Shown: one piece after another, positions 1 to 64,000 of the stretch
Position numbering within the stretch: the first letter of the stretch is position 1
Layout: every line of letters starts with the position of its first letter
Origin: Mesodorylaimus sp. YZB2_4
Lineage: Eukaryota > Nematoda > Enoplea > Dorylaimida > Dorylaimidae
Assembly (NCBI GenBank): GCA_030248295.1
Contig: JASANH010000499.1
Span: 496,001 to 560,000, forward strand
Reading direction: 5' to 3'
DNA length: 64,000 nucleotides
Notes under the pieces: generated by a model
The model's database searches: none
What the model was told of the DNA's origin: nothing
What the model saw: only the letters and a program-made list of their open reading frames with translations
Made by a program: the position numbers and the translations under genes

Positions 1-282
1 TCTGCCCGATTAAATACGGTATGAAACTTAATTATAAACAACGTAGGTTTGGCTGCAAATTTTGTCATTGCATGATAATCGCTATCGTTGGCCAAGCAAT
101 TCGATCTGGGAAATCTCTTTCTAAAATTAATCAATTTGCAATTTTTGAGCCCACGTACAAAATAATTTTAGCCCTACACACAGTCCACAGTTGCGTATGA
201 ATGGCCACACTGTCGTGCCACCTCACTTCACACGTCTCTCTTTCTTCACGGCATAGTTGTGTCAATATCCTCCCATTGTTAG

Positions 283-453
283 ACCGGAAAACGTCATGCT
301 GCTCATTCCGATACTGAAGCTTTCTACGCCGATGGCTCCCTCAGTGCCAACATTCCTCCATCGCCTTCTGAAGATACAGCGGTTCCAGTCGGAGGAATGA
401 CCAACTCATCATCTCTTTTTCCAAATCTAGGCAAACGAAAGAGAAGTGTCTGA
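283..453 (+). CDS. 3' exon of an Asp/Pro-rich secreted peptide-family gene (partial)
   Basis: A 56-residue exon begins after the acceptor ...CCATTGTTAG and ends at TGA. It reads TGKRHAAHSDTEAF, then YADGSLSANIPPSPSED, and ends LGKRKRSV. The block ADGSLSANIPP matches the repeat unit of the complete gene at 1942-2538, and the 3' flank (cagcg-t/c-tct...ttgctttgaatga near 520-543) matches that gene's 3' flank. It is therefore a third, shorter family member with two Lys-Arg sites. Its upstream exon with the signal peptide was not found in the first 280 bases and may lie outside the window or be lost. Function unknown. Confidence 0.55.
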   Translation, partial: TGKRHAAHSDTEAFYADGSLSANIPPSPSEDTAVPVGGMTNSSSLFPNLGKRKRSV

Positions 454-1941
454 AGAAGTACAACGCCCCATGTGATAAGCAAAGATGCAACTCATACATG
501 GCGCTCTTTTGATATTTACAGCGTTCTAGTTGCTTTGAATGACAAAGTCCGGATTCTCATGGCTGACCTGCAGTTCAATGAGTCAATATTCAAAACAGAC
601 TAATACAATAAGTTTTAGAGGATTCTAGCACATGTATTTTTGGAGCCCGGGTATCATATTCAGTCAACAGATCATTTATTAAAAGCTACAGATCGCTACA
701 CAAACAAAATATCACTTGCATTCTCTAGAAGTAATCGATTTTACAAAGTTGGCATTCTAAGATCAGCATATAGAAATGTTAATGCAGCCTGTTACATACT
801 TCGGAGCGGTATGAAATAATTTATTGATAAAGTGAAACAAGAGAGATAAACCGAGTAGAGACCAAACTCTGTCTGGGAAAATTATATGTAGATCATTGAA
901 AGCCAGATATTCTGCAAACCTTCGAATTAAAGAATCATACTGAATGTAGGAGTGAGTTATTCGAAAAGTGTAGTCGAGAATCCGCTCGAGTCGGGTCAAG
1001 ACCCCGCATACATATACAGTTGGTATTTCACGTGTCATTACTCTTGAATTAAAGCATGCCAGTCAGGTTTTGTGGTGTTCAGTCTTCGACGATCATCCAG
1101 ACCAAAGCATGCATATTGCTCAAAATATACGCAACTACTGCGTCAATCAGTTGTGTTGGACCTGATTCCCAAAAAGCTTGTTCAGCAGCAGCGTTTTGAG
1201 CCGATATTTACACTGATGTAACCTTGTTCAGGAATCGTACTGGGCGCAGTTTTTGCCGATGTTTGGGATTCAGAGAGTTTTAATTTATTCAATAACCGCT
1301 TGTGTTCCAATGACCTGGGTTTTTCACAGTCTGACCTGACCCTGACCTTGGCCGACCCCTGGAATTCTACAATATAAACTTTCTCACTGTCTCGCTTTTT
1401 AGCCCTGGGTCGAACTGCTCTAAAATCTTGTATCACCGGGGTAGATACTAGACGGTAAGGATTAATGGTATCTGCACTTCTATTTTGCCTTGGTCAAGGT
1501 ATCTTACAATCAGTTACAGTAGTCGTATGTGCATTATCATGTGGGAGAAAAATCCGAAATTCTCATCGCAGCGCAACAAGCGAGGATTCTGCGCAGCGAT
1601 TTTACTATTCAATCTTGAAATCAGTGTTTTTCAATTACACTACGTGTCGTCGATAACGAAGACATTGAGTGGGTTCGTCGTCTAGTGTCGACATGTGTTG
1701 ATAATAGCTGCAGACAATTTTTATTTGTCCTCTAGGCTATGTTTTACCATGGATAGAAAATGGACCAACATTAAAACTTCCATTAGCCCGTCTCAAAAAA
1801 TGTAACAGATGCTTTTTGTGTCTCGCCTACTTTGTCAACCCTCGTCCTTTCCATAGCTATTTAATCTCCTTCCTCCAGAGTTGGCCATCTTCTGCATTCA
1901 TCATTATTCCAAACTCAACGAGAAGCTATCACCAACGAGAA
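454..1941. other. Intergenic, no gene recognised
   Basis: Only short ORFs occur here. None has a signal peptide, a recognisable domain or good splice sites. The first 100 bases or so are the 3' flank of the upstream partial gene. Confidence 0.5.
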
Positions 1942-2538
1942 ATGAAGGTCACTTTGCTTATTGCTTTCTCGGTCCTCTTGGTCATTTGCTTGGCTAGCGA
2001 AAAGGTAAGTGGTGACACAATGTTACGAATAGTCTATCTTTGTGAGAATTTGATTTAGCCAAATAGCCGGATGCGATCTTTGGGGAAACGTCAGCATTAT
2101 CGTGAACTAAAGGTAATGTAAGACAAACTCACAAACACAGCAACTGTAATATTGTTTCAGCCATCCCATGCTAAGCGTATGGCTGGTCAATTCAAGAAGA
2201 TTGCAAAGCGTCAGTCAAGTGTTAATGCTGACGCGGACGCTTCCCTCGATGCCGACATCCCTCCACCATCTGCTGATGCTGATGGTTCCATCAATGTGAA
2301 CGCTGGCCCATCGCCCTCTGTTGACGTCGATGGTTTCTTCAACGCCAACATCCCTCCACCGCCTCCAGCTGATGCCGATGGTTCCCTCAATGTGAATGCT
2401 GGTCCAGCTGCCATTGACGCAGATAGTTCGCTTAACGCCAACGTCCCTCCCCCGCCTTCGGGTGACGCATCGGTTTCAGTCAATGCAAAAGTCAGCCATC
2501 TCCCTCCTGTCGTGGGTAAACCAAAGAACAGAGCCTGA
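1942..2538 (+). CDS. Secreted Asp/Ala/Pro-rich repeat protein with Lys-Arg sites
   Basis: Three exons, all phase 0: 1942-2004, 2059-2112 and 2161-2538, giving 164 aa. Exon 1 encodes a signal peptide (MKVTLLIAFSVLLVICLASEK). Exon 2 and the start of exon 3 hold three basic cleavage-type sites (SLGKR, SHAKR, KIAKR), as in peptide prohormones. The rest is an imperfect repeat of DADGSLNVNAGP and NANIPPPP blocks, acidic and proline-rich, without cysteines. The start is the ATG with the hydrophobic segment; the open frame extends further upstream but without one. An AATAAA lies 108 nt past the stop. The gene at 3608-4468 has the same exon-1 sequence pattern. It could be a neuropeptide-like precursor or a secreted structural or mucin-like protein; no known family was recognised. 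Confidence 0.75.
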
Positions 2539-3566
2539 ATGACATATGAAGCAGACCAGTTCTTGCCATGTGAGAATAATGGATGCAGCAGATATATTCG
2601 AAGGTCAAAGTTGATACCCACAGCGCTCTGCTTGCTTTGAATGATAATAAACAGTACGAATGCACTTTACTCCAAGCATTTATGGGAATGAAACTGAAAT
2701 TCTTTAAGCTACACGCTATAGTCTTCCTCAGAAATCAGCCAAAACTCTAATAGAATGATATGCCTTGGCTCTTATCGACCATGTCTAAAAGGCATTTGAT
2801 TCATCCATAGATTCTGCAACAAATACACACTTATTGATCCCCACAAGATAACAGTCATCGCTAACATGGTCATGATCTTTGTTTTCACCTGCTATGCTCG
2901 TACATGCGCATCGCATTTAACGGTGCGCAGGGAGTTTTTAAAAGTTCGTAGCCTAAGTACCTTGAACATGAGCTGCAGCAGCGAGATTTGTACTACACTG
3001 CCATACATGCCATAAGAACCCATGCAAAAAATCACACAAATCTTCTTACGAGTCTTTTCACAATCACGTCTTTAGGATGACTTTTTTATGTTTCTTTCAA
3101 CTTTAATTTATTGTATTCTATTTTTAACGTGTCTCATGTCCCCAGATTGCATGTACGTGCTTGGGTACTGACAAAAATATGTATTTACGTATGTATGTAC
3201 CCGCGCGTTCTTAAAATATTGAAATTTGAGCTTCAGTCTGTTATCAAGTTTTTAACAAAAGAAGGCTCTACAGTATATGCCATCTTTGCGCATGGCGCGA
3301 GCGCATTCCGATGGCCATGACCACATGCATTGAAGTTATTGGCTTTTTGGTAGGAAACCTAATCGTAAGGTTTCTTGCTGTGTCATACTTTGTTAGTCTG
3401 TGTGCAAAATTTGACTTCAATTTGTCCATGTACTGAGCAGTGTGCCTTTTTCTAAACTTTGAAATTACGAATTAGTGTGAGGTTTTTGCAAGAGACAGCA
3501 AAGGCGGGCCAACACATATTACGCGCATGGAAGTAGATACTGTAGATACCAACGTTGATTTCACTT
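2539..3566. other. Intergenic between convergent family members
   Basis: Apart from the 3' flanks of the two convergent secreted-repeat genes, no coding exon or structured RNA was seen. Confidence 0.5.
2646..2651 (+). terminator. Polyadenylation signal AATAAA
   Basis: Lies 108 nt downstream of the stop of the secreted repeat protein at 1942-2538. Confidence 0.5.
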
Positions 3567-3572
3567 TTTATT
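3567..3572 (-). terminator. Polyadenylation signal AATAAA (minus strand)
   Basis: Reads TTTATT on the plus strand and lies about 36 nt beyond the stop at 3608. Confidence 0.5.
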
Positions 3573-3607
3573 GTGTGCCAGCATGGCTCGAGCGCTCTCA
3601 CAGGGTG

Positions 3608-4468
3608 TCAAGGATTAACCTTCTGTAGTACGTAATTAATCGCGTCAAAAGGATTTGTTAAAGGTGCGTTAAATGGGATGCTTATCGTCGCAACAACAGA
3701 AAACATTCCGCCAGGAGATGACAGATACAAATTTGCGATAGCTACTTCGCCAGAAGGCGGCGGGTAGGTGAGTCCATCGCCAGGCAAGACACCATCGGCT
3801 TGTTCGTCGGATGGCGGCGGAAAGTTGTCTCCATCGTTAGACTGGTCGTCAGAAGGCAAAGGGTGGTTGGATCCCCCGCCAGACCCGCCAGACCCGCCAG
3901 ACCCGCCGCCATCGACATCATCATAAGACGGTAGGTATCTGGGCTCACCTCCCGACTCACCGCCATCAGCTTGTTCGTCAAAAGAAGATGGATGACTGGG
4001 TCCACCGCCAGACCCGCCGCCAACGCCGGCCCCAGAAGGCGGTGCATTGGAAGTGATGGAGCCCTCACTGCCACTGGAAGACTCTGAACCAACTCCAAGG
4101 GCGAGGGAAGCATCGACGTCAATCGAAGGTGGTGGATTGACGCTTGCATTCACGGAAAAGTCAGTTTCCAAGGCAGCTCCTTGATTCACGCCAACCACCT
4201 TCTGCCTCTTTGCTAGCACGTGTTTGAATCCGCCAGACGAACGCTTTTCATGGAGTGGCTAGAACAAGGAGCACCTTTCAAATTTGGCAACGATAGTTTG
4301 ATAGTTACAATAGTTCATATGGTCTTTTGTCATGGCTGTCACCAGCCAACATCACTCTGCGGCAACACCTTTCCCAGAACCGTTGCTCCCTTTGACACCA
4401 CTCACCTTACAGCTAATAAGGTTACTGATCAAAAGAGACGAAACAGCCGTGATCAAAGTTACTTTCAT
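3608..4468 (-). CDS. Secreted Asp/Pro/Gly-rich repeat protein, paralogue of 1942-2538
   Basis: Two exons: 4468-4406 and 4258-3608, intron 147 nt, phase 0, 237 aa. Exon 1 (MKVTLITAVSSLLISNLISC) is a signal peptide matching that of the gene at 1942, with the same 63-nt length and a GTGAGT donor. Exon 2 starts PLHEKRSS after a CTAG acceptor, carries EKR, LAKR and NASVNPPPSIDVDASLAL, then a low-complexity stretch of GGGSGG and PSYDD/PPPSDEQADG repeats, and ends in a more ordered 50-residue tail (NLYLSSPGGMFSVVATISIP...). The AGACCCGCC triplications at 3877-3910 encode GGSGGSGG. No cysteine-rich or enzymatic domain was seen. Same unknown role as its paralogue. Confidence 0.7.
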
Positions 4469-5795
4469 GTTCGACATTCAATTTAGATCAGTTTGTTTGG
4501 GCGATGCTTCCAGTGTCTCGGATTATAAGCAGGGGACTCGGACACATGCTGAGCAGGTAGGCGAGACATTACATGCATCTGTTACCTTTTTCCGAGACCA
4601 GCTAATTCAATAATCTGAACACAATCCTCGCTCGTAGGTCATGTCGACAGAACTAACCTTCTAAGACAGTGGGCTACAAAATCTTAACTGCTCACTCGTA
4701 CAGCCAAAGCAGGCATTCGTTGTTTAGCTTGTGAAAGCATCGATTTCTGTTTAAGAACAAATTTCAACGCATTTCCCCGTGTTCAGGCCTTGCTGGATAA
4801 AGATTGCTTGCAGTGATTGTCAGCAGAGCTCCCCATAAGAGGAGCGTAAGCAGTAACGCGACAGGAGGCATGTAGCTTTGTTACAGTTTTAAAAGTTTTG
4901 GATTTTAGAAAATTCTTAGTCAAACGCTCTTGGAACCCACGATCCTCTTTGAATCAGGAATGGAATGGATCCACGATGAGTTCTGATCGATTGGGGTGTC
5001 TGGGTTCCCAGTAGGCCAGCTACAGACTTGGTTTCAGTTTCAGTAACAACGTAAGGGACATGCCAATAAAAACCACCACAGTGCCCGGCTCTTTTGCAAA
5101 TGCTGAAGAAGAAATGGCACAACCGCATCAGTCGAGGGCCATACACTGAATAGCCCTACATTGATAAAGACACAGCGAAGAACGGGTGAACCCAAAACCA
5201 CTACTGGCAGACGTCCTGAAGTTGGGGGTCATAAACGTTATCCCGGCGGGATTCTTTTGTACCTGATCTAATGATTCGTGCGCAGAATCAACCAAGGCAA
5301 CCACATAGAGCACGACAGCGCGAATACGGTTTAAACCAAATGCACTACTTGTTACGCATGTGCTAGTTTCCAAGTAGATTTAAAATTTCTTCTCTGCTTT
5401 ATACTAGATTTTTTTAACATCAAATTTTGGGTCACCAGCGTAAGAGTTACGAAGTCCGAATCGTCCTCCTCCTGCGCGGAATTTACTACATCCGTATGCT
5501 GAAACCCCTTTCAAGACATAATTCGAGTTCCCGTTCAAACGGAAACCTGCAGGAAGACTTTTCACAGTTTCATGCCTTTTTTAGCCGCAAGTTAAAATGC
5601 CCCAAAAAGAGTCGACTTCTCGATGCTAGACCTGCTACAGATAAAAACTTCATTCCAGTTCGCCAATTATTCCATACAATTTAATTCCAAATAAACAGTA
5701 CATTTTATGCGTCTACAATTAGCATACTGTTTCCAGTTCTACAGGTAATACAGCAACATATAGATCGCAAGTGCTCATTTTCGTGCCCTAGCTGC
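4469..5795. other. Intergenic, no gene recognised
   Basis: This stretch separates two divergently arranged units. A TATA-like GCTTATAATC (minus strand, near 4522-4532) lies about 60 nt upstream of the ATG at 4468. The ORFs at 4916-5373 have no support. Confidence 0.45.
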
Positions 5796-8700
5796 CTAAG
5801 GTAATGGAACCTTCACAACTTCTTTGATTGCTGGCGGAGGTGCGGGCACCGTACTCACAATAAAGGTTGGATTTTCATTCATATGAATATTTTTCACACG
5901 TCGTCGGCTTCTACACAAGCGGCAGATAAAGACTATGAGTAGCATTACAGTGAGGGCGATCAGAAGAACACAAGCCGCGGCCGTTATCCAATAAGTGGTG
6001 GGCGATGTTTTGGGTTCAACATCGACAGCAATTACCAGTGGGACATCGACTACCGTCTCCTCCTCGGTTTGGTCACTGGGTGTAGCGGGTAGCAAAACTG
6101 GAGGCACAGGGGATAAGTCAGCGGCAGGAGCTGCTTCGTTTATCACATCCAAGGGTGACATGTCGGTTGGTTGCGGGGGTGATACGCTGTTTTCCATTTC
6201 CAAAAACGGTTCCAGGGCCGCCAAGTCGATGCGACGGCTGGGCACGGCCTCCCATTGGATCAAGGGCTCTGAGTTAGGATCGAACACGGCGCAGACTTGG
6301 ATTTTCAGGAGGGTGCCGCGTTGGATGCTTAGAATGCTGATTTCACGAGTCGGATCCTAGGGCATAGCAGACACTGGCAACAGGTTGACAGTTTAATAGT
6401 TAAAGTACTCACTGGCACGAAGGGCATTTCGGGCGTTTCTTGTTTCGTGCGCACAATGGTCTCGTAGCCAGGAAGGATCTCGGACGGCTCGCGGCTGTCA
6501 TCGACCAGTTTTCTGATGATTGGACCATAGCGAATGGCGAAGTAGGATGGAGGTGGGGGTGGGGGCAATGGTTGACGCTCCAGCCATAGGACCTTCAAAT
6601 CGATCAGCGAACTAGACTGATCACTGACTGACGGATCCACGTCCAACATTTCCAGGTCGCACAGCGGGGGTAGCATGGTTTGGGCTAAAAAAGGTGATTC
6701 GTCATGAACGGTAGTGGCTTGGGAGAAGAGCGAAGGAAGGTCACACAGGAAGAGCGGCATTTCATTACCGGAATGTAAACCAGCGCACTCAGGCCAGGCG
6801 GCGGGGGATGTGAGAGACCCAAGCCTCTGAGACAAAAAACTCAAGTTAGGGCAAGTCTCTCGACTATACTTGCCGTAGAAACATCACCCAGAGCTGTTGA
6901 TGTCTCCCAGAGAGGAGAGTATCGATTTTCTTAGCCGCCAGTAGGCCACGAAGATAGAGTGTGCAGGTTGACCGTTGTAGCTTGAAATGAGGGCCAGAAG
7001 TCGTGGTGTAGTGAGGATGTTTGAATTGCTGCGCATCAGGTGTGACATGTGGCTGTGTTCTCGTTATTAGATAAGGGTGCAGTGTTGTTGTCACACCGAT
7101 TGGGAGCCTTGTGTGTTTGTGTGTCAGAGAAGAAGACTGCTCTCGTTGTGAGTGGTTGCTTGTCTCCGTCGGCTGTGTCTGAAACGTACGAACGCCACGA
7201 TGTTGCCACGCGGGCCAGATCGATCGCGCCCGTACTCCATACCTCGCCGTAACCGTTCATTCGTATGTAAGGAACGAACCCGCATTACAGTGGTCTATCG
7301 AAACTGTACACTGCACTTTGTTGTCTTGGGCTCGTGCGGCAGTCAACTCTCTCCACGGAGCCAGCAGCGGAGCGTTTCAGCCGCAGACTAGGTCGGAAGA
7401 CTTTCTTGGCTAAATTGGGTTTTGGCGTGATGCAAAAGCTCCTCCACTCCTCCACTACAGTAGATCCAGACGTATTGCGAGTACACACGGTCATGTATTT
7501 GTTCATGACCCTGTATGGACTTATATTCTACAAAGTTACGGCAGCACGCAGCGTCTTTCCCGCCATGGCATACTCGTAAGACGTCAGTCTATCGGCACCT
7601 CCCACACCCAACCACTTACGAATGATGGCCATTGTCTCGAAGCTCGTTCCATTGGGCGAAATATCTACAATGCTGACACTTGCGCCCTGGGGCATTGGTT
7701 GAACTGGAACACCGGCAGCCTGTTCGCTTTGTCCGATGATGAAGAGTGGGAGTGCGGGCGGAGTGGGCATACTGTCGATGTCGAAGTCAGTGAGATTCAG
7801 TTCGACGGGGTCGTCCGGTCTTTCAATTCCAGGAGGCATATGTGCAGGTGGGCTAAGCGGCTGGACGATCACTTCTGGATCGACAGCAATTGCTGACGGA
7901 ATGGGAATCGGGGCTTCGGCTGGTGGCGGCGGGGATGGTTCTGTTTCGTTATCGCAGGCGCCTTGCACATTGTCACAATCTAAATGGAGTCACAGGGTCA
8001 GACTGCATTAATTCGCGCAGGGAATAAGTTACTGAGTCGGAAGTCGATGCCTGGTCCAGCGGGCACAGTCTGGTCGAAAGCAACAGAAGTATTACAACGG
8101 GTGATCAAAGCAGAGATCTAAAAGAGTCATATTCAGATGCTTAACTGAAATTTTAGGTCATCAGCTCACTCTTAGCTGGAATAAGCAATTCGACTGAAGT
8201 ATATCATTGCTGAACGAAATTTGAATGGCTGTGACCGGATCTTTGCCGATAATTGCATCATACGAAGGTTCCACCAAACCGGTTGGACTTGTCGGCTGAC
8301 TGAAACTGCTACTCAAGGGACCCTGACAATCGGCCACTGTGACCCGGATGCTATCGATGTCAATGTCATCGACGGGCCAACCGTTGGGAAAAGTGTAGTC
8401 GATTGTGACAGTCACCATATCCAGAGACCATGCGTCTCGTTGTATATTGCGAATGGAAAAGTGATCATTGCTCTTTATGACAGGGGCAGGGGCTAAAAGG
8501 CAGTGAATCAATGTTGGGTCATATTTTTCGAAACTTGCATGAGCTACTGTCAAGAGTAAGCTGCAAACTGTGGGCAGTTGAGGTAGGTTATATTCGTCTG
8601 CGGCATTGAGCCGATCTCCTCGATTTGAAGTCAGCACCAGAGGAATACTGTACCCGGTGCGTTATAGTATTCTAGTAAACATAAGGATTAAAGCTGTTAT

Positions 8701-9874
8701 AAAAAGTTCTCCGGCCGCTGATTACAAATACAAAATATTTTTGTTCCATATGTCCCTTGTTTGCTACCAAAATTTTAAGCCTGTCCCATAAAACTTTAAT
8801 CTCCTCTTTTCTTTGCGTGCCTCGAAAAGTTTGTTTGCGCCCACTTAATTTTTGACTGGTTTGAAACTGCCCTCAGGCTCTGATTGCCTCCTGTGAGTCT
8901 GAAGATTTTCTATGAAAGGAGTTACTAGCGGACAGAATTTTCAAAACATCAACAGGTTGTCGTCTAAAGTGAGTGAAAGCGGAACTGTGCTAATGCACAT
9001 CTCTATGCCCCATTCTTACCTGTAATATAGGCATAGGTCGGGATGCTGATGCCGAACGAGTTGACAGCAATAACGCGCCCGCTATACTCGACACATTCGT
9101 CCTCTTTGCGCACACTGTACGTCAAGGACGTCGTCATCTGAAAAGGATTTTGTCGGTTTTTCAGTCAGCTCAATTGGAAAGGCCAGGCAGCGAGTTGACA
9201 TATTCTGGTTCCGCTATTCAAGAAAGGCTCATTTTTAGTGGCAAAAGTTGGTCAGATACACCTGAGTCGTACAAATCAGAAAAGACAACATGCTAACTTA
9301 CCACTTGAAAGAAATTGCTTTCGCCCGGTTTTGGTGCTCTGTTATGCGGATAGAATTCAACAATGTACAACGATGCGTTGGGGACTGCATTCCAGGCTAG
9401 TTCAATCACGAATGGATCTGGCTCTGCTTTTTCGCTGTCCTGATCGATCTGCGGGGTCAGCGTAACTGATCCTGGGGCAGCTGAAAATCGTATGGGCATA
9501 TTGCTTTATCCCTGTCCTACTGTAATAGAGCATGCTTACGTTGGTCACTGGGGGAGACAGGGACTCCGCATGTTAGCCAGCATTCGGAATTATCGGTTGG
9601 CTAAAATCGTAAAATGAGGGTTGCAGCAAGGAAATTTTCAAGAACATTTCCAACTTACGCATGGCATATTTTCTTCAAACGGTGGGCAAAACTTCTGACA
9701 TTCGTCTAAATTTGGGGCCAAATATGTTTCGAGGCACGAAGCTAAACATCTCGCTTGACAATAATATGGGCCAAAGGGTTTCGAGGATGGAATGGGAGAA
9801 GCGGAGGGCGGACCAATTTTATCAGCTTGCGAGTAGCACGCAAGGAGTGAAATGCAAAATATTAGGAACTTCAT
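5796..9874 (-). CDS. Kinase-less single-pass receptor: Cys-rich N-terminus, FN3-like domains, TM
   Basis: Exons on the minus strand: 9874-9659, 9600-9540, 9480-9302, 9137-9020, 8492-8170, 8117-8033, 7979-7620, about 6826-6413 and 6356-5796. All junctions keep frame except the one between 7620 and 6826, where a small exon may be missing; total about 770 aa. It starts with a signal peptide (MKFLIFCISLLACYSQA), then a Cys-rich segment (YYCQARCLASCLE...DECQKFC...CWLTCG) resembling the Cys-rich region of anosmin-1. FN3-type units follow, one with a Tyr..Val.AVN.FG core. A Pro-rich stalk leads to the TM (YWITAAACVLLIALTVMLLI) and a tail of about 40 residues (CRSRRRVKNIHMNENPTFIV...) with no kinase. 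Exon order and phases match the RTK at 16827-24558 as far as exon 7. Likely a decoy, co-receptor or adhesion partner of that RTK (inference). Confidence 0.75.
6865..7510. repeat. Dispersed repeat block inside an intron of the kinase-less receptor
   Basis: The part at 6865-6915 (cgactatacttgccgtagaaacatcaccc) is related to 33824-33875, and 7371-7480 (gtttcagccgcagactaggtcggaagact) to 43854-43975. Both matches are diverged copies found elsewhere in the window, so this intron has taken up repeats. It may hide the missing small exon of the receptor. Confidence 0.55.
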
Positions 9875-12489
9875 TTTAGCAGCTCCTGTCAGATGACGGA
9901 AAAGATGCGTAATATCGAGGTAAATTACTTTTACCAAGTCGTTTGCCGCTAGTGCTTTTTCGCTTTCGCTGCCGGATATTGCAGTCGAAAATAAGGAGTC
10001 GACAAAACTCACTCAGCTCGACTGCGATCCGGTCAAACGAGTGGAGGCACAAATCTTGTGAGCCCCGAGACGCTTATATGCACATTTTGCCAGCCTAAGG
10101 TCGCGATTTAGACAACTAGTTTCCGTACTCAATCTTTTCCAAGTTCTTTTAAATTTTGTGAGGGGGCGATACTAAAAAAGTGCCAAAGGCGAAATTATTT
10201 GCTGTGCTATATATGGTGATGGATGCGGACACGTATTATACGCAATGCGGAGTCGAGCTGGTTGGCTGGCAGTTGATGCACTTGGGTTCACGCCCAATGC
10301 ACATGCTTCTCACGTCCCATGACCCAATAGGTTTGAACATGAAAGATTCCGGTTTCCATAATGGAAAATTTACAGCAAGTAATGCGTCTTCGATCAAATG
10401 AAAGATAGAACAAGATTCTTTAAGTCACGACGAGAATAGGTACTCCCAAAACATATTACGTACTTGCTGTAAAAGATGTTTTGATGATGGTGGTTCTGAC
10501 TATACGACTAGAAAGATGTGTAAATTCTGGCTATGCATCGCAGGTTTTGAAGTGTGAAGAAGTCACGAGTCCTTTTGAGACTGATGATGCAGGAGCTGAA
10601 ATATTTTGCCAGTCTTCACTCCATGATTATGCTTTTGTCCCTTCCCACATCCGACAAAAACCCCAGTGAATCCAGCCAAACTTATTCCAAATCATACCAA
10701 GATCTTTCAGCTTTCTTGGCAAAATATGAGCTTGCGTAGGAAAACTACGTACTGTATTGGCTGCGCGGGCACCTGCGAAAATTGGAGGATGCTTGTGTTT
10801 CATAAAACCTCACTAACCTGAACATGGTGCAGAAAACTTTTGAAGTATTTGGCCCAATGCATTTTTTCCTGACATGACTCTGAGAAATTTGACCTTCACT
10901 TCTCATCTTTCACCTCAACGATCACTTTTCGCCGTTGCTCCAGAAACTCACTGGACAAAAAGATTTGTGGGCATAGGTCGCATGACAGTACACGTGTACC
11001 TACTTCTACTTACAAAAATAAAGTATACAGTAATTTGAAAAAAGTCAGCGCAACGCTTCATTTTTAATGTCTTGCCACAAATAAAATTGTTTGCTGTCAT
11101 GTCTGAGGATATGCAACAAAACCAGGGGAAGAAGAAAATATGCTTGTACAACTGTTTGTTTTTAATTGAGACTGTAAACGGCAGGGTGCTCTCGTATTTG
11201 TATGGTGACATTTCGGTCACTAAACTTGCCACTTGAAGCCGCTTGCGGGTGCTGCGGTATGGTTTCCTTATCGGACTGGTTGGATCGGTGTTTTCCTCTT
11301 TACTCTGTATGTTTCTTAAACCATGAGTGCGCTTCAGCTTTTGGTTAACAATAAAACGTGATGATGATGGTGAAACTCAGCTATGCTGCAGTATAGTCAA
11401 AGCGAAGAATCAAGTGCGCAGGTTTTACTGCCTTGTATGTTGACCCTTGTGTGTCAGGAAGGAAGAAAGTCGAAAGGTATTTCAGGATTAGACAATAAGC
11501 AGCTGGGTTGACCGCAGCTTCTAAGAATAGAGCGGTTTTTAACAATGATGCTTTTTAGGTATGTGTTCGTCCCCTTGCTTTAGAGACGACGTTGTAAAAC
11601 ATTCAAAAAGACAAATATTCAAATTTAGCAGAACACGATGTTTGCCGCAAAACAGCCCAGAAAATAACAAAGCTGAATGCCAAACTATGTAAATTTAGTT
11701 TTAATGAAGCTTCGACAAAAATTAAACGAGGCCAGCATGCGTATTACATACATCCCTCGGCACATAGGCTGGAAAATTTCAGCAGAGCACCACCCATTTT
11801 GTTGCTGTGGACAGTAGTAGGTGGGGAGAAGTTTTTTCAGCGGAGCTGTGTTTAGAGACAGAAGTTGTCCGCCTAGTCAAAAAGTGAGCGGAATTTGCGG
11901 GGTGAAGAAACTAGTTAAAAGCAGGTTTTCTTGTCAGTGCTATATCATTGATTACTGAGCCTCCAACTATACAATTATACCATACATCAAGAAAATGCCA
12001 AATTCTAGACCATTCAGCTTCAAAAAATGTGAAAAAGGTGCGCTACAGTATTTTCTTTGTGACCGCTTATAGCACATGAAAATATGATTGCACAGCGGGG
12101 AGATCGGGTATTGTGCTATAAAGTGCTGGAGCGGTGCCCGCGGGAAATTTAAAAGGTCAAGCTGGCAAAAAACTGTGAATTTGGTTTATTCACTTGATGT
12201 AAAACAAAAGATCGTCTTTTATGGCATTAGGCTACACCAAATTTCGTTTTATCATTCCTGCCGAGGTGACAGATACTTGGCTGAGCAACTCATGCTCCTG
12301 CTGCAGATACTGAATACTCGCACATACAGTAACCAGTTGGGCCAATCTATTCAAATAGGCGGCAGAAATGACCTCTCCAGGTTTAACTGTCCTCTCCTAG
12401 TTCATTTTTCCTATGTAATAGCAGAGAAAATCGAAAACCAATTAGCAGAATGAAAAATTGATAATAATTAGCAATTAACGCACACCTTT
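9875..12489. other. Intergenic, 2.6 kb, no gene recognised
   Basis: AT-rich sequence with short ORFs only. The 121-codon frame at 12088 begins with TTG, has no domain and lacks splice support. Confidence 0.5.
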
Positions 12490-13467
12490 TTAGTAATTAG
12501 CGTTACGAGGCATCGGGCCTATTCGCATCGTCGCAATTCCCAAGAGGTTTTTCAGACTCAAACGAAAGTCTCTACACTTGACACTCAACACACAGAAATC
12601 AATGCAAGGCATGACTGACTTCAAAGAAATGACGTACAGACTGCTTCTCTGCAAGTATTTCCCGCCTTCGATCACCGACGATGTGGACGCGATCAAGGGC
12701 GGCCCCACACCGAATATGCAATAGGCGATGCTCAGGGCGTTGACCAATGGCAACAATTTCAGTTGTTTTCTGAGAAAATGATTCAATTCTGTGCTTTGCG
12801 CGCTCTGCAAACCCGAATCAGTTTGATTTCGCTTTTTGCACACCACAAATGCGTGCATGGCGCAATAACTCGAAATTGCTAGAACACTCAGCACCAGATT
12901 ATAGTAGGTGAAAAATGTACTGAATTTGGAATGGAAACTGCTGAACATGTTGTGGCACAAAGTAGGTGCCCAGGGGTCGGACGTGGATACGATAGCCACC
13001 ACGGCGATGAGCGAGCCCGACAATGCGGCCACGGCCAGCGACGCCTTGGTGAACCGGCCGCTGTGACGCCTGTACGGAATGGGTATCGCGAGGGCCGAGA
13101 ATCGTTCGAGACCCATCAGAAAAGTCATGAGCGAACTCGGCGGGGCACTGAACGTGGTTGTGGAAAACACAGCGGCGCACCCCACACGCCAATAGACCGG
13201 TCTGAACAGGTCCAAGCCCAGACCAATGTCGTGCACGGAGCCAGTGATGAATCCGACGGACATGACCAAACAGAAGCACGCGTGGCCAGTCACGAGGGTG
13301 AAGCACGGGGTGTGCAACGACTGCTTCCTCCTTATAACAACCATCGTGACTATGTTGCTGCAGAAACCAAAAATACCAAACATGAGCGAGATCAGAGCGC
13401 TTATCACGATTTCCTTCCAGTCCACGCCAGGCAATACAGAAGTTTGGTTTGACGAATTAGAAGCCAT
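12490..13467 (-). CDS. Rhodopsin-like 7TM receptor, Srsx-like chemoreceptor
   Basis: Single-exon gene, 325 aa from the ATG at 13467 (MASNSSNQTSV; the frame is open a little further, but without ATG). It has N-linked sites in the N-terminus and seven hydrophobic segments. TM1 is GIFGFCSNIVTMVVI, followed by the loop RRKQSLHTPCFTLV; the end of TM3 carries LERFSALAIPIPYR in the place of DRY; a Cys-bearing second extracellular loop follows (STSDPWAPTLCHNMF). TM7 ends CIDFCVLSVKCRDFR. The SLHTPCF loop and the ERF..PIPYR motif are shared with the receptor at 45444-46394 and resemble nematode Srsx receptors. It probably detects a peptide or small molecule at the surface of sensory cells; the ligand cannot be inferred. 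Confidence 0.85.
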   Translation of the reverse strand: MASNSSNQTSVLPGVDWKEIVISALISLMFGIFGFCSNIVTMVVIRRKQSLHTPCFTLVTGHACFCLVMSVGFITGSVHDIGLGLDLFRPVYWRVGCAAVFSTTTFSAPPSSLMTFLMGLERFSALAIPIPYRRHSGRFTKASLAVAALSGSLIAVVAIVSTSDPWAPTLCHNMFSSFHSKFSTFFTYYNLVLSVLAISSYCAMHAFVVCKKRNQTDSGLQSAQSTELNHFLRKQLKLLPLVNALSIAYCIFGVGPPLIASTSSVIEGGKYLQRSSLYVISLKSVMPCIDFCVLSVKCRDFRLSLKNLLGIATMRIGPMPRNANY

Positions 13468-14227
13468 GACGTCAACTGTCTGACTCACAATCAGAGCACT
13501 TTTGATCCGCAGACTTTAGTAGCCTTCACTGTGAGCATCCGTTAGGCATAGTCATGCCACTCCACTGCACCTCCGATATGAGCATGTTGATTGATACGAT
13601 ATGCCTGACACCATTAGCATAAAATTTTGGTAAATAAACATCAAATTTCCGGGCAATGTGAACATCGTGATGCTATTACAAGGTCAAAGCACCGTGTCAT
13701 CGTCAGAGCCCTCTGTCATTCTGTCTGACGCAAATGACTGATGAATGCCAAATAAGAAGAAACACTTACGTGCCACGAGTTCCGTCACTCACGATCAGTG
13801 GGGTGCTTGTGACCTTTAGTGCTAATTAGCATCGTAAGAAGGACCTTACTGCCTCGTTATCAATGTTTGCCTCGCGGCGAAGATAACGTAGCTCGAAAAA
13901 ATTTTTAATAACATCGAATTCGAGTATATTGCGCAAATCTAAACGAGGTAAGGGATTTGGCGTGTCTCGTGGCATTTGTCATAACCGTGAAGGTGAGTGA
14001 GAAATTTTGAAACTGCCACCCTTTAAACACTTCAATCCAACGTCCACGATCAGATGGTCAAAACAGAAAATCAATATACTGTGAATTATGTTACAACCAG
14101 CACTGTAAAGGCAAGTTGAAAAATCAATCAAAACTTATGTGCACTTTTTTACAGCAGCGTAGAAAAGACTATTCAAATTTCAACTTTTATTTGTCTGTTC
14201 AAGGATAGTGCAACACGTATTGCAAGG
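13468..14227. other. Intergenic upstream of the 7TM gene
   Basis: No exon, RNA gene or repeat was identified here. Confidence 0.45.
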
Positions 14228-14640
14228 GGCCGTTAAAATATGACGTCGTACGCCAGGGGGAGGGGGCCATCACCAAAACGACAAGGGGGGAGGGGGGAGG
14301 TGGGTCAAAGGCAAACCGACATCGTTTTTGCACTATGTATTCTAGCGTTTTTCCTTCCTTTCGAACTCATCGAGGCTCATCGTGAGCGTTGGCGCTTGGA
14401 ACCTCTGAGAGCTTCATATATGATTTGTGATCATATTTATTGTCACTTGAACTTAGGTTCGTACACTCCCAGTTCTGTTCGGTTTCGTCAGTTCGCTTTG
14501 ACGGACGGTCTGTTTCAGCGCAGGCATTGACGAGAGTTTACAGCTCGTGTATTAGGTCAGTTTGGGGCCATTCAAGTACGACGTCGTACGCCAGGGGGGA
14601 GGGGGGTCAGCCCCTCCTTTTCGAACTCTCCTGCTAGAGC
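14228..14640 (+). repeat. Two direct copies of a GGGGCC...ACGTCGTACGCCAGGGGG repeat end
   Basis: At 14228 and 14561 the sequence reads ggggccgttaaaatatgacg and ggggccattcaagtacgacg, each followed by tcgtacgccagggggag or a close variant and a G-rich stretch. They are about 333 bp apart in the same orientation. This type of GGGGCC-ATTCA/G-rich end is typical of non-autonomous DNA transposon families in invertebrates, but the family was not identified. Confidence 0.5.
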
Positions 14641-14779
14641 CTAATTACGGTCAGATGAGCACAGGTCCGCCACTTTTGGGTCACCTATTCATGATAGTTC
14701 TGGTTATAATGATGTGGATTGTCCAGGCTCAGTTTGTTATAGGAAGCGGCCGCGTTGGTGCGGCGCGGTTTCAAAATTT

Positions 14780-15170
14780 GTCTCTCCATAATGGTCAGTA
14801 GCGTGGCTGGACCCACCCTGGGTTCAATCCCTGGCGATAAAGTTCAGTTTGTAAACAATAAACCCTCGCTGACCTTGCACGCCAGGCCGTGGGTGACTCA
14901 CCCAGTAACCTGAAGGTGCTCGGAGTGGAGAGATGGAAGCCAAACGAGTGACAGTCTCAGCTGCTGAACAAGGGGCAAGCTTCAAAGCCGGCCCGCCATC
15001 GTCCAAGAAAGTCAGTGTCCAATCGAGGATGTCCTCGTGTGGAGGTGCTTCTAGTGGGGACGCGCAGAGGGAAGCTGCTGTGTGAGCTGGTTCCCGTATA
15101 GCCTCGCTTAGACGCTTTGACTGCTGGCCCTCTGGAGGCTTCAGTCCAAAAAATTTTTTAAAGCAAAAAA
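14780..15170 (+). mobile_element. SINE copy (tRNA-derived family), 5'-degraded
   Basis: A box-B-like GGGTTCAATCCCTGG at about 14820 is followed by the body that also occurs at 47680-48020 (CTCGCTGACCTTGCACGCC, GGCCGTGGGTGACTC, TGGAGAGA-GGAAGCCAAA, GCCATCGTCC, TTTGACTGCTGGCC). It ends in an A-rich tail CCAAAAAATTTTTTAAAGC. The box A region is not clear. Confidence 0.75.
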
Positions 15171-16826
15171 GTTAAAATTTGACAAAGAAAAATGTACTTT
15201 ATCATATAGAGCTATACGTTTTGCTTTCATACTGCTTATTCGATTTTTGACAAGTGCATATTAAAAATTGACAAACAATCTGTGGGAATCTAAACGCCTC
15301 CGCATCAAACACGATAGGCCACAAGAGGCAATCAGGGAAAAAGGAGCAGATGTTAATTTAATGGGTGTGCCCGCTTTATAGGATCGAAAAATTTCTGTCC
15401 GACTTGTCCTACATACACTCTGTGAACAGTCGCAACCATAATTTGCTCCATATCACGAGGCGTTTCGTGTGGGTGAAGTGTGTGTGCTCTCCGAATAACC
15501 TAGCGATCTTATGAGGACAGTAAAACTGTTACACTTGCAAAGATTTCTTGCGACAAAATGGCTCAAAACTCACATCTTTTTAAAATAGTATCCCGCAGTG
15601 GTCAATGCTACTGTTTCTTTTCCCTAAAATCGATCTTGTGGCCCACGTTAAATTGATTACCCGATCAACCGTCGACCGTCGATCAAACTTATCAGAACCC
15701 GTCGCCTCTGGTCAGTTTAGAGCTGATTGTGAGTGGTTGGGCGACTGAGAGCATGGCGCAACCCACGGCTAAAAATCATTGAGATGCTACATCGTTTTGC
15801 GAGTATCTAGTTTATCAGCCGGGCTATTTTCTTATCTCCTGAGATGACTTTCTGGAAAAGCATTTGTAAGAAAGGGCCCGTAAAAATTTAGCAAGCATAA
15901 ACAAGACGCTAACTTTTGCCAGAAAGGTCCTTTTGCAAATACTGGTCAGTGTTGGTCGGAGGAAAACACGAAAAGCAAACTTTATTTCGTGCAATTTAAC
16001 TAAACTACAAGGCGTGTTTGTGCGTCATTGCACGGATTTTGTTCCGTTTGCGCTGCTAACATTGGATCAGATGCTGAGTTTAGGCTTAGAGTATTCGCAA
16101 TGTACAATGTTTACAAATGTTCAGGCTTTTGGTAGTGTTTTAGTGTTTTGATTTTAATCACGCAAATTTTTCCTGTTTTTGCGCGCAGACAGTTTTAGGT
16201 CGTCTCACCATTAGCTCGCTCGTGACCTTGCCTATCGCGAAGTTATTTTCTGATTATTTATTTTGTTTTGCACTGAACCCATCCCTTTATTTCGTGTGAT
16301 AGCCTCAGGCCTATCTTGTGACTCTGGGTACGAGCCCACGTCCCCTATATTTCGTACAGGCGCACATGCCCCATCGCCTTGTTTGGTCGCCGCAGAGACA
16401 GACTATTCACAAGGGCACATCCGGTTTCAACTGGCGAAAGACATCCAACAGAGACTACTCTAAAATCACAGCGGCTGGTAGCAAAGTTGCGGCAGTGAAA
16501 TTATAAAACGAAGTTGAAAAATACGAATGCGGATGTCTGGTCGCACCGAGTTGGTCGATACTCAAAACTGGAATCTACGTCGCATTCAAACATGACGTCC
16601 ATTCAACGGCGCACTCCACTGTACGATTCGTGTTCTGTACAGGCGCGCTTACTTACTTGTGCAAACGGAATCAACGCCTACGCTCAAAAAGTGCCTGAGT
16701 GACGCTATGGTTTTGTGATCTCGGGTTGATTTCTTGGTTTTTATTCTTTTTCTTATTTCAGAAGGGTCATACTATTTTTAAAAGTTTTGAAAATTCGGCT
16801 CACAGTGAATCGATTATTGATCGGCG
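15171..16826. other. Intergenic upstream of the RTK
   Basis: No convincing exon was seen. Several short plus-strand frames lack splice or domain support. An alternative first exon of the RTK could lie here. Confidence 0.4.
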
Positions 16827-19800
16827 ATGAAGACACGCCGAGTGACTCGAGGCGATGATGGGATAATTTCTATTTTTTCCACGAACACCAAAAATGTTTG
16901 GAAAATATTGTTTTGTTTTACATTTGTCATTGGGGGTTCGCCAGCTGATCAAACAGTGCTGGATGGTTTAAAGGCGACTAGCGGCTATTATTGTTATGTT
17001 CGGTGTCTGGCACGCTGTGTGACGGAGTTGGGGGTAAGTAAACTGATCGTGAGAGTACGCTTTTAGAAAAATGTTAACAAGTTTTTTAAAGATTTGTTTT
17101 TAAGAATCTGAGAATCTGTTGCTCCGGTGTCAACTTTAAAATTTCATTCGACAAAGCTATCACTTGGTTTTTCACTTCTATCTGTAGTCAGCAAGAGGCT
17201 GGAATACATAATATTTTCTTTAATTCCAGACTTTTCAACCGAGTCTCAGGTTATCTAGCATTCGTTCCCAAGAATAGTTTTTTCCACTTTCTACTTATAG
17301 GGCATCAGGTTCAGCCAGTTCACTTGACAGTCCAAATTTCGCACCCAAGTTCCCCGTCCCTCCGCGTGATGTTCAGCGAACACGCGTCCTGACAGGATTG
17401 AAATCCACGTCAGGAACGTGTTCTTTTATGCCTTCGAGTACCTATCTCGCGGCAATGTAAAGGAACCTTTCGAGTGCTATTTTGCATGAATGCCAAGCAT
17501 TGTGAAGTTGCTTCACTGTTTGCATAGGTCTGCTGACTGTGAGACTTTAAGAAAAAACTAGCTAAATGTTAGAAACTCAAAACTCGAGGCGAGATACGAG
17601 TGTAAGAACTTTTAAGAAATCAATCGATCTTAGGAGATATGGCGCTAAAAAACACTGCGACTGCATTATATCTAGGTGTTCAAAAGAGGAAGTAGAGTAC
17701 CAAATTGAGGCCCGTCTGAATCACTAAACCATTCATTGGGTGAGGCACCCTGCTGTCCTCATGATGTGCATCGAAGCATTGAATAAACCATTTTCACAAA
17801 ATGGGTCATATGACAGCCTTTCATTCGCATAGGTCGGCCTGCTAGCGTGTTTATCCCTGTGTTTACTTGGCATCGAGATAGCCGTCCTCCGTGACTCAGG
17901 GGTCTAGCTTTGTAGAAAAATGTTTTCAGTATTCAGAACTTTGTAAGCCCGACAAAATGAACATAAGCGGCGGTTGAATAACGGGAAGGCACCCAGAATA
18001 AGTTTTTCAATTCAAAATTTTTATCTGGTTTGGGATCCCACAGCAGGAAGAAAACGCATTTCTTAAAGATAAATGAAACAGTTAGGCCTTGGTGCAGTAA
18101 CACCGGACCAACTATGTTGTGATGATGCGTAGGTTCGAGGCGAGCCACGCAGCCCACCAGCCTGACAGGCACTGTTTACTGTCGCCACCACGCCGCACTA
18201 GCGCGACTCACACATGATCGGCGGAGCCGTCTAGAAATGCATTGACCGATACCAACATACTCAGGCAGAGAGCAGGACTATATATACAGTATATCACTAG
18301 GCACCGATCACATAAGCGATAATTTTCGCCCATGGTTGTATAAGTGTGGTATAAACTTGGAGTATTCCGTACCATACAACATTCATGTTTTACCTCATCG
18401 CGCCCCCTTTTGCGGCCCCGAGGCTAAATGGACATATTGCTCACAAAATGATTTACCAGGCCACGAGTCGAACACTTGGCTTTAACTGCGCACCTGGCGT
18501 ATTATGTAGACCCTAAACGACCAGGCCGCAAACCCGGCATGTGAATAGTTTTGAGTCAGTATGGGTTGGCTATTTGGATCTGGTGGAATTATCATATTTA
18601 GGGATGACTGGCATGCCACTACAGCGTATTGTAGCTCCCACGCTGTGGCCAGCATGCTCCGACTGTGCTAAACTGTACTGTAATGTAACTCTGGACAAAC
18701 ACGGGGATCATAAAAATTCCATTTTTCAGACGCACGCCTTAGACAATGAATGCCTCAGCAAATGTGTTGATTTACACACCGACGATCTTTGTGTAAGTAG
18801 TTTCAAATGTTTCATCAGTGTGGTCAGTTAAAGTAAAACTTGATATTTTATAATTTCTGCTGACTGAAACACAAAATTTTCAAGCGTTCCGTTCTGACAA
18901 CAAGAGATTGCCAACAAAATAAAATGGCCAGCAGTGGGAAAACATACTCTACATGGGGCCAGTCTCCCGCTGTTACAGGATCCCTTTTATCAAAAATTGA
19001 TGTGTTTCCTAACTTTTAGCTCAAGAGCGACACAAATTGCTGGCACACATGTAAGAATTTATATCAAGTCAGCAGCAGCGCCTCAATTCCCTCAGCACCC
19101 GAAAATGTGTCAGTAGCCTACGTGACGACGCCACAGCCAACACCGTGGGAAGCAGATGTGAAGTGGTTGGCGTCAGAGAGAGCCACTCTTTACATCGTAC
19201 AAGCCGTCGATACCACGGATTCTTTCAAAACTTGGGCGCAAGGTGGCTTGAGCCTGAACGTAATTCATCTTATTAGCCGTTCCGATTGTATCGGCCACAA
19301 CATGCGTTTGTTTTCATTTTCTAGCTGACAACATCGACGTATTTGCATTTTACAAAACCTAGTTTATGTCCCGATTACGCATTTCGGGTGGCTGCAGTTA
19401 ACGAGTACGGCGTGAGCAGCTTTTCGGAAATCGTCAATCTTAGCAGTAAGTAGGCGGATCGATGTGTGTTTGTAGCACTAACGCCAACGCTCGCTCGAAA
19501 AGAAAAACTAGCCAAGTTAGTGATCGAAAATGAAAATGCCTTGCTTGGCGAAAATGACGCCAACGCCGATTTTTTCTAATCTAATACAGATAACCAGTTT
19601 TGTTTCAATAGCCTACGCCCGTTTAGGGTGAATCTTCGACTGCGATCTGGCCTTGTACATTACACCAACACCTAAGGATAGCCACTGAAAAATAGGACAG
19701 AGATCTTTAGGTGAACATGAACAAATACCTGTCTAGGGAGATGAGCAGATCGCTTTTGTCAAAGAAAAGCCAAAACTGCTCTGAAAAGTGACTGACACTT

Positions 19801-22800
19801 AAAATAATGCTGTAAGAATTTCCATTTTCATGATTGTGAGGTACTGTACTTTTGGTCAGCCCAGCACTCGTGACTGGTGACTTTAAAAGTTTGTTAGCCA
19901 TTAAAAATGCCGAGACCTTGAAATTGACCACCAAGCTGCAATTCGATATCTGATTCGAAAGAGCCAAGCTGACAGTGCGCGTTGGCACGCTTCCCATAAA
20001 CAGTCGTGAGTTCATCATGGATCTCCCTGTCAGCTTTGTTCTTTCGGATCAAATGTCGAACAGCCCGTTGCTCAATTTCCAGACTTCCAGGAATTCTTCC
20101 AAGAAACAAACTTTTGACCAGAGCGACTCACTGTTTGCACCGAATGGTCACACGAGCTCGCAGCCCAACAGTGTACAGTGTACCTATATGACTTTGCGCT
20201 GCACCCTCGCATTATATCCGTATATGGGAGTGTAGTATCTTGGAGTCGAACCTTACTGTAATATCAACGCCACTAGCATAAGATTTCACAGGTTTAGGGC
20301 GGTGCCCTGGCCTAAGCACTATGTGCCTCGGGGGGCTAGTCAACAAACATCACTCTTTCACCAGGAGTAAAACGGATGCTGTTTGTTTTTGCTGATTTTA
20401 CCACATCGAGAATACCTTTTTTAGAACCCAGTCCAGTGGTCCCCGCGGCTCTCTACTCAATGCGATCAGCAGAACTGCTCGATGTTCCATTCATCGACGT
20501 GACACTGAACAACCACGATGCCTTGTACAACACTACTGTCCAGCTGGTCATCAATTTCGCCCCACCTTCAAATTGGAATATGGCCACAGAAATTACCAAA
20601 GTGCGCGCCAATTTGCATGTCCTCAGATGCGATCGTCTCACCGCCTTTTCGCCGCTTATTGTAAGTTTATCAGGTGTTTATCTCTCTGTTAACCGCACGT
20701 TTCACTTATCCGATAGTCTTTCAAGGGGAGGGTCGAATCAAGGTTATCAGGTCGAAAAGGTTTGATTATAAAATGGCTTCAATCGATGGCACGGCTAACG
20801 AGCTAAAGTCAACCTAAATTTGAGCGAGTCAGATCAATTAATGATGTACAATAACCTGACCATGCCACCTTAAAAACTAGCCAAAATGGCTTTTTTATCA
20901 TATCTTTCTTCAGCGCCAGCGTCCTGGCGAATCGGAATTCGAAGTCCGTCTTCCCGGTTGGATGGCCGCGGCGCAATCCGAGTGCCAAATGCTGTTCACA
21001 GTGGACAGTCTATACTCGAAATGCGACCCCACAACACCAGTGCCTTACCCTGAACCATCCACCGATCAACCTTCTGGAACACAAGTACCTGGTTTCCAAT
21101 TGGAACTCAGCTGCAAGAATATTCGTGGCAGTGTATGCCCATATTCGTCCATATGTAAGCCCAGATCATGTGGGGAACCGAATCACGAAACTGCAACTTA
21201 CCTTCTGTTTCAGCCAAGGATCCGTCATGTGGTGTGGCCAACATTCACTTTTCCTATCAGATAAGCGACAATCGCAGTTCTGTCGTAAATACCACGATCA
21301 CATTCGATCGCATACTCGCCCCGAAGGACGCCCCTTTGCTATACTATTACGTCCGATACGGGGAATGGAAAAAGGTGGAGGAGCCATCAGTGAACATGCC
21401 CATCGCCATTCCAAATATCACAAGGGATATCGACTATCTCAACCTCGATGTAAGTCTTCTCTTTTCAATCTTTATGCATCGAGACAAAAACAAAATTTTA
21501 GAACGACTCGAATGAATTTGTATTGTCAAACTTGGATGTACACAAATCTTACGCGGTACAGATATGTGCCATGTACCGGGAAACACCTACACAAAACCTG
21601 TCTTGGAACCACTACGCCTTTTATGGCATCGACTTGTCCCATTTTGCTACATCCGAAAACACGAATCCGCACAATGCGCGTGTGGCCGATCACAACGGCC
21701 CACCCCGCTATGTGATCGCTCTGGTCGTGCCCATTATACTGGCCCTACTGTTCGCCATCGCCGTCATCACATTCTTGCTGATGCGACATAAGAGGGCCAA
21801 ATCGATCGAAGAATTCAAAGTTAGACCCGAGGACTGGGACGATGGGCGATATATTATCATGCCAAATAAGATGGACAAATGGGAAGTGGAGAGAAGAGAT
21901 TTGATTATTTATGAAGATCAAAAATTGGGATCTGGAGCTTTTGGATCGGTTTTCAAATGTGAGTCAATCCCAGTTGACCTGAAATTATTATCTCTGAGTG
22001 CCAGCCTTAAGTAGGTTAGGGCTTAACGCTGCAGCAGAAACTAACAAATTGGGTTGGAACCGACTGCTAAAATGATCATCTTGTGGTTCCCCTTTTCCAT
22101 TATTCTGACGCCGAGAAACTCATCGTCAGTTTTCAGCAGAACCTTGATTGCTCCCTATGATGCCTCCCCCCTTCCCAGGACATAAAAATATTCTTTTCGA
22201 TTTTAAACCGTGAACTTTTACTTTAGGTAAAGTAATTTGCTCAATATCTGACCGCAATGGGCCTCGGTCAGTCTTGGCTGAGAATTGGACTCGAGCTGAA
22301 AGTGGAGAAGCAGCAGTGAAATTGCTTCCAGGTGAGTCATTGCTTATTTTGATTTGAAGTTTAAAAAACAAACATTTTCTAGAATATGCCGACGAAACAT
22401 CAAAATCAGATTTTCGAAGAGAAATTAATCTTATGAAAAATCTTGGTTACCACGAGCGCCTTGTCAATATGCTCGGTTGTGTGACTACGACTGAGCCATT
22501 ATGCCTGATCGTGGAATATTGTCGGGATGGTGATTTATTACATTATTTAAGGGATCGTCGAAATTATATGATTAGGGTAAGTTATGAAAGCAATTTTCAC
22601 GTTCTATGCATATCACAATGAATCTACGTTTTAGCTGGAGGAGGCTGGAATCGATTTGAATAATTTGACCGAGCCCGAGCAAATCAATATTGATCTTATA
22701 CTTTGCTTTAAAGATTTGCTGTCGTTCGCATGGCAAATCAGCGTCGGACTGGTAAAATTTTTTAATTTACTATTTTTACATCTTCTGACTATAATCTCTG

Positions 22801-24558
22801 ATTTCAGGAGTATCTGAGCCAGAAAGGATACATTCACAGAGATGTTGCTGCCAGAAATATTCTTGTGGACAAGGGCAAGAAAGCCAAAGTAAGGAGTCTC
22901 TGTGAAACATGTGCACAGGGCGATAGGCAGGCACGGGAAATCTGGTGGTCACAGAAGTATATAGGTGATATGAGCCATAGCTTGATTTATAAAGATGCCA
23001 TTCTACATCTGTGAAGACTCTGGGCTTTTTTAAGCCGCTAAACTCATGCTATTCTACTACTTCAAAAAAACGAACCATGGGTTTTCTGCTCCTCAGTCGA
23101 AACGTGGCCTTCAATTCCAAATCTCAATGGACTCTCTGCTGAAAATACAAGAGATACAAGAATATGATTGTCATTTTAGATAGGCGATTTCGGCCTGTGT
23201 CGATACGGCTACGATGACTCGGTCTATCTTAGCCATGGTGGTCGCTTGCCAATCAAATGGATGGCACTTGAGGCAATAAAAAATTATGAATTTACGACGA
23301 AGTCTGACGTGTAAGATTTTTTTTCGATTGTTGGGTGCGCGATCTAGGGTCTTCAGTCTACTTGTTTAAAAATTTTACCGAAAAATGTAAAAGATAAAAC
23401 TGAACGTACAATCATTGAGGATTTGGAGGATGTCAGGTGACGTTTTTCGACTTTTCGACACGGTTGCGTGAAAGCCATCTGTGCGTCAGACTCACCGTTC
23501 CTGAGATAGCCAGAGCATTAAGATACCCAAATACAGGAAATTTTTCGGCATAATGGTGTTTTATGCCCACAAATGACTTCTGCAAGGAGAAATATCCCCA
23601 AGCAACAAGTAAACTTTAGATCAATTTTTCTCGAAAGTAGGTTTTTGTAACACAATACATTCATGCTCGAGAGCCCTCAATTCTGAGAAGTAAACTAGAT
23701 AAAAAAAGCAACTGTGCACGACAAAATTGAAAAGTCTTATATTTCAGGTGGTCTTATGGCGTTCTTCTGTTCGAAATTATAACAATGGGTGGCAACCCTT
23801 ACCCAGGCTTACAACCAATAGACTTGGAAGCATATTTGGAAGCGGGCAATCGTATGGAGCAACCCGATAACTGTCCAGATGTTCTGTAAGTCGCCCCCAT
23901 GTACAGTACAATCTTTTTGGACAGGTTCCTATAAATATAAAACTTCAGTTACGCTATTATGATGGATTGCTGGCGAAAATCACCCGATGAACGGCCGACA
24001 TTTACAATTCTTCGAGAACGGCTTCGATTATTGTTGGAAGAAGTGACACTGGATTATTCCTATATGAACCTGAATCAGGCACGAGATTACTACAACATCA
24101 TTCCAACCGACTATCCGCCCTTGACGTCGGTTCCGCCTCAATTGCATTCTACGATCAATATGGAAGACCACTCGACCAGTATGACGCAAGAAAATGGAAG
24201 TGTAAATGAGGCATTTCAAGCCGACAATCAATCGGATAGTTCTGAATTCCAAGGCGAACCATATGACAGCAGGTCAGATTCGGTGTGCAGTCCTAATGCC
24301 GTTACGCCCAGCGCAGTCATAACGGGTATTTCGCATAGGGATTCAGTTGGAAGTGATCAATTGCTTATTACTCCAACAACACCAAAGTTTAAATTCTTTA
24401 AATTTAAACCTAATTCTAACTCGAAAAATTCTCTGGCTGTTTTGCCAGAAGGGGTGTCCGGCTCGAATGATGCAAACCATCACGATGGACGATCATATTC
24501 GAACGGCACGTACATCGAGGACTTGATTTCGAATGCGGCGGTTGTCTATGAATCTTAA
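16827..24558 (+). CDS. Receptor tyrosine kinase with Cys-rich (anosmin-like) and FN3-like ectodomain
   Basis: Fifteen exons: 16827-17033, 18730-18792, 19020-19259, 19325-19445, 20425-20660, 20914-21154, 21214-21449, 21502-21958, 22227-22331, 22383-22576, 22635-22751, 22808-22888, 23180-23310, 23748-23885, 23949-24558. All are GT-AG with consistent phase; 1,058 aa. An N-terminal hydrophobic signal is followed by the Cys-rich segment YYCYVRCLARC...NECLSKC...NCWHTCK, then FN3-like units (FRVAAVNEYGVSSFSE core). The TM is at about 518-541. The kinase spans about 578-885: LGSGAFGSVFK, AVK (Lys about 632), HRDVAARN (749-756), DFG (769-771), RLPIKWMALEAI, and DVWSYGVLLFEIITMGG. A Ser/Asn-rich tail of about 170 residues follows with several tyrosines. 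HRDVAARN in place of the commoner HRDLAARN is a mild change; all catalytic residues are present. Its ligand and family name are unknown to me. The first exon has an unusually long pre-hydrophobic region, so the start is the least certain point. Confidence 0.88.
18440..18535 (-). repeat. tRNA-like sequence in RTK intron 1
   Basis: On the minus strand this reads GGCCTGGTCGTTTAGGG...AAGTGTTCGACTCGTGGCC, with box-A-like and box-B-like (GTTCGACTC) motifs about 50 nt apart. I could not fold a convincing cloverleaf, so a tRNA-derived relic is more likely than a tRNA gene. Confidence 0.3.
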
Positions 24559-24569
24559 CTGATAAGGAA

Positions 24570-25550
24570 TTTTTCTGATGATGGAATCACAATTTCCTTG
24601 GACTTATTGTCCGACTAGGTTTGTCTTGGCACTCTTTTGGCGCAAGCGACGAAGAGTACAAGGGTCAGACTGGACGCTCTCTCGGCTGCCTGTAGGGTAC
24701 ATCACCAGTGTCCTTGTTATTATCTGGTAATCAGTCCGTGTTAGTCCAAGATACTAGGTGATATTAGTGGTGCTGCTAATAAAAAGGGTCTGTTAATATT
24801 GGAGACATAGACTAAATTTGTCATGATATTATTGAAGTACCTTATGTTGATTTTTTGTATTATTGTGATTGGATGTGCTCCTGTAAAAAAGTTGACCATT
24901 TTAAACTTTTTGCAGTTAATACACTTGGGGAAATACGCTGTACTGTAATTTTTGCTCGAAGACAATAAATCAAACAGACGCTGAATCAGATTTGATATGT
25001 AAAATTGATGGTGTTTCCGATGTAGCAAAATGGATGCTACTTTAGGTGCTCATGTTTCACATGATAATATAAAAAAATTCACAGAACAGTGCATCCACTT
25101 GCATTAACCCACATTTATGTCCCCTTGCGAATTTTTGAAATCTTAGCAGTTACTCTCAGTTCTTATCATAGACCATATCCCACTTGCCAAAAAAATTTTA
25201 AAAAGGGAGGTACGTCACAGTAATCTTTGTGAATGCTAATAAGGAAACGTAAATTTCGCGCTGTCCTGCCGCGCTTTGTCCATTTTCTCACTGCTGGACA
25301 ATAAGAAGAAGGTATGCGCTATAAAATGCTGGCAAATTTAAAAGTGAGAAATGTGAAAGCCGTGAATAGGCCTCACAGATTCTGCTAGCTTTAAACAAAG
25401 TGCAGTACCTCTGAATCAGAATGGCAATAAATTCAGTCGAATGTTTGAAGGCTTTACAAAATCAAAGCGCGCCAGCAGTACTCTTATCAAATCACCGAAA
25501 CTTCTGAATTCTAGAATTCCTTTTCGACTTTGATATATCTCGTAGACCAT
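24570..25550. other. 3' flank of RTK and intergenic
   Basis: AT-rich, with no coding exon recognised. The first 400 bases are probably RTK 3' UTR. Confidence 0.45.
24964..24969 (+). terminator. Polyadenylation signal AATAAA
   Basis: The first clear AATAAA downstream of the RTK stop, 405 nt past it. Confidence 0.35.
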
Positions 25551-25560
25551 GCGATCGCTT

Positions 25561-25878
25561 TCATCTTCGTTCCCCTGACCCCTTATCTGGATCGTCTCTT
25601 TCATTTTCTTCATTTTTTGGATCTACTTGCCAATTTTTCAATTTAATCCAAGCGTGAAAATGGCGCACAAAAAAAATTTCACCCTTCATTTTTCTTCTTA
25701 TCAAGTCGTCCCTCATCGACGGAAGTTCGTCTCCAAAATTACGTGCCACCCATTTTTCAACAGGACTATTTGGATAATTCTTTCTGGCAATATCAGCATT
25801 ATTCTGACTTGACGAGAATAGCCATGAACATGCGGATGGGAAAAGGACGAGCAGAAAAACTGCCCAAAGGCGGCCCAT
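25561..25878 (-). CDS. Small secreted protein, unknown
   Basis: An open frame of 105 aa from ATG at 25878. It starts with a clear signal peptide (MGRLWAVFLLVLFPSACS), followed by a charged, cysteine-free mature part (NYPNSPVEKWVARNFGDELP, MRDDLIRRKMKGEIFF, FHAWIKLKNW) and a very acidic end. A second frame continues past its stop (GNEDESDRMVYEIYQSRKG...RFDFVKPSNIRLN, to 25416), so an unseen intron might extend the protein. No family was recognised. The signal peptide is the main support. Confidence 0.45.
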   Translation of the reverse strand: MGRLWAVFLLVLFPSACSWLFSSSQNNADIARKNYPNSPVEKWVARNFGDELPSMRDDLIRRKMKGEIFFVRHFHAWIKLKNWQVDPKNEENERDDPDKGSGERR

Positions 25879-27815
25879 GTTACTATAAAAAGGCACGAAA
25901 AGACAATGAGCTACTTGAAATGATATTGCTTGGTGCTTGTCCCAAGATTGCCTCCGATGGATTAGGCGTCATTCTTATCAGCAAATGCCTGTGATGCCTA
26001 ATCTGTTGACAGCACGTTCCTAAAGCTAGCTGTCCTCTTGGGTAAACACTATTTCTTGAAAACAGCCGATTGTGAGAAAAAACTAAACCTAGCCTTTGCT
26101 AGTCAAGTGCTACTTAACCAAGCCTCATGAGCGCAGCGCATGTATCTGACTCACACTCACCGTCACACGCTGCAAGTGCGGCTAGTAGTGTCCATTCTGC
26201 GCGGGAAATTCAAACCTTGTGAGTTGCTCTTTTGAGTTTGCGCGGTTTTGCGTTAGAAGGCGTGGAGAAACTTGAATGCTTGGAAACTTCGGGCCATCAT
26301 GAGCGTATGCAACAAAAAAAAAACAAAATCTTGCACAATGAATTTTTATGTCTAGCCACATGCACTGCAAAAACCGATAGTCCTGATCTGGATAAGCATA
26401 TCGAAGATTGATAGAAAAGCGACGACAGAAATTGATAAAAGCGACCCCGCAATAAAACCAGCATCTTTTTCATATTGGGGAAGGCAGAGTCGTATAATTG
26501 ATTTCATATGAGCACGTTTGAGATGACATCATAGTGCTGGCATCGAGTCCATCACAGAGGTCAAACAGAGTATGTTGGTCCAACGTTAACATTGTGATAT
26601 ATGTCCTCGTGGGCTGGGGCAACCACGGATTCAATCACCTCCAGAAAATTTGCGAGCAAGCTCAAATATTTTTGCCGACCAGGATCATCAGCACGATGCA
26701 TATGAATGGTTATGAACGGCACATGTGCGAAGATGGCAACCTGACTTACCTGATTACTTGTGGAGTAAGCGCAAGAAAATCAGGACATAAATTCATGAGG
26801 GATAAACAAAGAAAAAATAACTTCCACGATCTTTGACAGACGCACTCTTTCCCGCTCCCTTATTCTACCAAACTCTTATGAATCGTTGAGCTCGCCATAT
26901 TCTGAACTGATATCCCAAACTCGTGTATAATTAGCCCAGGCGTAAATATAACGCATAAATATAGTTTCTCTCCAATCCTTGTTGATTCGTCTGTAATAAA
27001 TGATAGTAATTTCTGAATGAAATTTTGAGTCAGCCATTTCACTCTTGGATGATCTGAATATTGAATTTTTGCAACGCCATTGTAATATCGATCATGCGAG
27101 AAACGCTACGCAGACACTGAGTAAAAGCAAGCAAGAAAAAGAATGATTTCACGCAGAAATTTCATCGATCCGCTTCACTTTTTGAGAACTGTGAGAGCAG
27201 TGAAAGTGTTTTAACATGTACTCTGCATGGAACGGTGACCACACCCACCTCACTATCAACATGCATGCGTGAGTTTGGTACACCGCGGCAGAAGGCTCTT
27301 TTATTGGTCAGGATATAGTCACTCTCAACAAGCACCTCATGCTGATGGAGTGGGTCAAATACCGTCACCTGTCTTTCACGTGAATATCCAGTTTTTATTG
27401 GTGTCAGCAGATGATTCCAATTTTATTATTCGACGCCTACGTTTCGTCCTTCGCTCAAACAACATCAAGAAAGGACGATATTCTGGCTGGATAGATCATG
27501 AGATCATTAGTATCGCTTGTGCCAGCTCCACAAGCATACAGGTACAAACCAGTGCACGGTGCTTTTTCGTGATAGCGCTAATAACACTTTATTAGCAAAT
27601 AAAAGTTTACTCACTCAAGGCCATGTAATAAAACTATTTTAGCTTTATTTTACAATGCAAGGCGGGAAGTACAGCTTCAGACAACCAAGTCTTGGCTCAG
27701 CCATTTTGTCCGACAGGGACGTGCAGTTGTCAATTACCATACTTGGCTCACTCAGGGCACGTTTCCCTGCTCCACAGCTACTTTCCTGAAAAGTTATAGA
27801 AAGTCCAGCCCCAGA
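25879..27815. other. Intergenic, no gene recognised
   Basis: A plus-strand frame at 26610-26770 (VGWGNHGFNHLQKICEQ...) ends at a donor-like GGAGTAAGC and could be an orphan exon, but neither a partner exon nor a domain was found. Confidence 0.35.
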
Positions 27816-30495
27816 ATGAAGCCAATAGGCTTTCGTCATTTCATAACCGTCTTAATCCTAGCAGGTCTGATAATAAGTTATATGCTACGGGTGAACTTGA
27901 GCGTGGCAATATTGGCTATGGTGAACAGTACTGCACTGGCTGAGCTGGAAAAGCAGACGCAATCGTTCTCAAACGGTCAGTCGTGGACAAACGGCTCCAA
28001 ATACGGCTTTTACTCAGATTCGTGCTCTGCTAATTCAAGCAGCAAAGCTATAATTCAAGTGATTCTATAATTTTGCCTCGACTTGTCAGTTTGGAACAAA
28101 AAATACTTTTCAGACTCAAGATGGTCAGTTTTTGTGGGATGCAAAAACGCGGGGAATAATTTTAGGCTCATTTTTTTATGGTTTTGTTGCGACAGAACTC
28201 CCGGGAGGTTGGTTGGCATATAAATTTGGAGGTAAGCGTGAGCTTGATTCGCTCCATGGCACTACCGGGCCGTGGTAGCAAATAGCAGACGTGAACTATA
28301 GTCTCAAGAGAAAGCACTGTCCTTGTTTTTGTTTCAGGAAAATGGATTTTCGCGATCGGAATGCTTTGGACATCCATTTTCACATTACTGACACCACTCA
28401 CTGTCCATTTGGACTTGCCTTTATTGATAGCGGTCAGAGTATTGGAAGGATTCGGAGAGGTAACAAGCCCATACAGTAAACCAAAACATCTCCCAAAACA
28501 CATTCTTAGTCAAAACTAAACGCCTTTAGCAGGAGTCGAACCCAAGTTGTAACATTTTCAGGGGGCCGCTTTCCCGTGTGTCCCCAGTATGCTAGCAATG
28601 TGGTAAGCCAGTTTTAAAAGTGCGTCTTCACTAGTAAACGTTTGCTGTTCCAGGGCTCCACCAGCTGAGCGATCGCGACTGAACATGATCACACTTGCTG
28701 GTAACAAATTCATCGTTTCTTGTTAGATTGTCCGGTTTGTACGCCATATTTCAAAGGGCTTTTTCATTTTCAGGGACAGGAATAGGGGCAATGATCGGTT
28801 TTCCGTTTTCTGCCGCCCTCTGCAACACTGATATGGGCTGGCCCCTTTTATTTTACGTTTTTGGTAGCAAAATCTTATGGACTGCCTGGTGGCATATTTT
28901 AAAGCTGCAGTATGACTTTAGGTATCATTGGCATTGGATGGTGTATTGTTTGGACAATATTCGCCAGCAGCAGTCCATCAACGAGCTATTGGATTAGTGT
29001 GCAGGAGAGAAAATACATAGAGGACTCGCTTGCTGGAATATCATCAAAAAAGGTGAGAGATAAAAGGAAACGGGCATCGTCTGATTTTACTGGAGTAGCA
29101 TGCTCCTTTGATCACTAAAGGAAGAAAATTCTTGCTGTTCTGTGCCCTGGCTAGCCATTATTAAAACTCCTGCGATTTGGGCCGTATTAATAAGCCACAT
29201 TTCATTCACTTGGGGCACGTACACCGTGATCACACTTCTGCCATCATTCTTCAAGCAGGTCTTAAATCTAGATCTGTCATCAGTAAGCATCAGATGATTT
29301 TATCTAATAGAAACTTTATGAAGGTCGCTTTTCAGAACGGCCTCAACTCGTCACTTCCTTACATTTGCTACATGATAGTTGCCTTTGCCGCTGGCCCCAT
29401 CTCCGATTACCTGATATTGAATCGCATTCTATCACCCACCGTTGTTCGAAAAATTATGGACGGGATGGGTAATTTGGATAATTTCGGCCTGGTGCCCAAC
29501 TCAGGGACTTTGTTTCAGGTCATGTCCTGCCTGGTATATTCTTGCTGTTGACCACTGTTATCGGATGCAATGTTCCGGTGGCAGTGCTGCTCATGTGCTT
29601 AGCCGTTGGATCGCAAGCTTTTGTGGGGGCTGGAGAGATATCCAGCATTTTGGATGTTTCTGGTCGATTCGCAGGTACGCGACTCACCCTAATTCAATGC
29701 AATTTCAATTTTTTCAACTGGTATCACTTTCAGGCCTAATCTACGGGTTCATCAATACCATGGGTGCTATGTGTGGCGTAGTGGCGCCGTATGTTGCTGG
29801 TGTGATCACCCAGAATGATGTAAGATAACCCCTTCTTGCCTTCTATCAGAGTACAGCACTGTACCTGCAATGACCACAGCAACGGCCAGCATTCGATAGC
29901 ACAGCTTACATTACCGGTCTGTAGTCTGTGTCCTGCCTGGTAGCCTGTTTCTCCAAATCATGCACCAAAATACATTCTGAAACGTATACAAAAGCAAGCT
30001 TCGGGGATTCGAGATTCTGGGTTTTTGCACTTTCGCCATGAGCCTCTTCCCAAGTATTCCATATTTGACATCCATACACACCCGTAGTACAGGCTCGACT
30101 TAAAGTATGTACTGACTTCGTGATATTTTTATCAGTTTTGATTAATCCTTTAATCTGTCTGTGTCTGTGCAGTCCTTTAGTGGAGATTGCATAGAGTATG
30201 CTTTTCACCCCAAAAAGAGAGTGAACACCCCAAAAAGAGAGTGAAAAAAGAGGTGATTTTCTGCAACTGTCTGATTTTTCAACGCAGATTTATATTTTAC
30301 TTATAGCCCACTATAACTGGATGGAGATCAGTTTTTGGAATTGCTGCTGGCTTATACTTCATAGCGTCGCTAATTTTTACCATATTTGGGAGTGGTGAAA
30401 CTGCTGAATGGGCTCGCGCTGATCAGGCTCCAAAACCTGATGCCTATAATTGTGAAGCCGAGGCAACTGACGAAAAGAAATCGAGAAAATTTTAG
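27816..30495 (+). CDS. SLC17-like MFS anion/solute transporter
   Basis: Twelve exons: 27816-28058, 28114-28231, 28338-28459, 28562-28602, 28654-28700, 28774-28863, 28922-29052, 29121-29282, 29336-29468, 29519-29674, 29734-29819, 30307-30495. All are GT-AG with matching phases; 505 aa, the usual SLC17 length. It starts MKPIGFRHFITVLILAGL, with a first TM and R-V-N-L-S-V-A motif, a glycosylatable loop (NSTALAEL...NGSKYG), the family segment TELPGGWLAYKFGGKW, VRVLEGFGEGAAFPCVPSML, WAPPAERSRL and SHISFTWGTYTVITLLPSF. The last TM (VFGIAAGLYFIASLIFTIFG) is followed by GSGETAEWA and an acidic tail. SLC17 members move phosphate, sialic acid, glutamate or other organic anions using Na+ or H+; the substrate cannot be fixed here. 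The intron 29469-29518 is only 50 nt. Confidence 0.9.
30206..30245. repeat. Perfect 20-bp tandem duplication in the last SLC17 intron
   Basis: The unit caccccaaaaagagagtgaa occurs twice head to tail. Confidence 0.9.
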
Positions 30496-30588
30496 CTATT
30501 TGATCTTGTAGAAGAACGATTCGATGTATTAAACGCGTGATCGCTAAAATTTCTGTCGAAGTTTCTTTTAATGACGACGTATAGTTTT

Positions 30589-30594
30589 AATAAA
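30589..30594 (+). terminator. Polyadenylation signal AATAAA
   Basis: Lies 93 nt past the SLC17 stop. Confidence 0.55.
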
Positions 30595-30599
30595 AACAT

Positions 30600-31177
30600 G
30601 ACAATAAGCAATTAATTAATAAACGAGCGGGGAGAAAAACTGTAAATTTATGTGTTACCTATTTGATAATCCGTCTTCGATAAGCAAGGACTATTTTCAG
30701 TATTCTACTGACAAAATATGAAACTGACCTTCCAGAGTATTTCGTACACGCAAATGCTAATTTACTTTCCACTCGAACAGTCTTCCGGGGGGTAGTGCGA
30801 CAGTATTTGGTAGCCAAGCCCATGGAAAGCCTGCCATGATGTTTTTGATGGGGGAAAAAGTGGTTTTACTATCTGTTTTCTTTAGGAATGCGCTATGCGG
30901 AATATGAAGGCCGAGTATATTCAGGAAACAGGTTATAGGTATTCAAAATTTTAGTCCTTAAGTTAAACTTGCATTCCGAAATTTTGCAGCACAGTTTTAT
31001 TTCATCCCTAGAAAATTGGGCCCATAATAACGGTTAAAAAGTCACCACATTGGGCACATTACTTAAAAACGTGCAATCTGGCAGATATGGCCCGCCCTCC
31101 CCTACCTCTGGTTTGTTGGTTCATGGGCCGCATTGACCGATTATAATATAGCAAAGGGCACTGTGTCCAAGTCTGGC
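30600..31177. other. Spacer between SLC17 gene and its decayed copy
   Basis: No exon recognised. Confidence 0.4.
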
Positions 31178-31550
31178 TCGAAAAAATTATGGATGGCTTA
31201 GGTAACCTGGTGTAAGCAGATTCGTTTGCATAAATTATCATCCTCTCTATCTTCCAGGCCATGTCGTGCCAAGCGCTTTCTGTTACACCACACTCATGGG
31301 AAGTGGGTGCAGCTGTGTTGCTGTGGGATCGGAAGGGCTCATCGCGGCTGACTCCATCACAAATTCATCGGACGTAGCTGGTCTTTGCGCGTGTGAGGAA
31401 TCGACAATAATTAATTTTTCTATTTGACTGATGTTGTTTGGGCTTTTTTAGCTATTATCTACGGAATCTACAGTTCATTATGTAGGTGCTCTGTGCGGTG
31501 TTAGCACCGTATGTGAGTGGCTGGTGTGGTAATCAATATGATGTAAGAAT
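31178..31550 (+). pseudogene. Decayed tandem copy of SLC17 exons 9-11
   Basis: 31180-31211 (aaaattatggatggcttaggtaacctgg) matches the exon 9/intron junction at 29450-29478. 31258-31275 (GCCATGTCGTGCC) matches the start of exon 10 at 29519. 31449-31546 (ctattatctacggaatct ... gtgctctgtgcggtgttagc ... gatgtaag) matches exon 11 at 29736-29823. Stops and length changes interrupt the frame (tgtag at 31482, tggtaatc at 31530). It is a tandem duplicate that lost function. Confidence 0.7.
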
Positions 31551-32184
31551 GTCACGTCCTACAACTGTGCAGTTTTGCTTAGAGTTACAATATGATTGGC
31601 GCATGGAGTCACAAGGTCTTGTGATATTACAAAATATGTACTGTTACCAGGTGGCGAATGATTTTGCAAAAACGGCCCGATTTTATTTTTTGGCAACAAT
31701 CGATTTATGTGTTTGCCACTGGCGAGACTGCAAAATGAGCAAAAGGGAAAGACATGGCAAAGAAACTCATCATCAGGGTTCTTATGGCCGGTGGATAAAA
31801 AACCGTTCGCGGGCAGCTTAGAGTAGCATCAAGCTATGCTATCCTGTTGTTTGTATGAGGACATTGTTTTGTCAATTTTTTACCACCTGGCCGCCTGCAA
31901 ACACGAGCCTTTGTTCTTGTAGGTTTGTTAGCTGCTGCAGACCAGAGTCTAAAAAACAGAGCCTTAGGCAGTCGCATGAAGAAAGATCATAGTTCATGCA
32001 GGTGTCACACTGTTTCTGTTCAATATTACACAAGCTCAACGGATTCCATAGAAGGAAACGGCAATATCAAAAAAGAAAGGTTGTACTTTCATAAGAAAGC
32101 GAGTCATAGAAATGGTGCCAGTGTGCAAGAAATGCCAGCGCAAAGGTGTTGGTTGTCACACTCATGATCACAGTACGCAACATA
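31551..32184. other. Intergenic, no gene recognised
   Basis: Only short ORFs are present. Confidence 0.4.
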
Positions 32185-39215
<7,031 letters not shown>

Positions 39216-39571
39216 CTTGACCTCGACAATGAGGCTACGGAGTCTTTGTCGATTGATAAACTGCGTCTTCGATCCACATACGTTCCAGTAGGCGAGTTTT
39301 CGTTGTCGGTCATAGTCCCAGTTGTTGTCATGTTTTCCAGCGAGGTCAGGTGATATGCTGGTCTTTGTATGCCGTGCCCGATGGCCATCAGCACACATTT
39401 ATTGGCCGCACTCACCGTCGGTAGCATGGACGGAGGAAAGTGGATGAAGTGACGATCCGAGTCATGACTGACTTTCTCCCTGCTCATATTCAGTGCAGTG
39501 ACTGACTCGAACGAGGATGAGGAGGATGACGTGTCTCCTTGACTATTCATCCTCTTGCTTTTATAAGGCAT
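39216..39571 (-). CDS. Ser-rich, basic hypothetical protein, first exon (partial)
   Basis: From ATG at 39571 the frame runs 118 codons to a good donor AAG|GTAAGC at 39216/39215. The protein is MPYKSKRMNSQGD, a run of serines, FESVTALN, MSREKVSHDSDRHF..., and it ends RRRSLSIDKDSVASLSRSR, with consensus-like basic phosphorylation motifs. An internal donor (ACG|GTGAGT at about 39416) suggests the exon may instead end after SMLPT. A second, inverted copy of the MSREKVSHDSDRH segment is at 41711-41953. Downstream exons were not found. No family recognised. Confidence 0.4.
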
Positions 39572-41415
39572 CTTTGATGAATCACTGGATATTCAGTAGC
39601 TAAAAGGTAAAAACATTTTGGCTAACAGCTAAAAGATTGAAAACGTGTCCCAATGGACGCAGTTAGCTAATGCAATAACAAGGGAGTGTTTTCCAGCAAA
39701 CATCTAAGCGAATCCTTCATTTCTAGAGCCCCGGCAAACATTCTTATTGTAAGGCTAAATCGTGAAAGGGAATCGAGTCAATTAGCTCTAGTAAAGTGGA
39801 CACCAGCCAGTCGCTAAGGCCAATACCCAAAGCAAACGATGCGAGACGAGACGATTTGGGAATCAGACGCGGCGTTGGGTACCTGTCACCAAAATCGTCC
39901 AGGTGCAATAAACAATTTCCCCATGTCAGCTAATTTTGAGTGGAGGCAGCGCGAAATAAGAAACAGTAATTCCAAGGTCAGGTACTCGCACGTGCTTCAT
40001 TAGGTAAGGGCAGGGAGCGAGTAATTTGCACGCGATAGCGCAGTGTTTGACTCCGTGCCTGGTAGAATGACTGATAGTGAGGGTGGTGTCAGCGAGCACC
40101 GAAAACAGTCGGTGGGGGAGCAGCTTGCGAAAAAGACAAAAAATCAACTGATACCTTGCCATATGATTCATGAAAACAAACTTGCCATCATATCAAAGCC
40201 GTTCTAACATTATGAGTAAGAAAATGTTGCTGTAGTAACCACAAATCAGCTGATTGAACAGCCACTATGGCACCTGCTGAACAAAATAGGAGAGACCTGC
40301 TTGCCTGATAATATTCCTGCTTCAACATCAAAACATACGCTTCTGTCAGCTTCCCTGCAGCTGGCGCTCGTTCATCATTCCTGGTTATCTGACCGTGGGA
40401 AATAGGCATAAAAAACTTAAGGATTGCAACGCGAGGTATTTCATTAGCTTGATGAAAACAGCTTTGAAACTAATTTATGACCGTGGCACCATTGATTACC
40501 CAATCTAGCTGGCAACACAAGCAAACAATCAATTTAAGCACTCGCAGCTCTGCAGTCGAGACATCTCTCTCTGGCCATCCCCATTTCCGGCTGTCTAGAC
40601 ACCATATTGACAAAATGTTTTCGAGATGCGTCCATGATTATTTATACCCGCTCACCTGACCGTATTTGTCGTAGCGCGTGAGATTTCGACAAGCGCCAGT
40701 GATCAAATTGAAGTCTAGCTAAGCCTCAAACAGCAAGTAGCAAGGGACAGGGTGCGAGCGGGATTTGGAGGGTTTCTCGAGTCGACGATGCAAAATAGGA
40801 ATAGGCGAATGGACGAACGAGACGCGAGCATTTATTAGCACCGGATTAGGTTATTTATCAGTCGGAGCCAGACAGCGCGTGAACTCGTTTGTTATGTCGC
40901 CTGTCGTGCCATCCATACTCGTGCTTGATTCCGAGTATGATTGGGAACGAGCTTGCACGAAATCATGAAATATGCAGCGCAGCCAAACATTGGTTATTCG
41001 ATAGCCGGAGAGGCCAATGCCGAATTCTTGCGCCACGTGCCTATCACCAAAAGTGACGCACATGACTCGGTGCCTTCCGCCGAATGAAACCAACAAGCGC
41101 TGATGGAGGGTATAAAACCCTCTTAAGCAGTGCCGTGTTTCTCTTTTACAAAGGCCGTTGTCATGGCGCGTAGTTACTCATCCGTCCTGTGACTCGCTCC
41201 CGGGTACACAAACGATTGTAAATATGTGCACGTGCAATTAAGCGACTAAAGAATGGAAAACTTCGTTTTGGCCAAGAAAGGATTTTTCCTGTTTCCAAAA
41301 TTTTTTTTCAGTATGTGTACAACGTATAATTATTCATTACATAGTACTGTAATATTATCCGCATGGCTTTTTGGGTGAGTCGACAAGTACTGTAAATGAG
41401 GCATTAAGCCCAAAA
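39572..41415. other. Intergenic, no gene recognised
   Basis: Contains a symmetrical TATA-like motif (gagggtataaaaccctc, 41105-41121) with no convincing gene directly downstream. Confidence 0.35.
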
Positions 41416-41532
41416 TATAGTTCAATGCGTCAAATAAGCGTGCGATGCGACACTTTTGGGTCAACTGACAATGTAAGCAGGTGCCAAAAACGTCGCATCG
41501 CAAGCTTATTTGACGCACCGCATCGAACTATA
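41416..41532. repeat. Long near-perfect hairpin (inverted repeat)
   Basis: Arm 41416-41459 (tatagttcaatgcgtcaaat... gatgcgacacttttgg) pairs with 41484-41532. Only a 5-nt bulge (GGTGC) and a few mismatches break the pairing, with a 24-nt loop. Weaker pairing continues outward for about 15 nt. Could be a small fold-back element or a small-RNA precursor. Confidence 0.7.
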
Positions 41533-41710
41533 CTTCCAGCTTTAGTTTTCTGGCCAATCGCAGGCATGTTTGGCGAATCGCATTTAACTTTTACGACCAC
41601 GAGCATTGGAGCATGAGTGCATACAGTACGCCAAAAAATGGCCTGGATTGTTCCATCTAATCCTAAAAACCGCATAAAAGCTGACTACAAATGATTTTAC
41701 TCGATGTTCA

Positions 41711-41953
41711 CCTGTCAAGCTAACCCAGTCTCCCTCCTCATCCTCGTTCGAGTCGGTCGCTGCACTGAATATGAGCAGGGAAAAAGTCAGTCATGACTCG
41801 GATCGTCACTTAATCAACTCTGCTCTGTCCATGCCGCAAAAGCGGACTGACAGCGAGGTAGCCAGCATCTTTGCTGGTTTGCCAATCAAGGAGCAGCGGT
41901 TCAAAAATCGATTCCTGGACAAGAATTTTATGATTGATGTCCTTCACGACTAG
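41711..41953 (+). pseudogene. Inverted partial copy of the exon at 39216-39571
   Basis: The frame reads SPSSSSFESVAALN, MSREKVSHDSDRH, then LINSALSMPQKRTDSEVASI and FAGLPIKEQRFKNRFLDKNF before a stop at 41951. The first part matches the minus-strand exon at 39.4-39.55 kb almost exactly; the second part is new and looks protein-like (conserved hydrophobic and basic pattern). The sequence is cut at about 41957 by a CCCGA-rich repeat, which may have truncated it. Confidence 0.5.
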
Positions 41954-41956
41954 ACA

Positions 41957-43065
41957 CCGGAACAGGTCGGGTTCAACCCGACGACCCGACCCGACCCGAA
42001 AGTCCCTGACCCGAAATTTCGGGTCGGGTTGACCCGAATTCGGTATAAGTAGTTGAAGTTGCTCGCGATAAAAACCATTCACAAATGCTCAGAACGTGGT
42101 GGCGTTGGTGTAAAGGTGACAGTGAGAAAATATGAGATGGAGACATCTAACGCACGCGAATTTTCATCTTTTGTTATTCCCTAGTTATCCTTAGTAAATG
42201 CAATAACGTTCCTTCATATTTCCCACAATAGTGGTCAAATAATTTTTTAAAAACCTCAGATCTAAAAGCGACTATGGTCTGTCCACTGGAGACAAGATTT
42301 AACCAATCCGAATAATAGGCGTGAAAAATAGAGACAACTCTGTCATAACTTTCGGAGTCTGAGACAGCTTATCCTTGGTTAAACAAAGAAATACCTAAAT
42401 ATATACGAGCCCCAGGCTAGAGTTGCATCTAGTCTTCACAAAAGATATTGCTTACAAAGTCATATTGTGCTGGACACTAGCTCCTGTCAGAACCTCCACT
42501 ACTGATGGAGGGATGTGAGGGTACCTATCACTTCTGAACACAGCAAACTGTTCTGCAATGCTAACATGGATGGTGGTCAAGGGGGGTATTATTGGTACAT
42601 ATTTGGTGTTTGGGTACAGACTATACTGCTCTTCCAGCCAGGTATACCCAGGAAGTTATGTCATATTCAGGAATCAAATGTGATTGTAGATACCCCTACG
42701 ACCTGCTAAAATAAAAGTTATCAATTCCTTCTTATGTTAGAGTATGGCCAGTCCCACCCATTCATCAGAGTTGAAAAGAATGTTCATGAGAACTTCCACA
42801 TATGGACCCTTCCCTTTGCAGAAATTACTCAGAAAAATTGGTCATTCTCACAGCTTACAATTCGTCTGACATTCTTGGAAGTAACGCAGAATGAGAACGT
42901 GGAATGAAAGACTTTGTGCATGCATTCATGAAGCATATACTGCAAATCCTGGAGTCGAACAAGTATGAAAAGGTTTCTGTAGTTGCTAATGGTAGTAACT
43001 TGCAAAATTTCTGTATTTTGACCCGTTTGACCCGATCTTTCAAAAAAGTGACCCGGTTAAGTCGG
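41957..43065. mobile_element. Possible DNA element with CCCGA-rich ends
   Basis: The left end (41960-42040) is a dense set of GGGTCGGGTT/AACCCGAC/GACCCG words in both orientations. The right end (43018-43065) again has GACCCG words (ttgacccgtttgacccgatc, gtgacccgg). The interior has no intact transposase. The ends recall hAT-type non-autonomous elements, but no target duplication could be defined. Confidence 0.3.
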
Positions 43066-43069
43066 TAAA

Positions 43070-43600
43070 GTCAATGCGCAGTGTGTCGCGGTGCCCCCAA
43101 TATAAGTAAAAACATAATCCGGTGCAAGATGCTTGGCAGCTTATTGGAAAGCTTCCATAACCTTTTCGAAAACAGGGGATTACTGTAAATCCTCGCAGCC
43201 AGGAGGTCTCTCCAGAAGGCCTTGCTTTGATCAACAGAACGAGCAAGTTTTAGCGAGTGTGTGCATAGAGAAAAAGTGAGTAGCAAAATGTTTGGAAACG
43301 TTGATGTGTTGGTTTTGACCTGATCAAAAAACTTATTTGTGGCAACTCGATTGCAAGAATAAAATGCAAACAGGTGGATCGATGAAACTTCTCAGGCGTG
43401 CGTGCCTAAAAATCCTGATGCACCAGCAAATAATTAAAACAATGCGAACAGAAGGGTTACGCGCGGGTGTTTTTAGATGCTGCCTCATGACTTTCAGTGC
43501 AGATCGTGTCAGCAACAGCATCGAAACAAAAACGTCGCATGAGTGCAGACACATTCGTCCCCTTTCTCCAACTTGACCTATATGCTCATGCTATACCACA
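43070..43600 (+). repeat. Segmental duplication, copy A (pairs with 46704-47300)
   Basis: Colinear words with 46704-47300: tgcgcagtgtgtcgcgg, ttttcgaaaacaggg, acagaacgagcaag, aaaaagtgagta, aataaaatgca, and atgaaacttctcag. Diverged with indels. It is followed by a SINE in this copy. Confidence 0.75.
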
Positions 43601-43614
43601 TAAGCCACATGTAC

Positions 43615-43776
43615 TGCCTACTCGTTTGGCTTCTGTCTCTCCAATCGGAGCGCCTCGACGGTACCTGGTAAGTCACCCATAGCCTGGCGTGCACCAGGGA
43701 TTGAACCCGGGACGAGCACTCGCTACCAAGCAATACGGAGAGACGAATGCCGAACCACTGCACCGCAGCCGACCGC
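43615..43776 (-). mobile_element. SINE copy with intact tRNA-like head (minus strand)
   Basis: On the minus strand from about 43776: GCTGCGGTGCAGTGGTTCGG (box A TGCAGTGG), then CCGGGTTCAATCCCTGG (box B), then GCACGCCAGG and GGGTGACTTACC and TTGGAGAGACAGAAGCCAAA. It matches the head and proximal body of the copy at 47585. The distal body is missing. Confidence 0.8.
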
Positions 43777-43844
43777 ACTTCATTGTAGAGACTCGACTGG
43801 CAATCGATACTCTGCACGAAGGCGACAGTTTGTGAGCGTCATCG

Positions 43845-43985
43845 GTCAGGATGACGTTTCAGCCATGCACTAGGTCGGAAGACTTGGAAGGCTGACCTGG
43901 GTTTCCGGCGAGGTGCAACAGCTCCACCAGTCGTTCCCTTCAGTAACACGGACCCAGTCGCATTGCATCATCGTAGATGTGTAAG
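43845..43985. repeat. Dispersed repeat related to 7371-7480
   Basis: gtttcagcc-(a/g)-ca-actaggtcggaagac and the following cag-ctccacc words are shared with 7371-7455. Confidence 0.55.
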
Positions 43986-44845
43986 ACTAGTCGCTCGCTC
44001 GAAACTTTACTTTAGTATTTCATTAAAGAGACCTGGTATGCCATGCTTACCTGACGAAAGGTAAAGGAAACTGTGTGATATTAATTGCCAGCTAGAAGAT
44101 GTGCAATTCGAGTAAGGCCTTGCTTTGAATTAGCCCCTAAAATATGTTTCATCAATCAGTGAGCGGCTTGCCAAAGCTAGATTACACTCACATAAAAGAG
44201 GTTTACCAAATTTGATGAACGCTGGATTTATTTTAGGTTCTCTTTCAGGTTTCGAATTGATTTGCAGACGCTGCTATGTGCTAATCTGCCGCTAGGCATG
44301 GGTATTCTTTCAGGGCTGTAGAAGCGGGATGCGGGGCATTTTATTGCACGGATATAAGGGGCGTGGCCAGGATTATTTTGGAGTGGATGCCAGAATGAAT
44401 GATGCGATACCAGCGCCCTGGAATATGTGAAACCTATATGCGGTACAAATTGCACGAGGACAGATATCGCTAATGAGCGACATGTTTATGAGACCTAGAG
44501 TTAGTGTGTAGTTTGGACTGACGATGAGACGACCAGTCAGGAACACACAAATTAGGTTCAAAGAAATAACTTTACTGTAGATCCGAGTACAACTCGCCCA
44601 GAACCTGTTATAATGTATATCACTCAGACGCGAAACCACTTACACTTCGCCCATGAAATATAATTCACTAGCCAATGCACCAACGTAAAAATTCATCTTA
44701 AAAAATAGCCTTGCGTTTTATATCTCAGATTATTCACTTATTCGTGCTAACTTTTGTTCTATACATGCTGTATGTGCCTTTCCACCTCATAAACCTGATT
44801 TAAGCTAGTAAGCCGAACGTAAAGACGCATTTAAGTCCTAAGATA
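43986..44845. other. Intergenic, no gene recognised
   Basis: No exon or defined repeat. Confidence 0.4.
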
Positions 44846-45241
44846 CCATATTTCCTCGAAATTCTCCCCGGGGGAGAAATGGGAGAAATTTTTTCAAATG
44901 GGCGCCAGACGGGGGGGGGGGGGGGGGAATGAAAATCAAAGACTTTCCAGATGCCAGAAAGAAACGATTCTCCAAAAGATATCAGTTATAGAAAGATAGA
45001 CAGTCTAAAGCTTCCCAACAAGTACTGCTAACTTTGTTTATTTCGATACTTCTCTTCCCATATTCATGCTACTCATAACCGAATTCAATCAATATGCACG
45101 ATATCTTCGTCTTCAACCTCATCTTCATCATCTGACTCTTCAAGGAAAACATTTTCTATCACGCTAACACTCATAGCCTTGTTCAATCGGGGTCTGGACG
45201 GGGGAGAACAACCAGAGGGGGAGGATTTCGAGGAAATACGG
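44846..45241 (-). mobile_element. TA-flanked 396-bp element with terminal inverted repeats
   Basis: The ends are CCATATTTCCTCGAAATTCT (44846 on) and AGGAAATACGG (ending 45241), which are inverted copies over about 24 bp, directly flanked by TA on both sides. TA duplication is the mark of Tc1/mariner/pogo elements. The minus strand at 45177-45085 still encodes an acidic C-terminal tail, SVIENVFLEESDDEDEVEDE, of the kind that ends pogo/Tigger-like transposases, so this is probably an internally deleted derivative. A 17-nt G run is at 44911-44927. Confidence 0.75.
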
Positions 45242-45443
45242 TACGGGATACATAATACTCGTACATATGCACGGCTCAGAAGCGAGGCCAAATATCTGCT
45301 TCGTCCGAAATGGCAGGTAAGGTACCCACCACGCTGGCGACCATATTCCTGTAATCATCAGACCAGACGGCCGATCGAGGGAGAGTAGCAAATGGCATCA
45401 GTCAAATCTGAGTGTGACATTTAACGGTCATGCAATCGGTTTC

Positions 45444-46394
45444 TTAGGAGTGCCACGTGCGCATGGTCAGTGTTTCCACTGAATTTGAGTTCCACTTGAT
45501 CAGATTTCTAAAGCATTCTCGAAACTTTTTATTTCTCGCGAAAAGAGCAATTCCTTCAACCAAAGAGCTCGCTGTTTTAAAAATAGAACCTATACTCATT
45601 AAGAAGAAATCGGCCATGCTGTGGGGAAAATTTAATGATATGATGACAATCACCTCCGCCAGGACTCCTGTCAGCAAATACAGGCCCATCATCAGCTTGA
45701 CTGTAGGCATTACGGCCAGTTGCTGTTTCATAAATGAATCCTGCACATTCGAGTTGGTTGAGGAGAAAGAATGCCGAAACCGAAAAGAAAGCATCATGGC
45801 GATATAAGCGATGACATTGGCCACGCATAAAAATAGATTCAACTGCACGAATGCAGTCACTACAAAGGGATGCAGAGCGTCCGTGAATCCGAAGCACATG
45901 ACGTTTGTGCTTAGGGGAGCTGTCAGAAATGCAACAACCAGTTGCACAGTGTTGTATAGAGAACAGCCAAACAACAGCCACGCGCAGTATTTCTTGCCCA
46001 ACGATCGATATTTGATCGGGGCAGTCACGCTGATGAATCGATCGACAGCCACAAGATATGCTACTTGAGCGTGAAATGTGATTCCCCACAAGGCTATCAT
46101 GCCAGAAAGTAGGCAGGACAGACCTGTGCGCTCATTACTGAAAACCCCCAATTGTACGCCCACTCTGTCGATGCCTTTCGAGACAAAAAAGAGGGCAACG
46201 AGCAATGAACCAATGCTACCCCCAGCGATCAATATGAAGCATGGCGAGTGCAGAGATTTACTCGCAGCAATGACAGCGAATGTGATCAAACTACCGATGA
46301 TGCCCAAAAGACCAGTTATTATGTAGCCCAGGATAGGGAGCAGGAGCAGTGCTGGACTAGGAGTGAATATGGCCGTGTCGTTAGTGGCATCCAT
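45444..46394 (-). CDS. Rhodopsin-like 7TM receptor, Srsx-like chemoreceptor
   Basis: Single exon, 316 aa, ATG at 46394 (MDATNDTAIF). Seven hydrophobic segments; TM1 is GYIITGLLGIIGSLITFAVI; the first loop is AASKSLHSPCFILIAGGS; the end of TM3 reads VDRFISVTAPIKYR (DRF in place of DRY); Cys in the second extracellular loop (NVMCFGF). After TM7, RNKKFRECFRNLIKWN forms the short helix 8 and tail. It shares the loop-1 and TM3 motifs with the gene at 12490-13467. Fragments of a close paralogue are at 57360-57488 and 58545-58765. Expected role: surface chemoreceptor or peptide receptor; ligand unknown. Confidence 0.87.
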   Translation of the reverse strand: MDATNDTAIFTPSPALLLLPILGYIITGLLGIIGSLITFAVIAASKSLHSPCFILIAGGSIGSLLVALFFVSKGIDRVGVQLGVFSNERTGLSCLLSGMIALWGITFHAQVAYLVAVDRFISVTAPIKYRSLGKKYCAWLLFGCSLYNTVQLVVAFLTAPLSTNVMCFGFTDALHPFVVTAFVQLNLFLCVANVIAYIAMMLSFRFRHSFSSTNSNVQDSFMKQQLAVMPTVKLMMGLYLLTGVLAEVIVIISLNFPHSMADFFLMSIGSIFKTASSLVEGIALFARNKKFRECFRNLIKWNSNSVETLTMRTWHS

Positions 46395-46703
46395 GACAAA
46401 AAAGTCTCGCTGTCAGACCTGAACTTCTGCTGCTGCAATGGCACAACCGTCTATCAGCCGCAAGTTGCAAGCAACTGTTGCTTACAGTAGTCAGCGAGGA
46501 TACCTGTATGTCGTCAAATGATCAATATTTAATTTTAGTGACGACGGGAAACCATGGTCGACATAATCAAGTGGATTATTATATCGAGCAGACTTCGTGT
46601 TTACTTCGAAAGAAGTCGTCCGGTCTATTCGGTGCATTTTGGATCGAGATGCAAGTAAAATTCATATTAAATCCGCAATGTCTTTTCAAAATCAAAGCGT
46701 GAC
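46395..46703. other. 5' flank of the 7TM gene
   Basis: No recognisable promoter motif or other feature. Confidence 0.35.
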
Positions 46704-47300
46704 GTTAATGCGCAGTGTGTCGCGGTTATCGCATGATATATTTATACGTGATCTGGAATAAGATCATAGGCCGCTTATCGGGAAGCTTCTATAGCTTTTT
46801 CGAAAACAGGATATTAAATCCTTGCAGCCAGCGGGTGTTTCTAGAAGACCCTGCTCTGACTAACAGAACGAGCAAGTCTTTGCGCAGTGTGCGCATAGAA
46901 AAAAAGTGAGTACCAAAGTTCTTGAAAGCGTTCATGCGTTGACTATAAGGTGATCGGAAAACTCTCACTTCTCACAACTTGATTAAAAAAATAAAATGCA
47001 GACACGTGGGTCAATGAAACTTCTCAGATAAGCGTCCCCATAAACATTCCGATGCGGCCGCAAATAGTTTAAAAAATTTTAGCGGAAAGGTTGCGCGGAT
47101 GTTTGCAAGAGCTGTCTTATCCCTTTTGGTGCATCATGTCAGCCATGACAGAAAGCGCAAAGCGTCGGTGCAAATCAATACAAATTTCCATTTCGAGCTA
47201 TTGAACCCTATCTACCGCAGTAAACAGGTCGCTGGGGCTCGCATGATCCTCCCCTTCTTCCAGCTTGATCTTTGTGGTCATGCGCACATCAGCTGATGCC
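46704..47300 (+). repeat. Segmental duplication, copy B (pairs with 43070-43600)
   Basis: Same order of shared words as copy A (tgcgcagtgtgtcgcggt ... ttttcgaaaacagga ... acagaacgagcaagtc ... atgaaacttctcag ... cttccagcttgatct). No frame is open in both copies over a long distance, so coding origin is unproven. Confidence 0.75.
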
Positions 47301-47584
47301 TTCTGCATTCGGACTCATTTACGAGCCGTGCCTCGATCTTTTACGAAGTCACTTCCTGCAAGTTCCTTTTCTGCAAGAGCTGGCAAAATCGTCGTGAAAC
47401 GCTCGTCCATCGGGGTTGTAACTGGGCCCGCTTTTTTTGATATTCGCAAGGTGTTTATACCGGATGGCTTAAAGGCTTCTTGTAAGCGGTCACTCCCGCT
47501 TGCCCATCTTCCTTGCTAGTTTGGTCATGCTGAAACACAGATACTTGTAAAACAGTCACTTGTGGTGCTTGTATCATGTGGAAG
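47301..47584. other. Short spacer
   Basis: Nothing recognised. Confidence 0.3.
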
Positions 47585-48030
47585 TGCCTGAGGCCGCGGT
47601 GGTGCAGTGGTTCGGCACTCTTCTCTCCGTATTGCTTCGGAGCGAGTGGCTGGACTCGTCTTGGGTTCAATTCCCGATGACTGAGGTCGGTTTGCTAACC
47701 AAAATCCCTCGCTGACCTTGCACGCCAGGCCGTGGGTGACTCTCCCCCGGTACCGCCGAGGAGCTCCGGGTGGAGAGACGGAAGCCAAAGGAGTAGACAG
47801 TCTCGGCTGTCGAGCACCGACAGGGTTCTCAGTCCATCCGCCATCGTCCGAGGAAGCAGGTGTCCAGTCCAGGACGCCCTCGCGTGTAGGTGCACCTAGT
47901 GGAGACACGCAGAGGGACGCTGCCGTGTTTCCCCCCCCCCCCCCCCGCACAGCCCCGCTTATAAGGTTTGACTGCTGGCCGGCTAGAGGCAAAACGGGCT
48001 CCGGCCCAAAAAATTCAAAAAAACAAAATG
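47585..48030 (+). mobile_element. Full-length tRNA-derived SINE
   Basis: About 445 bp. Head: GCCGCGGTGGTGCAGTGGTT (box A) and TTGGGTTCAATTCCCGATG (box B, 45 nt after box A). Body: CTCGCTGACCTTGCACGCC, GGTGACTCTCCC, GGTGGAGAGACGGAAGCC, GCCATCGTCCGAGGAAGCAG, GTGTAGGTGCACCTAGTGGA, a 16-nt C run at 47931-47946, TTTGACTGCTGGCC. It ends in an A-rich tail (AAAAAATTCAAAAAAAC). Copies at 14780, 43615 (minus) and, by body only, 50838. Confidence 0.85.
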
Positions 48031-48924
48031 TGGAAGTGCCTCAGTGGAACTGGACCAGGCCGAAAGGCAGACACTTTACAGTAGACCACGAAATAACTAG
48101 TTCTTCACATAATCTTCTGCTCATAGTTCAATCGTGCTGCTGACATTGATGCAGAAACAGCAGCTTCTTCTTATAACACACTTCCTAACAAGTTTTCTTT
48201 GAGAATATACACGCCCTCCATGCACCGCATGATGTGTGCGTACATTCTCAACTAAACAAAACAAATCGACTGTGGTTGTACTTTGCAGTGGCCGCGTCCG
48301 TTGACCAGCCGTCTCAAGTCCTGGTTACTCACTGTTTTCATTGGTCTACAAAATTTTAATCTGTGATAACAGACCTTTCTGGATTGATTTCAGGCGTGTT
48401 TTATGCAGGAGCTGCTTTATCTGCAGCACGACTGATCGTGAGCAATGAGGCGTATGCGGCATATAATAGCCTGTGCCACCTTACCCGCGCTAGAGGTTTA
48501 GCATATTGAAGTTTTGATCCTGATCATACGCATAGATTTTTCTAATCTGTAGATACACAGACGGCAGGAAAAACAGCATCGTTTCTTTTGAGACTTCATA
48601 GTATACATAATATAGTATATATTTCCAATATATCTATATTAAAAAGAGATAAGGTATCGCTATCGGATCTGGCCCGCTCTTAAGTTGCATGCTCTTTTGC
48701 CTCTGGCGCAAGTGCCTTTACAAGTGCCTCTGGCGCAAGTGCAGGCGGGAACGCACAATTCTGAGCGGACTATCTTCGATACTAGATAAATCAAGAACGG
48801 ACCAACAAAAAAGTTTAATTTTTTTTTGGCTTTGCAAAAAAATGTCCTGTCCGTGAATGCATTACGTGATTACGCACTCTCATCGATGATGACAATGAGA
48901 TACACTGCAAGGCGAGATCGAGAA
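48031..48924. other. Intergenic, no gene recognised
   Basis: Contains a small imperfect tandem (gtgcctctggcgcaa, twice, 48707-48745) and an AT-rich TA-repeat stretch (48600-48640). Confidence 0.4.
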
Positions 48925-49232
48925 AGGATGTGACTCCCACACAGACCTGTTCAGATAAAGTTCATTGGAATACAACAGCAGTAGCTATCATTCAAATGCG
49001 TGTTGACGGAAAGAAGCCACTTATATAATTTAGTTGCGCATCTTGCACAAAGTAGTTAACACAAGCATCGCGGGCAATAATGCGAATATTACAACATCAA
49101 ATTCTTGGCTCTTTTCTCAAGAAGAACAAGTAAAATGAGCGAGCAGATCCCTCAAGTCACCAATCCTCCTAAACAGACTTCACACTTCTGTGTATATTTT
49201 CAAATTTGAAGCCCTTCCGAGCTGCGTATTCT

Positions 49233-49695
49233 CTAATGCATATAGACGCATTGAATTGGCGAGAAGTAGCAGTTGATGAAAGTGCTGCTTTTCACAACGA
49301 CCATATTCTTCGATCCATTTTTTCCGCTCGGCTTCATGACAACAAGATGTCTGTAAGTGCGTGGCGCGTTGGCCACACGTTTCTTTTGAATCATCGGGAC
49401 TTTTGGTGACAAAGTCTGCCTGAAAAGGAATGATTCAACAAAAGTGAGTATATTAATAAAGATAATTAACCAGCTGGCATCAGAGCTAGTCTTGTCATTG
49501 CTTTGTCCATTGTTGTATCTTCATTTGTGTTCACTTTTTCGATCGAAACGATTTTTGATAGGCACTTTGCGATGCTTGACAGCCTGGTACTTACAGATAG
49601 CCTCCTTTTTGCACTGCCATTGCGGTGCTCATGTCCAGCACCAGAAAGCTGACAATCATTGCCAATAAGATGGCGTGAGGTGAGTAAGAATGCAT
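49233..49695 (-). CDS. Small secreted peptide precursor with C-terminal CYFSPIQC loop, copy 1
   Basis: Two exons on the minus strand: 49695-49595 and 49419-49233; phase-2 intron with GTAAGT donor and TTTTCAG acceptor; 95 aa. Signal peptide: MHSYSPHAILLAMIVSFLVL then DMSTAMA. The middle is basic and contains QKKR, a possible processing site, then NAPRTYRHLVVMKPSG. The C-terminus reads SSTFINCYFSPIQCVYMH, the only two cysteines of the mature part being spaced C-x6-C. This spacing and CYF-x-P match the allatostatin-C loop (CYFNPISC), although the C-terminal tail VYMH differs from the usual CF ending. Copy 2 at 62947-63387 keeps the loop unchanged while its codons drift. Probably a secreted neuropeptide or hormone; assignment to the allatostatin-C/somatostatin-like group is inference. 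Confidence 0.75.
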
Positions 49696-49783
49696 TTTGA
49701 AGCAAGTAGAGTTGCTGTAATGATAACCTGAAAAATGGAACAGAACCAAACGCAGTGGTGAGAGATTCTTCGATCATTGAAGA

Positions 49784-49796
49784 ATTATATATACAG
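49784..49796 (-). promoter_or_regulatory. TATA box of peptide gene copy 1
   Basis: CTGTATATATAAT on the minus strand, about 90 nt upstream of the ATG at 49695. An equivalent TATATAAAT is present in copy 2 at about 63537-63549, with the same flanking words (gaagaatt, ggcgactgctg / ggcgaatgctg). Confidence 0.6.
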
Positions 49797-50578
49797 CAGT
49801 CGCCTACACAATTCCACTGACGAGAGAGGGCGCTGTCGTTTGCCGAATGTGTGAGAAACGGAAAGCTCCACCAAGAAAATCACACCCTGCACGTGGATGC
49901 TGGTGCCAACTGGGTCAACTGGCACGAGCATTGAAGGAAGAAGTCACATGCCGACCTACGTGCTCAACAGGCAGGACGTCCCACCTTGCATCAAGGGGTT
50001 ATCAGATTGATCTGAATGGGCAAATCAGCCACATCGAAACGAGAGCATTGTATATTAACGCGACTGTGAGCAGGTGCTCAATTTTATTTACGAAGCAGTC
50101 GAACGGGCTCAGCAAACTGTCTTAGTTAGTTTGTCGCTCACTTCTACTTTTTGCTTTCTTGCTTTAGCTGTCGATCCAAATGTAGTCTCTCTTTCATCTG
50201 GCGAAGAACAGTGCCAGGATCAGGCAGTCACGAATTTACAAACAGCTTGTCTGCGTCGGATTGTCTGCCTGGACAGGCGGAAGATCGTCACAGTCGTGGA
50301 TGGGGCTGCCAAGTGGGCGTAGTTACCTGTCCATCGTGCTCACATATCCACATCGAGTGCACTGTACAGCGGCGCATGGTAGCGCGCACTGCACTGTGCA
50401 TGGTAACGTACTTTCAACACAACTGTGTTGCGGCCCATCGAAGAGCTTCCCTAAAGAAAATAAAGTCGCCAGCTGATGTGATCTGATTAAAACATGCAGT
50501 CAATCGATTCTTCTTTTATCAACTCCGCTCTGAGATCAACAACTCTGGACGCGGTAGAATTTTAGAATCATGAGTTTT

Positions 50579-50690
50579 AGGGGGCCATCCATAAAGGTCG
50601 ACCGCAGCCTAGGGGAGGGGGAAGCGGCCAATGATCGACCGCAGCAAATTTTTAAACTTTATATGACAAAAAAACACCTTTTATCTTCAC
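50579..50690 (+). repeat. GGGGGCCATCCATAAAGG repeat end
   Basis: The GGGGGCC-ATCCATAAAGG start followed by a GGGGAGGGGG run resembles the two repeat ends at 14228 and 14561. Same unknown family. Confidence 0.4.
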
Positions 50691-50837
50691 CAGTAGTGCG
50701 CTCTAAAACCTTCAAAACTTTTTGTCCTCTCTTCTCCTTGGTCGTTCATTCTCGATAATGCAATGTCGGGTTCATCAGCTCTTATTCCCAGCTGAAATGG
50801 CATCTGATCCATAAGGGAGAAGTTCGAAGGCGACGGC

Positions 50838-51190
50838 TAAGCTGGTTCAGGCGTTGACCCGCCTTGCTGACCCGCAACCCTGACTGGGAGGCCGAGGTTC
50901 TATTCCGTCGGAGGACGGCAGATTAGTAGCTTGCCGTTGGTTTTGGTCACCTGGCTCTGGGCGACACCCCTGCGACTGTCAAATGGCGGACGCCCACACA
51001 AGGAGCAGAGAATTGGGAAACTGTCCTCGAACACCAGTCGGGAAGGTCCCTGAGCTAAGCCGAAACCCCCTCTTACCCAGTATGCACTCGTGTGGAGGTG
51101 CTCCCAGTGAAGACACAGCGACCTTCCGTGAGAGCTGGTCACCTCCGGGGATAGGTCGGGATCACCTTTTTCCGGGATCGGGATCAGGGC
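50838..51190 (+). mobile_element. SINE with different tRNA-like head but shared body
   Basis: The head reads AGCTGGTTCAGGCGTTGACC (box A) and GCCGAGGTTCTATTCCGTC (box B). Its distal body (CACTCGTGTGGAGGTGCTCC, AGTGAAGACACAGCGACCTT, GAGAGCTGGTCACC) matches the body of the copies at 14780 and 47585. Followed by a GGGATCGGGATC-type simple repeat up to about 51215. Confidence 0.6.
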
Positions 51191-51261
51191 AAGCCCGATC
51201 GGGATCGGGATTTTTTGTTTGAGGTCGTACATTGTTTTTTTTTTTTTTTACAAGTAATATG

Positions 51262-51267
51262 TTTATT
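51262..51267 (-). terminator. LINE polyadenylation signal AATAAA
   Basis: Lies 12 nt before the poly(A) run at 51235-51249 (minus strand). Confidence 0.75.
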
Positions 51268-51540
51268 AGACATAAAGCAAAATATAAGTTCCACAAAAAA
51301 CCTAAAGCATCATAGCCTTATTCACATTTTATCATATTATCACGCCTTCTCCTTCTACCCACCCCATTCTCCAAAAGTCATGATGCCTGTTTCCCTGGCA
51401 CTGGAAGACCTATCCTCAAATGCTAACAAGAGACAAAGGACAAAAAAAATACCCACAAATCAATATGCTATACGACTTCTAATTGACTCATATGAAAAAG
51501 GGAAAGTAGGATATGCTTGTCCCTGCATACTTGTGAAGTC

Positions 51541-51780
51541 TACAAAAGACACCCTTTTAACCAAAGTTTTTTGTTTTTTTTTGTTTTTTGTTTTTTTTTT
51601 TTCATTTCAAAATTTTTTTTTTTTATTTTTTTTTTTTTATTTTTTTTTTTAAAATTTTTTTTTTTTTTTTTTTTCATCTATTTTTTTTTTTTTTTTGTTA
51701 TTTTTTATTTAAATTTTTTTAAATTTTTTTATTTTTTATTTTTTATTTCAATTTTTTTTTTTTTTTTTTTTTTTAATTAA
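51541..51780 (-). repeat. A-rich low-complexity tract in the LINE 3' UTR
   Basis: About 240 bp, almost only A runs with TTT/AATTT interruptions on the minus strand, starting right after the ORF2 stop and about 290 bp before the true poly(A) tail. Confidence 0.85.
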
Positions 51781-51796
51781 ATTCAGCCCTTATACT

Positions 51797-54700
51797 TTAT
51801 CCTCCTGGAATCGCATACAAAACCTCGATAAAAGACAACTTTACAAACTGCTCATGAAAACCCTGCGGTGTCAAAATACACCTAGCTCGTTTTGTTAGTC
51901 CTTTTAGTCGGGTCACCAGCGAATCCCACATGTCAATCAGCTCATTGTCTTCCTCATAGGCCACCCTTGCTGCCCATATACACCTCTGGGTACATTGCAA
52001 AACCATGTTTGCAACTGAGGCGATATGTTTATTTTGAAGACCCAGTACTCCAAAAATCCTATTCTCCTCACTAAGAGATACAGTACTGTCTAACTTTTTC
52101 AACAGTCCCTCCACTTGCTCCCAAAAGTACTCAATTCTTGGGCATTTCACAAAAACGTGATAGACATCTTCGTGTTTATCCAATCCATACCTAACACTGC
52201 AGTATTTACAGTTAGCGTCTAAATCTGCAAAATTAGAGACTCTGCTTCTCGTATACAGTGCTTTATACAACAATGAGTAGTGCAAATTTCGTGAATACCC
52301 ATCCACATTTTTGGTCCGAGTCAATCTCCAATACGCACTAAAATCTATCTGCTCCATTCCCAACTTTCCCTGCCAGTACTGTTGCATCGCTGTCGTCGCT
52401 TTCATAACTTTCTTCTCCAACATATGCTTATACAAAATCTTTGTCTTAACGTGTTTGATCGGATAAACTCGGGCGTCCAAGCCGACACTGTTAGGGTTCA
52501 ATAAAGAAAATTTAGCAGTCACCACGGCCCTGCGTATATCCTTGTACAGTCGGGGTACTGCAATCACATCCAACTGGTTTGGCTTCGCATCCTGCACTTT
52601 ACTGTAGAAATAGTCAAAACTGGCATGCCACGCGGCATTATTATCTGAGCACTGCCTGCGTAGTAAAAGCATCAGCCTGAAAGCTAATACTTTGTAGCCT
52701 ACATCAGGGTAGGCTATCCCACCCTGCTCCTTGCTTCTCTTTAGAATGCACTTATTTATCATATTCACTTTTGAAGGATACCAAAGATATCCATCAATTT
52801 GCCTTTCTACAAATCTCTGAAAATCGTTCTCAGGTGCAATTATTGATGCCAAATACCATGCTTTCGAGAGAAAGTATGTGTTGGCAACATGGATCCTACC
52901 AAAATAAGAGATCTCTTTATGGGGTACTTTGCTACTTAGCTGCCCTATGTGCTCACGGACTGCCACCCAGTTGTCGTTATTTTCCAACCCGCTTCGCAAG
53001 ATCCAAAACCCATAAACTTTTATTTTCTCCGTCATAAACTGTCCCAGCTCTTCGTCTATCTCGGAAATACCCTTTGCTCCAAGGCATAAGATTTTGGTTT
53101 TTGCTCTTTTTAGTGTCGCTCCTGATGCTTTCCTGAATTCTTCATACACCCAAAATATCTGCTTCACTGAGTCCGTATCCGCCACCAAAAAATTTGTATC
53201 ATCAGCATAATTACTGATTTTTAGCTGATGCCCTAGCACGTCAATACCTTTTACACCCGTGTCCCTTCTTATATAATTGGCGACTGTCTCAGATACTAGA
53301 ACATACAAGAGGGCGGATAACGGACACCCTTGCCTGATTCCCCTGGTCTGGCAGAAAGCAGCCGAAACGTAGCCATTTACCTGCACTGACGATTTTACCA
53401 TTCCTGGCTTATAGATAATTTTGATCCAGTCCCCAAAAGTCTGGCCTAAGCCGAAATACTCTAACACCCTGTGCAAATACTCCCATTCCACTATATCGAA
53501 GGCAGTCATGTGGTCGACAGAAAGGAGCATGGCTTCCGCACCGGTCTCATTTATGTACTCCACCGCATTGTACAGGGTCAAGACCCCGTCCCTGATATCC
53601 CTTCCAGGCACCGAGCACGTCTGGTCAGGATGCACAATTTTAGGCATTACTTTCCTCAACCTCATGGCTAGGACTTTTGCCAAAATTTTGTAGTCCACAT
53701 TCAGCATGGTCAATGGCCGCCAGTTTGACCTTTGGGCCTTGTCCCCTTCCCCCTTATACAGCTGCGAAATTATTCCAAAGTAACAACTTGAGGGAAGAAA
53801 CCCTACCCTCAGAGAAGCCGAATAGACTTTGCTCAGAATTTGTCCTAGTTCTCCCAAGAAAAACCCATAAAATTCTATTGGGAGACCATCAGAACCTGGT
53901 GTCTTCTTTGTCTGAAATGAGCGAATTGCAGCCCGCACCTCTTCCTCTCCTATTTTATCTCCCATGGGTCCCCTGTCTGCATCCTGTACCACCCCGTATG
54001 GCCGCCGACATAAAAAAAGATCCGCAGCCCCTTCATCAATGCGCCCTACGCTAGTGAACAAACTCGCATATTGCCTTCTAATTTCCCCTATTACCTCTAG
54101 CTGGTCATCGTACACAGTCCCGTCCTCCCCGCGTATCGAATACACTGTCCTGCTCTCCGCCGAATTTTTCTGCATTAATTTGGCAGTGGTCATCGTAAAC
54201 TGATCAGTTGCCAAGTCCCTGTAGTGCGTTTTCATTAGCCTCTTTCTGACTTCTTCCCTATCTAATTCTTTTAACCTGTTCCTAACGGCCAGAAATTCTG
54301 TTTTTAAGAGATCACTTTGTGGATGCCTACCCCACAAAACTTTGGCCCTCTCTAATTCCTTTTCTAAAAAGGCACGTTTTTTCCTGCTCTCAATTTCCAG
54401 TGTTCTTTTACGCGCTTTACACAGCGCACCTACTTCCTGTTTGCACTCGTCCCACAGATTAAGGACCTCCTCATCAGAAGCCCCAATAAAGCCCTCTTGT
54501 AAAATGCGTAGTTTTTCCCTGACAATATTTTGCACCAATTTATCCCGCACAATTAAATCTACATCAAGCTTCCAATAAGAAGGACCCATTCTTATTTTCG
54601 CAAAAGAAAAGTTGCACTCTACCTCGAAGATTTTATGGTCAGACAGACCCGTATCCGTGAATTTGTAACCTCTATAAGATGTTACCACGTTTTCAGACCC

Positions 54701-55402
54701 ATAAATCCTATCAATACGGCCCTGCGTTTTAGTGCTGTGGGCGAGATGAGAGAACTCCCTTCGTTTCGCATGATTGGCCCGAAAGACATCATGCAGTCTG
54801 AATTTCGAAGAAAACTTGCGAAATTCTTTTAGTCCGACCTCAGGGTACACAGTGAGTTCGCTGCGATCCAACTCTTTGCACTCCACAAAATTGAAATCTC
54901 CTAGACAGACGCATGCATCATGATATCTGAACCTTTGCAAAGTTGTCTCGAACAAATTATCAAAAAACACCCTCCTCTTATTTTCTTGAGCTGGAGCATA
55001 AAGGCCAATACACAGGAAAATCTTATTCTGATACTTTGCTGTCAGTACTACGGCTCGCCCTGATACACTTGTTATCCTAATGACGTCAGAAAATAAAGAA
55101 CTCCTATTTACCAACAAACAGACCCCTGCACTGAACTCCTCCGAAAAAGAATGATAACTCCTGAATTTTCGCTCAAAAATATTATCAAAATACGCAGCCT
55201 CCCTAGCACTTCGAAAATGGGTTTCTTGAACACATAGCAGATCATAATGTTTCAAAAATTCAAAGACTGCAAGAGTTTTTTGGGGCTTATCCCTCAATCC
55301 TGCTGCGTTGTATGTTGAAAATTTAATATTAGACCCTATTTTGTTCCTGGGGAGAGAGCGAAAAAGAAATGCAAAAACTAATAAAGCAAAAAGGAAGAAT
55401 AA
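51797..55402 (-). CDS. LINE ORF2: AP endonuclease and reverse transcriptase
   Basis: Open for 1,201 codons after a stop at 55405-55403. The endonuclease starts at KFSTYNAAGLRDKPQ with catalytic-type motifs CVQETHF, LGDFNF and GLSDHKIFEV. The reverse transcriptase has QLYKGEGDKAQRSNWRPLTM, SVDHMTAFDIVEWEYL (motif A), RGIRQGCPLSALLYVL (motif B) and NYADDTNFL (YADD encoded at 53209-53198). A C-terminal CKYC...HEDVYHVFVKC cluster is the zf-RVT type found in many LINEs. There is no ATG before the endonuclease domain: the upstream codons (…LLVFAFLFRSLPRNKIGSNI) are open but contain none. Initiation must therefore use splicing to ORF1, reinitiation or a non-ATG codon. Role: nicks the target and primes reverse transcription. 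Confidence 0.9.
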   Translation of the reverse strand, partial: LFFLFALLVFAFLFRSLPRNKIGSNIKFSTYNAAGLRDKPQKTLAVFEFLKHYDLLCVQETHFRSAREAAYFDNIFERKFRSYHSFSEEFSAGVCLLVNRSSLFSDVIRITSVSGRAVVLTAKYQNKIFLCIGLYAPAQENKRRVFFDNLFETTLQRFRYHDACVCLGDFNFVECKELDRSELTVYPEVGLKEFRKFSSKFRLHDVFRANHAKRREFSHLAHSTKTQGRIDRIYGSENVVTSYRGYKFTDTGLSDHKIFEVECNFSFAKIRMGPSYWKLDVDLIVRDKLVQNIVREKLRILQEGFIGASDEEVLNLWDECKQEVGALCKARKRTLEIESRKKRAFLEKELERAKVLWGRHPQSDLLKTEFLAVRNRLKELDREEVRKRLMKTHYRDLATDQFTMTTAKLMQKNSAESRTVYSIRGEDGTVYDDQLEVIGEIRRQYASLFTSVGRIDEGAADLFLCRRPYGVVQDADRGPMGDKIGEEEVRAAIRSFQTKKTPGSDGLPIEFYGFFLGELGQILSKVYSASLRVGFLPSSCYFGIISQLYKGEGDKAQRSNWRPLTMLNVDYKILAKVLAMRLRKVMPKIVHPDQTCSVPGRDIRDGVLTLYNAVEYINETGAEAMLLSVDHMTAFDIVEWEYLHRVLEYFGLGQTFGDWIKIIYKPGMVKSSVQVNGYVSAAFCQTRGIRQGCPLSALLYVLVSETVANYIRRDTGVKGIDVLGHQLKISNYADDTNFLVADTDSVKQIFWVYEEFRKASGATLKRAKTKILCLGAKGISEIDEELGQFMTEKIKVYGFWILRSGLENNDNWVAVREHIGQLSSKVPHKEISYFGRIHVANTYFLSKAWYLASIIAPENDFQRFVERQIDGYLWYPSKVNMINKCILKRSKEQGGIAYPDVGYKVLAFRLMLLLRRQCSDNNAAWHASFDYFYSKVQDAKPNQLDVIAVPRLYKDIRRAVVTAKFSLLNPNSVGLDARVYPIKHVKTKILYKHMLEKKVMKATTAMQQYWQGKLGMEQIDFSAYWRLTRTKNVDGYSRNLHYSLLYKALYTRSRVSNFADLDANCKYCSVRYGLDKHEDVYHVFVKCPRIEYFWEQVEGLLKKLDSTVSLSEENRIFGVLGLQNKHIASVANMVLQCTQRCIWAARVAYEEDNELIDMWDSLVTRLKGLTKRARCILTPQGFHEQFVKLSFIEVLYAIPGG

Positions 55403-55440
55403 TTAAGACTGTTCCTATTCTAGCGCCAGGTGACAGGCAT

Positions 55441-56892
55441 TCATGACTTACGGACATTCGGGGGTTCCTGGTGGCCATCAGTGCTCGAGTCGTCGCTACT
55501 GTTCCGTTCGAAAGCTCGCTTTCGTTGTTCCAATCGTCTTCGTTCTTCTTGGATCTCCTTGACCTCATTATCGTACATTGCCATCGCCATCATGCGGTCC
55601 CGCAAATCCGTCAACAATTGGCCAAAAACATTCATGCCCTTCCACTTAGATTTGTCTTGGATCGCTGGGTCATCTCGAGCGAGGCCGACGCCCCATCGGC
55701 GATCGTTTGGATTCGCTTCGACGAGGATTTTTGGTGCCGTTTTGAAAAGCTCTTTTCTCAATTCCACGTTGTGTTCAAATTTCTTTTCATTCGCCTTGGT
55801 CAACGCCGTCACCGCAAATTCCATCCAGTCGCCATGTTCTTCTTCGTCCCACTCTACTTTTCCTCCGAGTTTTTTTGCGCTTGCCCCAGTCTTTGCTTTC
55901 ATGATCTTTGACTCATTCTCTTTGTCTCCAACTTTCAGTGCCTTTTTCCAGCATAAATACTGTTCGGTCGAGGTGTATCCCGCTCCATCCACTGTAAAGG
56001 CGCAGTTGTACAGATTCGAGAAGGGTGACTCCGAAGTAAAGAATGGATGGAAAGCATTCGATTTCTCGGTGCTAGTTTCCATCGGCTCTTGGCGTATCGG
56101 GGATATCACTCGATTTTGACTAATCAAGGATGCGACAGATTCCAATGGAGGGAACTCCTCATCATCGTTCTCCTTTCCGATTTGGTGTGTGGTCATCTGG
56201 GCGACTGCCGAATTTCCTCTCATCGATCGAAAGCCCCCATAATTTCCTCCAGCACGGGACGCGTACGAGGACGGGTTGTGATCCACGTTTGGGCAGTCCT
56301 TGGCGACGTGTCCAGATTCCTGGCATCGATAACATTGAGTCAATTTTCCAGGGTACCATAGTTTGATCGATATTGGCTTTTTTTCCGTTTTCGAGTTGAA
56401 TAGTATGTTGCTTGGGATCGTCGTGTTAGGCGCCATTGAAACCCGCACTGAGCGTCCTCCATTCCGTATTTCCGTATTGGGCCATGTCGTCCATTGGACA
56501 TCCCCAATCACTTCGAGGCCTTTCTCCTTCAAACATGCGTTCACGTCGTTTTGATCTTCTTCAATCGGAATCCCATACAGGTAAATTACTTTCCTCCACA
56601 CGAGCGGGCCTGGTTTTTCTATTTCTACACGAATACCAAAAATCGATAACTTTTCTTTGAAGGCACTATCGCGTTCTTCCACTGTAGAGAAAATGAGTTT
56701 GATGGCGTTTTTCCGATTCAGGGCAAAAAGTGGGTGTAGATGCTTTGGATTTTCCTTGTAGATCGACACGATGATTTCTTCTTCTCTCCGGTTCAAAAGA
56801 TGATTCGTTTGTAGGGGAATAAATGCCACTCTTGATAATTTATCAGCATCCAAAATTTGGTTCACATCGGTTTCCAAGTTTCCGCTTTCCAT
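55441..56892 (-). CDS. LINE ORF1: nucleic-acid-binding protein with CCHC knuckle and NADAR domain
   Basis: 483 aa from ATG at 56892 (MESGNLETDVNQ). Residues about 1-185 have an RRM-like alternation (KVIYLYGIPIEEDQNDVNAC ... GGRSVRVSM). CYRCQESGHVAKDC at about 187-200 is a CCHC zinc knuckle. Residues about 281-435 form a NADAR (YbiA/DUF1768) domain: HPFFTSESPFSNLYNC, the STEQYLCWKKAL motif with its conserved Glu, KKFEHNVELRKELFKTAPK, then EANPNDRRWGVGL with conserved Asp and Trp, and FGQLLTDLRDRM. A charged coiled coil (KEIQEERRRLEQRKRAFER) follows. NADAR proteins act on ADP-ribose-related or riboflavin-pathway N-glycosides; YbiA cleaves such bonds. Why a retrotransposon carries one is unknown. 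A perfect donor-like CC|GTAAGT overlaps the last codons. Confidence 0.9.
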   Translation of the reverse strand: MESGNLETDVNQILDADKLSRVAFIPLQTNHLLNRREEEIIVSIYKENPKHLHPLFALNRKNAIKLIFSTVEERDSAFKEKLSIFGIRVEIEKPGPLVWRKVIYLYGIPIEEDQNDVNACLKEKGLEVIGDVQWTTWPNTEIRNGGRSVRVSMAPNTTIPSNILFNSKTEKKPISIKLWYPGKLTQCYRCQESGHVAKDCPNVDHNPSSYASRAGGNYGGFRSMRGNSAVAQMTTHQIGKENDDEEFPPLESVASLISQNRVISPIRQEPMETSTEKSNAFHPFFTSESPFSNLYNCAFTVDGAGYTSTEQYLCWKKALKVGDKENESKIMKAKTGASAKKLGGKVEWDEEEHGDWMEFAVTALTKANEKKFEHNVELRKELFKTAPKILVEANPNDRRWGVGLARDDPAIQDKSKWKGMNVFGQLLTDLRDRMMAMAMYDNEVKEIQEERRRLEQRKRAFERNSSDDSSTDGHQEPPNVRKS

Positions 56893-57130
56893 CACTGACG
56901 TCTGCCTCACCCTCCCAAGGGATCAGCTCGAAACAAATAGCAAATGGGAAAATATTCGATCGATTTCCTTTCCTCCAGTAATCAGCACGTTGGTGAGGTA
57001 GTAGAACTGGTTTATACACACGTGTACACGCAAACGAGAGCAAAGGAGAGACCCGACCTATCACGGCGGCGTCTGACAAGATCATGGTATCTAGTTGTGG
57101 GTCATGAGTTCATATCTAGTCTTTGAGCAT

Positions 57131-57261
57131 ATAGGTACAGTAGCATGATGGAGCGAAAGGATTTCTAGTAATCTGCGATATCAAAGGAGTGGAGTCCGCT
57201 AATATGAAATCTTTTGAAAAATTTTTTCAAATTTTTTTGGCTGCTAAGATGGAGTTTTTTA
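57131..57261. other. Junction between LINE 5' end and rearranged 7TM fragments
   Basis: Contains no recognisable feature. The exact LINE 5' boundary is not defined. Confidence 0.3.
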
Positions 57262-57350
57262 TTAGTACGGTACGGTACGAAGAGGCCGGTACGGTACGGC
57301 ACGGTACGGTACGGTACGGCCGTATCAGGCCACAGGTACGGGTACGGTCG
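57262..57350. repeat. GGTAC pentanucleotide tandem repeat
   Basis: Imperfect runs of (GGTAC)n, e.g. tacggtacggtacg and cacggtacggtacggtacgg. It ends exactly where the 7TM pseudogene fragment begins. Confidence 0.8.
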
Positions 57351-57359
57351 ACCCTGGAC

Positions 57360-57488
57360 AGCGAGGCTGTCTCCAGCTTGATAAATGTTGGGTCCACCTT
57401 GAAAACGGCCAGTTCTTTGGTTAAAGGAGTCGCTCTTTTCGTCTGAAACAAGAAATTTCGTGAATGCTTTTGAATTTTGATCAAGTGA
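57360..57488 (+). pseudogene. 7TM receptor fragment (TM7 and helix 8)
   Basis: Plus strand reads LINVGSTLKTASSLVKGVALFV, stop, NKKFRECF, stop, ILIK. This matches MSIGSIFKTASSLVEGIALF and ARNKKFRECF of the intact receptor at 45444-46394. Two in-frame stops show it is dead. Confidence 0.75.
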
Positions 57489-58544
57489 AAACAAAATTTA
57501 GTAACGCCTTTTGGTCCTACTACTTAAGCGATCGTTCTGTCCTAAAAAGAAGAGACGTAGCCTGGTGTAGGCAAGGATAGTTTGCGGGCTGCTGGCGAAT
57601 CTTGTGATTGGTGGGCTTTCAAGTGAGATAGCACTCGAGTGAGGAAGGAGTGGTCTGTTATTTCATTGTATGTTTTCACGAGAGCGCACCTCGTTTTGTA
57701 GAATGCTCTTAGCTAATTTGACACACGTCTGCAGCAACATGTGAAGCAGATCAGTGAGAAATATTTAAAGACTAGATTGACGCGAAGCTCACTGACGGTG
57801 TAGACATCGCTTAGGAAAAGAATGATGAGAGTTTTAAAAAGAAATTTTTGATGTCTTCATATTGAGACGGAAATATGATTTTGTATAATGAAAAATCATT
57901 TCATGACCTTTTCAATCACTTTCAATGTTGAAGCTTCAGAGCCTACTGACGCACAGAATTTTCGGAATAAATGGCTAATACTAGTAGAGATGGCTGCACA
58001 CCCTCAGTGTCAGTAGACTGATGTAAGCCAAGTTGCTAGCTGCCATGCTTGACATGTTGATGTGATGGTTGACTTTGTAACAGCCCCTTCGGAAGTTTGG
58101 ATTGTGCTTATCAGCATGTTGATAGCTACCGTATGTAGAATAAAATGGGCTATAACATTTATACCTTGAAAATGTAGTTTTGCGTTTATGTCACGGATTG
58201 TATCTGTCGTTGCAGAACTACTAAGCACCATCTTACGTACAGTATGTTTTACATCTAGCATGGGCGGTGTGTCGAGCATCCGTCATAAAAGACTACCTTT
58301 TCCCGCCCAATATCGTACCAATATATGAAGAGGAAAATTGTTATAGAGTGGGCCCGACACAGGGGGGGGGGGGGGGACGCGTCACTAAACCACCCTCTGG
58401 ATGGAAGGATTTGATTATCAGTTTTCGAAGAAGATGATTTAAGCCTCTTGTCTGGTAGGCCATGGTGAGTGAGAGAGTAATCGCAAGTATGCTCCAGTTG
58501 GAGTTTTTGTCCCGTCAAGCAACTCCTTTTACCCCTTCCGTTAA
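57489..58544. other. Spacer between two 7TM fragments
   Basis: No gene recognised. Confidence 0.35.
58362..58376. repeat. Poly-G tract
   Basis: Fifteen consecutive G. Confidence 0.9.
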
Positions 58545-58765
58545 AAAGGAGAGGGCAACGAGCAGCGATCCAACGTCCTTACCAGCGATCAATGTGAAAC
58601 ATGGCGAGTGAAGGGATTTGCTAGCAGCAATGACGACGATCGTGATTATACTGCTGATCATGCCACACAGACCAACAGATACGTGTAACCAATGATTGGC
58701 ACCATGAGAAGTAGAGGACTGGGTGTGTAGGGTTGGGTGACGTTAGAGGCATTAATGGCCAGCTG
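58545..58765 (-). pseudogene. 7TM receptor fragment (N-terminus to TM2), minus strand
   Basis: Nucleotide match to 46180-46394 of the intact receptor (gagggcaacgagca, ccagcgatcaat, aagcatggcgagtg-like, agggatttgct, gttagaggcat). Translated pieces: NASNVTQPYTPSPLLLMVPI and a loop SLHSPC-like remnant, with frameshifts. It lies in the opposite orientation to the fragment at 57360, so the paralogue was broken and partly inverted. Confidence 0.7.
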
Positions 58766-59689
58766 CACTGAATTCTAGTGGCTGACAATATCGCAGGGTT
58801 TTCAATGAAGTGTTTATATATGCACACGAAGGGGGTGGTGTCAGCTAGCAACTTGGCTCACCGTCAGTCTATTGTTACCGAGGCGGTGCAGCCATACCTA
58901 CTGTATTATTGCCAGGTATTTAGAAAATTCGGTGCGTCTGTAGGCCTTTAAGTCAACCATTGCAAAAGTAATTAAAAGGCAGGAAAAGATTTTTTCCACA
59001 TAAAAAGTCAAATGTCAATGTCATCATATTTCAATCTTATTCAATACACAAAATTATATTTCCGTCTCAATACGATGATATTACACTTTTCATATGATGC
59101 CGACAGTTAAAATGAAAATTTCTGACTGATCACACAGGTGCCTTTTAGGAAAAAAGTGAGTGTAAAATCCACTTTGCGTCCGCATGGCCCTTTTTCGAAA
59201 TCTTGTGAGATCAATCCACGACGCTCTGCTCGAAATATATGACCATCAGTCAGAATTATATGTACAGCAGACGAGGAAGTAACAGCACGTATTGCAGCAC
59301 TGTGCCCTTTTTATTCCGATGAAGCCCAAGACTGAAACGGGCCAACTGATGATGAGACAGATGAGTCAGAGAGAGAGAGAGTGTGTGTCAGTCAACAAGA
59401 GACAATAAACATCTTTTACGGGGTTTGCTACAAAGAGCATAGAATTTAAATCACAGAAGGAGAGAACCGACAGCAGCATGATGACAATCTGCCCCTAACA
59501 TGCTGGATGTAGTTCGATACGCGTCAAATGTGTAGCCAGCCGTGTACATCTGGGAGCATCGCATTTTATATGCTGTTCCAGCTACATTTTTAACTTGAGG
59601 GAAAGAGAATAGTTTTAAACCTGGCGCGACATTCGACATGCGCAACGTCAAACGCCCACATTATATCCTTCTGACGACTGCAGACAAAA
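58766..59689. other. Intergenic, no gene recognised
   Basis: Includes a GA/GT simple repeat (59367-59398). A minus frame at 59650-59451 has two cysteines near its middle but no signal peptide. Confidence 0.35.
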
Positions 59690-59990
59690 GAATCTAAATA
59701 TATCACGAGCAGGAGGCTCCAAGATAATCACCCCTCTTGCGTCAATGCTGATGCTAACAGGGTCAACTGGTCTAAGCAGAACAGGGTGCGTCCACGTGGG
59801 CCTCATTTAAGACTCGCGTCGAAGACTGTGTGACGCTGAGGCAAGCGTAAATGCTTATGATGTTCAAGGGAAGAAGCAGCCAAGGAGGAGCCTGCTAATC
59901 ATACCCTACGTCCTCAGAGACAGGAAATCACTCGATGGCAGACTGATCGTGAGAGGCAAGATCAAGCAATAAAGCATTTCGAAATTGATG
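59690..59990 (-). repeat. Relic third copy of the peptide-gene upstream region
   Basis: 59722-59770 (ccaagataatc... tgctgatgctaacagggtcaactgg) and 59920-59970 (agacaggaaatc) match the upstream regions of copy 1 (49865-49920) and copy 2 (63620-63735). A TATA-like TGATATATTTAG is at about 59697-59708 on the minus strand. The peptide exons themselves were not found downstream. Confidence 0.5.
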
Positions 59991-61320
59991 CCCTGTTATT
60001 TTTACCGTGAAAAGGATGCAAAAAACTGTTTTAGCTCTCAATTTTGTGAGCTTGCTTGAAATATCTGCGTGTACATAATTCGTATGTAATTGAGAAAGGT
60101 CTCTTTCTACTTTTTTCGCATTTTCTTAGCATTTCTCGCATTTGATGCAGAGTGCAGCGCACAGCAAAGTTCAGAAACTTAAAAACTCAAAAATATGTTT
60201 CAGTACACACGATTTTTTCATAATATACTGCACCTTGCGTGGGCTAAAGCGGCATTGCTCGAGGCCGCCTGTACCGTGTACTGTGTGCCGTGTGGTCGCG
60301 CTTTTCCGAAAGACATCGATTCTGAAAAGACCTGCTGGAGAAATCGCTTTTTCTTGGCATCATATTTTCCTGCGGTGCTGCAAGCGGGCAAGTTTTCCAG
60401 TTGTATTGAGTACCGCTTGAATCAACAAGTCTCGATAGCTGCAGATTCGAAAATGCAGTATAGTGTGTGTTGATGGGTGCAGATGATTGATTGAACGCTC
60501 TGCTACCAATCACTATCGCGATCAGACATGAACTTCATTCCACCTTCTGTCAACACCGTGTGCCATGAGACAAGACACAATTCACAGGACAGCTGGCATT
60601 TTGAAACTGGCACCAGCTTCGATCCCATCAGGTTGGGTGCGCCGCGTAAGCATGTCGGCTGCAAGCACGCTTTACTTCTGGGGTGGAAACTCTAAATAAG
60701 GGGCCGTTTCAGAGTTACCAAAAAATTAAAAAGGTTCACCGCAGTAATCAACAGGCTCGGTAGCTGCCTGTTTAGCCCAGCCACACAGACGCGCAATGTT
60801 AAGCAAATTTTGTTGGAAACGGTTCAGCCGTTCTCGAGATCCAAAATGCTCGTTTTGCTGTTCCAGAGATGACGACGGAAGACGACGACGACGACGAAGT
60901 ACGAGTCCTGTCTACAGCAATAACCACTAAAGCTACGGACAAAAGAGTTGGTTTTTCTGAAAGCTCTCATGGCGCGAAGTATTCTTTTGAGGGTGTGATT
61001 TCAAGATTCGAGCTAATTAATTTTTTGAGCTCCAAAAACTGAATTGGTAATATTGATTGGTAACAGTGATATTAATTACGGCACCGCCACAAACGGCAGT
61101 GGAGTGCTTACAATTGAGAACCCCCTGCCTAAATCAGCCACATTAGTTGCCTGTTTATCCGAGCCACTCTGGAATTTATGCGCGGTAGGCTACAGTGACA
61201 GAGCATAACGTGGGAATCTTCTTTGTACGACATTTGCGTCAGCTCAGGAGGACTAGACGACAAATTTCTTCCATCTATTCTCAATTTCTAGCCCAAATGT
61301 AGGTGCGAAAAAGTACTACT
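59991..61320. other. Intergenic; Cys-containing ORF at 60195 unsupported
   Basis: An ATG-initiated 92-codon frame at 60195-60473 (plus) has several cysteines but no signal peptide or domain. A GACGACGAC run is at 60869-60896. Confidence 0.3.
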
Positions 61321-62078
61321 ATTTCTAAAAAAATCTGTTATCACACAACAAAAAGGTTAGCCCAGCCACCCTACTATAACCAAATGCGAGGCGAGACGAA
61401 GTTGGCTGGGCTCCCTCGGCGGCGTTTGTAGAAATATTGTGATCAAACAGCATTGCTACTGTCACTAAAAAAGTGTAACAGGGCGTCCCCCACCTCAGCC
61501 ACTTCATTCAGGCAATAGAGAGATGGAAACACAAGGGCCGACGGTCGTACTAGTGCTGAGGCTTGTACGCCTAAAGCTATTAGCATGCTGGCTACACAGA
61601 AGCTGAACTTCCTGTTCTAGCGTCACTGACAATGAGTAGGTGCTACACATGCAGTAATCGTGCTGTCACGGCAGATGCAACCTTACTGCGCCAAGTCCTC
61701 ACTGTTTTCCAAGTAAGTTCTAGGTACAGAAGGGGATCGTATTCCAAAACTCCAAACTTCGGTACTTACTCCAAAATACGAATAAGTGTATTCATGTGGG
61801 TGTGCCTTTGGTGAAAAACAGAATAACATCCCGCAGGGAGTCGACCCCACGACTCCACGAGGTACCAAGTACATCGCAGAGACATGCGTTGTGGGTGAGT
61901 GTGGAAAAACGATTGTGAGCCTCGCCCTGAAGGGAACATAAAAGATATATCACGTCCTCATAAGTATAACCCACTTAAGCATGTGCCGCCGAGGGAGCCC
62001 AGCCAACCTCGTTTGCTTTGAATTCGCTTAGAGCTGGGCTAACCTTTTCGTTGTCTGATAACAGATTTTTTTAGAAAT
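61321..62078. mobile_element. 758-bp element with terminal inverted repeats of about 100 bp
   Basis: 61321-61423 (atttctaaaaaaatctgtta...ggttagcccagcc...gttggctgggctccctcggc) is an inverted copy of 61985-62078 (gccgccgagggagcccagcc...gctgggctaacc...aacagatttttttagaaat). Both are flanked by CT, which could be chance. No transposase inside: a MITE-like non-autonomous DNA element. Confidence 0.75.
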
Positions 62079-62599
62079 CTTATTTATAACCGCTTATACG
62101 CTAGCAAATATAAATTTTCTCCTTGTTCTTTGATTGTTTTATTTTATTCATTTTCGTGCAGGACAGTGAGGTGAAGGGCTAATTTGCTATACAGTATATA
62201 GAGTGCCACAGCGACAGCCGCCGGAGATCAAAAGTTTTAGGTGCCAAGAAGCAGTGAGTTGGTTTATAAGAGCCCTTATTGACCAGGTGGACCCAGAAGC
62301 AGAAAGCGTTGCCCCTCCACATAGTGAGCTTTTCTATCTTTTTAAAATCTCAACTTATATACAGCGCTCCTATTTTATTTTTTGCGAGATATCTCGTCAA
62401 ATAATGACAGTTCGAGGTGACTGGCAGTTGCATTCTTCACGTATGGCAGTGACAGCAACAGCAAGTTTTGGGTATAAGCCAGCTGCCAGTACCTGGACTT
62501 CTACCAACCCCATTTTTGCGAAATCAGACTGCTTGCAAAAGGTGCAGAGCAGATTTTGTCTGAATGCAATGCATGATTGCTTCTTAGTTACATCGATAG
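62079..62599. other. Spacer, no gene recognised
   Basis: Only short ORFs without support. Confidence 0.35.
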
Positions 62600-62946
62600 T
62601 GATATTGACATATGTAACACACAGATACACGCATGGTTTGCAAAAGGATATGACTTTCACACAAACCCCGTCAGGTGGAGTACAGCGCGGTACAAATGGA
62701 GTAGCTATCATTTAAATACCTTGTGACAGAAAGAAGCCAACACACCACATCTTTGACAGGACAATTTACACTGGCGCAACAGACATTTCTTCACAACATA
62801 ACGCTATAGAATTCTCGTGCTCTTTCTCGATGAGAAAAAAGATGGGCAACCGCAATCTTCAAGTCGCGAATCCTCCTGACGACTTCACACTATCTATTCA
62901 ACTGTATTTTGTGCGCGATATTCAAAAGCATTTGGGAGCCTCTCAC

Positions 62947-63387
62947 TTAACGCACGTAGACGCATTGGATTGGCGAAAAATAACAGTTGATAAAAGTACT
63001 GCTTTTCCAACGCAAAACGATCTTGTCTTTCGATCCATCGGTTCCGTTCGGCTTCATGATGACCAGATGTCTGTAAGTACGTGGCGCATTGACCACGTGT
63101 TTGAATAGATTTAGCGCCACATTTGGTGACAACGCCGACCTGAAACGGGTTATTCACACAAAAATAAGTTAAGCTTTAAAACATAATCAATCGATTGGCG
63201 CTGATATCGAGTTTTTGGCATTACTTTCTGCACAAATCGTTAGGCCACTTTGAAGATTCACGTCACTTTTTTGAGTCATACATACCTGTCACGGACAGCC
63301 TGGCACTTACTGGTAGCCTTCTTCCTGAATTGGCATTGCGCTACTTGTATCCAACACCAGTAAGCTGGCAATCACTGCCAAGAACAT
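62947..63387 (-). CDS. Small secreted peptide precursor with C-terminal CYFSPIQC loop, copy 2
   Basis: Two exons on the minus strand: 63387-63311 and 63139-62947; phase-2 intron, GTAAGT donor, TTTCAG acceptor; 89 aa. Signal peptide: MFLAVIASLLVLDTSSAMP. Middle: LNLFKHVVNAPRTYRHLVIM then KPNGTDGSKDKIVLRWK. C-terminus: SSTFINCYFSPIQCVYVR. Compared with copy 1, the 17 codons from Lys before SSTF to Tyr after CV differ at seven third positions and at no amino acid, a mark of purifying selection on the loop. There is a two-codon length difference just upstream. A TATA box lies about 155 nt upstream of the ATG. Same interpretation as copy 1. Confidence 0.77.
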
Positions 63388-63536
63388 GACCTGTAAAAAG
63401 TAGAAGGCATTTAGCCAGTTGAGTTGTGATGAACCCTTCTTATAAATATCCCGTTGAACTGAAAATGGAGACCGAAGCTTGGTCTCCTACTGATTCGCGG
63501 AATGTGATCCCAAGGCAGCACTGAGGGTTGCGAAGA

Positions 63537-63549
63537 ATTTATATATCCA
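63537..63549 (-). promoter_or_regulatory. TATA box of peptide gene copy 2
   Basis: GGATATATAAAT on the minus strand, at the position equivalent to the copy-1 TATA box. Confidence 0.55.
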
Positions 63550-64000
63550 GCATTCGCCTACACATTCCTCATGAGGAGAGTGGGGCTGCCACTTGTAAAA
63601 TATGTGAAAAACACCGGCGCCAAGGTAATCGCTATCGCACGTCGACGCTGGTGCTGATTTGGGTAATCAGGGCAAGCATTGAAGGGGCAGTCGCCTGCCA
63701 GTCATATCCTCTTACGTGATCTCGCAGACAGGAAATCCCGCATTGCATCAGTTTACCAGAATGACTAGAATGAACTAACGTTACATCATAACAACAGCAC
63801 TGTAATTATCGCGAACATGTTCAGGTGTTCTTGTTCATTCAAGTTACAATCGACACGGCCTCAGCTGGCCAGTTTGTCGCTCACTTCTACTTTTTGCATT
63901 CGTCCTCTGGCATTTCGCTCCATTTGTCCCCCTTTTTTTCTGGCACGTGCTAGGAGCAACAGTGCCAGCATCAGGCAATCACGCATTTCCTCACTGGCAC

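Follow-up and report, generated by a model that had tools for sequence, protein, structure and literature searches.

A NADAR domain within ORF1 of an L1/Tx1-type LINE family from the nematode Mesodorylaimus sp. YZB2_4

Several Tx1 LINE families of Crassostrea gigas encode ORF1 proteins that appear to contain YbiA-family NADAR domains, according to the part of PMC12477816 available to us, which describes the NADAR-in-LINE-ORF1 architecture in passing. The LINE family in the window (the whole stretch analysed, 64,000 nucleotides) adds to this description. Both place NADAR within ORF1 of an animal LINE, a likeness drawn by description only; a selection test is given here for the window family, whereas the available account of the Crassostrea elements contains none. 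The same source, as far as it was available, reports NADARs in Ectocarpus Gypsy elements, whose outside matches are almost only bacterial. These are likewise retrotransposon-captured domains with mostly bacterial outside relatives, but they reside in Pol of an LTR element and not in ORF1 of a LINE. The accessible part of PMC11125620 leaves open what NADARs do physiologically in animals. In the open-licence literature, as far as its texts were accessible, we met no selection test or residue analysis of NADAR-bearing LINEs, and PMC11203168, from the Tx1/ORF1 literature, contains no mention of NADAR, YbiA or DUF1768.

The window contains a LINE copy on the minus strand that extends from approximately 57085 to approximately 51567 (Table 1). 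The open frame of ORF1 spans 55441–56910, with the first ATG at 56892, and encodes 483 residues followed by a stop codon. The original prediction, a LINE ORF1 fused to a NADAR domain, is confirmed: ORF1 is uninterrupted and encodes a CCHC knuckle followed by a full-length NADAR domain. It lies on the minus strand, which the prediction did not specify. The Pfam profile search of ORF1 recovers NADAR (PF08719) with an E-value of 7.5e-33 and 114.5 bits against a curated cut-off of 35.1, covering profile positions 9–162 of 163, and the predicted structure has the YbiA fold. The STEQY, NDRRWG and FGQLLTDLRD motifs are all present as claimed. The zf-CCHC profile is matched in all five ORF1s scanned. 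The ORF1 protein can be read as an N-terminal part, taken as nucleic-acid-binding, followed by the CCHC knuckle, NADAR and a long helix, which in the structural model appears coiled-coil-like by eye from its charge pattern.

Table 1. Features of the LINE copy in the window.
Feature	Position	Strand	Remarks
5' UTR	56893..57085	-	outer end approximate; by eye, start resembles other lineages' starts
ORF1	55441..56892	-	483 aa, ATG to TGA
ORF1 N-terminal region, residues 1-185	56338..56892	-	common to other LINE copies; without Pfam match
CCHC zinc knuckle, residues 186-202	56287..56337	-	Pfam zf-CCHC 1.3e-6
NADAR domain, residues 287-434	55591..56034	-	Pfam NADAR
Long C-terminal helix extending last NADAR helix	55483..55629	-	H144-192 of 205-aa model
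Intron-like stretch between ORF1 and ORF2 (hypothesis)	55336..55451	-	C/GTAAGT ... T-rich ... AATAG/GG
ORF2, endonuclease and reverse transcriptase	51797..55297	-	1166 aa as listed from TTG
Endonuclease domain	54635..55291	-	Exo_endo_phos 6.2e-8
Reverse transcriptase domain	53003..53740	-	RVT_1 1.1e-30
A-rich 3' tail region	51567..51774	-	A-rich; outer end approximate

The family has the hallmarks of a LINE (non-LTR) element: an ORF2 with endonuclease and reverse transcriptase, an A-rich end, target-site duplications and 5'-truncated copies. Compared with PDB sequences by phmmer, a coarse test since the PDB holds few LINE clades, ORF2 matches human L1 ORF2p at 2.7e-72 and R2 at 7.1e-9. With the reverse transcriptase closest to L1 ORF2p, ORF2 is probably L1-type and falls in the L1/Tx1 group, and membership of the Tx1 clade is likely. 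The A-rich tail has a 69-base period (2.7 copies), and the 3' end is likewise A/T-rich in the L017 lineage. Upstream of the element, a GTACG-type pentamer is repeated 11.2 times at 57265–57319.

The assembly, 145 Mb in size, has 10 matches to collagen IV C4 domains, which occur in none of 14 control genomes and mark it as that of an animal. A NADAR profile search of it gives 75 matches, a total that includes host genes as well as single copies split into several pieces; 20 places and 11 shorter places were taken for study. In all 20 of the first set, NADAR is closely followed by this ORF2. Other LINE copies, with NADARs of about 50–65% protein identity, share the same ORF1 part before NADAR and the same ORF2 after it. 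The ORF1 N part, CCHC knuckle and NADAR are held in a single open frame in the window, L012 (which shifts frame after NADAR), L014, L015, L017, L018, L019 and L021. Among the shorter loci, L032–L034 carry the ORF1 N part and NADAR, and L029–L031 carry the N part without a readable NADAR, two being cut by contig ends and one diverging inside the domain. The remaining five, L035–L039, look cellular and are read from their frames as host NADAR genes. L037 (G000:C230:15900-18900) carries at least two consecutive divergent NADAR matches, and single host-like NADAR frames occur at C22, C38 and C621. Several short frames of 97–100 aa at C289, C929, C765, C491, C936 and C134 align with the NADAR profile over its first two thirds and are perhaps another multi-copy gene or repeat. 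L009 (G000:C120:1-6000) holds two copies of the window subfamily, inverted back to back, with NADARs 96.5–100% identical to that of the window.

L014, L015 and L016 are 99.5% identical across about 5.5 kb, and in L014, one of seven copies examined, a 14-base target-site duplication follows the poly(A); together these indicate that the family moved recently. The sole candidate at L018 is 10 bases long and lies at a distance from the ends of the copy, and a search at the window copy found no target-site duplication. The presence of separate, cellular-looking NADAR genes in this genome could have meant that a host gene merely lies beside a LINE by chance or through misassembly. This explanation is rejected, being already contradicted by the recurrence of the arrangement in many dispersed copies of several lineages, by the target-site duplication of L014 and by the position of the LINE NADARs in the tree, apart from the one host gene included.

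Neither of the conditions that were to refute the original prediction is borne out: the NADAR profile hit is strong, and none of the copies examined, which cover the closest LINEs, is shown to represent a lineage that lacks NADAR or decays only in NADAR. A genome search with ORF2, restricted to the best 40 of 1281 candidates, gives 12 matches that reach ORF2 residue 1, and all 12 have a NADAR match just upstream. C10 and C21 match ORF2 from residue 32 and look 5'-truncated: C10 shares 98% identity with L017, beginning within the end of ORF1, and C21 joins C10 only within ORF2. One ORF2 match, at G000:C196:125996-128932, lies within a 22320-aa open frame that probably represents masked or repetitive sequence. 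By our count, 19 of the 22 ORF1 N-part matches that start at or before residue 60 and end at or after residue 240 adjoin a NADAR match. Of the other three, C946 and C313 run off their contigs, and C250 (L029) follows L014 at 99.2% identity through the first 18 bases of NADAR and diverges from there. L010, L022 and L024 have NADAR and ORF2 with no match to the ORF1 N part. The DNA upstream of L010 reads as host sequence, indicating 5' truncation, and L022 and L024 are taken, without proof, as truncations of the same kind.

Eight LINE NADARs form one clade in the tree (support 100/99), apart from the single host NADAR gene included, which indicates a single capture before these lineages split. 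The best identity of the LINE NADAR, 43–44%, is to proteins from bacterial and viral contigs. The host NADARs L035–L037 align to it weakly (22.7–35.7% in local alignments), and L038 and L039 give no match. These values point to no one donor, since the sampling is biased and the set includes fragments and long branches.

Between lineages, synonymous substitutions are at or near saturation. The NADAR part is under purifying selection across copies, with between-lineage pN/pS of 0.22–0.42 (14 copies), compared with 0.26–0.31 for ORF2 (7 copies) and 0.36–0.50 for the ORF1 N part (12 copies). For the six lineage pairs with both regions, NADAR gives 0.22–0.37 and ORF2 0.26–0.31. These ranges place the constraint on NADAR close to that on ORF2 and make it stricter than that on the rest of ORF1. 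The sole unsaturated, moderately diverged pair, L021 and L028 (the latter itself decaying), gives dS 0.43, dN 0.06 and ω 0.15 for NADAR and dS 0.28, dN 0.04 and ω 0.15 for the N part. Near-identical pairs differ at too few sites to be informative; L011 versus L012 gives ω of 0.71 (NADAR) and 0.79 (N part).

The core of the active site is mostly conserved. Among the catalytic and ADP-ribose-contacting residues defined from 8BAU, E43, E125, D130, W89 and W133 are kept in 23–25 of 25 LINE copies, and the K50 position mostly retains Lys or Arg. The E125 position, which is Asp in BC4488 and His in phage NADARs (PMC11543638), is Glu in 23 of the 25 copies, as in the YbiA branch, with Gly in L013 and Lys in L034. 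With Arg at K50 counted as kept, eight cells of the six core columns deviate, in L013, L022, L026, L027, L028 and L034, which we read as decayed copies. In the copies examined, NADAR is shown to be ancestral, to form one clade, to be under purifying selection and to keep most of its core active-site residues. The selection and the largely preserved catalytic residues make a functional domain more likely than a relic. Conservation of E43 alone says little about catalysis, because the equivalent E88A substitution has only a minor in vitro effect in the published enzyme.

Two phosphate contacts are lost. R79, which contacts the pyrophosphate, is Arg in none of the 25 copies (15 Glu, 4 Gly, 4 Lys, 2 Asp), compared with 74/80 bacterial and 45/47 viral-contig relatives. 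R93 is likewise never Arg (22 Ala, 1 Pro, 2 gaps), compared with Lys or Arg in 70/80 bacterial and 29/47 viral-contig relatives. In contrast to the Phytophthora nicotianae NADAR (PDB code: 8BAU), the LINE NADAR has both residues replaced and is part of a fusion protein in which it follows a CCHC knuckle. E. coli YbiA (PDB code: 2B3W; TIGR02464) has Arg at R79 and Lys at R93, and the LINE copies have neither. Since both are replaced in all 25 copies, ligand binding may be altered or lost, and the pattern suggests that the ligand is held otherwise than in free-standing enzymes.

We favour, at a probability of roughly 40%, a reading in which NADAR acts in cis as a hydrolase within the ORF1p ribonucleoprotein. 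ORF1p would coat the element RNA, binding through its N part and CCHC knuckle, and would thereby hold NADAR on the element RNA and/or the nascent cDNA of target-primed reverse transcription. There it would hydrolyse an N-glycosidic bond, most likely clearing an ADP-ribose-type adduct from guanine and thereby allowing the template to be copied. We take base-linked ADP-ribose as the likeliest substrate because NADARs remove ADP-ribose from guanine. The interpretation in the original prediction is partly supported; its suggestion that the element removes host ADP-ribosylation is retained as a conjecture, since two phosphate-contacting arginines are absent from all 25 copies and a search of this genome for DarT gives no match. 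A structure search against viral models returns large RNA-virus proteins, namely the Ingleside virus RdRp (2.1e-5), the Wenling nido-like virus 1 replicase (3.6e-4), a yellow head virus helicase fragment (5.6e-4) and the gill-associated virus replicase (7.9e-4), together with many phage and giant-virus NADARs. These matches suggest that NADAR serves several kinds of replicating nucleic acid.

The loss of both phosphate-contacting arginines from every copy would also fit a domain that is only a binding fold, an ADP-ribose/nucleotide-binding or RNA-binding and assembly module whose last helix multimerises ORF1p. L1 ORF1p is multimerised by a coiled coil, and the last NADAR helix is extended by about 49 residues in the model. 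We consider this somewhat unlikely, since the five invariant or nearly invariant core residues persist despite saturated synonymous sites, which exceeds the need of a plain scaffold. The domain could also be an enzyme for another substrate, such as protein- or RNA-end-linked ADP-ribose or another N-glycoside in place of base-linked ADP-ribose. The changed pocket charge of the LINE copies and the varied substrate specificity of NADARs (PMC11125620, in its accessible part) speak for such an enzyme; nothing positive points to any particular alternative, and we regard it as unlikely. The NCBIfam model TIGR02464, which scores 118.8 bits on ORF1 against a cut-off of 73.7, bears the name of a riboflavin-intermediate N-glycosidase. 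That the element carries such an activity for metabolism is very improbable: to our knowledge animals do not make riboflavin, the domain sits in a ribonucleoprotein protein, and the model probably spans the YbiA branch at large.

The spacer between ORF1 and ORF2 may be an intron, or may act through some other RNA signal in the expression of ORF2. The ORF2 frame of the window is open further upstream without an ATG there, and in 18 of 21 copies the frame contains no ATG ahead of the endonuclease motif, counted from the nearest stop upstream; the exceptions, L022, L026 and L028, are all decayed. Skipping the intron-like stretch of the window reads ORF1 in frame into ORF2. By our count of 21 copies, the codon pair at the end of ORF1 is CGTAAG (Arg-Lys) in 11, CGCAAG (Arg-Lys) in 6, CGTCAG (Arg-Gln) in 2, and CGTGAG (Arg-Glu) and CGTTAG (Arg-stop) in one each. 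CGTAAG occurs in at least five of six Arg-Lys lineages, for which P is about 1e-6 under ORF1 codon use, a post hoc value that assumes independent lineages. A T-rich tract and, in most copies, ATAG/G precede ORF2. Removal of GT...ATAG joins the two frames in the window, L009, L011, L013, L014, L015, L016, L021 and L028, and in L017–L020 if GC serves as donor, giving 13 of 21 copies; among the GT copies that were measured, the removed stretches are 65 to 116 bases long. L010 lacks such an acceptor and has no in-frame join of this kind; the one fit there uses a different AG, two bases ahead of the motif. In a test that also required 300 stop-free bases upstream, the join likewise fails in L012 (frame shifted) and L022–L027 (decayed). 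Because the phases sit in conserved codons, the in-frame fit may go back to a single coincidence in an ancestor, with odds of about one in three. A search for a spliced genomic copy of the L014 lineage found none. Across lineages, the non-coding spacers of L010, L011, L012, L013, L021, L023, L026 and L028 share a TTGGCACCA-like motif.

A bolder proposal, which we consider improbable, is that the host lineage ADP-ribosylates bases of element RNA or cDNA to restrict retrotransposons, and that the ORF1 NADAR, with a phosphate pocket remodelled for polymer-embedded adducts, is a LINE-borne anti-defence enzyme that strips the mark. A conserved ORF1/ORF2 intron would also give an ORF1-NADAR-ORF2 fusion, in which the eraser is attached to the reverse transcriptase. 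That a mobile element has retained NADAR in several diverged lineages links the domain to nucleic-acid replication. If NADAR proved to be needed for retrotransposition, this would point to ADP-ribosylation of nucleic acids as a means by which animals restrain transposons.
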